Origin: Clavelina lepadiformis
Taxonomy: Eukaryota; Chordata; Ascidiacea; Aplousobranchia; Clavelinidae
DNA: 64,000 bases
NCBI RefSeq assembly: GCF_947623445.1
Contig: NC_135243.1
Coordinates: forward strand, 22,762,479 to 22,826,478
Direction: 5' to 3'
The notes beneath the pieces were generated by a model. The model saw only the letters and a program-made list of their open reading frames with translations. It was not told where the DNA came from and did no database searches. The translations under genes and the position numbers were made by a program. Of the stretch, positions 1 through 64,000 are shown piece after piece. The first letter of the stretch is position 1; each line of letters begins with the position of its first letter.

Positions 1-471
1 AAAAAATTACATACTTGTGGAAGATGAACTTGTACTGGAAATTGGTTTGTCCATTTAATTCTAAATGAGGTGAAATTCTACTCATGAAACAAAACTACAA
101 ATAAATACAGCTATTGCATTTATCAAAATGATAACGCATCAATACTAGGACATGTTGCTTCTGAAAAAAACTAAAACACAATTAATGACAATTAGCTAAT
201 GGTGAAATTACAGTGGTACATTTTTAAATACATTTTCAATGTTGAAAATGATATACATTTATACATCTTTAATAATAACAATATCAAAAGTGACAACAAT
301 TAAATCAAAAAACATTGTCAAAAACTGAAAAAAACTCCTATGGCGATTTGAAATTATTAAGTGAATAATGTCGTTGTGGAGCATTTTTTGCAAAACGCAG
401 CATGTAGGTCATAAGATATCAAAAACAATTTTTCAATGGGAAGACTCCATAACTGGAGTGTTACACTAACA

Positions 472-513
472 GTTTATGACACACACACGTCTGTTTATGA
501 CACACACACGTCT
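472..513. repeat. 21-bp perfect tandem duplication
   Basis: Two identical adjacent copies of a 21-bp unit with a short CA-rich core lie at 472-492 and 493-513. A further 5 bases of the unit follow at 514-518. Probably replication slippage. Confidence 0.9.
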
Positions 514-665
514 GTTTACAAAGCAAACAAACAGTAAGTTTTGCTTTTAGATGGCAAATGTAGGCTGTGAACTTTGAACTGCCAAGACACTTCATTGACA
601 AATAAACTGCAAACTTATAAAAATACGTGATAAAATATTTAAAACATGAATAAGGTTAATTCATT

Positions 666-890
666 TTAAAATTTATTCATTTAGCTCAGGCATAATGAAA
701 ATGTTTTCACCAAGAGCCAAGTGAGAAGACCGACATGATACCGGACCAGACCGCATGAGAACTTCGATATGATCGCGGGCCGAATACCTGCTTTGTTTTA
801 ATATGCTACAATATAATAAGCTCAATCGTGGCACAGCGATGCAAGCTGGACAAACTAATATTGAGGCCATAGTTTGGTGACCCTTGATTT
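666..890 (-). mobile_element. hAT-like element fragment
   Basis: Read on the minus strand, the segment opens at about 890 with a CAAGGGTCACCAAACTATGG-type end and contains a GGCCCGCGATC-type block at about 770-782. Both are typical of the ends and subterminal sequence of many non-autonomous hAT elements. The partner end and target duplication were not found, so this is a fragment. The 65-codon minus frame across it is best read as chance. Confidence 0.35.
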
Positions 891-1226
891 AGATCGATTG
901 TTACTAGCTGTTTCGGAAGTAGAATATTTTAAAACTATTAAAATTATGCTTGTTGTAAATTTGTTTGTTGACAGTAGCATTTTAAAAACAAAAAATTAAG
1001 ACAGTTGTCTCACTTCAATAACAGATATTACATAACTGCACTATTATTTTAAAATTACTTTAGTGATTTCTTAAAATCCAAGTTGACAAGACTTCCCTAC
1101 ACACAAGATATATCAAAGATGCACATTGCTACATATAGTAAGTTCAATGGACAAATATCAAGACATTTCGAACAACATCTAAGCACCAATGCATAGTCAG
1201 GCATCAAACTCATTTCACTACAGACT

Positions 1227-3811
1227 TCATAATGCTTTTGAAGCATCTGCCTGGTGCCGGTTTATACCGGATCTCATTGGCCTTGATAAATGCATAGAAA
1301 CATGGTCAATCAGTCCACTAGGATTGCAGAGATGAATGTGATGTTTTCCCTCTACATCTACACGGCTGTAATACTGAGAAATATAAAGTAAAAATTTGTT
1401 AAGTACATGGATCACAAAATTTTGCCAATTTATAAAAAAAATTGTGTCCTACTTAAGCAGTTAATCGTGTCGTGTAAACAATTATAAACTCTAGCTTACT
1501 TCAGCAGATTTAAATCCATCAAAAATTAGCTCTGACACCACACGCTGTCTTTCTTTAGGAATAGTATTAAAAAGCCCATCTTTTGCCCTGGGTAAGAACA
1601 AGGAAATTGCGAAAAATGGTCGACGTCGGACAAATAATTTACTAGTTATGTAAAGGGCAATTCTTCTGAGAAAACATCGTGCTTACGTACATAATGTGCA
1701 TAGTTTCAGCTTGAATCTTAGAGAGAAACTGCGAAACACTCACTGCACTGATTGCAGTGGGATGTCTGTAGTTGTGACGAACGTCACGGACGAAAACGTA
1801 CTTTCCTTAAAATGTAAAACATTTTGGAGCTCTGTTGATAGCTATTGATATAGTATCTGGTATGTTATAAAAATTAAGTTACCGTCTTTAAGTTTTTGTG
1901 CACCCCTTTCAAGCAAGATGTCTGCTGCTTCTTCATTCAGAGATTTGTTTGCCGTAAGAAGCCTAAAGAAAGATTTTTTCCCTTTTCAAATACTAAAATT
2001 TCCATAAACACATGTTTTTACAATGTTCTAGATACATAGCTACGTATACATCTGGATAAATATATGTACATGCATATACACTTGTACAGTGAAAGCTTTA
2101 AATTAACTCAACTAAACATTTAAAGCTTTAGAAATGGATCTCTAGAATTAATTCACATTAAATTTGGTTAAACTGGAGAAATATGTCACAACTTAGTCGT
2201 TCTAATCATAATTCCATGACCAGAAAAAATTTAAATTAAATTAACATGAAACTAAAACCCACTTTTTTCGAGCAGCATCGTACGTATAAACTGGGGGTTC
2301 TTTATCCTGCATTTTTTCAAACTTAGCATAACTCTCTATCGCAGTACGCAGCATTTGTGCTTCCGTTCCCTGAATATATGTAGCTCAATTACAAAATTTA
2401 ACATCGTTCTTTCTTATGCATATTTAAAAACGTTATCTAAATCATAGCTCATTACAAGCTTTGAATAAGTCAACCTGTCAATCGTATACACTCTATGTTA
2501 TGATTATATTTGTATTGACTGAACTTAACATACCGGTGTCATTGGAAAGATGCCAGGAGCATCTAGAATGATAAGTTTGTCAACTTTTTCTGGAAATGTT
2601 CCTGAATACTAAAGTGGCAAAATATTAAAAAAACATCGAAGAGAAATCCAATTGAAAATAAAATAGACACAAGAAATAGGAATGGATTCAATGGAATAGA
2701 ATCTACAACAAACAAATAAACTGAATTTAAAGACATGAGCGCAAGATATTTAATGACAAAACAATTTCCCTAATAAAAAGCTTTTGAAAGGACAGTTAAA
2801 GAATTGAACGAATTAAAATAATTGAACGAATTAAAATAATAGCACTTACCACCCCACTAACATTTCCACCTGTAAGTGTCAAAGAATGAATGGTTAATAA
2901 ATGCAAGGTTGTGTAAGTCCTCATGTAAGCGTAACAAATAAGATTTCACTCCACAATATTTCATTTCTTTCAAAACTTGGTAATATTTCATAACTTCATA
3001 TTAATGAATAAACAATAAGATTTCATATTTTTAGCAGGACACAGGAAAGTAACATAGAATTAGTTTAAAATTGTTGATGAAACTCACCCAAACTATGAGA
3101 AAGAAAGCTGAAAGACTTCCATTTAAAATCTATGCAAGCATTGTTGATTAGTAATAAATAAAAGAACATAAAGAGCCTAATAGTAAGCCTAAGTTATGAA
3201 AAATTGTATGCTTCAAACTTACGATTTACAATCCTTTCAATCACAGCAATATAGTCGTACGTTGTGTAGAACATTCCTAGGGGAATCCCGGAAGATAAGC
3301 CGTGACCAGGTAGGTCAATAAACACAAAATACTTGTCTAAATGGTAAGTAATATTGTAGTTTAACTTACAAGTTAATCTTACAAAGAAATCACATTATTC
3401 GCTGTAAACCCACTTTTCAAAATATAATTACCTTTTGGTAGCATAGGAATCAGGTTGTCAAATGTATTGCAATTATCCAACCATCCATGAATGCACAAAA
3501 CAGGTGGATTTGTTGAATCACCAAGAACTTTACCAGCAATTATTCCCCATGGAACCGGAATCTCTATTTCCTTAGTGAGTCCTAAAGCAAAAAAGCATTT
3601 TGCAGTTCCAATCGATGAAAAAGAATAGATAACGAGTCAAATACAAGCAAAAGTATATAAGTAATAAAAGTATAAGCAATATAAGTATACCTAACTGAGT
3701 ATCTGAACTTGTTATAGTTTGAATTGTTATAATTTCATTCAAGCATGGTTTTAAATATAACCACGAACCTCTAGATGACGAACTAATGTATGGATTACTT
3801 GTATCAACCAT
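1227..3811 (-). CDS. SERHL: SERHL-like alpha/beta hydrolase
   Basis: Serine hydrolase-like protein of the alpha/beta hydrolase fold; substrate unknown. Exons on the minus strand: 3769-3811, 3432-3581, 3223-3336, 3088-3129, 2850-2869, 2534-2608, about 2264-2369, about 1884-1960, about 1690-1806, about 1501-1590, and a last exon to the stop at 1227. In order I see IPVPWG, CIHGWLDN (oxyanion turn), DLPGHGLSS, the nucleophile elbow SHSLGGNVSG, LDAPGIFPMTP, and near the end VEGKHHIHL with the likely catalytic His. These track human SERHL2 closely. The chosen ATG at 3811 gives a short start like SERHL2. An upstream open stretch at 4566-4650 with a good donor does not splice in phase and may be untranslated. 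Fold and family are firm; substrate and exact start are not. Confidence 0.85.
2803..2838. repeat. 18-bp perfect tandem duplication
   Basis: The unit attgaacgaattaaaata occurs twice in direct succession (2803-2820, 2821-2838). It ends 11 bases outside the 20-nt SERHL microexon, in the downstream intron of the minus-strand gene. Confidence 0.9.
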
Positions 3812-6638
3812 CGTATTTCGTGATGAGCTGCTCAACCTGAAAAAGTTAAACGTTATATCATCGACTGGTATTTAGTGCTAAAATAAACACTATCATTATT
3901 CTATCATAGCATACTGAACATTACTATAACGATTACAGTCTCACAAATTACAGACTATTATCAGCTATCTACTGGTTTAAATGAATTAAATACCGAAACT
4001 GTATTTTATACCATGCGGTCCTCAATGATCATTTGAATTTAAAACGGCTTTTTGTACAATATCAAGTAAAAATAGGATCCAAATACAACGAAGATCACTA
4101 TGCTGCAGGCATACATACACAGAAGACCGGAAAATTTGCTAGGTATAAACTCTGATTTATTTAGCTCTCATTTTTATCCTACTCCATCACTCAAAGCCAT
4201 TTTCGCACATTTTAGATAAAAAAGCACTACGTATCTGCATAACAGTTTGATACATTATCGAACCATATCTGCTTCTAAAATTCGTAAGTATAGCGCTATT
4301 CGCACATTTGATAACGCCTAAGTACACAACGTTTAGAAAAATTCATTGAGCAGCTAATTTTGCATGTTATTTAGTCGAGCACACAAAACTATAAAGCAAA
4401 ACCTTTTGGTGGCTAGGCTAATTGATAACCAACATTTTATTTGATAACCAACGAATAATAGACATTTGCAATAATACCTGGTTTTAAAGATAAAAGGTGT
4501 CTTTATCTCGGCTACAGATGAATTGGTGGGCTGATTGCATGAAAGTAATCTGGAACTTACGCAGAAAGACTGACGTGCAATTCTTGATTTAAAACATCCA
4601 CCCACAAATTTTACTGCCTTCATGAAGAGATGTACTGACTTCTGCCTCCTGGAAATTGAAAGTAAAAAGTTTTTTTGATTTTTCACACCTTTTTAACAGA
4701 CATACAATTGCAAAAAATGTTTTGTGACATTATTACGTCTCAGCAAACGATGCTATATTCATCAAAAGTCAATAAAACGTACATGCGCTGTAAATTTACA
4801 GTCACTTATATCCTTTATTTATAACAAACCCTGGCAGATCCTTAAATTAAACGTAGAATAACTGAGGCGTGTTAATTTCTAATATCTTGTTAATGACGTG
4901 TATCATGCAATTCTATGACATGATACTCGATAAGTTTAATGCACCAAAGGGCTCTGCTATCATGCCCTCGTCTTGGCCACAGAATTCCTATCCTTGGGAT
5001 GGGGTCCTATTTACCATTCAGATGCATTAATCTTAATTGATTTAGCCTAGCGCTAGCCGGCTTTTGTCATGTGTCACTAAGTGTATCTTTACGTCATTTT
5101 ATCAGCTTAATTTTACCCTATTTACCGCACTGCCTCAGTATCTAACTTTATATAACTTATTGCATATGTTTGTAAGCATTTCTTTGTCATTGTAAATATT
5201 GTATGTTGGGTTTAATGATGGTGCTATCCATTATTCATCTTTATCATTTGGTTACATTGTCCTCTAACATTTTAGGCTAAACCTATATGGGCTTTGCTGC
5301 TTTTTCCCGATCATTGTTTGCTGGTGGAATTTTTATTCTTTCCCGCTTTAATGGTTAGCATTTTATTTTTCATTCCGCAACAGATAATAACGAAAAATAA
5401 ACATTACAGAATTGACTTTGAATTGTACTGTAGACCACAGAAGTTTATAAAAAGAGAACTTTTTGCTAAACTTTAGGAACTCCTTAAATTCTATTCATAC
5501 TGAACCAAACTGCCCATAGGAATCTGAATAATGTGCTTGCAGTCTAACGTTCATATTCTGTAAAGCGAAGTCTGGAGGTAAAGTTATTAAAATATGAAAA
5601 AGTCTATTTAGGTTTTATTTTTTTTACTTTTTTCCATTAAAGTGTGGCAATCCTGTCAATATGGGTTTTGTTTAGAACTGTCAGACCGCCGTCAAGCCAT
5701 ACTACATTTGCAGCAATAAGACTTAAAGCTATCTATAAACAACTAGGTTACGAAAGCCAGGATTAAATGCCCCACTGTTGGCAATCACTGAAACAATTAA
5801 CACAGTTCTGAGTTCTGTTTACATTTTTAGAAATTGATTGTGTAATGATGACTCCACTGTTTGTGTCATTTATTTAAGGGGATTACCCATTAAAGCAATG
5901 CCTCCATAGAAAACTACTTTTGCTGCATAGCAAAAGATACATAGAACGAATACAAAGTCAAAACAGCAGAACACGTTTGAAAAGTCTGACGTTCCTTTTT
6001 GAGAAAGAGTCTTAATATTTTTGAGGGCTTAAGCCTACTTGTTTATTTAATTATACAATAAAGCTGTTGTACAACAAACCTTTTTTATTAATCGCTTGTT
6101 AAAAGGAACAATCTACTTGCCAAAATGGCTTTTTTGGATTTCAAAACTTTATCTCAATTCACAAATCTTCATAAAAATGCTTTCTTCTAACATTTTTTCT
6201 AGATTTTGATGTTTATTGCAGTGAGTTTGTAAGAAAATTTTCCGTCGATTTTCCTGTCATTGGGATGTGTATGGAATTAAGGCTACGGTCCTTCATCGCT
6301 CGCATAGAAAACAAATTGAAGTGAGTGTTTTTATTTTATACATTTATCTCACCATTAAACGCAGTGACTATAAACCCCAAAATGAAAGAAACATGTAAAA
6401 GTTTATGTGAGCGAAATTTAAAAATCCCTTCAAACAATAATAAATAAAGCAACAGCACACAATGCCTACAACGCTGTAAATTGTAGGTTGCTTAAATACT
6501 TGCCTTAGAACTCTAACAACTGCCAACATCTTCTAATGGTCGGCGACTGTAGGTAAAGTTAACCGGACATGAAAAGCAACAAAAACAAAAAGTCTATAAT
6601 AACGAAACATCAAGAACGAAAATTATTGTATTAATATA
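3812..6638. other. Spacer upstream of SERHL-like gene
   Basis: No supported coding exon. It holds a possible untranslated 5' exon of the SERHL-like gene (minus, around 4566-4650, ending in a GTAAGT donor) and one copy of an interspersed repeat at about 4965-5405. Short open frames here look like chance. Confidence 0.5.
4965..5405 (+). repeat. Unclassified interspersed repeat, copy 1
   Basis: It shares ordered landmarks with a second copy near the window end (63460-63920): a CTTGGCCACAGA block, an ATGTTTGTAA block and a terminal CGAAAAATAAACA block, about 420-440 bp from first to last in both. The copies are strongly diverged. No terminal inverted repeats or coding capacity are visible. The class is unknown. 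Confidence 0.4.
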
Positions 6639-7545
6639 CAGTGGGACCTCGTTAATCCGGACCCCGAACAACCGGAATCCCCGCTATCCGACACAAAACT
6701 GCCGGGAACGGATTTCTTCCTATGCATTTCACCCCTTTAATCCGGAAACCCCGCTGTCCGACTCCGACACAAAAGTTTTGGAACAAATGTGCTAAATCAA
6801 TCGCAATAAAATCCGATAAACCGGATTATTAACAGTTTAGCGAAAATGATTCACGATTGTCCTAATACACTATGTACGCTGGGTAGTTAGATGACGAAAC
6901 AATAGCCGATTATCTACGCATAATAACGTTGCGGTCTTTATTGATTCAAAAGTACAGTACTGTACAGCATTGCGCTTTGTAAAAAATTTTAGCCGCACAG
7001 CTTTTTAGTCATACTATGAAATACTGTACAGTGTTTTAGAAACGAAAAAATAAATTGTTCATCAACAGTAACAAACAACACTTCCGCGGTCGCAAAAAAA
7101 TACGTACATTACATGGGTTGAGTGCGGCAATCTATTGAAAACATACTGCTGCAACTCAATCGTGCTATCAGCTTTTGATATCGCATTGCGCAATGATTAG
7201 AAACAGGTCAAAGAAAGTTCAAGACTGCTGGTCCCGCCGGAATGCTTCGCCATGCAAGAGCGGTTGTCATACCGTTCGTCACTTCTGGCTTAGAGCATTC
7301 GTCTTTAATACGGTGGTTCTGGGGTTCGACACTGGGTCGGATCATACAAAAAATATAATTTTATTTTAGTTGCTGTCCAGCCAGAAACTCGGTACTTAGA
7401 ATTTCACTAGGGTGCGTACTGCGTTTTGAACACGGTGCTGCATTTGCATGGTTGATTGATTTTCTCCTTTCCGATAATCCGGAAACCCCGCTAAACCGAC
7501 ATTTTTTGACGAAACGAAGTGGTCCGGATTAACGAGGTCTCACTG
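6639..7545. mobile_element. pogo/Tigger-type MITE, 907 bp, TA-flanked
   Basis: Terminal inverted repeats of about 25 bp with one early mismatch: the left end reads CAGTGGGACCTCGTTAATCC, the right end on the reverse strand CAGTGAGACCTCGTTAATCC. Further CCGGAAACCCCGCT-type subterminal blocks occur inside both ends. A TA dinucleotide flanks each side (6637-6638 and 7546-7547), the target duplication of Tc1/mariner-superfamily elements. No transposase remains. A tRNA-like segment lies at 7279-7345. Confidence 0.85.
7279..7345 (+). repeat. tRNA-like (Pol III box A/B) segment in the MITE
   Basis: TGGCTTAGAGC at 7286-7296 resembles a box A, and GGTTCGACACT at 7323-7333 resembles a box B. They start 37 bases apart, shorter than in a normal tRNA. 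Clear acceptor-stem pairing is not visible, so I read it as a tRNA-derived relic or chance and not as a working tRNA. Confidence 0.25.
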
Positions 7546-7866
7546 TACATCAATGAGAACATGGGGAATATCAGGTAGATAAATGATGAAAATAAATATA
7601 AACCACAGCAAAAGACTATACAATATGTTAGTATGATGCGACGAAAAGTGCTTCGCTGTGTGAGTACGATCGATGATAAGCACAACTATATGGATTGCAT
7701 CTAATGGCAAAATAAATACAATTAGACTAATCATGGCGTCAAGTGACTGAACATTTCACATAGACTTTCAAATCTTGTAAAAGAGTCGGAATTGGGACAA
7801 AAACATGAAATTTCGTTTTGGAAAAAATGCAAAATGAGAGAAATAAGAAATCTCTGCAGGTAACGA

Positions 7867-9960
7867 TCACTCAATAGAAGGGTCATAGTCATCCACAAGC
7901 ATGCCAATTCTCTTTGCCTTGTCCCAAGCTGAAGGTAACATTTCATCTGGTTTGTTTAACGGATAACTTGCAGATGTGCTTCCACTCGGCTGTGCTTCCA
8001 GATTGGAATTTCTTTCTACTAAATTTTGCTGGCTGTTTTCTTCATATTGCTTTGAAAGCTCTTTGATAGAAAGTTGGTCTCCAAGTGTGTTATGTCCATA
8101 AGTTTCACTGAACCATTTCCGCTCCTACATTGAAAAACCACAAAATTTCATAATGTCTTTATGTGAAAAAGCATTATTGTCAGTTAAATGCTAAAAACAG
8201 ACATAACAATTTTGTTAGTATTTATTAAAATAACTTTAAACTGAAAAATTTGTATCAAATTTTATAACAATCTATTCTTCATATTGCTCTTCAGGTGAAA
8301 TTTTTTTTAATACGATAAAAACAACGGAGATGGCAAATATCTATTTTTAAGAATAGTGTCTATACAGACATCTTATAACAAACTGTATTTCACTTCCTAA
8401 CAAAAGAAATTTTAACGTCAATACCTCAACCACTTTCTCTTCTTCGTATTTTTGAAGTTGTGTTTGGAATCCATAGTTTGGGTTGGCTACCGTCCTTGAC
8501 TGTCGAACGGCATTCAAAGTGTCTCTCCAGGTGTGCCCAGTTACAGTCATTATGTACGCTACTGTGACCGTTACACTTCTTGATACACCGGCCAAACTAA
8601 ATATTTATTTCATATTTTACTATTTAGTTATTTTAGCATGTGCATAATATACTGTAGTATCTATGTTGGTATTCTGCCAAACTAAATAAAGTATTTTTTC
8701 AAATTTTCCTCCAAATAAACAATAAAAGGATTCACTTAAACTCAAATTAATCCACTTACATAACACAAGCATTAAAAGAAATTTAATAGCCAGTGTTTTT
8801 GGGTCAAATTGTCAAATTGTTTTGGGAACCAAATCAGTCTCTTAAATTTCTGTAAAGATCTTTTAAAATTTACACTTCTGCAACTATAGCAGATTATTAA
8901 CAGTTAGAATTTAACAGTCGCGGTCTCCTAAAGTTTCTTAGTGGCTAATAAAGTCAAAGCTCAAAAACACTGGATGTAATCGTAGTTAAAATTTCTGAGA
9001 TAACTTACCAGTGCACAAGTACAGAGCCACCTCCTGTTCTAAAATACAAAAGCGCATTTAAAAATTGTATACAAACTGCAAGTCTGAGCATCTTTGCCAC
9101 AACAGTATAAGCAAGCACAAACGAGCATAATAGCAATAGCAACCATGACTGAATTTGCTTTACAATAAATACAAACTAACCTAGCCTCGTGGATAAACAT
9201 TGCACACTGGCGGAAATAGGGCATCCTATAGAAAGAGAAATACATATTTTTTTAACGTATCTAAGTAAGAAATTACCATTATCATTGTGTGATCACAAAA
9301 CAACAAAATAAAACCCATCGTAAATGTTTTCAAGGAAAATAAACTAAAAAGTAAAATCATTTCAAAAAATAGCTAGTTATTGTTGATTTTAATAAGACAA
9401 AAAACAGAAATAACAATACTCACAAATCCTGACCAGGTGTATCAGAAGCATGAATACACAAGTACTTCTTATCCTGAAAACATGCACAAATATATACAAC
9501 ATAAACACTCAGTTACTATAGTATTTGCAATATAGTGTATACTTCCATAATAACAAGAACAACTAAAAAAATATCTTTAGCACCATACCGCCAATAATGG
9601 TTGAGCGTTGTCATGAATGGAGAGGATGTGTGTGATGTTATTCTGCTCTAATTGTTCCTCCTCTTTGGCATCTGTAATACATCAACTCAAGAATTAACAT
9701 CGGCCATGTAGAAACAAATGCAATTAGAGATAAACTCCTGGTGACATAAAACATGAATTTACAAATATGAAGTTTACCTCTAAAGTTTCCAATATATAGC
9801 CCAGGCAAAATCTGTAAATAAATAAGAAATATCTTCAGGTGTTTGTATTCTGAATGTATATTGATAAAGGAACAATTAAAAGAATACTGTAGTATGTTAC
9901 TGGCATATTTAACAAATAATTATCCTTTTCAAAACCCACCTTGTTCATGCCATTTCCCAT
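7867..9960 (-). CDS. DUSP22: Dual-specificity phosphatase, DUSP22/DUSP15 type
   Basis: Protein phosphatase of about 230 aa in eight exons. The N-terminus MGNGMNK (9940-9960) has Gly2 for myristoylation, as in vertebrate DUSP22 and DUSP15, so membrane attachment is expected. Next come ILPGLYIGNF (9778-9811), an exon at about 9593-9661 containing THILSIHD, and a YLCIHASDTPGQDL exon at about 9425-9475 holding the general-acid Asp region. The signature HCLAGVSRS is split: its HC codons end the exon near 9010 and the rest opens the exon at about 8424-8597. Cys and Arg of the HCX5R loop are intact. The last exon (7867 to about 8126) encodes a polar tail ending DDYDPSIE. All junctions checked agree in phase. 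I cannot separate DUSP22 from DUSP15 by eye. Confidence 0.9.
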
Positions 9961-12086
9961 TTTGATATTGGTTGTTGAGATCAATAAAAAATCCAGAAAA
10001 TAAATTTATACAATTACCAACTAAGCTTAATGGGGGGATATTTTAAAAATTTTAACTTTTGTTCGACTTTTAATTGCACACAGCCTAGAATTACAGCAAA
10101 ATGCAAAATTTTAAGAGCTTTAATAACCTGTAATTAGGTAAAAAAGTAAATTATTGTTTATTCCGGCAGCTTATTACCCTTGCCAGTTCCAGAAAAACTT
10201 GAAAGAAAAGAATGATAGTTTTCAAAAAAAAAGTTATGCAAAAGTTTGCTGTAATATTGCGCAATATCAGCCTGTCGCCCAGATTGGAAAAATTGCCAAG
10301 TGTGTGGGGGGTTAAAATTAATTTCACGTGAAGTGGCTATTGCTTTATCTTGTTGCGCAAGGGATTTCTCACTCAAAAACGCAAACTCTCCAACCTGACT
10401 GACAGCTGACTGTCAAATCTGACTGCGGCCTTAATTCTTTGTTAATTTACTAAATATCGGCATAAAATACACAGCTTATTTGTTTAGGCCACAACCTTAT
10501 AAATCTGCATGTGCATAGAAAACAAATGATTGCCATATGTGCAGCAGTGTGCATAAGAATAAGACATTAATAGAACGTAACTGTTATGAAAATGTAACCT
10601 CCAAACTTAAACATGGTTTATTGGTTTTGATATTTAGCCTATGGCTTTATGGTACATTAGCTAATCTTGAAATCTAATATTATACGATATATTAATATTA
10701 AATTCTAATATTATTATCTATAGGCTATCTAATATAATCTTACCTAAACTAATCTCAATCTAATATTAATTAATCTTAATCTAATATTTGCCACAGGTAC
10801 AGAGTGCAAAGGGAGGCAACTGTACACACAAGACTCATCAACGTTTGCGCCGAACATTTTTATCTTCACGCCGATTTATAATAAATAAACTAAGAAAATC
10901 TGGTTCCTTGAACGCCAATTTACATTAAATAAACAAAGAATTGAGCGTTTAGTGCACGCCAACCCGACAAAATCGGCGTCTTTGCACGCACGATTTCTTG
11001 TCAAAAAATGCTGTACTTTCCAGTCGAGTTTGGACTCCAGCTGTAGGACTGTAAAGATCTGTCAACTTGCCAGAAAAGCATTTAAACATATTGCTATATC
11101 TGACGTTTCAAGAAATAAACGGATGATAAAAGTTATGCCAGTACACTATTATGCCAATACTGCAATACGAATATTATGCTAATTTACTGACATCCAGCCT
11201 ACCATCTATTCCAAAGCTATACTCAACACAATAACAACAAGAAACAGGCCTAAGCCTATAAGCCTATAATGTAAAGCTCGCATTGTTATTTTTCGACTTT
11301 CGCTTCCGCTTTTCGCTGACACATTGAACAAAGCCGATATTTACCAGTCGCACGCAAACAACTTCTATCACTACTTTGCGAATGAGCTGCTGGGATTGTT
11401 ATTGGCTTTTATAACCCAGCAACAGCAAATGAATAATCATTTTTTCAAAATTTCTGTACCGCGAACATCACGAGAACTATTTGAATGATTGACTTAATCA
11501 GCAGCGGTGAATTTTGTCTTCACGGCGGGGAAGTCCCGATGTAAACAATACAATTGGAGTGTGATGGAATCTTTTAAATTTGATGCGTTTGCGCCATCAT
11601 TGGAAATTTTCTAACAACTTTTGTTTTCTGAACACTGATCTATAAAACTGACACCTTTCCTAGTTTGCAACCTTTTTAAATTGCGCTTCTATACATATAG
11701 CCCAAGTTGCGGTTGCAGTTTATACATGTAGAAAACTTTCCAGGAAATCGCCTTCAGGCTTTTCAGTTGACTCAAGAAGTTCAATAGCGTTCTTTTTCTG
11801 TTTTAGTTTCCTGCCGTGCTATTTTTACCACATCATACGTTGTCTGGTTCCGCCTTTCGACGCCCGGTTGCTAGTTGCTTTGACACAAACAACGTTTTTT
11901 TTTAAACTATGGCACTTTTTGTTAGAACGTGCGGGCAACCCAGACAACAATCTGAACTTTCATCAAATGCCAGTTATTTTCGGTTTCGTTAATGCGGTTT
12001 TCTTCCGCGCGTGTGATAGTTCCACGTAGTTAAAACGACCAAAGCAAACATAATCTATAAATTAAAGCTACAGCTTATAATTAGCG
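9961..12086. other. Spacer, no supported gene
   Basis: It contains the 5' flank of the DUSP22-like gene and a stretch at about 10670-10800 of repeated CTAATAT/TTAATCT words. Open frames of 72-76 codons at 10158-10376 (-) and 10952-11182 (+) have no recognisable domain or splice context. Confidence 0.5.
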
Positions 12087-12365
12087 ATGCCAACGCCAAG
12101 CACAATTAAATTATGGCGTACAGTGCCACGTTGTTTTGTAATCAGTTACGTAACGTTAATCAGTGTCTCGTTTTACGTATGTGCATTTTACGTACTCGCG
12201 GATTCTATGAAAGAACCCGAGTTTCTGGACACTCTTGCATCGCCAAATAAACGACAGTTTGATTTGAGTCATATTTCTTCATCGCACCAGCATAGTATTG
12301 TAGCCGCCTGTGAAACTGGGCTGAGTCTGAGCCCCTTCCATGGTCAGATTTATCGGAGTTACTAA
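12087..12365 (+). CDS. Unassigned small type II membrane ORF
   Basis: A 92-codon open frame from ATG to stop. Residues 1-15 carry Lys and Arg. Residues 16-37 are strongly hydrophobic (CFVISYVTLISVSFYVCAFY), then a polar tail follows. This is the layout of a signal-anchor protein and also of the first coding exon of Golgi type II transferases. I found no downstream exon that would extend it before ASNSD1 starts at 15309. No family recognised. It may be a small gene, a first exon whose partners I missed, or chance. Confidence 0.3.
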   Translation: MPTPSTIKLWRTVPRCFVISYVTLISVSFYVCAFYVLADSMKEPEFLDTLASPNKRQFDLSHISSSHQHSIVAACETGLSLSPFHGQIYRSY

Positions 12366-12511
12366 AGATACGACGGCGGCTTCAAGCGTATCAAATCTCT
12401 CCGATTCGTTACAAAGTAAACAACTTTTATACAAATTGTCATTCAATGTTTTTTAACTGTAACAGCACGCGGGATAAGATCACAAACGTTTTCAAATTAT
12501 ATTCGCCGACG

Positions 12512-13110
12512 TCATGCACTGGTCGTCAGTGAGGCCCGCTCTTTTTTCCTTTCACAATTTCCACAAACACAAATCATGATGCCGATAAAAACAATTACTG
12601 GGTAAACCCCGAATACGAAAGAAGTCCAAATGATTCTAAAAACATGATATAAAAAAGCTTAAGTTTTGGAAGCGTGAACCACTGACAGTTGCATTTGTTA
12701 ATTAATATTATCTGCCAATGTTACGTATCAACGTTACGTAATGAAACTGAATTATATTAATACGGTTGCACCCTTCCACAGAAGACACATCATTGCTAGT
12801 TTTCAGACATTGCTTGCACAAAGAGAAGTTCAAGTTGGCGTAGCCAAAGCCTAAAAAGCGCAAATACTTGTTTGAACCAGGTGCTTTTATGAATAAATTA
12901 AATAGCAAACTACAATAGCAGCTGTCAATATACTCTCAGTTGAATCTGTTGTATTCAAAATTTCGAGATTAGATCCTTCCAATGAACCGCTGCCTTCACT
13001 AAGCGGCTCTAGGGTGCAACAGTTCACTCTGTCATCATTGACAAGCATTGTCAAGTTGAAGTCAAAGCTGGTTAAGTTGTGCGAGGGTGGACCGTCCTTA
13101 ACAGATGCTT
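12512..13110 (-). CDS. Unassigned type I membrane protein, last three exons
   Basis: Partial gene seen through three phase-consistent minus exons: 12934-13110, 12772-12850 and 12512-12635. The first encodes an extracellular-type stretch with NLT and NTT glycosylation sequons and a CC pair. The second adds a C-x-x-C (LCKQC). The third gives a hydrophobic span (VFGVYPVIVFIGIMICVCG), then basic stop-transfer CERKKERASLTTSA and a TGA at 12512. Acceptors end in TAG and donors are GT. An earlier exon is needed to supply one base before 13110; a candidate open stretch with an acceptor lies at about 13385-13494, but no donor of the right phase was found. Family not recognised. Confidence 0.5.
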
Positions 13111-15308
13111 CTACAAAATACAAACTTTCTTTAATTGAAAATGCAGGTCGTAATAAGTACTGTAAGTGCTAATTAGAAGAAAATCAATTTGAGGTGTTAA
13201 TTCGCCTAACGACTCAACAAATGTTGAAGACCTTATTCTTAACAGAAGTAGGCTACAATGAAACGGCCGTTCCGTTACAAACTTTATACTAAACCATTTC
13301 GATTCATAATAACTCTAACGTTCTTGTTTGTCTTGTTCGCTGCCTGACCGCATGGAATTAAGACAGCGATTGAAATGCATAAACTGTAACACAAATTGTC
13401 GTTTCATCGATATAATTTTTTGTTATATTCACATACGCCAGTTGATATATAATCTCAACTGGGATAATCATTCCAAGGTACCAGGAAACATAAGCTATAA
13501 TAACAGAAAATAATAACAAAGAAATATTTCATTGACAACTTACCGGTTGTCAACTGACAAGTTTGTGCTGGGAAAACCAAAAATATTTTCAGTAAAAACG
13601 CGTGCATTTCTCTTAACATTCTACACTTTCTCTTCAGTCAAGACAATTGTAAACCCGTTTCGTACAAAGATAGTTCAAGTTATTTGCAAAATGCATCTGT
13701 TCAAAAGTCAATAGATTTTCTTTTTTCTTACAAATCAAATTTTATCTTGTTGTTTTTTGTCTAGTTACTACCTTTTATCTATTTATTTACCCCAGATATT
13801 AAATGGATAAGCGATGGCAACAAGCGACACAGCTAAATACTTTTGTGGTAATCAAGCGCGTTGTTCTAATCTTAAGCGTCCTAAACTGGGTGCCCTTTTT
13901 AAATCATCACAAGAATGTTATCGATCGGTAGCCTTGGGGCTTATATATGATTTTTCCGTTGCGTCTTCAATCCATTTCCTTCGTTTTCTAGCTTCAAACT
14001 CGCACCCATGTGTTCAATTAACCAAATTCAATCCTTTTATTTTTCGTCAAAAGCGCGGTGGAGACGACAAATCAAGCCAGTTGTTATGAACACGCGCCAA
14101 TGAACGGGAAAAATAGACAAAGCCGAAACGGCTTAAAACATGTTCAAAAATAATTACGTTGATAGTTTAATTGCTGGTAACAACTAGCGCGGCCACTAAA
14201 CCCATACTCAATGTAAGTACAACATGGAAATATAATTATAAATGTTGGAATTAGACGACCATCACTAAATGATGTAGAAAATTTGTAACATATTGACTTT
14301 AGGTGACTGAGTAAGGCTAACTATAATAGAAACGTCAAGTTTTTTGTGTATGTTACGGCCATTTTTCTCTTGGTTTGATAGTAATTTTCTTCTGCTATTG
14401 ATACGAAAACTGGGTCCTTTTCACACAAGCACAAGCAAAAAGGTTATATTCGTTATGCAAATCAAAATAGCAAATTAGTCCTCGGCGGCTAGGCCTACAA
14501 GAAAAATTCATTACTGTATGTTCAGTCGGCACAGGACAGTTTGTCACGTAATTATACACACCTGGTTCGATGCACGACTTTACGATATTATTGTTGCAGT
14601 GCTCTTGGGCAATGCATCAACGATAATAACTTCGTTTGGTTTGGAAAGTAGGGTAGGTAACTTACAAGCTGTAACCTTGCTTTTCTTTTGACGTTATAAA
14701 TGTATTGGTTCCAGTAATAAAAAATTTGTCAAATTGTCATGATGCGGTTTTATTCATGATGCCTTATCGTATGCAACGCAATTGTTTTTTTGTTGTGAGA
14801 TCAAAGTCGACAACAAAATCGATTATCAAAATCGAATCGGTGTGCCAATAAAAAACCTTATTTAAAAAATACTCCAGTTTCTAGCATTCAAGAATATATG
14901 AAAATTAGGCTCAAATCCTTTCAGATTCGTTTCTTAAGCATAGGCTTACTTTTCTTTAATCTAGAATGTGTATCTTTTGTTTTTTCGATAGTATTTTTGT
15001 TTTGTTAGCTATTTAGAAAAGGGCGAAGTTGATTTATTGTTGCTGACGTTACCTACCTGATAGAATAATAGATAGCAGTAAAATATTACAAGCTTCATCA
15101 TAACTTTCATTTTCAATAAATCTTTTGTCGACATTTTAAAAGTTCCATCGCTGAGAAAAGATAAGTGCATTATGTGTCTATGGTCTCACTTTGGATTTTA
15201 TTACAGAAGTTGCAGCTTGGGGCTTTCACCGCAGAGCTGGAAACAAAGCATTAAAGTAGGAAAGCATCAAGCAAGTTTGTCAATTCCTTCATATATTATT
15301 ATTTCGAA
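13111..15308. other. Spacer and probable 5' part of the type I membrane gene
   Basis: No confident exon. A minus-strand stretch at about 13385-13494 has an acceptor-like TTATTATAG and a 40-codon open frame with one NIT sequon; it could belong to the neighbouring membrane-protein gene. A 91-codon plus frame at 13814-14089 has no domain. The 5' flank of ASNSD1 is at the right end. Confidence 0.4.
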
Positions 15309-18300
15309 ATGTGTGGGATCTTTTGCTCAGTGGCATGTACTTCCAAGGTAAATAGGTAAAAAACTTGTTAAATTGCGCTACCTGGCTACGTAGTATGAGC
15401 AGTACTGCATACGTTAGTGCACACGTTAGTTATAATATTATTAGCCTATCTGATATTACAGTCTGTTGTGTTGTTTACCTTAGTTACTGTAAGTTTATAG
15501 ACCTCTCTCAGTTTCAAACGTTATGTATCCTAAGAATTCTGGTTTCAACAGTATTTGTGTTCTAAGCTTTAAGAGTCAAATAATAATCCGAAGATGCGTC
15601 AGTTTAAAGAGTCTTATGCAGAAGTGCACAACCATGTGATGTATCTGTATACTAGACCCCTGCTACCCAGATTGTGACGTCATTTGGTTGTGCACTGGAC
15701 CCAATTTAAGCATAGTTTTTGAATCATTCTCCATTTTTTTGCCAGCTGTCAGCATAGACTATTGTACTTTATCACATACCAAAATAAACATACTTTTTGT
15801 TAGGTTGAAAGAAGTTACGAAACCTTACACAACCTTGAGAACTCTTTGAAACGAAGAGGTCCCGACCAACATGACAAAATTGAAATCGAGTTCGATGGCC
15901 AACATCTGCTTCTAGCATCATGGGTGTTGCATATGAGAGGATCTGAGTTTGTTCCACAACCAGCAAGGAGTTCTTCTGGGAATGTGTTACTTTGGAATGG
16001 AGAGCTGTATGCTGGGTTTAAGGTGGTGGGAAAATTTTTTTTAAACTCACTGAATCGCAGTGTCTATTTCTAGCTGACATTGGACACACATCAATATTTT
16101 TTGGTCAAATGTAAATCAACCAGAAAGTTAATGAAATGCCTAAACTAATCCTCAATCTCTTTTCTAACTTGGCTGTATAACAGTGTAATCTTACCGTTTT
16201 CAATAAAATATCATACCTTTTTCACTTTACCTAAATCACTACATAGTACATAATGTAGTTTATGTTAAACAGTGCTATCTGCAAGTGACATTCATTACTT
16301 ATAAATTAAATATTGGATGTCACTATTTCACCAGATAATGTTCGTATATTCAAAGCTATTTTTCAGAGATTCCTGTTACACTTAAAAGTTGTCATACAAT
16401 AACTTAAACCTGTTTTAAATCTCATTTCTAATTTAAATCTAACTTCAATTTGAACCAAAATAATTAAAATCAACTTTGTACAGTGTACATACCCTTTCTT
16501 TTAACTTAACTGCCTACATATCTTTGGCTACTGGTACTGGCTATACGACCAACTTTCAGTTGGTAAACTTCTTAAGTAATTGTTTACAAGTTTGCAGTTC
16601 TTTCTGGTTATCAGTATTTTCGGTGTTGTATGATAATACCAACCTAACATTTGCAGGTGCCAAAGGGTGTAAGTGACACAGAAGTTGTAGTTCAACAACT
16701 GGAGATACAATCGAATGAAACCTCAGTGGAAAGCATCATGTCATTAATGAGAGGTCCTTGGGCCTTTGTATATTTTCAGAAGACGACGAAGAAGCTGTGG
16801 TTTGGAAGAGATTACTTTGGAAGGAGAAGTTTATTGCTTTCTTATTCACAAAAAAACTTGATTATTTCATCCGTTGCAAACAGAACATTCTCGGAATGGA
16901 TCGAAATACCGCCTGGAGTCTTCTGTATCGACTTGAATGTTATCGAAGATGATATTTTTAGTGCATTAACTGCATTTCCTTGGATTTCTGTTACTGACAA
17001 AAAACCAAAAATTTCGTGGGATAGTAAAATAAATTTATTTGCAAATATTTCCTCCAGTATCAATCCACCTATTCCCGTCTGTTCTGAGCAAAAGCACCGT
17101 TTTCGTGGAAACGATGCTTCAACTGATCGAAGATCTTCTGACGTTGAAGCGAAACCAATTGAAATTCTTGTTGAAAATTGTGAAAAGAAACAGCTATGGC
17201 CATATTGTCAAGCACTTATAAACAAACTCCGTAATGCTGTGGAACATCGGACTCAAACGCTGGAAAGCTGGGGAAACAATTGCAAAGTTGGGATTCTTTT
17301 TTCAGGAGGCATCGACTGCACTGTACTGGCATTGTTAGCTCATTCGGTGATACAAATTAGCGAACCAATCGAATTGTTAAATGTTGCTTTTGAGTCTCCC
17401 AAAAAAAAACCGCAAGGAAAGAAAAGCATGCAAAACAATGCCACCAAGGAAGTAGACTACAACGTCCCGGATAGGATTACAGGGAGAAATTCTTATGAAG
17501 AGTTACGCAATCTCTGTCCAAACCGAACTTGGAAATTTGTAGAAATAAATGTAACTATAAAAGAATTGCAACACCAACGGTCACAGCACATTGGTGACCT
17601 GACTTATCCAAAAGCAACAGTGCTGGACGACAGCATAGCGTGTGCACTATGGTTCGCTTGCCGAGGAGAGACGTCTGGTTCGCCTTTAGGTGGAGCAAAG
17701 GATCAATACATCGCTTCATCTCGTATACTTCTATGTGGCATGGGAGCAGACGAACAATTGGGTGGATACTCGAGACATCGAGGGATCTTTGAGAAAAAAC
17801 ACGACTGGGCAGAAGTTCAAGCAGAGATGGATATGGAGATTGAAAGAATTGCGGAGCGCAATCTAGGCAGAGATGATAGGTAATGAAAACAGGTAGCAGC
17901 ATGTAATTATTCCTACAACGGCATAATCCCACTACACAGGACATAGCATAAAAACTAAAATTTATTATTTAGGCCTATTCTAATTATTTTAGATAATTTT
18001 GAAAATTTGTGTTAGCTTAGGAATTAGTTTTGAATAAAATTCAAGTAATTTACTGAATTGTGTGGTTGGGATTTTTATCGCGTGATTTGAATTATTTTGA
18101 CGTTGCTGTTTTAGTAGATTCCCATGGAAACTTGAACTCATATTTTGCCCGACAATTATAGTCTTATTGATCAAAGCGTAGCATTTTTACTGTGATGGTA
18201 ATGACTTAGATGACAGATGTTTTGTTTCAGAATTCTGGCAGACCATGCAAGGGAAGGGTTATTTCCATATTTAGACGAAGAAGTGGTTGGGTTTTTATCA

Positions 18301-18507
18301 AGTCTTCCAACACATCTAAAAGCAGACTTCCATCTGCCTCGTGGTGTTGGAGAGAAGATCCTACTCCGAGGAGCTGCTTATATATTGGGCCTACGTGGGA
18401 CAGCCGTCTTTCCGAAGCGAGCGATTCAGTTTGGGTCGAGGATTGCCAAGGCTGAAAGTGGACGTGAAAAAGGGAATGATATTTGCACACGGCTTAATCG
18501 CAAATAA
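15309..18507 (+). CDS. ASNSD1: Asparagine synthetase domain-containing protein 1
   Basis: Four exons, 15309-15347, 15804-16022, 16657-17879 and 18231-18507, total 1758 nt and 585 aa, in phase throughout. It starts MCGIFC, placing Cys2 where class II glutamine amidotransferases have their nucleophile. LKRRGPD and LWNGELYAG follow in the glutaminase-like half. The synthetase half has the PP-loop LFSGGIDC, then [50 protein letters not shown] and [13 protein letters not shown], all matching human ASNSD1 in order. The physiological reaction is not established for this family. The gene converges on ATP5MF. Its stop codon TAA (18505-18507) sits inside an AATAAA, and a second AATAAA lies at 18528-18533. 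Confidence 0.95.
16318..16497 (+). repeat. Intronic interspersed repeat, copy 1
   Basis: It lies in the second intron of ASNSD1 and resembles 24036-24183 in an LYRM4 intron, same orientation. Shared ordered blocks include AAGCTATTT, AGATTC-TGTTA, TAACTTCAATT-AACC and AATAGTTAAAATNAA-TTTTGTA followed by TACCC. No terminal repeats or coding capacity are seen. Family unknown. Confidence 0.5.
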
Positions 18508-18527
18508 AATACACGTGGTTGTATTTT

Positions 18528-18541
18528 AATAAAGTTTTATT
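18528..18541. terminator. Bidirectional poly(A) signal AATAAA-GT-TTTATT
   Basis: The 14-bp palindrome-like site gives AATAAA on the plus strand (18528-18533), 21 nt after the ASNSD1 stop. It also gives AATAAA on the minus strand (18536-18541), about 82 nt after the ATP5MF stop. Both convergent genes can use it. Confidence 0.75.
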
Positions 18542-18622
18542 CAATATAGAAACACAGATGGATAATTTAAGTTGCCCGATTTCGCTAAGTTTTTATCCCG
18601 AGATGACAAGAAAAGGAACGTT

Positions 18623-21599
18623 TTAGTGGTACTTCCTCAGCATGTGAGACTCTGAAAAGAAAATGAACTGGTTACTTATCATGCAAGTCATAGTATATTA
18701 ACTTATGGTATGAGTGCCTTGCTGTCAATTCTGTGATCTGTGGTTAAAGCCAAGCAGGGCTACAATATGTTAGCAATGTCCTATTGTTATTGAGACCTAA
18801 GCCTGTTTAAAGGAAGATTACCTGTAACCTTCAAGCACAAAATGCAATGCCAAACATGTTACAAGTTTCTTAGTTCAAGAAGAAAAAGCATAAGTACGGG
18901 TACATACAACGTGTTAAGTGTGTTCTATAGATCACTTACTCATGTCACGATAGTCAGTGATGTACATTAACACAGCTGCCGAGCCTGCCAGCATAGCCAC
19001 CAAATTTCCTCCGGGGCGTCGAACGTGGTAATATTTGCTCCATAGTTGATGACGGACTTGAAGGGTTAATATAGAAAATGCATAAAATTAGTTCCCTATG
19101 TGTTGTCCATATTAGTATGGATATTTGGATCAAAATATGAAAAACGAATAAAATAATGTTAGTTCTCATGCATTTTATCTACTGATTTAAATAAAGCACA
19201 TCAACCTCATAAGTGTTGAATAAAATTTTATTCTAGTTTTACAATTATACTCACATCGTTTGAAGGAAAACCATAAACCAAGTGGACTAAAGTTCCTCTG
19301 AGAAAACCATCCTGGAACTTCGTAAAGTTTCACATCTCTGAGTAGCCTGGTGTCGGCTGGCAATTTCATGCCTGGTTCCACTGTTGAGTTAAATAACATT
19401 AGTTTATTTTATTAAAATAAATCCATGCGATGTTGAGCACAAAGTTGGCACTTATTGTGAATATATCTATTTCATGTATTTCACTCCATGAAAATTCATG
19501 TATTGTGAAAGTTGACTTAAGTTGAAAAACCAACAAACAATAGCGCCAAGATTGACTTTGGTCACATAAGCTGTCATTATCATTGCATTGTTATTATCAT
19601 TATCTGTCCTGTAATACAGTGTACGGGATTGACTATGCCATTGAGGTGATACCCAAGTCTCAAAGCTAGTTGTATGTTAAAGAAGGACAATTAAATTACC
19701 TTATAACAAAGGATAGATATATGCAAATGGCTAGATTTAGTTATCCGGGGCAAGATAATAGCTTTGGTTAAGGTTAACAAGTGATTAAAAAAACTTATCA
19801 ATCAATTATCTTTATCTTTTTTTAACAACTTTGTACAAAATAGGAAGGTACCGTCAACCGGGGTTACTATGATAGGATTCAGGACATTTCTTTGCCTCCT
19901 CTCTCACATGTTGCTCAAAAAGGGTCTGTTTCTTAAATGAGTAACACTTTGGTCCTAAGCTTCTCAAAAAAATAGAAAAAATTCATTTTTATATTTTCAC
20001 ATTTTTTTTATTCAACTTTAAAAAATTATCGTAGTAGCCCCTGGGTTGGGGCTACTCTGATAATACATTGTAAATATACCTAAAATGTTCATTGTAGCCC
20101 TCCCTTGGGGCTTTTCTAATAGTTTTTTGCATTAAACAAAACATCACAGCAATATAAAACATAAGTGTCAAAAAAACATTGTTAAGCACAGCTCGGAGGG
20201 CACTCAATCCACCATTGTCTCTGAGGCAGATTTTGTGATACCACAAATCACAATTGTCACATCCCTCCCAATCCACATCTCTGCTTCTACCTCGTGGAGG
20301 GTCCAAGAGGTTGCAGATGACGCAAACTTCCCCTTCATCTTCACTGGAATCATTGGGTTCAGCAGCTTGCGTTTTCTTGCATCAGATCGAGATGAATTTA
20401 AATCAGCAATATCACATGATGAAATTGCTGCTCCTGGAGTTATCTTGGGACCACGTTTTCTTGATGATGTTTGTCTTGGTGAAATATATTCCTCAAGCAT
20501 TGTGGCGACTGCATTACCAAGCACTTCTTGAACTGGCTGAGAATTGGCAGGTGGCAGTCGCTTCAGCACTTGCTCTCGGTCTTTTGGGAAAATTCCACAG
20601 GCTTTAAACCCTGCGACCAAATTTTGCTGCTTTTCGTTCAACCCATCACAGAGTCTTTTGGGCAACATAGGAAAAATATTCTTTGGAATGGAGTTTTTGG
20701 AACGACTCCCTTTCCTCCATTCTGCTAAAATTCGACGCCACATTCATTTACCTGGCCCAAAGACACTGACGTCCAATGGTTGAAGGAGATGCGTCGCATT
20801 CGGAAGCAGGTTAACAAACTTAATGTCATTTTCCTCACAAGCCTTCAAGACTGTTTCACTAAAATGAGAGGCCAAGTTGTCACCCAGCATAATCTTGGTA
20901 CCTGGAGTGTCCTTGACAGCTTCCAGAAACAAACCAAAAAAAAATTTTTCAAATAAAGAAGCGTCAAACCAACCACTCACGGAATGGTCGTATAAAGCAT
21001 TTTGGGGTCCATTTCGAGTGCACTCTACATAAAGATTCTTCGACTTATAAACAGTCATTGGTAGTAAAAACTGCCCTGCACCATTTCCGCAAAACATTAC
21101 GCTTATAGCCTGTTTGGACGAGGCTATTTTCCTTTCTACACGTCTCAGTCCGCCATAGTTGTATTATCATAGTTATTACCATAGTAGCCCCCAAAATCAA
21201 AGTAGCCCCGGTTGACGGTATCAATCATCTTATGTATTGGTCATGTGCAATATTGTGCTTAATAACAAAAGTCATGCGTCTTGTAAAATATTAGCTTTTC
21301 TAAAGGTAAATTACTTCAAATTATAATGTACTACGAAAATTAAGTTTATACATAAGTAAAGGTTTTTAAGCAAATACATAAATGATTGTGACCTATATGA
21401 ACCCAGCCCTACACACAAAAAATGACGTTACTGAATAATAACATCTACTTAATCAGATACTACAAAAATGTCAAGGTCAGCTCTGTGATTGTATAATTAA
21501 ACAACAGGTATCAATAAAAGGCATTTCAAACGACTTACATTTTGAAGCATAATACTTTGGGTGTTGAGCAAGATTTGCCAAGTCAGCTTTGCCTGCCAT
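18623..21599 (-). CDS. ATP5MF: ATP synthase F0 subunit f, mitochondrial
   Basis: Small membrane subunit of mitochondrial ATP synthase, 110 aa in four exons: 21539-21599, about 19253-19380, about 18939-19055, and 18623 to about 18651. Translation runs MAGKADLANLAQHP, then VKLYEVPGWFSQRNFSPLGL, WSKYYHVRRPGG, a hydrophobic span NLVAMLAGSAAVLMYI, and ends MLRKYH. Human subunit f has LGELPSWILMRDFSPSG and the same basic C-terminal LRKYH. Splice phases agree at each junction. The first intron carries a Tigger-like transposon (19851-21218). ASNSD1 converges on it with 115 bp between the stop codons; LYRM4 is divergent, 2.0 kb upstream. Confidence 0.92.
19851..21218 (-). mobile_element. Tigger/pogo-like DNA transposon, broken, in ATP5MF intron
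   Basis: A 1368-bp element flanked by TA on both sides. Its inverted ends read CCGTCAACCGGGGTTACTAT on the left and, reversed, CCGTCAACCGGGGCTACTTT on the right. Minus-strand coding from about 21097 to 20204 is a DDE_1-type transposase remnant: GDNLASHFS holds the second catalytic Asp, and LLPNATHLLQPLDVSVFGP holds the third. One in-frame TGA lies at 20744-20746. A second frame carries a zinc-knuckle with C-x2-C, then C-x2-C-x4-H-x2-C (20215-20330), like the first half of a PHD finger, so a frameshift separates it from the upstream frame. The N-terminal DNA-binding domain and first catalytic Asp are absent. It is non-autonomous. Confidence 0.85.
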
Positions 21600-23626
21600 T
21601 ATTTTAAACTATCTGTTTTTAAACCATTAAAAAAATCTGCAATTTAAAGAAAATATTGGCATCATGTACACTAAGATAAGCTAACTAAGTTACAACCTTC
21701 TCATCCCACTCTGTCTATGGATGCATTTCTATGACTACGACTATGAACCTCATCCCTGACCAAACTGCAAAGCTTTAATTTTGCAATTTAGGATTTAATT
21801 TCGCACAAGAATACTGAAAAATAGTCAAACAATGGAAGGTTCTATTTAAATGGAGAGAATAAACGAAGTGACTACAGGTATTTTAGCAAATCAGTGTAAT
21901 ACATTTACCGAAAATGAAAAATCCCTGTACATGAGGCTGCTATCTGTCTGTATGGTGTAATCGTTTCAAGTTCACAAGAATACCGTACCATGCGGTAGAC
22001 TCTAAGGACACTGTTTGTAACCGGCAGGTTTACGGTATAGGCCTAGCTTACGTCTGCTGCTTTATAACCTTGGTTTTGGCGGACGAAAGCAGATTATACG
22101 ATTTCAAAATCTAAATTTTTTCCTCTTGTAATATAGGACGCATTTTTTTAACTTGCGCCGAAAATTTGGATAAAAACTACAAGAAATAACTTTTCTTCAC
22201 ACCTTGCGGTCAAGTTCCAACCTTTCCACTTTGGTAATCCAAATACGAAAACTTTCTGTGAGTGACAAGATGACCTAGCCTGAGTAAGTACTTTATACCA
22301 TAACGCAATCCTTTTTACACGACAAACAATATTAAAATGATTAAACGTAAACCGTTATAATTAATTAATTGAAAATTTGTTCTGCGTTTAATGTTCTGAA
22401 AAAATTTAGTAATTTACATAGTAACAGTGATTTGTTTAAGTGAAAACACGTTTTAATTATGTTGTTGTTTATCGTAACAACAAAGTTTAGTTCAAAGTTT
22501 ACGATCATTTCTGGAAAACTAGGATCAAATTAATTACTTTTTTCTTTCTTTCTTTATAACAAATACCTTCTGCCTTTTTAGGTTTCTTTTGTTTACTTTG
22601 AAACGTGAAATGATAAGTTTTATTTTTCTTGTTGATATTTGCTGGTAATTAATAATCAATCAATATTTTCTTAAAATTTCAAATTGCGATTGTCTAGCTA
22701 AGTTTTATATAACATTGTCCTGAAATATCAGAAGTGTGTTAGAAAATGATGGTAAAATGCTTTGTTTGGTGCATTAAGCCAGACCCAATTGCTTTAACAT
22801 TAAACTATGCGTTGTGGTTAATTGTTATGAGTCTCATCTGTCTCTACCGCAACAAAGTCCACTTAATTTTGCAGTAAATAGCTATTATCTCGCCAACTCT
22901 CGTCTGTCTGTTTATGAACATTTTATTATAAGTGTAACTTATTCCAGTTCGACTAAATATTAGAAAGCATCACGCGGTAGGACTTAAAGAGCGGGTGGTC
23001 GTAGGTATTGATGGGTCTGAATGACAATATTCCCTCGTCACACTGAGGTTATATAATAATCAGAACCTTGTGTGACCCAACTGTACCTAATCGAACTTGG
23101 ATATGCATGTACTTCATCATAAATTTAGCTAAGGCCCAGCCCGGCAGCCGCCCAAGTCAGCTTTTGAGGATAGGTGATCTTATAGGCCTATAGACAGTAT
23201 AGAAAGCAGATGTATGCCGTATGCATGTTAAGTGTTATTAGCGTAACTAACACTGGCTTTGTTATTTATTGATCTTAACATGAAAAGTCATTTTTCTATT
23301 TAGGGTTGCAAACAACTAGGCCTATGGACAAAATATCTTAATTCGAAATACCTGTAGGCCCTAGCCTAACTGTCTAGGCTTAACCTAAAGCAACATTCAG
23401 ACCTGACTGGAAAGTTAGGTTTTAGTTTATAACTCTATCGCGCAGGCCTTCAAGTCGAAATGCCAAAGTACATACAAGAGACCGAAAGATTTAAAAATTA
23501 ACATTCAAATACTTTGTTATCAACTTTTGATGTTTTTGTTATGAATTAGTATAAATATATCCAGGCCTAGTGTCTGATGTTTTGAAGAGTTGTTATACTT
23601 TTTCAATTAAGTTGCTTAAGAAGAAC
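21600..23626. other. Divergent spacer between ATP5MF and LYRM4
   Basis: About 2 kb between the starts of two small mitochondrial-protein genes. It must contain both promoters. No coding exon or repeat with clear ends was recognised. Confidence 0.5.
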
Positions 23627-24373
23627 ATGGCTAGAAATCAACTAGCAAAATTGTATAAGCAATTGCTGGAAGAAAGTGCGAAGTTTAGTGACTACAACTT
23701 CAGGTGTTTCACTTGATAGGTATTTGCTTAAATGTTTGCTTTATTGCATTGTGTTTTACCTTGCTTCTTGTACAATTTAGGTGTCATTCAGTGAGAAGAA
23801 TGAAGTACTGTTATGAGAAACATTTGAATGAAACCAGTGACGAAAAACTTGAAGCAATTGTCACAAAAGCAGCAAAAGATTTGCAAGTTATTCAGCGACA
23901 GGTGCGTGTATTGTCAAAGATTAGATAAAACACAAATTATATCTTGTTCCCCAATAACAGCTTATTAAGACTAATAAAGTAATACTAAGTAACTTAATAG
24001 CTTTTGTGTGAAGTATTATTATTTTGTTAATTGGCAGTCACCATTTCATTGGAAAAAAATTATACTTTCGAAGCTATTTCTTAAAGATTCTTGTTAACCT
24101 AAATTAAATTTTATAACATTGTAACCTAAATTTAACTTCAATTAAACCCTAAATAGTTAAAATTAATTTTTGTATACCCATTCTCCAAAAAAACGGCCTG
24201 TCTTCAACAACAGCAACAGGTTGTTATTATGTGTATACTATGTAAATCTTGTTGCCAGACCTAGAGAGTCTTCAGTTTTACACCATTTTACATGATTTAA
24301 ATTTTGACAGGTTGTAGTTGGCCGTCTCTATGCTGTGGAACATCATATTTTGGACCGCGAACCAACCACATAG
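23627..24373 (+). CDS. LYRM4: LYR motif protein 4 (ISD11)
   Basis: Partner of the cysteine desulfurase NFS1 and the acyl carrier protein in mitochondrial iron-sulfur cluster assembly. Three exons, 23627-23703, 23781-23901 and 24311-24373, give 86 aa. It begins MARNQLAKLYKQLLEESAKF, where human LYRM4 has VLALYRAMLRESKRF; the LYR tripeptide is LYK here. SVRRMKYCYEKH with conserved Arg follows, then KAAKDLQVIQRQ and a final exon VVVGRLYAVEHHILDREPTT. Human ends its third part QLYSTDKLIIENRD. Length and exon order fit the family (human 91 aa). Introns are short, the second carrying an interspersed repeat. Confidence 0.92.
24036..24183 (+). repeat. Intronic interspersed repeat, copy 2
   Basis: Second copy of the repeat at 16318-16497, in the second intron of LYRM4, same orientation, with the same ordered blocks but several small length differences. 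Internal promoter boxes are not obvious. Confidence 0.5.
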
Positions 24374-25408
24374 TTCTTGTCAGTCAGTGTTCTCCTTGAA
24401 ATAGCCTCAAACTTTAGTCCTTTGCTTTTGGATTTATTGCGTTTTACTTTGAGCCTAATATGCTACTGCACATCTATCTCAACAGCATTGCCTGGTAGCA
24501 GTTGTTTCGTTTACTTTTTTGCTTTGGCAGCTAAAGTGTGACAGCTTTCTACTCTGCACTAGAAGATAGTTTTGCATTGGACTGGATGGTTTTTTTAATT
24601 TTCTTTCTGTCTTGACTTATGTGTTTCGAGGCAGAGTCACTTGCCGTTTTATTATTGGGTAGAACTTGACTGATAAATCAATGTTTATCGCTGGTTTTTA
24701 TGATCATTTTATTTCCACTGTCAGCGTGTGAAGTTAGTCCACAAAATTTCTGAATTTGTGATCTCAGTAAACACTTCTGACAGGTCCTGTATCAGCAAAA
24801 ATATCTGGTAATCTACGACATTTATTTTGAAAATGTCATTTGAAAAGCTATTGTTAGCACAAATGACTTTATATTATCTCCTTTTAACATTTTTTCCATG
24901 AAAGTTTTAATTCTAAAATTGCAAGACCAGCCTGAGTTTTATAAGTTACTGAGTTTATGAAAATTTTGTGAAAATACTTTACTTGTATTTATTCCAAGCC
25001 TGCTTATAAGCACACACCGTAGAAATGACAAGAAGGAAGAACATTAAAATTGAAAATATTACAAATGCGGTTTAAGCATCTATCTAAGCAAGTGCTTAAC
25101 TTAACAGAAAATAACAGCCACGTGTGCAACAGCAAATTCAGCGTACAAATAGGTGAAATAACAACATCAAGAATAATTTTACTTATTGTACTCCAACTTT
25201 GGTCAATTCTTCACAGGCGTGACTCGAAAACAATACTTAAGAAGAAGACAGGCCATTCCGTTACCTCCTTCACCTCCACGTGAATAGGACGATGATTAAA
25301 ACTTAAGAGAATTTTAGAACGATAGTAAGCAAGTGCGGTAAAAATGGCAGCAATGTAATGGCTTGCGTGGTTAAATTTAGCTCAGCCGTTCGTCTTTCAA
25401 AGCGCATG
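24374..25408. other. Convergent spacer, no gene seen
   Basis: It holds the 3' regions of LYRM4 (+) and the glutaminase-like gene (-). A 77-codon plus frame at 25050-25283 has no recognisable domain and probably is chance. Confidence 0.5.
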
Positions 25409-28400
25409 CTACCGCCTGAAAATGACATTCCGGCGATCTTTCAAGCTTCGGTAAACACTGAAGTTAAAGTTGGAATTCAAACTCTGCACAACAAAACAAA
25501 AAAGTTAGGTCTTCACATTTAATTTAATACGATACGAATCATTTCGACTATATATAATCAGTAAGCTTTAGATTGCCTGATAGTTTGTGGTAAACCCTTC
25601 TACTGTTCGTAATGTTAAAAAAAGATAAGCCTACTGTGTGTGGGGCTGGTAGCCCAACGAATAGCGGGTTGCTAGATAAGTGTAGGTAAAAGAATATCGA
25701 TGTGGTTTAAAAACTGGGAATTTCCCCACCTCGACCAAACGAGTCGCCAGTTTATTCATGACGTTACTTGACCGACAATGCACGAAACAGGTGAGTCCTA
25801 GCACGCCAGGAACCACTAGGAACAGGCTTCCATAATCGTTCCAGGTGACGGCGATGTCCTGATGCTACGAAAGTGCAGGTTTAATAGTTATTCAACCTTG
25901 GGTCAAGTTTGATTGATCAATAACCAGTTAACTGATTTGGGCCATTAGACGAACTGTTAGCACTAAGCAAGTAATGGTGATTGGGTTACCTGTTTGCTTG
26001 GTGGCTTGCTGTTGTCTCTACTTGACCTTATGACGTTTAAACAATGAGTGACAGTGGTTTCTTTAAAAATTGTCTCGTCTGTAAAGAAATTAAAACAACC
26101 TATTATCAACGTGTGCGTGTGTTATCCTTAAGTTAAAACGTTGATAATACGGCAGATTGTTCTTTCACAGAACATATCACTGGGCGTCTTAAGCTTTTAA
26201 AGTTTTTTAAGCCATTTTATCCAGTTAAATAGCACCTTCCTACCTTAATTGTATAAAATGTCTCAAATGCTATTGGTCAACATATAACCTACGTAACGTT
26301 CGATATGTTAAAACATTTCTCACCAGTAATGGCGCATACGCCGCCATTAGCCAACGTCGCTGCTGCTACTGCGCATGCATCTGACGTCATCGCTGACGAA
26401 ACTGACTGGAAATGAAGATCAATGGTGTCGCTGATGTCTGAAGCCGCGCCGCATGGCATCCGCTGGGTGGCGCTGAGGAAGTAGGCAAGACCGATTTCCT
26501 CATGAGCGTAAGATCGTTTGTAGTTGTAGCTGAAATAAGACTACATTTATTCGACGCTAAACAAACGGGATATACCATGCTCAAAAAGACATATCTGCAC
26601 TGTATATCGACACTGTAATTTTGGTGTATAGTTTCTAGATGATACCTGCACTTTGTCACAAATCAAATCACGTTAAAACACCAAGAAAGTCATTTTAGCG
26701 TCAAAGGTTACCTGAGGTTATCGCAGCACACGGGTTCATGTCCGGTCATGGAAGCATAGAACTCTTGCAAGGGTTCCAATCTGCTCTGTACCGCCACGTC
26801 GCGGAAGAGAAAAGTTGTTGTGAGAATGGAACCAAGCTTCGTGAAGGGATTCCAAACTTTTTCATCCGGCCTCAAGGAGAACTCACTCTGAAACAATGTC
26901 ACAAATCTGTATTTTACGCCTCATTAACCGCACGCATTTAAGTAATAAAATAGTAATAAATTTAAGTAGTAATATCGCCGATCGCGAAACGCCTTCGCTT
27001 TGTTGTGAGATTGCATTACACATAAATGTACAGCCTCACCACATCAGACGGTTTTGGCTTCCTTCCAAGAGACGACGTCATAGCTTCGATACCGTTTTGG
27101 CGGCACGCCAGGCAATAGTTAAATACTTGCGCGCAGGCATTGAGGGGATGGGGCGTCTCTATGGGAAAAATCATATCAGCAAGAAACATACGTATCGTCA
27201 ATGCATTAACAATCCGTATTGGAAGATGTTACAAAAAACAACAATTAAAAACTGTCTCAGTTCGTATTAGCGAGATTTGTATTAGCCGGACTAATCTCCA
27301 GTGACCTCATAAACAAGTTTTTTTCCAAACTAGCGCAACTAACTTATCCTCAGAATGTCACAACAGCAAAACAGCGATCATGTAATTACAAGTACCCAGG
27401 GGACGTTATAGAACTGATTACACAACACCAGGACAAACCTGTATCGCCATACGAGCATCTTTGCCCATCCACGGTGCACACAGACATCGAGGTGCGGGCC
27501 TTTCGTCTTCCCAAATTTCTCATTACGACGCTATAATCAGAGCTCGGATCAATATCTTGAACGACGTCATCCTGAAGAATATTACACGGCATAAGAGCCA
27601 GGTATAACTCTAACACTGGGTCACTCTCCCTTAAGTTTGTCCCGGCGGCGTTAGCGTTGATTCACGATTCGCTGGTGCAACCTTACACAGCACCTAAGTG
27701 CGCTGTAGACCGTTCAATCAAATACGATCACTTATTTTGCATGTTGAGCCACAAGGGGGCGCACAATCCAACCCGGTTTAAAATTTGCAAACTAGATGAC
27801 GTTGGATTAGAACTCGGAGACAGATTTAACTCGCCGGCAAGTTACACCTAGAAGATGTGGAAAACTTTACCTGGGTCTCCAGGAGTTCTTGGATGCTTTC
27901 GAAGATGTCAGCCATCCGCATCTTGAAGACGTTGAATCCCGGGATCGTGAGTTGGCTGAGTAATACTCCTCGGACGAACTTAAAACTCGGCTCACACACC
28001 CTGCTCATAATGCAAATAAGCTGTGGTTTAGACGCTTAAGACGCTGGGAAACGTTTGAGCAACTTTTCTGGACAACTTTTGTGTCTTTGTACAAATTCCT
28101 GATTACAAGCTGTGTAATAACTAGTTGTAAGTACTGTAACAAATTACAAACTGATTAAAATTCTTTGTCACTTAACTAGAACCACAAATCGCTAGTTAAC
28201 ACCTAATCGACCATAAATAATTAAAATAATCGATTAACCTGGAGAAGACTTCGAAGTTTAGCGGTGATTCCGGTCCACCCGCTTGTTCCTCGATTCTTCT
28301 GAACATCTTCTTCAATCTGGGATCGGACAACTTGATCCCTTTGCTCTCGATCAAGTCCAGAACATCCCGTATCTTCGCTCCTGGTCTACTCGTTGCATCC

Positions 28401-31400
28401 ACGGTGGACATGGCTATCCGGAATAACGGCTTCATGCCCGATCGCAAATTGGAAATTTTGTCCGCAGAGCTATTTGTTCGGATATCGGCGCATTTCTTAT
28501 CGCCGTCAGATTTATCCCGATCAAGTTGTTCCGAGTTAGATGTGTCTGTTTTTCTAAACAAATTACGATCTAATGACGTCGTCTTGTTTACACCGCTGAT
28601 AGTGTCATAGAAACAATCACTTTCGTCATCACTCGACATGCTTGAGTGATCATTGCTCGAAGAAGCGCGATCGCTGTCGTTTTCATTTTGAAGTTTGGTG
28701 GATTCGGCCCCGTTTGCGTCAGGTATTTCACCGTTTTCAATGACGTTTGTCTCTTCCTCCTGCATGTTTATATCCGTTTCCGCCCCTGCAGTATCTTCAT
28801 ATTCCGCAATGCCGTTTTCATGGAGCTCGGCTGTTTTAGAAGCGTTATTGTCTCCTTCCGCATTTTCTCTGCTAAATCCACCATTTTCATTCTCCGCTAT
28901 ACCATTGTTATCAAAATTACGATTCGCGGTTTCCAAGACTTGGTCTTCCGCATCCGTTATTCCTTCTTCCGGTTCTTCCACTTCCTCGATCCGGTCGAGA
29001 GTTGTTCCCACGACTGATTGCACTATTCCGTCGATGTTCTCCTCAAACCCGCAGTTTCCCCGTTCCAAATCATAACCCTCGTAACAATCATCACTGTCCA
29101 CGTCATAGTAACGTCCATAGTCGTCATCGAAGGAACTCCCCCGGTCGCTCGATGACGTCAGCTGATCCGCGAAAGATCCGTTATCCATTCCAACGTCCTG
29201 GTCGTCGATAGGAAGCCTGGACAGATCCAGAAAGGTGTCGTATTGAGTGCTTGGCTTTTGAGGTTTTCGAGTTCGATTCCGTACCAGGTGAACGTCGTAA
29301 TCTGCACAAGGAAGAAAACAAAAAAAGTTCGGAATCTATTGTCATGAAAAATCCAGTTCTCATTTTGATCTTTTCCTCCTTTTGAATAATCATTTCATCA
29401 TAAAAGCCAGACGTTATCACTCACGTAAATAATTCATCATCTTACGTCATAACTCATAATAATTTAGTAGATGAATACAGTTGCCTTAACCCGGTTCCTA
29501 TCGACGTATGATTTATTCCCTCACAAGGCAGTGACTTTTTGATTACGTCATTGCAGTGTGACATAACCGCTAACTCAAGGCGTAACAAGCGCTCCGCTAA
29601 AGCAACACGAATTTGTTTTAATTGGTTTAGGTTACATGTTGCTGAAAGACAGACTTTAACCGCTTGGCTTGTGGTATTGGACAGGAGTCCAAAAGCTTCC
29701 ACAATTTCTTTACAGCACTCCTCGAGTGCGCAGCGAACCGTAACGACGTATTTAATCAAGCGGAAATGACTTAAAAGCTTTAACAATAACCAAAAGCTGT
29801 CACTGGCGGTAAGAAAAAGCGAAAATGGCATAAAAACATAAAAAAATAACGGGAGTGAAATCTTGCCCAAAATTAAAGACAAATTATCTGGAGTCTGACT
29901 GGAAGCCAAACGCGATTTTTCTTAGTCAAAGCTCAAAGCCAAAAGGAAGTAGTTTAGAAATAAGATTGATTTGGCTTCACGCTGTTCCACCATCATCGGG
30001 AGAGCATTACGTCATAGAATGTGGAAATACTTGACAACAAGCTATGTGGTGTGCTATTAAGTACGGCTGCTTGATACGAGAGAAAGAAATGCTGAAACAA
30101 ATGTCTGATCTGTGGCAAACTTGGCGCCATTAAATATTCACGTGGTTTCAACGAACGAATGGTTATATGAATTAAAGCATTCAATGAATTATGGTTATAT
30201 GAATTACAGCATTCAAATTCGGACTTTTTCATACCATTACATTTATAACAAAACAAACTCGAACAGCAATGCCAGTAACTTACTAGTATCACAAAACGGG
30301 TGAAATGAGACGAAAAGTTGGAATGAAACGAAAACTTGAAAGTACAGCAAATATTTTTGTTTATAAAACGAGGTCATTTGAGAAAAAAAACTTCAAAGTC
30401 TTTATGCATACAACTATAGATAGTGAACCGTATCTTATACACCAATAAGACAATGTACACTGATAAATTCCACCAAACGTTTAATAGATATATAATTACT
30501 TAGAACTTTGGTGTCAAAACTTTAATTAAACATCGTCATTTCTTAAAATGCTTATCGTAGTTAATTAGTTTATTACCATATTAGTAATGGACGAATAGCT
30601 TTTTTTAAATTTGATGTTTATAGACAACTGAATCATTCCCGAAACCGAAAACCTACCTAAACTTTAGCCTACATAAATTGCTTCTTTGTAAATATCCAGA
30701 CGCCGAACTAACAGGATTAAGCAATAGGTGCCTTTATGCATAAAACATGAGCCAAAACACATTAATTTTATCTCTTCAGTGCAGATTGCATCACTTCAAT
30801 TAAGTTTTATTAACATCGGAACTTAGTCCATTTGAGTTATCCTATGTGACGTTAACGGAGGAGAAGCGCGATGTATACTTGCATGATTGAATGGGGGGAA
30901 ATAGCTTTCTAAGTAAACCGCATATACCAACCTTGTACACAACCGGGAGCGAAAAAATACTTCTGAATTATTCAGTATTGACTGTGTTGCATAAGACCTA
31001 AAGCCAAAAACGTACAGAATTTTGCCATAGTTCGTGTTGTTACGACAAGAAATTGGATTCTTTGTAGTTGCATTACCGCGACAATCAGTGCCTTCAGGGT
31101 TATGTGATGTCATGTATTAAAATCGTTTTTCGTCGCTATTTTTGCGGTTTTCAACAGCGGCGTATATAACACAATCGCAAATAACTCTCAGCTGAGTCAT
31201 CCGTAGTCGAGATGCCGTGTCGTAAGAATATTGCTTTGGCAAATGCACTTCCTAAGAGCAAAAAGGGTCCAAGACCTATTATATCTATATGCAACTATAC
31301 GCTTGTGGGTGCTGCAATAAAATTGTGTGCGACAAAGAAACGAGCGCCTTCATTCAACAACTACGAATATGCAATCTGGTTATCCAAGGTATTCCTAAAT

Positions 31401-34400
31401 AACGTTTACGTTGAAGTCGTTTCACAAACATCGCAGAAAGCGTGCAAGCCAGGTCCAGGGGGGGTTAAAGTATAAAAAGCTAAAGGTCTTATATTTTTTA
31501 AATTGCAGATAAGTTGCCAAAAGTACTATTGCAGTAACAATAAATGGTACACAAATCAATCAGTTGACCACCCTTTCCAAAATGTGTATTTTTTCGTAAT
31601 TAATGTCTTTTTAAGCATTCAGTTTCCATATCAACCATGTAAGGGTATATATACAATGGATGGATTCACAAAACACATGCAGTGATATTATAAGTAATGC
31701 TTTACCTTCGTCTAAACTTTGAGGTTTTTGAAAGTCGTCTTCATGTCTCGTAATCTGAAGATCCCCGTTCGAATTTCTTCGCTGTATTTCCGGTTCAATT
31801 GTGACGTCAAAACCATTCCAGCTTTTTCTTGCTTCGGTGGCCATGACACCAAACACTTGACCTTTGTCGCTCGATGTTGGAGTCAAAAAACAGTTGAGGG
31901 AGTTATTTATACCTCGGGTAAGAATATCGCCTGCATTGAACGCTGTAATTCGACTTGCTGCGTCTTTTGCAAAACTGTAACTGTTTATATCTTTGCTTAT
32001 GTCTTGTTCTCTTCTTGTGACATCATAATGCAGCTCGTCATCGAACGCCGGCGAACAGCTGTTCTTTTTCTTCACTTCGTCAAACCAGCGATGCATGTCG
32101 TCTTTTTTCTTTTCCTCGGCTCTCTCGTTTTTGCTTCTCTCCCATCCAAAACTGGGCAGCTTTTCGGCTAACCGCGTGCGGATTATCTTCGGTCGCGCAA
32201 GGAACAGTTCGGAATCGTCCTGACTGTGACTGCTCAATTTAATACAGTTCGCCGTGCGTGGTGGCTTAGAAACATTCGAAATCCAACTCTGAAAATTGCA
32301 AATTGTGCTTAAATAAACTGCAATGAAACGTCTACTACAAAAATATCAAGTACATTTTGGAATTTTGGCCGTAATATTCATCCTTGGAATTACAAGCCGC
32401 AGCAAACATTACGGTTACAGAATTCATAAACATGCCAATCGTCTGTTATTGTTTATCTTGGGAGTTGAAACTTGAAAGCACTAACTGTCAAAAACACGCT
32501 AACCTAAAATTAAACAATGAGCTTTGTAAAAGAGCGCAACAAAACAACAATGAGTATCTCTCCATGACAGTAGGTACCTTGTAATTTGCGCGGTCGCGCT
32601 ATATCGGAAACTTTTAAATTACACGAGCAACAACATTTGCATCGATTAAATTTCGAACGTTTAACGCAAAATCTTTGTCAAACTTTATACTTTTCGAAAC
32701 CTCTTAATGAGTTTGGGGCCAAAGTCAATTGCCTAGGACAAAGATAGGCCCAGTATAGTTACGCCATATAAAGCCAACGTCCTTTTTATAAAACTACACA
32801 ACTTCGTGTGAATTGCTGTCCAGTTTGCTGAGCATTCTTTAAACAAGCTTTGAGTGTTAAAGTTTCTCTGACGACACATTCTCACAAGGCTACTTGATCA
32901 AAACAGGCTACGAGACAATCGCAGTTCTGGACTAACCAAAACGAATTCAGTGGTGTCGATTACTGAATACTGATTGACAAATAATAAACTCAGAGATGCG
33001 TAGCTAAGAAAATTCTCGAAAACAAGCTTCTCATTGGTCGGAAAGCTTAATTCAGCGGTCGATTGATCGATTGTTATGTGAACAATGGGTTAGTGTGACA
33101 TCATAACAAGAATATCGATTTTGTTACCTAACTAAGAAGAAATATTTCAGATATCATGACTACAAAATGTTAATAATAATCTCAACAAAGGGTATACAGG
33201 GATTAACGGATTTTTGTTCGCTGGGTAAGGGCGTTTATTGTTTTGTAATAAACCTCTTTATTACCTATTGGTATCATTTGATGAAAATAGGCTCACTTCA
33301 CCTAACGCACCTTACTTAATGTCCGTTTCATGAATCAACTTTCAAACTACAGTAATAAATCAAAACCAACGATGTTTAACCGCTTATAAAATGTGTCTTA
33401 GGCATTTCGTGCAGGATTTTGGTCCCATTTCTATTACCAATCCTATTGTGGAATTGATTACAACATATATTGCAGTTATAAACAAAAACGTATTTTAGTT
33501 GTTGCATTTATACGTTGTGAAAACATTATTTGCTAGCCCTATTGGAAGATTCTTCAGTGAAAATTCGAAGACCGTTACATTTTTCTTAACGTGCTAAGCT
33601 AAAATTTCTGTAGAAAACGACAACAGTTGAAGTGCCAATAAATGAAATAAAAGCACCAAAAATCGCTAACAGATCACGCAAAATAACACCGTATGCTGTG
33701 ATGAGAAATTAAGGCGATGGACATTAGTAGAACACTCTGCGTTTGCTGTGTGGATTGAAAAAAGTCTATTTTACTTACTACAGTAAATAAGAGGAAAGTT
33801 TTAAACAACTGAAAGTATTATTATAATGATACCTCTATCTCTGTAACACTGATGGAGGAGGCTCCGGTGATTGTGTGGCGACGTTCGCTTCTTTTCTTCC
33901 GTTTTTCCTTCAAAACTTCACAAAATTGTATTTGTTAAAACAGTGTTGGGAAACCCTGGACTTGGAGGACTTTAAATTGTTCAAATTTTGTTCTATTCAT
34001 TTGCACGTGAGAACAAGTTTTCTCTGTGAAGTTTGTTAAAGTTTTGAAGCCGTAATTACCTCTATTTTTGGATTCCTCTTTTCCGTTTTCAATCAGGTCC
34101 TTGTCGACAAAGAGATACTTTTCAAACATGCCGTTAACTTCTTTCGATTTTTCATTTTCCTCCTCATCTCTTCCGATCTCTGCCTTCTCACTCTCTCCGT
34201 TTAGTTTAAATAAAGAAACAGGAAGAGAAAGAGCAGACGAGGAGAAAGAGGGAGGAGGAGGTGTAGGTGGAGAGAAGAATTCTGAAACGTCGTTGGCTGG
34301 TTTTCTTCTTCCGTTTCTTACTCTTTTATGACCTAACAAAGGAATATAAAAATAAATTGTATCACACTGTAAAACACTTTCAATAAGTTATGCTTTAATA

Positions 34401-35691
34401 ACAAAGTGAGTTGCCAATATCAAGTTAAGTTTTAAAAAAAATCACAGTCATAATCATCTTTAAATACACACCTCTCTCCTGGGCTCCTGGTGATGATTCT
34501 CCATCTCTGCATCCATTGATCTCCTGATAGCATGCATCTGCAGGAAAAACGACAAAATTTGCAGGATGACGATTTTAACGAAATCACTCTCATTGTTGCG
34601 TTACAATGAGGTGTTATGACGAAAGTTTACAGATTTGGCCGAACAATGCAAAAACAAAAGTGTGGGCGAATGTTCAGTCTTTAACTAAGTCTTGTGGCAA
34701 AAATCAAACCTGTTGACGTTTTAACGAAGACAAAACTACTCTTGATTTACAGTTTTACATACAGATTACAAAAGTAGTACCAAGATTTTCAAAGAGAATC
34801 CCATTTTTTTAAGTTGGAAACACTTCTCTGGTAGAGTCAGTTAACGTCATGTGCTAAACGAAGCGTAACATTTCAATGAAACCGCAGGAATTTTGTAATT
34901 GAGATGCTTGAAATCGTACACAACTCAACGCGTGTTCTCCATTGGGCTACAAGAAGGCTTAAGCACTTACGTCATTCTTTAATTCGATAAAAGGCCAAAT
35001 GAATTAATACTATTAACTAGGTGTAATTTGCCTGAATAATTTATGGCTTAGTACGACATTAAAATTTAGAACACAGCTGCCACAGCACGTACATAGGCTT
35101 ACATATCCATCTTATACTGGGCGTATGGTGATTAAAATGAACACGGACAACGTTTTAAGCATTAATTGATTTGAATAAAAAAACAGTGTCGGCGTAAAGC
35201 GAGTTTACAAGAAGTTTTTCTGGTTAAAATAACGCCAAACCTTACACTGTCGACGTTTGGTAAAACACACGAAGTGCTTATGCGGTGGATGCATTTGAAA
35301 GAAAAAAAATTGGTTGCAAAATCGCAAGTTACCGGACTTATGCAAAACAACTTTTCACGTTTAACTCGAAACAGTAACCGGCCAATGGCTACACACAAGC
35401 TTCTTGTTGTTGTTATCTAAGATCTATATTGAAACACGTTACGCGTATGCTGAAACACGTGACAAAGGGTAATTCCCGAAGTGTCTACAAACAGTGCTTG
35501 TTTGAGCGATTTCTTCAACAGATTTTGATTGAGTTACATCACGAGTTAATAATTTGAAAAATTAATTTGCATCGTTTATTCTTACCTTGCGGGGCTTGCA
35601 GTAGACTGGACACCTTAACGTGCTGATACTTTCTACGCCAAGGAGACTTTTTGCAACTGCCACTGCCGTTTGGTGGATCTAGGCTTTTCAT
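25409..35691 (-). CDS. Glutaminase-fold pseudoenzyme with long disordered N-terminus
   Basis: Fourteen exons on the minus strand: 35586-35691, 34472-34537, 34060-34332, 33833-33915, 31706-32288, 28239-29301, 27871-28000, 27439-27571, 27040-27158, 26712-26887, 26324-26529, 25990-26078, 25730-25864, 25409-25483. They sum to 3237 nt, 1078 aa, with every junction in phase. Residues about 60-670 are low complexity: PPTPPPP, a possible basophilic kinase site RRHTITG, and a long Asp/Glu/Asn/Ser-rich stretch from about 410. Residues about 676-768 match the EF-hand-like helical domain of glutaminases (LIESKGIKLSDPRLKKM). Residues 769-1078 follow the glutaminase domain colinearly (SVCTVDGQR, ATLANGGVCAITD, LFLVVPGVLGL). 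Aligned to human GLS, catalytic Ser286 and Lys289 are Ala820 and Gln823; Asn335, Glu381, Asn388, Tyr414 and Tyr466 are also replaced. No ankyrin repeats follow. The start ATG is a guess; the domain call is firm. Confidence 0.82.
29454..29909 (-). other. Open stretch nested in the glutaminase-like gene intron
   Basis: A minus frame of about 150 codons lies within the intron 29302-31705. It has a hydrophobic part (LPLFFYVFMPFSLFLTASDS) followed by a helical, Cys-containing segment (RCALEECCKEIVEAFGLL). The upstream end has no ATG; the first ATG is internal. It could be an alternative exon, a nested small gene or chance. No family recognised. Confidence 0.25.
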
Positions 35692-38386
35692 GACGCAGTC
35701 TAGTATTGCAATAAACTCTGTAACTGTAGAAATTAGATCGTTTTGCTTGATAAACGTGGGTTTCAAAACCCGCTGCTAACAGATCACACGATGCGTAACG
35801 GTACCAATTTGTGTGTGTCACCTAGAAAGTATGCAGTGTATGACTTTGTTATAACCACAGATTTGCGGTAGCTTGTACCTGTAATTAACTAAGCCATAGC
35901 TAAAACGTTTTAAAAAACTGTCTCCAACTTGCCGTTGGCTGCGTCTGTTACACTAGGCGTGTTTCGTCATAGAATGTTTTTATAACGAAATAAAAACATC
36001 GTCTCTCATTGTGTGTTTAAAGTGATGAAGATGACTGCTCTAAAAGCAGGCTAAGTCACGATCAAATAAGAAAGCCTGAAATTGCACCACATCAGAGGCA
36101 GTCAAGGCAAACAGTAAGCATGGATTGCCATCACCGGGTTTTATCCTGTATAAACAATTGCTCTCTTCTTCTTAAACGGGAAGTTTTGACTGTACAATTA
36201 CCGCTAGCCCTTGGCTATCTTCAAGTACTCTACGCCTTTTCATTATCTGTGACGTTTAATCAAATTGTAGGTTTGGTCATGTCGTCATAATGAACGTCGC
36301 CCAAACCGCATGATTAACTTTTAACGCCTCTTTTTGAGGTAGTCATGCGAATACTACAGAGCCATAAGAGAACAACGTGTTTTATCACTTCCAATATTGC
36401 GCCTTCAAACTTTTCAAAGTCAGCTACTTGTAAAATTGTTCTTTACGCAATTCGGTTTAAGTTAAAGACAACATCGATTGCAGGATATCAAATAGGTTGG
36501 CCAAGCTCTCATCCTGTCCATTGCCCACTTTGTCTAAACCTATTCGATACCATAGCGCAGCGTAGAGCTTGGTTTTAAGCCTAGTTGGGCGATTTTCGCT
36601 TTTATGTGAACGCCTTGTCAGCATTACAATTTGTTCTGGTGAGGCTTGCACTAGAATTCCGCGGTGTGTCTCAAGGAGCTCGGAGGTCAACGTCACGGGC
36701 CAGCAATCTACGACAAAAACCGGAATTACACGCTTTGTGACACCCTAATATAGTGTTACGTCATATTATTATATGACTATCCAATACGCACGACAAAAAA
36801 AAAACAGGATTAACGCTTTCTTAACATTAAGAAAGAAACGTAGCCAAAATTTGATCAAAACTAAAACATGTTTAGCTGGAATAGCTTCAAATAAATCGCC
36901 GATTTGACCCAGATATTAACCGATTTCGGTCAAATCGAACTTGTAACTCATTTTCATTCAAATCACTCGCAAACTATAGGTGGCAGTATTGTCCTGATGT
37001 TGCGCTGTTGAAAACTATGCTGTGAAAATTAATTTTGAACCATAACTTTTGCGGAACAACCGCTGGAAGCACTTCTACTTATGGAAAAAAGAATAAACAA
37101 ACAAACGAATCATGCACACGTAGTTTGCTTTTAACAAAAACGCAATAAAATAAAATTCAAAGCTTTGAAAACTGGCTTTGTTGAACCAGTGGTAGATTGC
37201 ATTTCACAGGATAAACTGTCTGCGCAACAAAGGGCATTGTGTGTTAACAAAGCAAACTTACTCAGCAATGCAAATACAAGGTAAAATTTTATCTACCTCA
37301 AACCAAGCCTTGTGATTAAATGACGAGGGGAAAACGTCACAGATGCTGAGCGAATTAATTGTTACGCAAAAAGCAAATCACGGCGTGTATTCAGCTTTCA
37401 TTGGGTTGTCGCTTAGTTTCGCTAATTTCGTTTGAGTGACGCAGTAATTCCCAACCTTTTTCTGTTACGTATGAAACCGGTCATGATTATTAAAACTTCC
37501 ATGAATTCATGAAACTTTGAGAACTATAGCGATAACATTCTTAGCAGATAAACTGAACTTACGATACGCTAATAACTGTGCGCTGTGATACAAATTTAAG
37601 AAATTTACAAGACATAAGTTGTATTAATAGAATTGACACAAAACTAGATAGTTAGGTTATTGTAATTTTTACCAACACATGATTGCCACGATATTTGTAT
37701 CTGCCTCGCAAAACCCAGTTTTGAAACCGTTGGAGCATTTAAAGTAAATTAAAAGTTTAAATTAAAAGCATTTAAACTGAAAAGCTTATTATGTCACGAA
37801 AGTGGTGCAAAGCCTACTTTCAATATAGTGGACAATTTGGACAAAACGATTTACGGCAAATTAGCTTCAACAATGGAGCAAAATTCGCCGTGTTTGTAGG
37901 TACAGGAGCACTTCAAACTCGTTCGAAGTCGCACAAACAAAAAACTCCGTGAAAGCTACAGCCCATTTTAAGTTAATGGTTAACAGAGTAGCCAACTCTT
38001 GTGTTGATCGGTACCGTAAGGTCGTAAATCTTTCGTCGATTAGTTAGCAAACGCCATCCAACAAAGTTGTTGTTTGTCTGGAAAGATCAAAAATATTTTA
38101 CACTTTTTTGATTTCAGATACAATTTAGCAGGTGATGCTAAGTATATGCAAGCGATTAAGAATACTAACCTTGATAAAATATTTTTTCAAGAAAAGTAGC
38201 TTATATGTCGCGAGGCTTGTTGTTACAGTTTACGTTTCATTTCAAAACTTAGTTTGGTTAAAAATGTGCTATTTTCAAAACCTTGCCAGCTTATGAAAGT
38301 GGCGAAATCATTTTACAAATGGTGTTGCAAGTTGCAACAAGGCGCAAAAATGTTTATATGTCTTATATAAGCTACATACGTTCATA
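35692..38386. other. Divergent spacer upstream of glutaminase-like gene and SLC3A1-like gene
   Basis: It must hold both promoters and any untranslated first exons. A CTACAG acceptor just upstream of the ATG at 35691 fits either an upstream exon or spliced-leader addition, which ascidians use. One 10-bp perfect inverted repeat lies at 36900-36937. Open frames of about 77 codons near 36345-36696 have no domain. Confidence 0.5.
36900..36937. repeat. Perfect 10-bp inverted repeat
   Basis: CGATTTGACC at 36900-36909 is the exact reverse complement of GGTCAAATCG at 36928-36937, with 18 bases between. It could be a hairpin or a paired protein-binding site in the divergent spacer. Confidence 0.8.
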
Positions 38387-41300
38387 ATGTTTCTCTACGA
38401 GCCTCATATGGAAATTTCTTTATCAAGTCTTGTCAAACGCAGAACAGTAAGCCATAACGAAGCTGTCGTTGTTTCAGAAGTTCAACGTTCGAGTTTTGAA
38501 ATAGCTTTCATAAATTGTCCAAAATCCAAGATGTCCGCTGAAAACAGAGCGTACGAGAATGACGTACCGGTTACGTCATTTTCCACGACAGTCGATGACG
38601 ATCCGTACGAAGAAGTTCAGTTGGGATTCGAGAAAGTTGATGTGGAATCGAGCGTTGGCTCCTCCCAGATTCCGAAGCCTTATGCAGGTAAAAATGTCGT
38701 TATTACCCGTTTTTAGTCCAAAATCTGTCAATATTTTGTCACAACTTCTTCGTTTGAGTCAACTCTTCTCCTTGCTACGTGTTAAGAATGAGATATTTTA
38801 TCTAGAAGTCATTGTTGGGTAATATTTGTAGTTTTTTTGCTTTTATTAGTCTGAAATAGATAAGGAACAAACTTCTTCTCGGCAATTTGTTCATTGCGAT
38901 TCTATTATGAACATTACAGCGCGACAGATGAAATTGATATAAATTAATTATATGTTGTAGCCCTAATTATTTGATTTTTGACCACAAAAACAAACATATG
39001 GAAATAAGTAGTGGTATTAGTATATTTCGATTAATACTGATGCGTCTATGGTAGCACCAATTTAATATTCACTTCAATCATAGGAATGCCAAAAGAGATT
39101 TTACTGCATTACTCGAGGCGCAGACATTTTGTGTGGGCCAGGAATATTCTAACAGGAGCAGTTATCTTGACCATACTCATTCTCTTCTCAATGGTCATCG
39201 CACTGATCGCTGTCTCACCGGCTTGCCAGTATTACTGGCAGACCAGTCCTATCTACCAGGTCTACCCTAAGTCCTTTAGGGACTCTGACAACGATGGCAC
39301 TGGAGATCTTAAAGGTTGACCTCTTCTATTTCTGATAACTTTCGTTTGTAGCAAATATCAACTTTAGTATGTTTTATCGTACAAAAATTTGAGTTTTTGT
39401 TATCAAGCAATTATATTATTATTATTTATTACATATTATCAGCAGTTATATTATTATATACTTTCTTTATTTAATTTAACTTATCTTTGCGTGAGCCCGT
39501 AAAGCGACCGCGTCCATCCAGCACAATTGGTTTTATGGAAGCCTACATACGAATTTTGTCAACAGAAAAGTGCATGCATTAGGCTACAACTGCTAACTGT
39601 TTTTTTAGGAATCCAAGAGAAACTGGATTACTTTGAAAATTTGGGGGTCACCACTATTTGGCTTAACCCGGTTTACAAATCTCCTCAGAAAGACAACGGA
39701 TATGACGTAGAAGATTACAGGGATATTGATCCTCTTTTTGGCACACTCCAAGACATGGAAGATCTCATTAATGAAATGCATAACCGAGGTAGTATACAAA
39801 ATTAAAGAAGTTAAGTTTCACCTGTAACGTAGCCTATAATGTAAAACGAAGGCTGCCTAACGTCTATGCAACAATAGTTTTCAAGATACTCCTGCCGGAG
39901 CATAAAACCTGGTCCTTAACATTCAACCATAGGGATGAAGATTATAATGGATTTTGTTCCGAATCATTCAAGCGATCAACATCAATGGTTTAACGCTAGC
40001 TCCAACCCCAACCATCCGGATCATGAAACTTTTAAAGATTATTATATCTGGGTGAATAGTACGAACGGAACAAGCGCTGGAACACCTAACAACTGGGTAA
40101 GCAGATTCAAAGCATATCGTCAAGCTTAAAGAAAGTTTACAGATTTGACATAGCCTGCAAACCTAAACTGGAATTCATATAGTTAAATCATAGTCTTCAA
40201 TGACATATAATGCCCAGCTATGCACACTAACTTATGACATAGGTATAAATTATAGGTCGTTCAAATACATCAACTTTTTCCTTTTTCTGATGTTTGTGTT
40301 GTAAATTTTTCAAGCAAAGCGTCTTCTCTGACGTTGAAACCAGCGCTTGGGAATGGAACGAAAATAGACAGCAGTTTTATTATCACGCCTTCTACAAGGA
40401 ACAACCGGATTTGAACTTGAGAAATCCAGCCGTCCAACAAGAGCTTAAAGTAAGTTTCAATTACTTGTGGTTGTTTAAATGTACATTACTCAGTTCAAAA
40501 TTTTTGCCAAAGCTCGCATTGCGTTGATAAGTTTACTGCAACAATAGTAACAAGTTAAAGCCCATATTGACGTCATTAAGTATGAACTCTAACGACGATG
40601 CAAGTCAATCGTGGTAACATTCTAGCTTCACGTTAGCATAATTACGCAAACATCAATGCGTTGTAATCTTGGAAAGATAGTAAAAGTAACTACGCAACGC
40701 ATTACGACATTTACTGATTTTCTCATAATAGAGGCAACAAGACTTGTTCCTTTGACAAAATTTCGCATATTTTGACCCTTTCTTCTGTATTCAACTCACC
40801 AGGATATCTTCAGCTATTGGGTCGATTTGGGAGTAGATGGCTTCCGATGTGACGCCGTGGGCTTTATGCTGGAAGCCACTCACCTGCGAGACAACCCAGT
40901 TGTGGATCCAACTAAACCTGTAAGCTACCTTACGTTATTCCTATTGACGACGCATCTCTGATTTGACGTCATAATGTGTTTTTTCGTAGTTGTCGTACGA
41001 AAACGTTTACCCAGATTACACCGAGAACCAAATGGGGATACACGATATAGTGGCCGACTGGAAGGTGTTGCTGAAAAAAGGCAGCTCCGAACCTGGTGTT
41101 TACAGGTACGCCGTGTGGGGCAATAATTCTAAAATAATTTCCTCTCATTGATCAAGTATTGAATTAGGCCTAAACACTTTCAAACAACGCGCAAAAAGTG
41201 AAGTGCGGTACCACTGCTATTAAATACTCGACATAAAATATTCTTGCTGTAACCTAGCGCTTGAAATGTTCGACAGAAGTAGTCAGCTTTCAAACATTAA

Positions 41301-43707
41301 AACTGCACTAAAGCGACATTACCAAGAATAAAAGTCTCAGAACTTTTTTGCTTAGCCTCTGTTTTTGGGTCTTAAAAGATTTTTACACTAACCCAAAATT
41401 ACCCTCTTTGTAAGGTTCATGGAAACGGAAGTGTACGATGACGTTGACGTGGTGACCCGGTATTACGGGACTGAAATCGTGCAGGAAGCTGACCTCGCCA
41501 TGAACTTTCTATTCATCGATCTTGGGAGTGGATCGCAGTGGACTGGGACCTCGGTTGAGTCAACGGTTCTATCTTGGATGAGAAATATGCCAAGTGGTAG
41601 ATGGCCTAACTGGGTGGTGAGTTTAATTAGGCGGCTGGGCAATTGCGTGAGAAAAACTTTTTTGTACATAAAGAAATGACTCAGTGTGCAACTTTTATCA
41701 AAACTTGTACAATTTTAAAATGGTGGATGATACAAGTTGCAATAGTCTATTGTATAAATAATCTACTGTAATATAAAAGAATTTTTTATATTATTTCACA
41801 TAAGTTACTCTTTCAGTTAGCGAATTTTGAACTGACAATTGATAAAAGTTGAACTGACTTATACAAGGTTGATTAGAATATGACAAGGTTTGACAATTTT
41901 AGCAAAACGGTTGAAAGGATTAAAACCATAGATGTGATGTAATTTCAGTACTTTTTATTTAGGCTATTTTAATACTTTTAGATAGGCAATCACGACAACT
42001 CGCGCGTTGTCACACGATTGGGCGAGCAAAAAGCAAAGCTAGCAGCTGTTTTAACCCTAACCCTATCCGGAACACCTGGAATTTACTACGGTGAAGAGAT
42101 AGGAATGATGAACAATCCAAACGTGTCTGACAGTGTAAGTGATTTTACCAAAAATTGCCATAAAGTTGCTCAACATTTACGGTTTATGATGGTGATATTG
42201 TCTAACTTTTTGCCCGTTTATTAGCCTAAGTAAGAAGTCCATTATGCTTTATTACCATTAGACATTAGTCGCTCGAGCGGTGAAGAATTATCGCCGAGTT
42301 TAGAAAGTCATGTCATGCCATGCTAGACTCGGTCTATCGTGAACAAATTAATGTCGCTTAACAGTTGGACGTTTCAGCGAATGCAACTATCTCGTACAAT
42401 ATTCTCAAAACAAACTGAAACGTTTTGAGGTGTCTATTTAAACTTAGTATGAAACAACCTAAAGATCCTAGACCTATGCACATGTCACGGCTTACTTTGT
42501 TATAAATAGCCTATAACCAAGAATAAGGTGTTAACTAACTATAGAGCATCAGCAGTTACTGTTTACTAGGCCCAATACAATAGAATTGAACCTACATGTT
42601 TCCAAACCTATCTACAACACACAGCCCAATTTTTGCTAACACATATGACTTGTTTTTCGAACAGGACTTTCGAAACCCGGAGCGTACCCCAATGCAGTGG
42701 TCGGCCGAAGTAAACGCTGGTTTCTGTTCCAACTGCACCCCATGGTTAGACGTGAGCGACACGTACGAGACTGCTGGTCTAAATGTAAAAGTGAGTGATG
42801 TGTAACAAATGTAGAGATTTTGAAGTGAACGTTTACAGGAAGATTGCGTGCTGTTATACGTTATATACGTTGTTACGTTATTACGTTCTCAGGTTATTAC
42901 GTTATTATATACGTTATTGTTATACATAAAAGTATCACAACAAAATAGTTAAATAACTTACTTGCGCAAATAACTTTCCACGTAATTTACATATCTGCTT
43001 CTGAAAGACACAAAAGAAAAATTTCACACAAATAGCAAAAGAAGTTGAAAAGAGATTTTCCTTGTTTCAGGACTTAAGCAACGCCAACGACCAGACTTCC
43101 ATGCTGAATCTTTACAAGTATCTTATCCAATTGAGATCCGACGTCACGTTTGTGAGGGGAACTCTTTGCATGCTTTACGCCACCGACCAAATGATTGCGT
43201 AAGCGAAAAATGATCTTGATTAGAGTGTCATACAATATGGTCTACAAGTGGCTTTACTGTAAGTTTAGTTCAAGGTAAACCGGTATTGCCGATGTGGCTT
43301 GTTGAGTGCATCCAGGTTTCTGTATTATTTGCCTGGCCAAGACTACAATATCAAAGCTCTCCAGCAAAAACAATCTATTTTGCAGATTTGTGCGCGAAAT
43401 GCCAGGAACAGAATCCAAACTCGTGCTCATTAACTTTGACCTCAACAATCAAACCAGAATTAACCTCAGAGATCTCTTTCCGAACTTACCGGTTAGCGGA
43501 TCATTTGTGTTTAGTTCGTTGACCGGACAGTCCGGCGAACAGGTTATGTTCGATTCGGTCGATGCCGAACCCGGGGAGGCAAAAGTTGTTCAGTTCAAAG
43601 TCGGAGGGAACGCGAATCTCTTCAACAAGCAAAGCAACATGGCGGACCGTTGTTTCACTGCCAAGAAAGTCTGTGTTAACGTCTTGGGGCTGCTTGAAAT
43701 GTGTTAG
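38387..43707 (+). CDS. SLC3A1: SLC3A1/rBAT-like amino-acid transporter heavy chain
   Basis: Type II membrane glycoprotein that in vertebrates pairs with the light chain SLC7A9 for cystine and basic amino-acid uptake. Twelve exons (38387-38687, 39084-39314, 39609-39788, 39933-40096, 40315-40449, 40803-40919, 40990-41105, 41415-41616, 41982-42134, 42665-42790, 43071-43198, 43386-43707) give 724 aa in phase. [11 protein letters not shown] matches human PYAGMPKEVLF. One membrane span lies at about 122-144, and Cys148 after it (SPACQYYW) fits the disulfide to the light chain. The GH13 domain follows: [38 protein letters not shown] (Asp354), FMETEVYD (Glu420), IGNHDNSR (Asp487), [12 protein letters not shown]. 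The C-terminus [10 protein letters not shown] ends in Cys as in human (LYTSC). Later in-frame ATGs (38408, 38531) are alternative starts. Confidence 0.92.
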
Positions 43708-43852
43708 TTTGTTCCCGAGCGCTTTGTAAATGATTAACCGCGGTATCCTTTAGTGCACTTGGAAATGTTTCTTTAATTTTGTCATTGTTTTGCGTTTGAT
43801 CATTTAAACAAAATAGAATCCTATAATGTTGAATCGATGAAAGTCAAGAACA

Positions 43853-43858
43853 AAATAA
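43853..43858 (+). terminator. Poly(A) signal of the SLC3A1-like gene
   Basis: AATAAA about 146 nt after the stop at 43707, the first such signal downstream. Confidence 0.6.
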
Positions 43859-43859
43859 A

Positions 43860-44382
43860 AGTTATTTAGCATTTAGTTGCCATTTTGTTAACATTTCGCA
43901 GAACAAGTTCACTGCAAACAACAACATTCGCGTTTGTGTGGTTAACTTAATACCAAGTTAATTGAATGATGACCGGCCATAAATACATAGCATTGCAGTT
44001 TTCGGACAGCGCATGATTGTAACAACTGAGAAAAAAATGTATTTTTATGATTATTTTACAAAAACATTCAAAAAAATTGTCACACAAACTTTAATAAAGC
44101 GGCAAAAACATCAATATGAAAAAGAAAAAGTGAACTCCACCGGGTAAATTAGACACATCAGCTAAGCAGCTATATAGGAGTAAACGAATGGTAAAGCGCT
44201 GTACACTTAGCGCATTAGTTGCAATAGTTGACCTGGAACTTGACTTATATCCATCATAAAGAACATGATATTTGCGTCATCACACCACAAACCAAGGTAG
44301 TAGCAAAGCGATTACGGCAACAAAGACTCAAGAAATCAGGGAACGAAAGTCGAAGGTTAGTGATCTTACAAACAATTTTGGT
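43860..44382. other. Convergent spacer, no gene seen
   Basis: It separates the 3' ends of the SLC3A1-like gene and the CEP63-like gene. It should contain the 3' UTR of the latter. Nothing else recognised. Confidence 0.5.
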
Positions 44383-47300
44383 TCAAGATTTCTTGAAGTA
44401 TTTCTCCATTGCTTGATCCATGGCCTTTGCCATGTTCCCGATGTGCTCTTCTATCTTTGATTCCAGCTGCTGGACACGTTTTTCTTCCTCGGATGCAAAA
44501 TCCTCAATGGTTGGCATCCTCCCCTCATCAAACCCTTCATCTGTGATCCCAAGGAAAGCTCGGAGCTGCCTCTCATCCATGCTTCCTGCAACCGACGCGG
44601 GAAAAGACACAGCGGAGCTGTTTACTGATGTCGGATCGATTCCGATGGATGCCAGAAACTCTTTAGTTGGAGTCGGAGTCCGCACACGCCTCTCTGTACT
44701 CGGAGTATCATCGGATTTGGATGTAGGAGGAGTCATCGTCCCTGCATCGCTACTCGCCGAACAGAGGACGACGCTGTTGCTCGATGGCAACAGAGGAGGA
44801 GGACGATCCTGATGTTGCATTTCGTGGATGTGAGCCTCCAACGCTGCGATGCGGCTCTCATAAGCCAGGCAGACCTCAGAGATTCGATCATCCTCTTTCT
44901 GCTTCATTTCATTGATGACCTCTCGTGTCTGTTGTACGGCGACACTGTATTGCTCCTCTCCAACTTTATCTTTTACCAAGAGCTGGTTCTTTAACCCGGA
45001 CACCTGAGGATTAAAAAAGTCACAGTTAAGTCAGAAAAGGTCTTCATGTGACTTCTTCTTCTCTCTTCCTCTTCTTACATCTCCGAACATGATGTAAAGA
45101 AATTTTACTTGGTTTTGTGTTCAATCAACTCAAAATACGCTTTGTTTCAAATGAGTTAAATCGTGTGAATATCTTGCCTGCGTTTTCAGTTGTTGGTTTT
45201 CATCTTCCAGTCTTACAACAGCTTTGCCATAATTTTGTCGCAAACTGGTCAACTGAGTCTCCGCCTCAGTCAAGGATCTAAAAAAAGACGTCATATAGTA
45301 AAAATCAATTAAATTAACTGCCAAAATGTAACAAATACAAGTGCATGATCCAGTTTTTCTACTTGCATATTCTTAACTGCAATAATTCCTTTGTCGCTGA
45401 CCCCAACTTGACCTGACCCCATTGCTACTTAACAGGCTGTTTATGAGAAATTAAAGTATATCTAGCGGACTTAAATCTTCGCACCGTTCTGTGCTTCTTC
45501 GATCAGGGAGATCCTCTTCCTGGCCATTGCGTTGCTGACGTAACGCGTGCAGATGTGCAGCTGCTGTTTGCAGTTCAGCGTCGAGTTTATCTCTTCGCTG
45601 AGCTTCGTCGCGAAGTTGTTTCTCCATCTCGGCACAGGTTTCTGTCAATCGCGTGATGTTTGCATCTCGTCCGTGAAGATGAGACGTTAAATTGGTGACC
45701 TCAGCCTTAAATATTTAAATGCAACCGGTCGTTAATTAGCTAAGGTGCCGGCAGTTATTACGAATTGGTTATTATTAGTTGTTATTTACTTGCAATATTC
45801 AACCTCAATGTAATGAATGGAACACTAGCTGCTTTAACAAGATGCAAGGTAAAATTTAAATAATTCTGGATAATACTCAATAAAATGTATCACTTCTGCT
45901 TTTGAGGTCTTGGCTGTTACTGTTACTGTTTTTTGTGTCAAGAAAATGTTTCCAGTATGTTCATATTTCAAAGTAGTGTGCGTAAGAATAACTAGTTAAG
46001 TGGTGGGGAGTGGTAGGTAATAACTAATAACTAATTGACTAATCAATCATAACCCTTCACTAACAACCAGTAATTGACTGAAACCTCGAAGATGATCAAA
46101 GGCATGGCATTGGTCACTCCTATAACATAAATCAGTTCCTTTATGTTAATGGTTCCCATCCTTTTCCTACTTGCGGACCCCAAACTACAATAATCCCTTT
46201 CTTACAGACCCCCAACTTCAAATGAGGAAACAAAGTATAACTCGCGGACACCGTGTGACGCCTTTGCAGACTCGCAGCGGTAAGTGGACCTCAGTCTAGT
46301 AACCATTGCTTTATGTTAAGAATGTGAATGAAGTAAACCAGCACCTTCATCCCACACAACTGGGCAGAGTGTGACGCCTCCATGTCTTCCAGCTTCACTC
46401 TGAGTCTTCTAATCTCATCGTTCACGACTGTCACCTGTGTTATAAGACTTATAACATGTCAGATGCTTCATAACTTGTGCATCACTTATGATGCACTTGA
46501 CAATGAAGGGTGGATGAATGAAGTGCTTAGTAAATTTTTTTTGAAGTTGTTCGTGATATTGTAATAAAGCAAATGTGTAAGTAATAACTAGCTTCGTAAT
46601 GTTAGTGAACAAATTTTAAGTAGTTTAAAAGCACAAGATAAGTTTTTGTGTAAGAAATTGAACATGATAACAGACTAAAAGCGAAAATAAAAGATAAACA
46701 TTAATTAACATTAAACAATAATAATACTTAAAAGATAATAAACAACAAAATAAACATTAATTGAAAATTGACTTTATTGAAAACTGACTGTATAACATTG
46801 ACTTCACCTTGGCACATTCAGTTTTTTCGAGGCACTCATTCAGCCTCATCAGTTCTGTATTTTTTGATTTCAATTGCTCCTCAAGCGTGTGTACTTCCTC
46901 TCGTAGATATTTCTCCGTCTCCAACATGGTTGCTATGGAAGCTTCCAACGTCGCCACCTTCTGGCGCAATTCATCCTCCTTGCTCTTCAGCGGGGACCGG
47001 ACCTGAAATGATACTCAGATCGTGGAAGAGTCACGAAAAATGAAAAAGTTGTTTGATGAAATGAAATTTCATTCTAAATTTTTTAATTTTATTTATTTAC
47101 ATGACACAGAGGATGAGGATTACTTACTCATGATGAGAAGGAGGATGAGGAACACATATTACTTATTTTGCAATAAGAAGGATACATAAGCCATAAGGAA
47201 ATAAATTCATATACTTTGTGACTTAACACAGAGTTAAAATTATTTAAGTTATTAAAATTCAGCATTAACAAAGTAGATTGTCTTAAGTGACTGAGTTACC

Positions 47301-50069
47301 TGCATCGCTTCAATGATTTTCTCTTTCATCTGCACGGATGACTTCAACTCCTCGACCTTAATCTTAAGATCAGCAATCTCGTGTTCCGAACCTCTTATTG
47401 CCGACTCTCGAGCAGAAAGAGCCGCTTGAAATTTCTGAACTTCCTCCTCTAGGACTTTTGACTGAAAACCAAAAATTGAAAAATAGCTCAAATGATGTAT
47501 TGGCACAAGCGATCGTGCTGAAGGCTATCGAGTAAAAATAACCACAGCTATTATAGTAGTTAAACAGTATGGTATACATATAGATGATACAAATAATTAT
47601 TATTTATTGGGCTGTGGTCAATGTGTCAAACTGTTCTACAAACAATTCTGAGTTAAGAAACATGGCTATGGTCTATAATAAAGAGTGATGCAGGCAAGTA
47701 CACAGACGTGACAAGACATCTGACTGTGTTCAAGAAGTGAGTCAAGAAGAAATTATGGGTGATAGTATCATGGATATTAATGCATCCTTCAACCAGATTT
47801 TACAGACCTGCTTGGAAAATGTTACCAATATCATAACTTAATGATACGCCATTAAACTAAAGTGGTTAATAAGTGCATGAATTATTTCAAATTACCCTGC
47901 AATTTGCTTTGTCCGACTGCTCCTGGAAGCGATACTTCTCTCCTGTCGCTGCATGTCTCGCGTTGTTAAGATCTCGAATTTTGCTCTGAAGCTCAACGAT
48001 TAAACTCTCCTGCCTCTGAATCAACTCCTTGTCATGAGCGAGTTCTTCTTCGAGCTTCTTGAGCAATGACTGACTCGTCCCTTCGACTTCCTCCACCATC
48101 CGGTTGCTTCGTTTAAGACGTGATTGGCTGACCGAGAGCTGGTGTTGAACCCTTTCGTAGTTTGCGGCTAATGCTCGTTTTTGCGTCTCCAGGCATTCTA
48201 TCTGATGCTGTAAGGCCCGTTTTCTGAAAATGAATCACAAATGAATTAATTGAGATGTAGCGACTACATCTTATTAATGACAACTTTCGAAATATGTAAT
48301 ATAACAGAAATTTGCACATTGTAATCATAGTCATGAGAAGATATCATCATCATAATAAGAGTATAATAAGATAATAATAATAAGAAGATCATCATAATAA
48401 TATAATACATCATAAACATCATAAGAGTCATAAGACATTATAGAAGTCTTGGCAAAAAAGAGTCATAAGATCTTAATATTGTGGTCTTGTCACAAGTCAA
48501 TGAGCACAACCAATCACAGACCAACTATCGTTTCATGGAGTTACAAAGCCCTTTGTAAAAGAAATGAAACACATTCTTTTAAAGATTAATTAAAACGAGA
48601 CTGAAAGTTAGTTTTCTACGCATTAAGTTTTTGAATGAAGTCAAGCGTTTCAGACAAACTCTTTGGCAAATTAATAAAAACATTATTTTTTACTAACCTA
48701 TTTAGCACAAACAAAGACTAAAAATCACCTGATATCCCATTCACTGCTTTCCTTGTCGTGTTCAATCGCAATCGCCCTTTTTTCTTTAAGTTCAGCTTTC
48801 AAATGATCGACTTCTTCCAGGAGTTCTTTCTCCTTGTCTGCACTTGCTTGATTGCGCTTCGTTTTCTGTCGCTGCATCTTTTCATGGGAATCCTGCAGCA
48901 AAGAAATGTTATTAACTTTCAAAGTTGAACACAATGATGAAGTGTATGAAATACCGGTAGAACAAATATGAACCAACATACTAGAAATGCATATAAATTT
49001 TTAACGAAAAATAATAATTAATCTATTTCTTGATTACAAGCGGAAATATAACAAAAAATTGCCCAGTAGGAAGTGATTTCAGGAAACATTTACTCTTAAA
49101 TTCTTGAATTGATTTTTCACTCGATTTAACTGCGCTTCGTATTCTTTTATAACTCCCTTTTGTCCAGACTCATATCCCTCTATTTGATGTTTTAAGACGC
49201 CAATTTCATGATGTTTCTGGTCAAGCAAAGCACTACAAAGAAGACAAAATAAAATCAAAGACATGACAAGCTACAACCTTTATTCTTAATTTTTTTGAAG
49301 AGAATTTCACATATACAGAAATGACATAAAAAACACAACTTCATGAAGCGATGTATTATTAATAAGCTTCACTAAAAAGTATGGTAGAAAAAAATTGCAT
49401 ATAAACACAATTTACATATACAGAGAGAGCTTTTGTGGAGACAAAGATTTTGGCATAACAGCAAGCACTATAGCCTAACTTTGTTCATTATAAATTGGCG
49501 TGAATGTGAACAACTTTTACGTGCTTTTTAACAAGTCTCATGTCCCACATTTTGATCTATCAGGTTTCCGTAACATAAAATACCGTGAATGTGCGAGCTC
49601 TTGTTCTCTCAAAGCCAAACAATCCTGTGTGGTTGCCAATTCAGTCTCCCACTCCGTCTTCTTATTTCGAACCTAATCAAAGGCAACATTGATTTAATGA
49701 AAACAAAAAATTTTTCAATACTAGAAATTTACGAATGCACAGGTTAAATGAATTTACTCCATTTAAAACTTTAATTGTCGCTATTTAGCCTATTTCTAAA
49801 ATGACTTGATATAAAACTTGCCATGATTAAATCATTGAGTGAAAGAACTAGTAAAAACAGAAACTTTTAAAACACTAAAACCTTACAAATAAACAATTTT
49901 AATTATTTTACCATAGTAAAAATTTTGTTTATCGCTATTTCTAAGATGGTAAGAACTTTACCATTATATCAATTTGTCTCATCAATTCCTGAAGCTCAGA
50001 GCCACACGATGTTAAAAGGATTCCTTCTCCGCTATTCTTTTCCAGACAATCCCAGATGCTCGGATCCAT
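44383..50069 (-). CDS. CEP63: Centrosomal coiled-coil protein, CEP63/DEUP1 type
   Basis: Centriole duplication factor; CEP63 (mother-centriole pathway) and DEUP1 (deuterosomes) are vertebrate paralogues. Eleven minus exons: 49962-50069, about 49584-49672, 49091-49232, 48730-48895, 47895-48225, 47300-47461, 46809-47003, 46345-46434, 45465-45702, 45179-45280, 44383-45002. The first exon encodes MDPSIWDCLEKN and LLTSCGSELQELMRQIDIM; human CEP63 has FLTSCEAELQELMKQIDIM at the same place, then KKSEWE (KKTEWE here) and IREQEL (LREQEL here). Heptad-rich coiled coil fills the middle exons. After a Ser/Thr/Pro-rich linker, the last exon ends with MPTIEDFASEEEKRVQQL and a short coiled coil to KKS. Deuterosomes are known from vertebrate multiciliated cells, so the CEP63 role is more likely. 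Confidence 0.88.
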
Positions 50070-53000
50070 AACAAAATATTCAATGAGAATCAACCAGATT
50101 AAACGAGTTCAGTAGAATAATCACTAAAAAAACAACAAATCTAACTTATAAGTTTCAAGCACTGAAACTAACGAACTTTCACAACAAGAGCAATTCAAAC
50201 GAAACCGGTCAGGTTATTTCCCTTTGTCGAGAGTTAATTTTAACCCATTCTGGAGTAAAACCAAAATGTTTTATAAAAAATAAAAGGGTTAACGTAATGG
50301 ATGATTTATGTAGACACTATTTGTAAAAAGGAAACAAAATTTTACTTCGATTTATTTTAAATTTGAATCAAAACAAGTTTTTCCAAGCAAAGTAATTGCT
50401 ACATTTGTCATGAGCTACACGTAGGCATAGGCTGTAAGTTAACCGAAACAAACTTTAAAACGGATAATGGAAGTACTCGTTATTTTTATCGTTCTTTTGC
50501 CTACGCCAATAAGATGAAAGGTCACTGCAGAAATCACAGTCAAAGGCATACATTGGTTTTGAAAACGTTGACACATTTGGTACCAACTTGTTTATTGATT
50601 ACTAAGCGCGTGGACTTTGTCTTCATTTGCAGCTGATGAACAAACAAGCAGGTTTCAAAATGACAGAAAAGTATTTACACGGCGTGAACAGTTGTTAAAA
50701 AAGTGACTCAGTTTGGAACCATTCTTGCTTGCTGGCTACTTTTAACGCTGAGTTAGCGATTGGTTATTCTTCGTCAACATTTACAATCAACGACGACAAC
50801 AAAATGTGCTGGTACCACAGGACACAAGAATCTGAAGTGTTTTTTTTGTTTTTGCCCCTCAACGTAAAAGTTTGCGACTACAAAAGCGTGCTCAATGCAA
50901 TGAGTCAAATTTCCTTATTGATAGCAGACGTGAGTTCCAATTAATATTAATAATTAATACATCATGGCTGATATTCCAAGGTAGACTATACCTTGAAAGT
51001 GATCAAATTTTCGCCCCGTTATTGCTGGTTTGTATGATGGTTATCCGATTATGCCTGATGGTCAAAATCTAACGAATACGCGTTGTTTAAATGGCGAAAT
51101 GAATCTGGGTATTTTTGTTATTTTAATTACAGATAACAATCACAATTATTAAGGCATAATCGTTTTCAATTGATTCTTGTTTGAACTGGACATCAGTGTT
51201 TTTTGTTGAAGTAACTAGGCCAGGGCTAAGAAGTACTTGTGTCTGTGGTATATTAGCTGGCAAAGCATTCACTCGGATTAGAGTACTTGAGGCTATATGG
51301 GGGATCATTGTTGTTTTGGTATCGGTAAAACAGGAATGGTGCATGGAGAATCTTAGCGTAAACTTTTTAGAGGAAAGATGAACTGACATAATGAAAGAGA
51401 AGCAATACCAGCAGTCATATACCCTTCATATACATAAAGTGTATGTGGTTAGCGTATTATCAAGAAAGGATACGTATGATTGCCATTTAAAGACATCGCG
51501 CATACATGAGGTGACCCAAAACCGAGGCTTGTTCCCGAAACTGATGTCTTTAGATTTTTATTTCTCGAGGCTTGTCCTTCATGGTTCGATTCTATGGTCC
51601 AATGCATCATAGGAGTCTTTCCGGTCTTTAAGCTGTCATAGCTAAGCTGTTTCACGTAGTAGAAAGACGGCTAACTGAAGGGAAACTAGAATAGATGAAA
51701 ACAGTGCAAAGAGACGAAATGATGGGGTTTTGAATGAAGTTTTCCATGCACACTGGGGTTATGTTACACCAATAAGGATCGTAGACAAAAAGGCGAAACA
51801 GCTGTAGTCTCGTTGTAACAGATTAAAAGTTTTCAATGTAATAAATCACTAATAAGTAATAACGCTATAAGTTTGAAAATTTGCTGGCGAACTTGGGGCG
51901 TTGCTCACTGTTTGCCAACTCTTCTAATAACAAGTATCGATACTTGTTTAATACGCACCACCGGTCATTCGCGGTAATAGGGTTTCAGATAAGAAACCAC
52001 CAGATAGCACAAAACCACTTCAAAAGTCAAAACGTGTCAGTATAGCGTGACTTTTAGCACAAATGAGGTAACCGTAAAAATGCAGGAGCTTCTGAAAACC
52101 TTTTTTCCACCGCCAAGAAATCGATAAACCCAATTAAACTAAACCTACACCACGTGACAAGAAATACATGAATCGCCCGTCATCATTGTACGCGAGCTAT
52201 CAGAATGCTATTGTTCGAAGTAATGTTTATTCGATTTCTATCTAAGTAGGGAACACAGCGCTTCATCGTCACTCATAAACCGTTTTTCTCTGTACTGTTG
52301 CCAGCAAGCTGTAAGTGGTTGAACGCGTAGCTGACAGCTGGTTTAATATATTTTTGCACTCTAGAAGCGGTTGAACACGTGGTAACGCATAACTTACCAC
52401 AGTACTGTACTTACACGTGACTGTCGTATTTTTTTCAGTCACTGATTGGGGTTTCTGTTTCGTAATCTTTTGTCAGTGGACCGTTGACTTTAAACTAGAG
52501 GCACGCGCTTTATCTACCCTCTTTGTGTTAAGCTTAAGCTGCAGTAGTTTCAAAGTTGTGTTAAAACTTGAGAGTGTAGAAATGCAGGGTTTATCCTGTC
52601 AATTATGTTTAAGTTATGCAGCCAACAGGCGAACGTCTAACGAATCACACTTCCGTTTTCATTGACCTCTTTGTAGTGCTAAATATCGCTAGATTTTTGC
52701 TTCATGTAATCATTGCTTAATGAAACACCGTCAATCTATTCAAACATATATTTCAGGGTTATTGTTGCATCATAAATACGCCGTCCGGGTTAAATCCAAC
52801 AATGTTGAGTTGATTTCTAAGCAAACAGATGATCTTGTGACAAATTTGCTTGTCCAGCGCAAATAAGTGTTGGTTTAGAAAAAGGTGGGACGCAATCTAC
52901 AATCAGGTATATACCATATGCTTGGTGTAGTGAATATATATAGAAGCTATATCTATAAGTGATTTAGTTAAAGGATAAAGTCTTTAATTACATATTGTTA

Positions 53001-54700
53001 GGTTGTGGTGAACGTATCGCAACACCTTATGACGTTATTTCCTTATCTGTACTATTTGTTTAGCAAATATATGGCAGAATTTTTAGTTTTTTATACTTGC
53101 GCCAGCGAAAAAAATTCAAAAAATGCAGTTAACGTTCAACAATGCTTTGAAGTTATGCATCATCTGCAACATGTTTCTTGTACGATCTCAGCATTCAAAA
53201 AAGAATGCCAGCTTGAGCGAGACCGAAATGTTTAGCCCTGTCGGGAAAGTTACTTCTCTTTGCTTTACGACTGAGATAAATTTGTTACTAAGACTTCCTT
53301 TAACGATTACGTAAGCGCGTATGTTGAAGAAATGACGTAAGAAGTAAGTTCGAAGCGGTCGGGATTGTTGTTCGCTTTGTGCTGGGAGCATACAGAGAGG
53401 CTGCGTTAATAGCTTTTTTGAAACTTCTTGGTGTTACCGAGCCCAGCATGAAGGGAGTGTTTTATTTTTTGTCAATTATTACGCTCTGCTGAATATGTTT
53501 AGTGTCATGCCCAGACGTTGCAATTTGGAGTTGTTTGACCGTTGTGTTATTTTGATTATAGATGCTTTTATTGGAAAGCTTGAGGAAGATTTTTCTTTTT
53601 CTTTCGCCCTTAGAACACGTGGGCTTAGTATGATGTTCACTTAGTCATTGAATAAGTTTACCTCAGCAATGTACGCAGTTACACTGTAGTGCACTTAATG
53701 TTCATAACCAGGACGTTTTAAAAACACCATTTGCAAAACATGTGTTTGGATTGAGCTTATAAATTATATACAGTGTTTGTCTTTCTTCTTTCAACTTTTT
53801 GATGGTTAGAAAGGGTGGTTAACAAATTGCAATTGACAGGTTGGAGAAAAAGCGCTTTGCAAGATTTTTAGCCTAACTAAGACTCGGGACAGATTTTGAA
53901 GCTACTTCAACTTAAAGGAAGTTTGGATTCGGTTACAATTCTATATGAGCTCTGTCACCCCATAGAAAATCAATTGTTCAATGTAGAAAAGGGTTGAATG
54001 GAACGAGTCATCGGAGCCAAGCTATTAGAAATAAAATAAACCATGGCGTATATTTACTTGGCTTTTGTGGGTCAACTGTTTTGTTTCATTAGGAACGTTG
54101 AGTTTCCCCAATACCTATTGTTGAGTTGTTTAGTAAGTTGGTTAAGCCGTTACCAGTTAGTGTGGTCACTAGAAGACTTTACTTAGACTCTAATTTGTTC
54201 AAAATCTATTGACGAGATAAAGTAGAAGTTATAAAATAGGATTTACTGGCAATAAAACTTGTGTCTTGCTTGTTCGCCAGTTAAAAGTCGGGTTTTATGC
54301 AGACGCTTGCCGTGATTGCTCAAGAATTACGCCTCACGATTTTATCACCACAGATTTCGCTGCTTTTCAGTTGTGCAGTTAAGCTGCGATCGTCATGAAA
54401 TGCGTGTAGGATGATTCAAACGACGCAAAACATCCGGCAATTCATAGAAGCTTGTATTTATTCTTGGTCTAAGTTTGCAATAGACTGAATAGAGCGTAGG
54501 TAGGTAGGCGTCTCAGTTTGAAGAAACGCAATCTGGGCTTTACTGCCTGTGACTACTTGTGAATAAACATTACTGCGTAGTGTGTAGTATAGCTGTCAGC
54601 ACTTAAAGCGGACATCTTGAAAAACAGACTGGTGTAATGTTACTAACTGACCTATTTTATTTCAAAATCCAGAAATAGGTGAAAAGAAAGTGCTGTAAGA
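50070..54700. other. Long spacer, no supported gene
   Basis: 4.6 kb with only short open frames (up to 88 codons, 51123-51389 on minus) that lack domains and splice context. A CAAAATCCAG acceptor at about 54663-54672 just upstream of the ceramide synthase ATG suggests a 5' UTR intron or spliced-leader site. Promoters of the CEP63-like and ceramide synthase genes should be here. Confidence 0.5.
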
Positions 54701-55768
54701 ATGGAAGCATTCTCGAATTGGTTTTGGAACGACTGGTTTTGGTTTCCTGAAGGGAATACTTTCAACGATACACGGTGTAACGATGGCGTTATATACGCCA
54801 GACCCATTGACCTTTACGCCTTGCCTCTATTCGGAATCGGACTTCGCCTTCTGCGCTATCCGTACGAGCGATATATCGCTGTTCCGCTTGCCAAGTGGTT
54901 ACACAACGTGCCGGCTGACGGTAAACACGAAACAAACGGCAAAGTGTGCCAAGTACACAACGGAACGAACGATTTACCCAAAGCCAGAGCAAACGGACAT
55001 CACGCGACCGGGATTCCCCGTCGTCGTACCGAGAAAATTGCCCGAAAAACTGAGGTAGCCATCTTGAAGTTTACGGAAACGAGCTGGAAATGTCTTCTTC
55101 ACACTTTTCTATTCACGTTTGGAATATGCATCCTCTCCCAGTCGTCTTGGCTGTTGGACAACAAGCAAAGTGTGATAGGCTACCCCAAGCACGAGCTTTG
55201 GCTGTCACTATACTTCCTTTACATGCTTGAAGGCGCCTATTACATCTCATTGTTAATGACGATAGCCACCGATGTCAAACGCAAGGACTGGACGATGGAA
55301 TTGATTCACCACATCGCCGCCATTTGTCTAATCTCGTTCTCTTACGCAACCAACCAAACCAGGATAGGCTCTCTCTTGATGACGCTCCACCGTGTCGCCG
55401 ACATGCTTCTTCAGATTACCAAGTTGCTCTTGTACGCGAATCACAAAACGATGGCAAATTGCATGTTCGTCTTTTTCGTACTCGTCTTTCTTTTTACAAG
55501 ACTCTACGTCTATCCATTTCACGTTCTCTATACCGCCATTGTGACGTGGTCGGCCTACATAGCCCCTTGCCCGTGGTGGGTTCTCGGCAACGGTATCGCA
55601 CTTGGCCTGCAAGTTCTGCACGTTCTCTGGGCTGTTATAATTCTAAAAATGGCTTTCAAACTCAGAAAGGGTCCGCTGAACAGGGATGACCGCAGCGATA
55701 CGGAAGATGAGGTTGAGGATTCTCCTTCCAAGCCTCATATGAACGGGAAAACAAAAAAGACTGATTGA
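54701..55768 (+). CDS. CERS: Ceramide synthase, TLC domain, single coding exon
   Basis: It joins a fatty acyl-CoA to sphinganine or sphingosine in the ER membrane. 355 aa in one uninterrupted frame. N-terminal membrane region ALPLFGIGLRLL, then ERYIAVPLAKWL, as in the family. The region where many vertebrate CERS have a homeobox-like domain is a short polar stretch (about residues 75-107) with no homeodomain signature. KFTETSWK follows where others have KFCESMWR. The Lag1 motif is present: DVKRKDWTMELIHHIAAICL, SFSYATNQTRIGSLL and LHRVADMLL. The usual LHDxSD is LHRVAD here, with Arg in place of the first Asp. Several further hydrophobic spans follow, then a C-terminal DDRSDTEDEVEDS acidic tail like the CK2-type tail of other members. 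Paralogue number not assignable. Confidence 0.93.
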   Translation: MEAFSNWFWNDWFWFPEGNTFNDTRCNDGVIYARPIDLYALPLFGIGLRLLRYPYERYIAVPLAKWLHNVPADGKHETNGKVCQVHNGTNDLPKARANGHHATGIPRRRTEKIARKTEVAILKFTETSWKCLLHTFLFTFGICILSQSSWLLDNKQSVIGYPKHELWLSLYFLYMLEGAYYISLLMTIATDVKRKDWTMELIHHIAAICLISFSYATNQTRIGSLLMTLHRVADMLLQITKLLLYANHKTMANCMFVFFVLVFLFTRLYVYPFHVLYTAIVTWSAYIAPCPWWVLGNGIALGLQVLHVLWAVIILKMAFKLRKGPLNRDDRSDTEDEVEDSPSKPHMNGKTKKTD

Positions 55769-58700
55769 GGACGGATAAAAATCGTCCTTCTCCGGAATGC
55801 TGTCGATATCTGCTGCACTTTTTCGGCGTAAACTATTTGAGGAGAACTTCGGTATCTATTTCACTCGATTTCTTGTCATTTTTTTCTACTTTTAGCATTG
55901 TAGATAGACAAATATCGCACGTTCTAATAAGCAAGCTGTTATATTTTACATTCAGGTCTTAGCAATTTCTGTTAGCTTACATCGCTTTATTTAATTGATT
56001 TATAGTGTTTTGTTGTAAGAGTTTTGTTATGCGCAAGAATTAAAGCAAGTCTTAGCTTTGACATATATGTGGTTAATCACGGGTGAGGTCCATCACTTTC
56101 ATACATGTAGGTTTTCGCAATACCTTCTATCCCTTGCGAACTGCTTTAAAGGAGCGACTTTTTTAAATAATAGATGATGCCTGCAAGTGATGGCTGACAA
56201 ACGACCACGCCAGTTATAGTCACTGTAGCCTACGTGCTTACTTTTGCAAATACACATTACGTCTTGACAAATACCGCTTACGCAACGCCTACAGTAGGCT
56301 TTCTTTGATAAAAAGAGAAGTCGTGTTGTTTTAATCATTACATTACTTTAAAATACGGTTCAAATTTGAAAATATGACTATTAAATTATGGATTCGTCAA
56401 AACTTTTGTCTGTTTTTCCCTTTTAGTTGAAAAGATCAGTTCAATTTCAGCCTAATGCACACAACGCAACATTTGCTGTACCTACACGATAACTTAGCGC
56501 TACCTAGCGTCAGTTGATGTGAAAAACGTGAAAATGGCTGTATGAAATAAATTGCTTACATCTGGGCTTCACCTATCCTAGGAAAACTTCTCCTTTAGTT
56601 TAACAAAATTGCTTCTGTATAACATTTACAGGAAATTAATTTACCAAAGGTTATCGTAAAAGCAATGAGAGAAGATAGAATAAAACAGGTGATACCGTTA
56701 TAAGTCTTGTTGATAAAAAATTTTACTTCTTGTCACGACGGCAGATTTTTAACAAAGACATCAAACTCGACCCACAAGTTAATTAAGTCATCCACCGCTT
56801 GACTTGACTTGAAGACTTGAATCAAACCCAGTCTTTAAAAGAATTGACTGTTATCAGGCCAAATCTTCCAGTAAATGAAAGTCGAGTCAAATAATTCCGT
56901 TGAAATCCAAACAAATAGAATAAAGAGCGAAAACCGGTTAGTGCTTCCGCCAGCAGCAAAAAAAAAAGATTTATAATGTTTATAAAAACGAAACCACCTG
57001 TGTTTTGTTTTTATTTTATAATAGCCTTATATTTCTTTAGTTTTATTACTTAATGATCATAGGCCTAATTTAGCTTTAATAAGCTGCTAAACCTAAATCA
57101 GAAAGATTTGACTCCAATTAAATTGAACTATTTTAACTGCCTTGAATTAAAGTCAAAGCTGTTTTTTTCTAAACTGATTCAAATTAAGTAAAGAGTTTTA
57201 AAAAGTGACTTTTTAATTTTGTTTTCCGGCATTTTTACAGAATTTTTACCTTATGCATAAATTTCACCTAGTATTGAAAGTACTTGGGTCATTGACTTGA
57301 CTAGACTCGATGCAGTATATTCGGACCATTTGTCAACAAATTGGTCCTTATTAACGAGGTGTCAACCCTGACTGTACATGATATTCGTGTTTACACATGC
57401 CCGCATAACTTTCATTTCGGCACATCCCTTATGAAAAATATGTGTTTGTTATATTGTCTTTTGTGAAGTATTACACAACAATCATCTTCGCCATAAAGAC
57501 CACGTACACTGGCATTGTTTTGATATGAGCGAGGTACAATTGAAGATTGATAACTTAATTTGCTTCTGACTGAATGGTATGAGTTCTCATTCCTCAAACG
57601 GCGTGACTATGTTGTTTAGTTGCTTAAATTTTGTCTGTACATTATACTAAATGATAAAGTTCCCATTTTTATTTATTGTCAGACACAAAGGCTTTCACCT
57701 TTGGGCAAAGCTTACCTTTGTTACATTGTGCAGTCGTAACAAGTTAGAGAAATAAAAAGGTAAAGGAAAGATTGCAAACATTACAACAGTATATGTATAT
57801 GTGGTACACCAGTTCAAGCAAAGTAATTTATCTGAACGTCATTAAGGAGAATTTAAGTTTGGTCAACAACTGAATTGCAAGATCCCAAAATAAAATTTCA
57901 GCATTTACAAAACATCCCATGACTCGTGACGTAACCGTCACACCCTAATAAACAGAGTTCTTTTTATGTTACGTACGTTTTATTCAGAATTTTGTTGATG
58001 TTTAGTTTCTGTTTATAAAATGCTTTTAAGCATAAGTCAATCTATAGAGTATAGACTATACTCTTCATAAAACATATCGATGAAAAGAGCTAAGAAAATT
58101 TGTATTAGTTTACAAAAGCAAGTATTATTGGCGATATGTTTGTGATGATAAGTAGATATTAAGTTATACTGTGTTGTTTACGGAAACCGCTTTCATGAAA
58201 CGTGACATAACAATTGTGCATGCCTATATTGCGTGTATTATTATTCATAGCTATTCAATGCGTTACAGTCTACTAAGTTAACCCTAGAAAGTGGTCGACT
58301 TTATTATGTAGCTGTCCCAATGTTTTATTTAGATGTAATCGTTCAAAGAAGCTTCAATATAATCAGAATATAAAGTTGTCCAGGTGTAAAAACTTTTTTT
58401 AAAGATTGTAGAAAATATCAAACACATTACAACAATTTTAGCTAAACATACTGCTTATATTGGTGATTACATTTACTTCAAACTTTAAATGGTTAAAACT
58501 TTAATTTTCACTTTTTTTGAAATAGTATTGGCGCTTTTTCTGTAATTATGGGCGAAATAATATGTATATATTTATAATAATAATAAAAATCTAATAATAA
58601 TGATATATATCATAAATAATATATAATAATCTATAAGCCAAATATATTTCTGTTTGTAAATCGTGCAAACCGACTCTGTTTTTTGTTTTACATTTAGCTT

Positions 58701-59655
58701 TTCCGCAATCATTCACTTTCTCTAAATTTGTAACGTATTCCTCAGTTCCTTCATTCCGTAAATTAGTTTTGTCCGGAACCTTTTTGTTTTCAAATTTGGT
58801 GGAATTAAAAATGACAAGGGTGCTGCAATAAAAGCAGCACAATGTGACTCGTGTTTTCGAGATTGCAGTTTGACACAGCACTCTTTGGCTATATGGTGTA
58901 CTCGCAATATACGTACGTACCATCCATAGGCCTAGTGAAAAGCATGGCAACCTGAACTGCAGAGTATGGCAGTTTTCGCCGAGATCTCAGGCTGCAGAAG
59001 CAGAATTCCTGTGTCTGCGTGTGCAGGTGTGCAAGGAAGTTAATGGTGCTCACCGTGATTCTCGATCCAAGTATCCCAGGCATTTGCGGTAGGCAAAGTG
59101 CGGCGTTTTATACCGGTATACTAGAAAACGAAGAAAAAAGTCCTTATTTTTTTAAGCAATCACTCTTCTTTCGGTGCACTATACCGTTTCAGCCAAGAAA
59201 TCTCACGTGTGCTTGTGCCGCACTCTGCAGCCTGGACCTGCAACTGCACCCTCACGAACGTCTACGTGAGAAGGGTACGATCTTTAAAGAAAAGGAAACA
59301 ATCTCGTTCCCTTTTTTGTGAAAAGGCTTCGCGTATGGCCTAGCCTACCAGACTGCAAGGTGCATCAGTTTGCGTCCAGCGCACCTCAATTTTGGCCATC
59401 CAGCACCTTTCGGTTATCGCCAAAATTTCCAGCCTGGTGCTTAGCATGGAATGCACCCTGGTACTAAACCGAAATTAGAATAAAAAAAAACTGCTAAAAG
59501 CAAAAAAAGAAACCTATTCCATATAGCAATATGGATCTAAGGCAATTTTTAAATACGAAGACAGAAATTTTGACATGGCTGTGCCTACTTTGCAGATTTA
59601 TATGATTTTATTGCAACGTGCTTATGCAAGAATGAAAGCAATATTAAGGCTACCC
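55769..59655. other. Long spacer, no supported gene
   Basis: An ATTAAA at about 56039 could serve the ceramide synthase 3' end. A weak inverted-end element may span 56759-57312. AT-rich ATAAT repeats occur at about 58560-58640. Open frames at 58591-58950 (-) and 59019-59321 (+) have no recognisable domain. Confidence 0.5.
56759..57312. mobile_element. Possible MITE with ACTTGACTCGA-type ends
   Basis: The left end begins CATCAAACTCGACCC and the right end, reversed, CATCGAGTCTAGTCAAG. GACTTGACTTGAAGACTTG-type words occur near the left end and TTGACTTGACTAGACTCG at the right. The match is imperfect, no target duplication is clear, and the call is weak. Confidence 0.2.
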
Positions 59656-60121
59656 CAGAGGTGGGCAGTTGGTACTTTGAAAGTACTGTCGGTACCAGTA
59701 CTTGGCAAAAAATGTACCGACGGTTCCGGTATTCGGTACTATTTTAAAAAAGTAGTTCGATACTTTGTCGGTACTGGTACTTTTGTGTAATAGATGCTGC
59801 TACAAATGTAATGTTTGTCGCTGTTATGCCCCCGGTAAAGGTTACTCCAGGTCAAAACATATGTGACATTAATCGCTTGCAATTTTACTGGACATTTCTA
59901 GATTAAAAAAGGTCAACAGATGCTAAAATTGGTATTAAGGATTAATAAACATGTATTTTTGAAAACATAGTTGTTAAAATTTTGAAATTATCACGTGGGA
60001 AGCACCGGGACCGACTGAAATTTCTTGAAAAAAGTACTTTGGTACAGAGATTTATCGGTACTGAAAAAGTACCGCGGTACAGTAATTCGGTACTATAGTA
60101 CCGCAGTACTGCCCACCTATG
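59656..60121. mobile_element. hAT-type MITE, 466 bp
   Basis: The left end starts CAGAGGTGGGCAGT and the right end, reversed, CATAGGTGGGCAGT. The 8-bp flanks GGCTACCC (59648-59655) and CGCTACCC (60122-60129) form a target duplication with one mismatch, as hAT elements make. The interior is rich in GGTACTxxAGTACC-type words that are themselves palindromic. No transposase. It ends about 550 bp before the ABHD13 start. Confidence 0.85.
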
Positions 60122-60668
60122 CGCTACCCTTTTTAGATTTATAGCATTTTTTCACACTGCTTAAACTTATGCAACTTAATCTCACTGAGAATGTACAGTG
60201 TACTTTTAGTGACAGAAATTGGCAACTTTGAAATTGAAAGCATATATTGTGTTTTCTTTGTACTGTGAAAGTGGCAAGTTCGTAGATTTTAAGTAGTCTT
60301 GGTGTTGTAACAAGCACATCTCGGAGAAGTATTTAGCATGTTCCTGTGTAAAATAAATGAAACAAAACTATTCTGAAGACTGGACAAACAGCATTAATGT
60401 GACTATTTTCTGTGTCAAAGTCAAGATTTTGAAGCCTTGAGTTTTAAATTGTTTTATTGTGCATTGGGCAACATTTTTGGTTTTGTAACTGACAGTGTCA
60501 TATATCCGAAACCATTGTAACCTGAACAAAAGAATCAGAGCGCTTAACAAGTGTTACATATAAAGTATTAATGGAGTGAGTATGAGCAGTTTTCTGTGAA
60601 ATTCTTTTTTACAGTTGTTTAATTTATTCCCATCTTCAGATACCGATAGACACTGATACGCTAAAAGT

Positions 60669-62059
60669 ATGAAGTTAGTTAATTACTTTTTAAGTTGTAC
60701 TCATATTGGATACAAGAGACTGACAAACTCAAACTCTTTCTGCCACTCAAAGTTACGTGGAGTCTCGGAAGCAATTGGGCAGTTATTTTGTTTATGTGCT
60801 TACTGGGCCCCATTCGCCCTTCTACTACTTACAGTGCTATACGTACGAGATGATGGTATCGTTCCCAAATTTGTGTTGATTCCAGCAATTGCTGTGCTCA
60901 TACTAGGAGTTTTCTATCAAGCCCAGGATAAGTTGTTGTACCATCCAAGTTTGCCTGAAAATAGCAGGCTCTATGTTGCTATTCCGCCACCTTCTGTTCC
61001 ATTTGAAGTTGTGGATATTGTAACAAAAGACAGAGTCAGCATCCATGGCTACTTTCTCAAACAGAGCGGAGAAAATCTGAAAACAGCGCCGACATTTGTT
61101 TGTTTCCATGGGAACGCAGGTGACTAATATTTTTGTTCTTATCAATAGACAACATATATATTATTTCTGTTTGTATTAAATGTAATTTTCACTCAATCAA
61201 TTAATTAGAGTTAATTAAGTTCAATGCCGGTGACTAAAACTTCATAATAAGCAGTAACAACAGCATAAATAATATTAATTCCATTTCTATTCTGCAGTTT
61301 TCACCTCATTTGGCATCAATGTCGTTAAGTTTGATGATAAACTGTAAAATAATTTTGACTTCAGGTAACGCTGGATCGACCAGCGTAATGTGCCTGTACA
61401 CAGGTTGCAAAGTTAATGTTCTCACCATTGATTATCGTGGGTACGGTCGAAGCAGTGGGGTCCCATCAGAGCAAGGTTTGTACTTGGATGCACTCGCGGC
61501 TGTGGAATATTTACACTCACGGACTGACATAGACCTAAAGAAGATTGTTTTACATGGCCACTCACTCGGTGGCGCCGTTTCTATTCATCTCGCATCGAGG
61601 TGTGAGTGGGCAAAAGATCGAATCAGTGCCGTGATAGTAGAAAACACATTCTCCAGCATACCCATGGTGGCTTCTCACTTGTTTCAAAACTCTCTTCCTT
61701 TCCTGAGCTTGTTACCACATTTTTTCTTTAAAAATAAGTTTAAATCGATAGAAAAAGTCCACGACATTAACGTCCCGGCGCTGTTTATATGCGGGGACCA
61801 GGATGAAATTGTCCCATCTGAAATGTCTCAAATGCTATATAACACAGCCGGGAATCCCCGTTCTGCATTCGTGACTATCCCAGGAGGAACTCATAACGAC
61901 ACTTGGTGTGTATCCCCCCTTTATCAGATTTCTATTGTCCGGTTTCTAAACAAAGTATTCGAGTCACGAGGTATATTTGAAAATCCAGTCAACACCGAAG
62001 AAAGAATAGCATTAACTTGGGAGTGGCAGAATGACATAAGTCCCAGTAGGGTACTTTGA
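60669..62059 (+). CDS. ABHD13: ABHD13-like membrane alpha/beta hydrolase
   Basis: Serine hydrolase of the ABHD13 (bem46-like) group; vertebrate ABHD13 acts on membrane-associated acyl groups and has been linked to depalmitoylation, from memory. Two exons, 60669-61119 and 61365-62059, give 381 aa. Hydrophobic spans lie at about residues 34-58 and 66-80, then YQAQDKLLYHPSLP (human YKFQDVLLYFPEQP), SRLYVAIPPP and CFHGNAGNAGS, split by the intron as HGNAG/NAGS. DYRGYGRSSG follows, then the nucleophile motif GHSLGGAVSIHLAS with Ser, the catalytic Asp in CGDQDEIVP, and His in GGTHNDTW. The protein is longer than human (337 aa) at the N-terminus, so the true start may be a later codon. Family call is firm. 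Confidence 0.93.
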
Positions 62060-62654
62060 GGATATTTAGCTTTTTATTACTGTTTGTAATGTTTATACCT
62101 GTTTCTCTCTTGTTTTACTGGTAGCTTATTAGTCAGCCATTCATTCTAGTTCATTTCATGTTAATGCTTGAAGAGTTTTATGTCCCAAAAAGCACTTACA
62201 TTATTTTGTCTGTGTATTTTAGCGTACCATTTTATCACCTATTTGTTATGTTTTCTGCGAAATTTGCTATTAGTATTAGTGACATTTGTGCTTGTTGTAG
62301 GGAAATTATTAAACAAATTTACTGGAAATCTATGCCGAAATGCTTTTTGCAAGTAGAAGATTAATTTTAAATCAACGTCATTATTACAACTTACTTACAA
62401 GTCATTCAAATTTGTATTTTATAGAACGTGTTGAGTCATTTCAAATGTTTCTCAGACCTTGGGATGAAATAGGTGGTTTCCCCATTCCGATTCGGTCTTT
62501 ATTTTTTAATTGAGCTTGAAGCCGATCAAGCTTTTCCACCAAGAATATTTTTAGCATTGGTTCTTTTGTTGGAGATGAGTGGTGTCGCAAACAAGAAGGC
62601 GATCCACATTGTGACATCATAAACAGAAGGTTCGACACCAGGGGTAGGCTATAA
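62060..62654. other. 3' flank of ABHD13, no gene seen
   Basis: Probable 3' UTR of ABHD13. It contains a GGTTCGACACC word at about 62631-62641 that resembles a Pol III box B, but no matching box A or stem was found. Confidence 0.45.
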
Positions 62655-63068
62655 TAGGGTTACCATATTTTCGTGGCCTAAAATCCAGACACTCTTTAGT
62701 TCCCACTAGCGGTTTTTAAAAATGAGGTATGAACACATTGTCAATATGACGTCACAGTAGCAATGCTTTGCCTATCCATTGTATACCGGAGTGGATTTTT
62801 GAACATAGTGTCGTGAATTCACTAGGCTATTGGGCTGTTTCTGATTTGACCTCTGGTGATCTCTAGGCTAGGGTCTAGGTCAGACACGTCGCGTGCCACG
62901 TGTTGGACACCCCTGATTTACAGGATTATTCCTGCAATTCTAATTTCCCCAAAACGCCCATCATAAAATTCCGGACATTTGAGCATTTTTTAAAATTCCT
63001 CCCGGACGCAAAATTTAATCCTACATTCCGGACATGTCCGGAATTTTCCGGACGGTATGGCAACCCTA
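62655..63068. mobile_element. MITE with TAGGGTTRCCATA ends, 414 bp
   Basis: The left end reads TAGGGTTACCATATT and the right end, reversed, TAGGGTTGCCATACC. ATAA flanks both sides (62651-62654, 63069-63072), a possible 4-bp duplication or part of a longer one. Subterminal CCGGACA blocks repeat near the right end. Inside, at about 62880-62917, is an inverted CAGGGGTGTCCAACACGTGG word that looks like the end of another hAT element, suggesting nesting. Superfamily uncertain. Confidence 0.65.
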
Positions 63069-64000
63069 ATAATGCACCACTAATTCACAGCAATAACCGC
63101 TCTGCTTTTCACGTAGGTTCGCGATACTTGTGTTTCTTGCCATCCGATACTTTACGATCCGATGCAGCGATAATCGATTTCGCTAATCGCTTTTTTATAC
63201 CGTACATGAATGTTTAGTATAAAGGGCGTATTCTACATCAGTGTGAGGCACAAAAAATGTTTGTGGCTTACAAGGAACAGCCACTACTATAGAAAGAATA
63301 ACTTCACATAACTTTTCTATTGTTAACTCAATACGCTGTTGGTTTTACTCCATGCAGTGAAGCAAGACCAACATTCCAGTATTTATAGTTTTGTTTCTGT
63401 AATGAAATATATATTAATATTATGTAAATTGTAAAGGAACTAAATAGGGAGGCCACAAAATTGTGCACTCTCTTGGCCACAGAGACGGTATTCCGGTCCC
63501 TGGAAGTTGAGTTTATTTTGTGCGGTTTTCTTTAACCATCCATTTTTTGTGCACTTAAGATCATCATTGTCATTTTAATCTAACCATGTCACTTTATATG
63601 TCTATTTTGGTTGTTCATATGCATGTTTGTAATGTTAGGGAACATGTTCTCTTCATCTTCCAACAGTGTAGTTTTTTCGTTGTTTGCATTATTTTGGTTT
63701 TAAATTCGTTAAACTTAGAAATTAATCTATGTGTTTGGTAGCCATGCTAACCTACCATCTTATAGCACAATTCTATTGTTGCTATCTTGCATGTTTTCAG
63801 ACCTTGTGCTTTGCCATTTTTTACTGTTAGTTAACTGTTTGTGAGCATGTGTTCTACTGTGCTATAACTACAACGGTTAGCATCGTAACTTTCGCTCCGC
63901 ACAGTTAATGGCGAAAAATAAACAACACTATGCAGTTAGGCTTAAGTCAAACTGCAAACCTTATAGGCCTATGAAAACAAAAACAACAGAAAAGAATCGA
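63069..64000. other. Window end, no gene seen
   Basis: Only short open frames. It contains the second copy of the unclassified repeat at about 63460-63920. Confidence 0.5.
63460..63920 (+). repeat. Unclassified interspersed repeat, copy 2
   Basis: It carries the same ordered landmarks as 4965-5405 in the same orientation: CTTGGCCACAGA at 63472, ATGTTTGTAA at about 63624, and GGCGAAAAATAAACA near 63910. Strongly diverged between landmarks. The terminal AATAAA resembles a poly(A) signal. Confidence 0.4.

Follow-up and report, generated by a model that had tools for sequence, protein, structure and literature searches.

The window analysed here, a 64,000-nt stretch of the Clavelina lepadiformis genome, contains a minus-strand gene (35691-25409) that we think probably encodes an old, functional and non-catalytic relative of the animal mitochondrial glutaminase, a pseudo-glutaminase. 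The last ~430 residues of its 1076-aa product are a diverged animal-type glutaminase in which active-site, activation-loop and phosphate-site residues are broadly lost. That the protein is non-catalytic and under selection seems to us very probable. Judged by sequence only, it would be a pseudoenzyme in the sense of a homologous fold that is kept and catalytic residues that are lost.

The gene is modelled as 14 minus-strand exons, with a start ATG at 35691 that has an in-frame stop upstream, and with a stop codon that ends at 25409. The open frames and 13 in-phase junctions described in an earlier note on this DNA are borne out, as all 13 introns are GT-AG and the frame runs open across every junction, with no internal stop in 1076 codons. 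Exon 1 (35586-35691), which holds the start codon, has a weak coding score that is nevertheless the top of six frames; the modelled frame of exon 2 (34472-34537) is also the top of six, with a close runner-up; exon 4 (33833-33915) scores weakly, and exons 3 (34060-34332) and 5 (31706-32288) score clearly. The highest coding score belongs to exon 6 (28239-29301), which encodes an acidic low-complexity stretch followed by the start of an EF-hand-like N-domain. The second half of that domain lies in exon 7 (27871-28000), identified by homology to the solved glutaminase structure 3ss3, and exon 8 (27439-27571) was placed by homology and alignment. Alignment also supports exons 9 (27040-27158), 10 (26712-26887), 11 (26324-26529) and 13 (25730-25858), while exon 12 (25990-26078) has a coding score of about zero and exon 14 (25409-25483), which encodes a short C-terminus and the stop and shows no ankyrin match, scores negatively in the modelled frame. 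Trained on 1528 codons, the statistic gives positive and mostly weak scores to exons 1, 2, 4, 7-11 and 13. Exons 8-10 rest on homology, because the statistic favours the reverse frame over the modelled one in each of them (8.0 vs 7.2, 3.3 vs 2.8 and 14.3 vs 4.9, respectively). For exon 14 the modelled frame scores -11.0, against 2.8 in another frame, and the gene model is at its weakest at the C-terminal end.

Two neighbouring features of the window may be mentioned here. A DDE_1 transposase-like frame at 20747-21163 on the minus strand (51.1 bits), adjoined by open frames at 20052-20743 on the same strand, is read from its sequence as a copy or remnant of a DNA transposon in the vicinity of the gene. 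On the plus strand, a 411-aa open frame at 16648-17883 with GATase_7 and Asn_synthase matches marks an asparagine-synthetase-like gene; that a glutamine-related gene of this kind lies 7.5 kb from the one studied here is probably a coincidence.

Residues 793-996 of the protein match the Pfam Glutaminase family (PF04960) at 108.7 bits, against a gathering cut-off of 27 (E=4e-31). The closest solved relative is 3ss3, a glutaminase C entry (127.6 bits, E=5.4e-36), and entry 8ima scores 127.1 bits; we take these two to be the mouse and human glutaminases, respectively. Like the kidney-type enzymes (KGA/GAC), the protein has an EF-hand-like N-domain followed by a glutaminase domain, colinear over ~370-380 aa; unlike them, it is without the catalytic dyad, the substrate residues, the phosphate-site residues and an ankyrin match, and it carries an N-terminal extension of ~640 aa with an acidic stretch. 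The EF-hand_14 match is sub-threshold (aa 681-745, 19.4 bits vs a cut-off of 23.7), which says little because the intact glutaminase (GLS) of the same genome scores just 20.4 bits. With TIGR03814, the NCBI glutaminase A equivalog model, the protein reaches 72 bits against a cut-off of 255.4, whereas the genome's GLS passes with 287.8; both fall under the cut-offs of the five other glutaminase models listed. The Pfam search had been proposed as a check on a colinear match to GLS read from the sequence, and its outcome, together with the match to 3ss3, confirms that match; the residue numbers from Ala820 to His950 are also reproduced. The eight exons originally assigned to the domain stand, but its limits do not, as the EF-hand-like part starts already in exon 6 (29301-28239).

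To compare the catalytic positions, the window domain was aligned by MAFFT with the GLS of the same genome and with 17 bacterial relatives, an eighteenth bacterial locus (L017) being left out. Human residue numbers were placed at positions that we assume to be right; this numbering fits the offset by which residue 544 of the 669-residue chain 8gwr_B pairs with GLS residue 453. Six of the eight listed positions, all in gap-free, well-anchored stretches, have lost the residue found in human and in 18 of 18 reference members. In exon 9 the family's Ser-x-x-Lys has become Ala820-x-x-Gln823 (Ser286 and Lys289 in human); in exon 10 Asn335 is replaced by Lys869, and the remaining activation-loop region is poorly conserved; in exon 11, where the AATLANGG block is retained, Glu381, Asn388 and Tyr414 are replaced by Lys915, Glu922 and His950. 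The Tyr466 position, in the SCGMYD block of exon 12, lies where the alignment has gaps and is unconserved: it pairs with Arg1000 by MAFFT and with Asn1002 in the earlier note, Tyr in neither case, and is Tyr in 18/18 references. The lid-loop residue Tyr249, encoded in exon 8 together with the SVCTVDGQR block, pairs with Ile775 (MAFFT), Val772 (anchored on the neighbouring intron) or Tyr782 (HMMER against 3ss3). The claim that every catalytic residue is replaced therefore holds with confidence for seven of the eight and not for Tyr249, which depends on the alignment, Tyr782 being a possible counterpart. All 17 bacterial relatives have the listed active-site residues. Exon 13 retains the LVVPxVxGxxC strand and has lost the PAKSGV block directly before it. 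In the glutaminase literature, as excerpted, Ser286 and Lys289 form the catalytic dyad (PMC13204110); the proton donor is Lys289, and protons are transferred by Tyr414 and Tyr466 (PMC10770349).

An alternative exon restoring Ser-x-x-Lys was rejected. When the whole window was searched in translation, the queries being the genome's GLS and the 17 bacterial proteins, all matches with E<0.2 among the best 60 fall at modelled exons, some overrunning the exon ends slightly, and the first one off the exons has E=0.20. The six frames of the window contain the pattern QSxxK[PTA] five times, with three plus-strand occurrences, a minus-strand one outside the gene and a further minus-strand one inside it. 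The last of these, at 27013 in the intron that directly follows exon 9, reads MQSHNKAKAFRD and has no glutaminase context.

The damage extends well past the active site. All 18 reference members agree at 61 columns, of which the window protein has retained 23 and lost 38 (three as gaps), the lost ones including 30 family-invariant positions beyond the eight listed; in a leave-one-out comparison, any of the 18 other members departs at no more than 4 of 65 columns. We therefore rejected the idea that a glutaminase normal in other respects has lost its active site alone. In the MAFFT-based alignment all eight listed positions are among those lost (p=0.017 given 38/61). Invariant Gly, Pro and hydrophobic columns are kept at 16 of 36 (20 lost), and polar and Tyr columns at 7 of 25 (18 lost; Fisher p=0.28), so the preferential loss of functional over structural residues is only a trend. 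At the phosphate site, Arg317, Lys320, Arg387, Tyr394 and Lys398 correspond to Asp851, Glu854, Glu921, Phe928 and Thr932, none of five matching human, whereas the genome's GLS matches at 3/5. The helical filament interface is identical to human at 3 of 7 residues (Asn375, Asp412 and Gln416, here Asn909, Asp948 and Gln952), with Tyr912 in place of Phe378, and at 6 of 7 in the genome's GLS. The residues of both sites were taken from the excerpted text of PMC10912226 and PMC10770349.

A six-frame PF04960 search of the 209-Mb assembly yielded, from eight candidates, six matches at E <= 0.001, of which exon 11 of the window gene accounts for one and contig C9 for five; mitochondrial COX1 gave no match in the assembly. 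Contig C9 carries a GLS gene (L007, 11203000-11212500) with 12 exons and a 483-aa product that scores 357 bits with Pfam and 480 bits with the kidney-type glutaminase entry 5w2j, and in which the eight listed residues are all present. At this sensitivity, the assembly shows two loci for glutaminase, of which just one is intact, and the need for glutaminase can be met elsewhere because the GLS on the other contig is intact by sequence. The two genes have one intron in common, exact in column and phase; two more agree in phase, with offsets of 3 and 7 columns within gapped regions, and the others differ. In contrast, their proteins score just 94 bits with each other, a value that 8 of the 17 bacterial proteins surpass with the window protein; the latter reaches up to 128.7 bits with bacterial glutaminases such as that of Paraburkholderia (L010). 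We rejected an origin of the gene as a retrocopy of the genome's GLS or as a recent duplication of it, since introns are present, one of them common exactly, and synonymous sites are saturated; the 94 bits to the genome's GLS, vs 127.6 to 3ss3, also speak against a recent copy. The duplication behind the window gene is, from these comparisons, apparently old.

The intact GLS and the bacterial relatives have features of their own. The former has no ankyrin match across its 483 aa, and at the phosphate site it has Tyr224 and Ala227 (codons 224 and 227) in place of human Arg317 and Lys320. A change of Lys320 to Ala is reported to make human GAC constitutively active (PMC10912226, in excerpt), and by analogy this GLS may therefore be phosphate-independent. 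Bacterial glutaminases L008-L015 are 37-43% identical to this animal GLS and have an EF-hand-like region upstream of the domain. Their C-termini presumably resemble ankyrin repeats, as judged by eye from the motif; on this by-eye reading, a KGA-like layout is found in bacteria.

The question of whether such a diverged gene is still maintained was approached through its comparison with GLS, with which it has the same amino acid at 104 of 405 aligned codons. Synonymous sites between the two are saturated: the same codon is used at 28 of the 104 identical amino acids (33.8 expected by chance), third-position identity is 0.232 vs 0.238 in shuffled sequences (sd 0.020), four-fold sites agree at 11 of 50, and dS is past the correction range. 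Identity at first and second codon positions is 0.44 and 0.54 vs 0.26, values raised somewhat because the alignment was made on protein, and the pairwise constraint may partly reflect evolution before the loss of activity. A hydrophobic residue occupies 68 columns in 90% or more of the family members, and the window protein has one at 55 of these (mean 23.9 and maximum 37 in 5000 shuffles). Neutral decay was simulated 1000 times with the present GLS as ancestor, under a simple mutation model with no indels, each run ending when 23 or fewer invariant columns were left. At least one stop arose in 1000/1000 runs (mean 12.9, minimum 1), and a cruder estimate gave ~22 expected stops; the window gene has none. 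The same runs retained a mean of 43.5 hydrophobic columns and a maximum of 58; the observed 55 is high yet within range, and because the neutral maximum exceeds it, neutral decay cannot be rejected on core retention by itself. The stop-free frame together with 13 intact introns favours continued selection, as far as can be read from the gene itself. The earlier view of a pseudoenzyme, not a decayed pseudogene, gains support from the sequence in that the catalytic residues are lost while the frame, the splice sites and the hydrophobic core survive despite saturated synonymous sites.

A dying gene, whose function is gone and whose frame is still unbroken, would account for the poor codon statistics of exons 12 and 14 and for a hydrophobic core no better kept than in some neutral runs. 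We consider it very improbable, as the loss of 38 invariant columns implies a long time since function was lost, over which every neutral run gathered stops and this gene gathered none, with all its introns still canonical. The model could also be an artefact of two genes wrongly joined, exons 1-5 and exons 6-14, with the start Met of the second inside exon 6 and perhaps with trans-splicing. Intron 5-6 is 2.4 kb long, exons 1-5 are without a family match, and exon 5 is readable past its donor site (31611-32345, minus strand) for 31 further codons, with a hydrophobic tail and a stop; this read-through is also a possible short isoform. The junction between exons 5 and 6 is, however, GT-AG and in phase, and the first Met of exon 6 comes ~38 codons in, which leaves the two-gene model unlikely.

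It is rather unlikely, too, that the protein is a dead partner of the active GLS, one that would encounter GLS in mitochondria and, by entering its dimers or filaments, activate, cap or inhibit them. The three interface residues identical to human hint at such a partnership, the more so as Q416A is reported to break GAC filaments (PMC10770349, in excerpt), and there is a precedent in a dead deoxyhypusine synthase (DHS) paralogue that raises DHS activity 3000-fold (excerpts of PMC3663545). The first 40 residues, with seven Lys/Arg and two Asp/Glu, also resemble those of the mitochondrial-type GLS (seven and three), and because these counts are nearly equal, composition argues for no different location. 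On the other hand, the protein starts MKSLDPPNGSGSC, with Asp5 and Pro6-Pro7, which by eye is unlike a presequence, and both the interface and the phosphate site have eroded more than in the genome's GLS; with matches of 3/7 and 0/5, the suggestion of a filament partner or glutaminase regulator made in the earlier note finds no support. The specific proposal that the pseudo-glutaminase copolymerises with or caps active GLS through Asn909, Asp948 and Gln952, and so sets glutamate production, strikes us as decidedly doubtful. Lastly, the charged or ionisable residues at four replaced positions (Lys869, Lys915, Glu922 and His950) could form a new pocket in a glutaminase fold re-tooled for another small-molecule ligand or reaction, a reading that we hold to be highly improbable.

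Returning to the functional, non-catalytic pseudo-glutaminase that we favour, we can present a rough proposal for what it does. The glutaminase domain would still fold and mediate interactions, probably forming oligomers as its relatives do, and this inactive module would present or anchor the ~640-residue N-terminal tail as a scaffold or adaptor. A scaffold role of this kind is possible, if somewhat short of an even chance. Residues 370-640 have a net charge of -48, an acidity that suggests disorder. No Pfam families beyond Glutaminase and EF-hand_14 were found in the full protein at E up to 1, nor was any PDB match better than E=0.27 found for residues 1-412. We would guess that the protein is located outside mitochondria.

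No glutaminase pseudoenzyme was found among the matches listed in a literature search of titles and abstract openings, with few subscription journals covered, and the word pseudoenzyme is absent from the excerpted text of PMC13142944, which reviews the filaments of glutamine enzymes. Inactive paralogues that control an active partner are nevertheless a known kind, as the excerpts of PMC3663545 indicate. The trypanosomatid DHS paralogue described there resembles the present case in that an inactive copy is retained beside an active one; it differs in that activation of the partner by the dead copy was demonstrated there. GLS is a cancer drug target, and its activity has been tied to the formation of oligomers and filaments (PMC10912226, PMC10770349, both in excerpt). 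A natural dead glutaminase would reveal what the fold does without chemistry and, if it is true that the window protein binds GLS, it would be a natural regulator of that enzyme.
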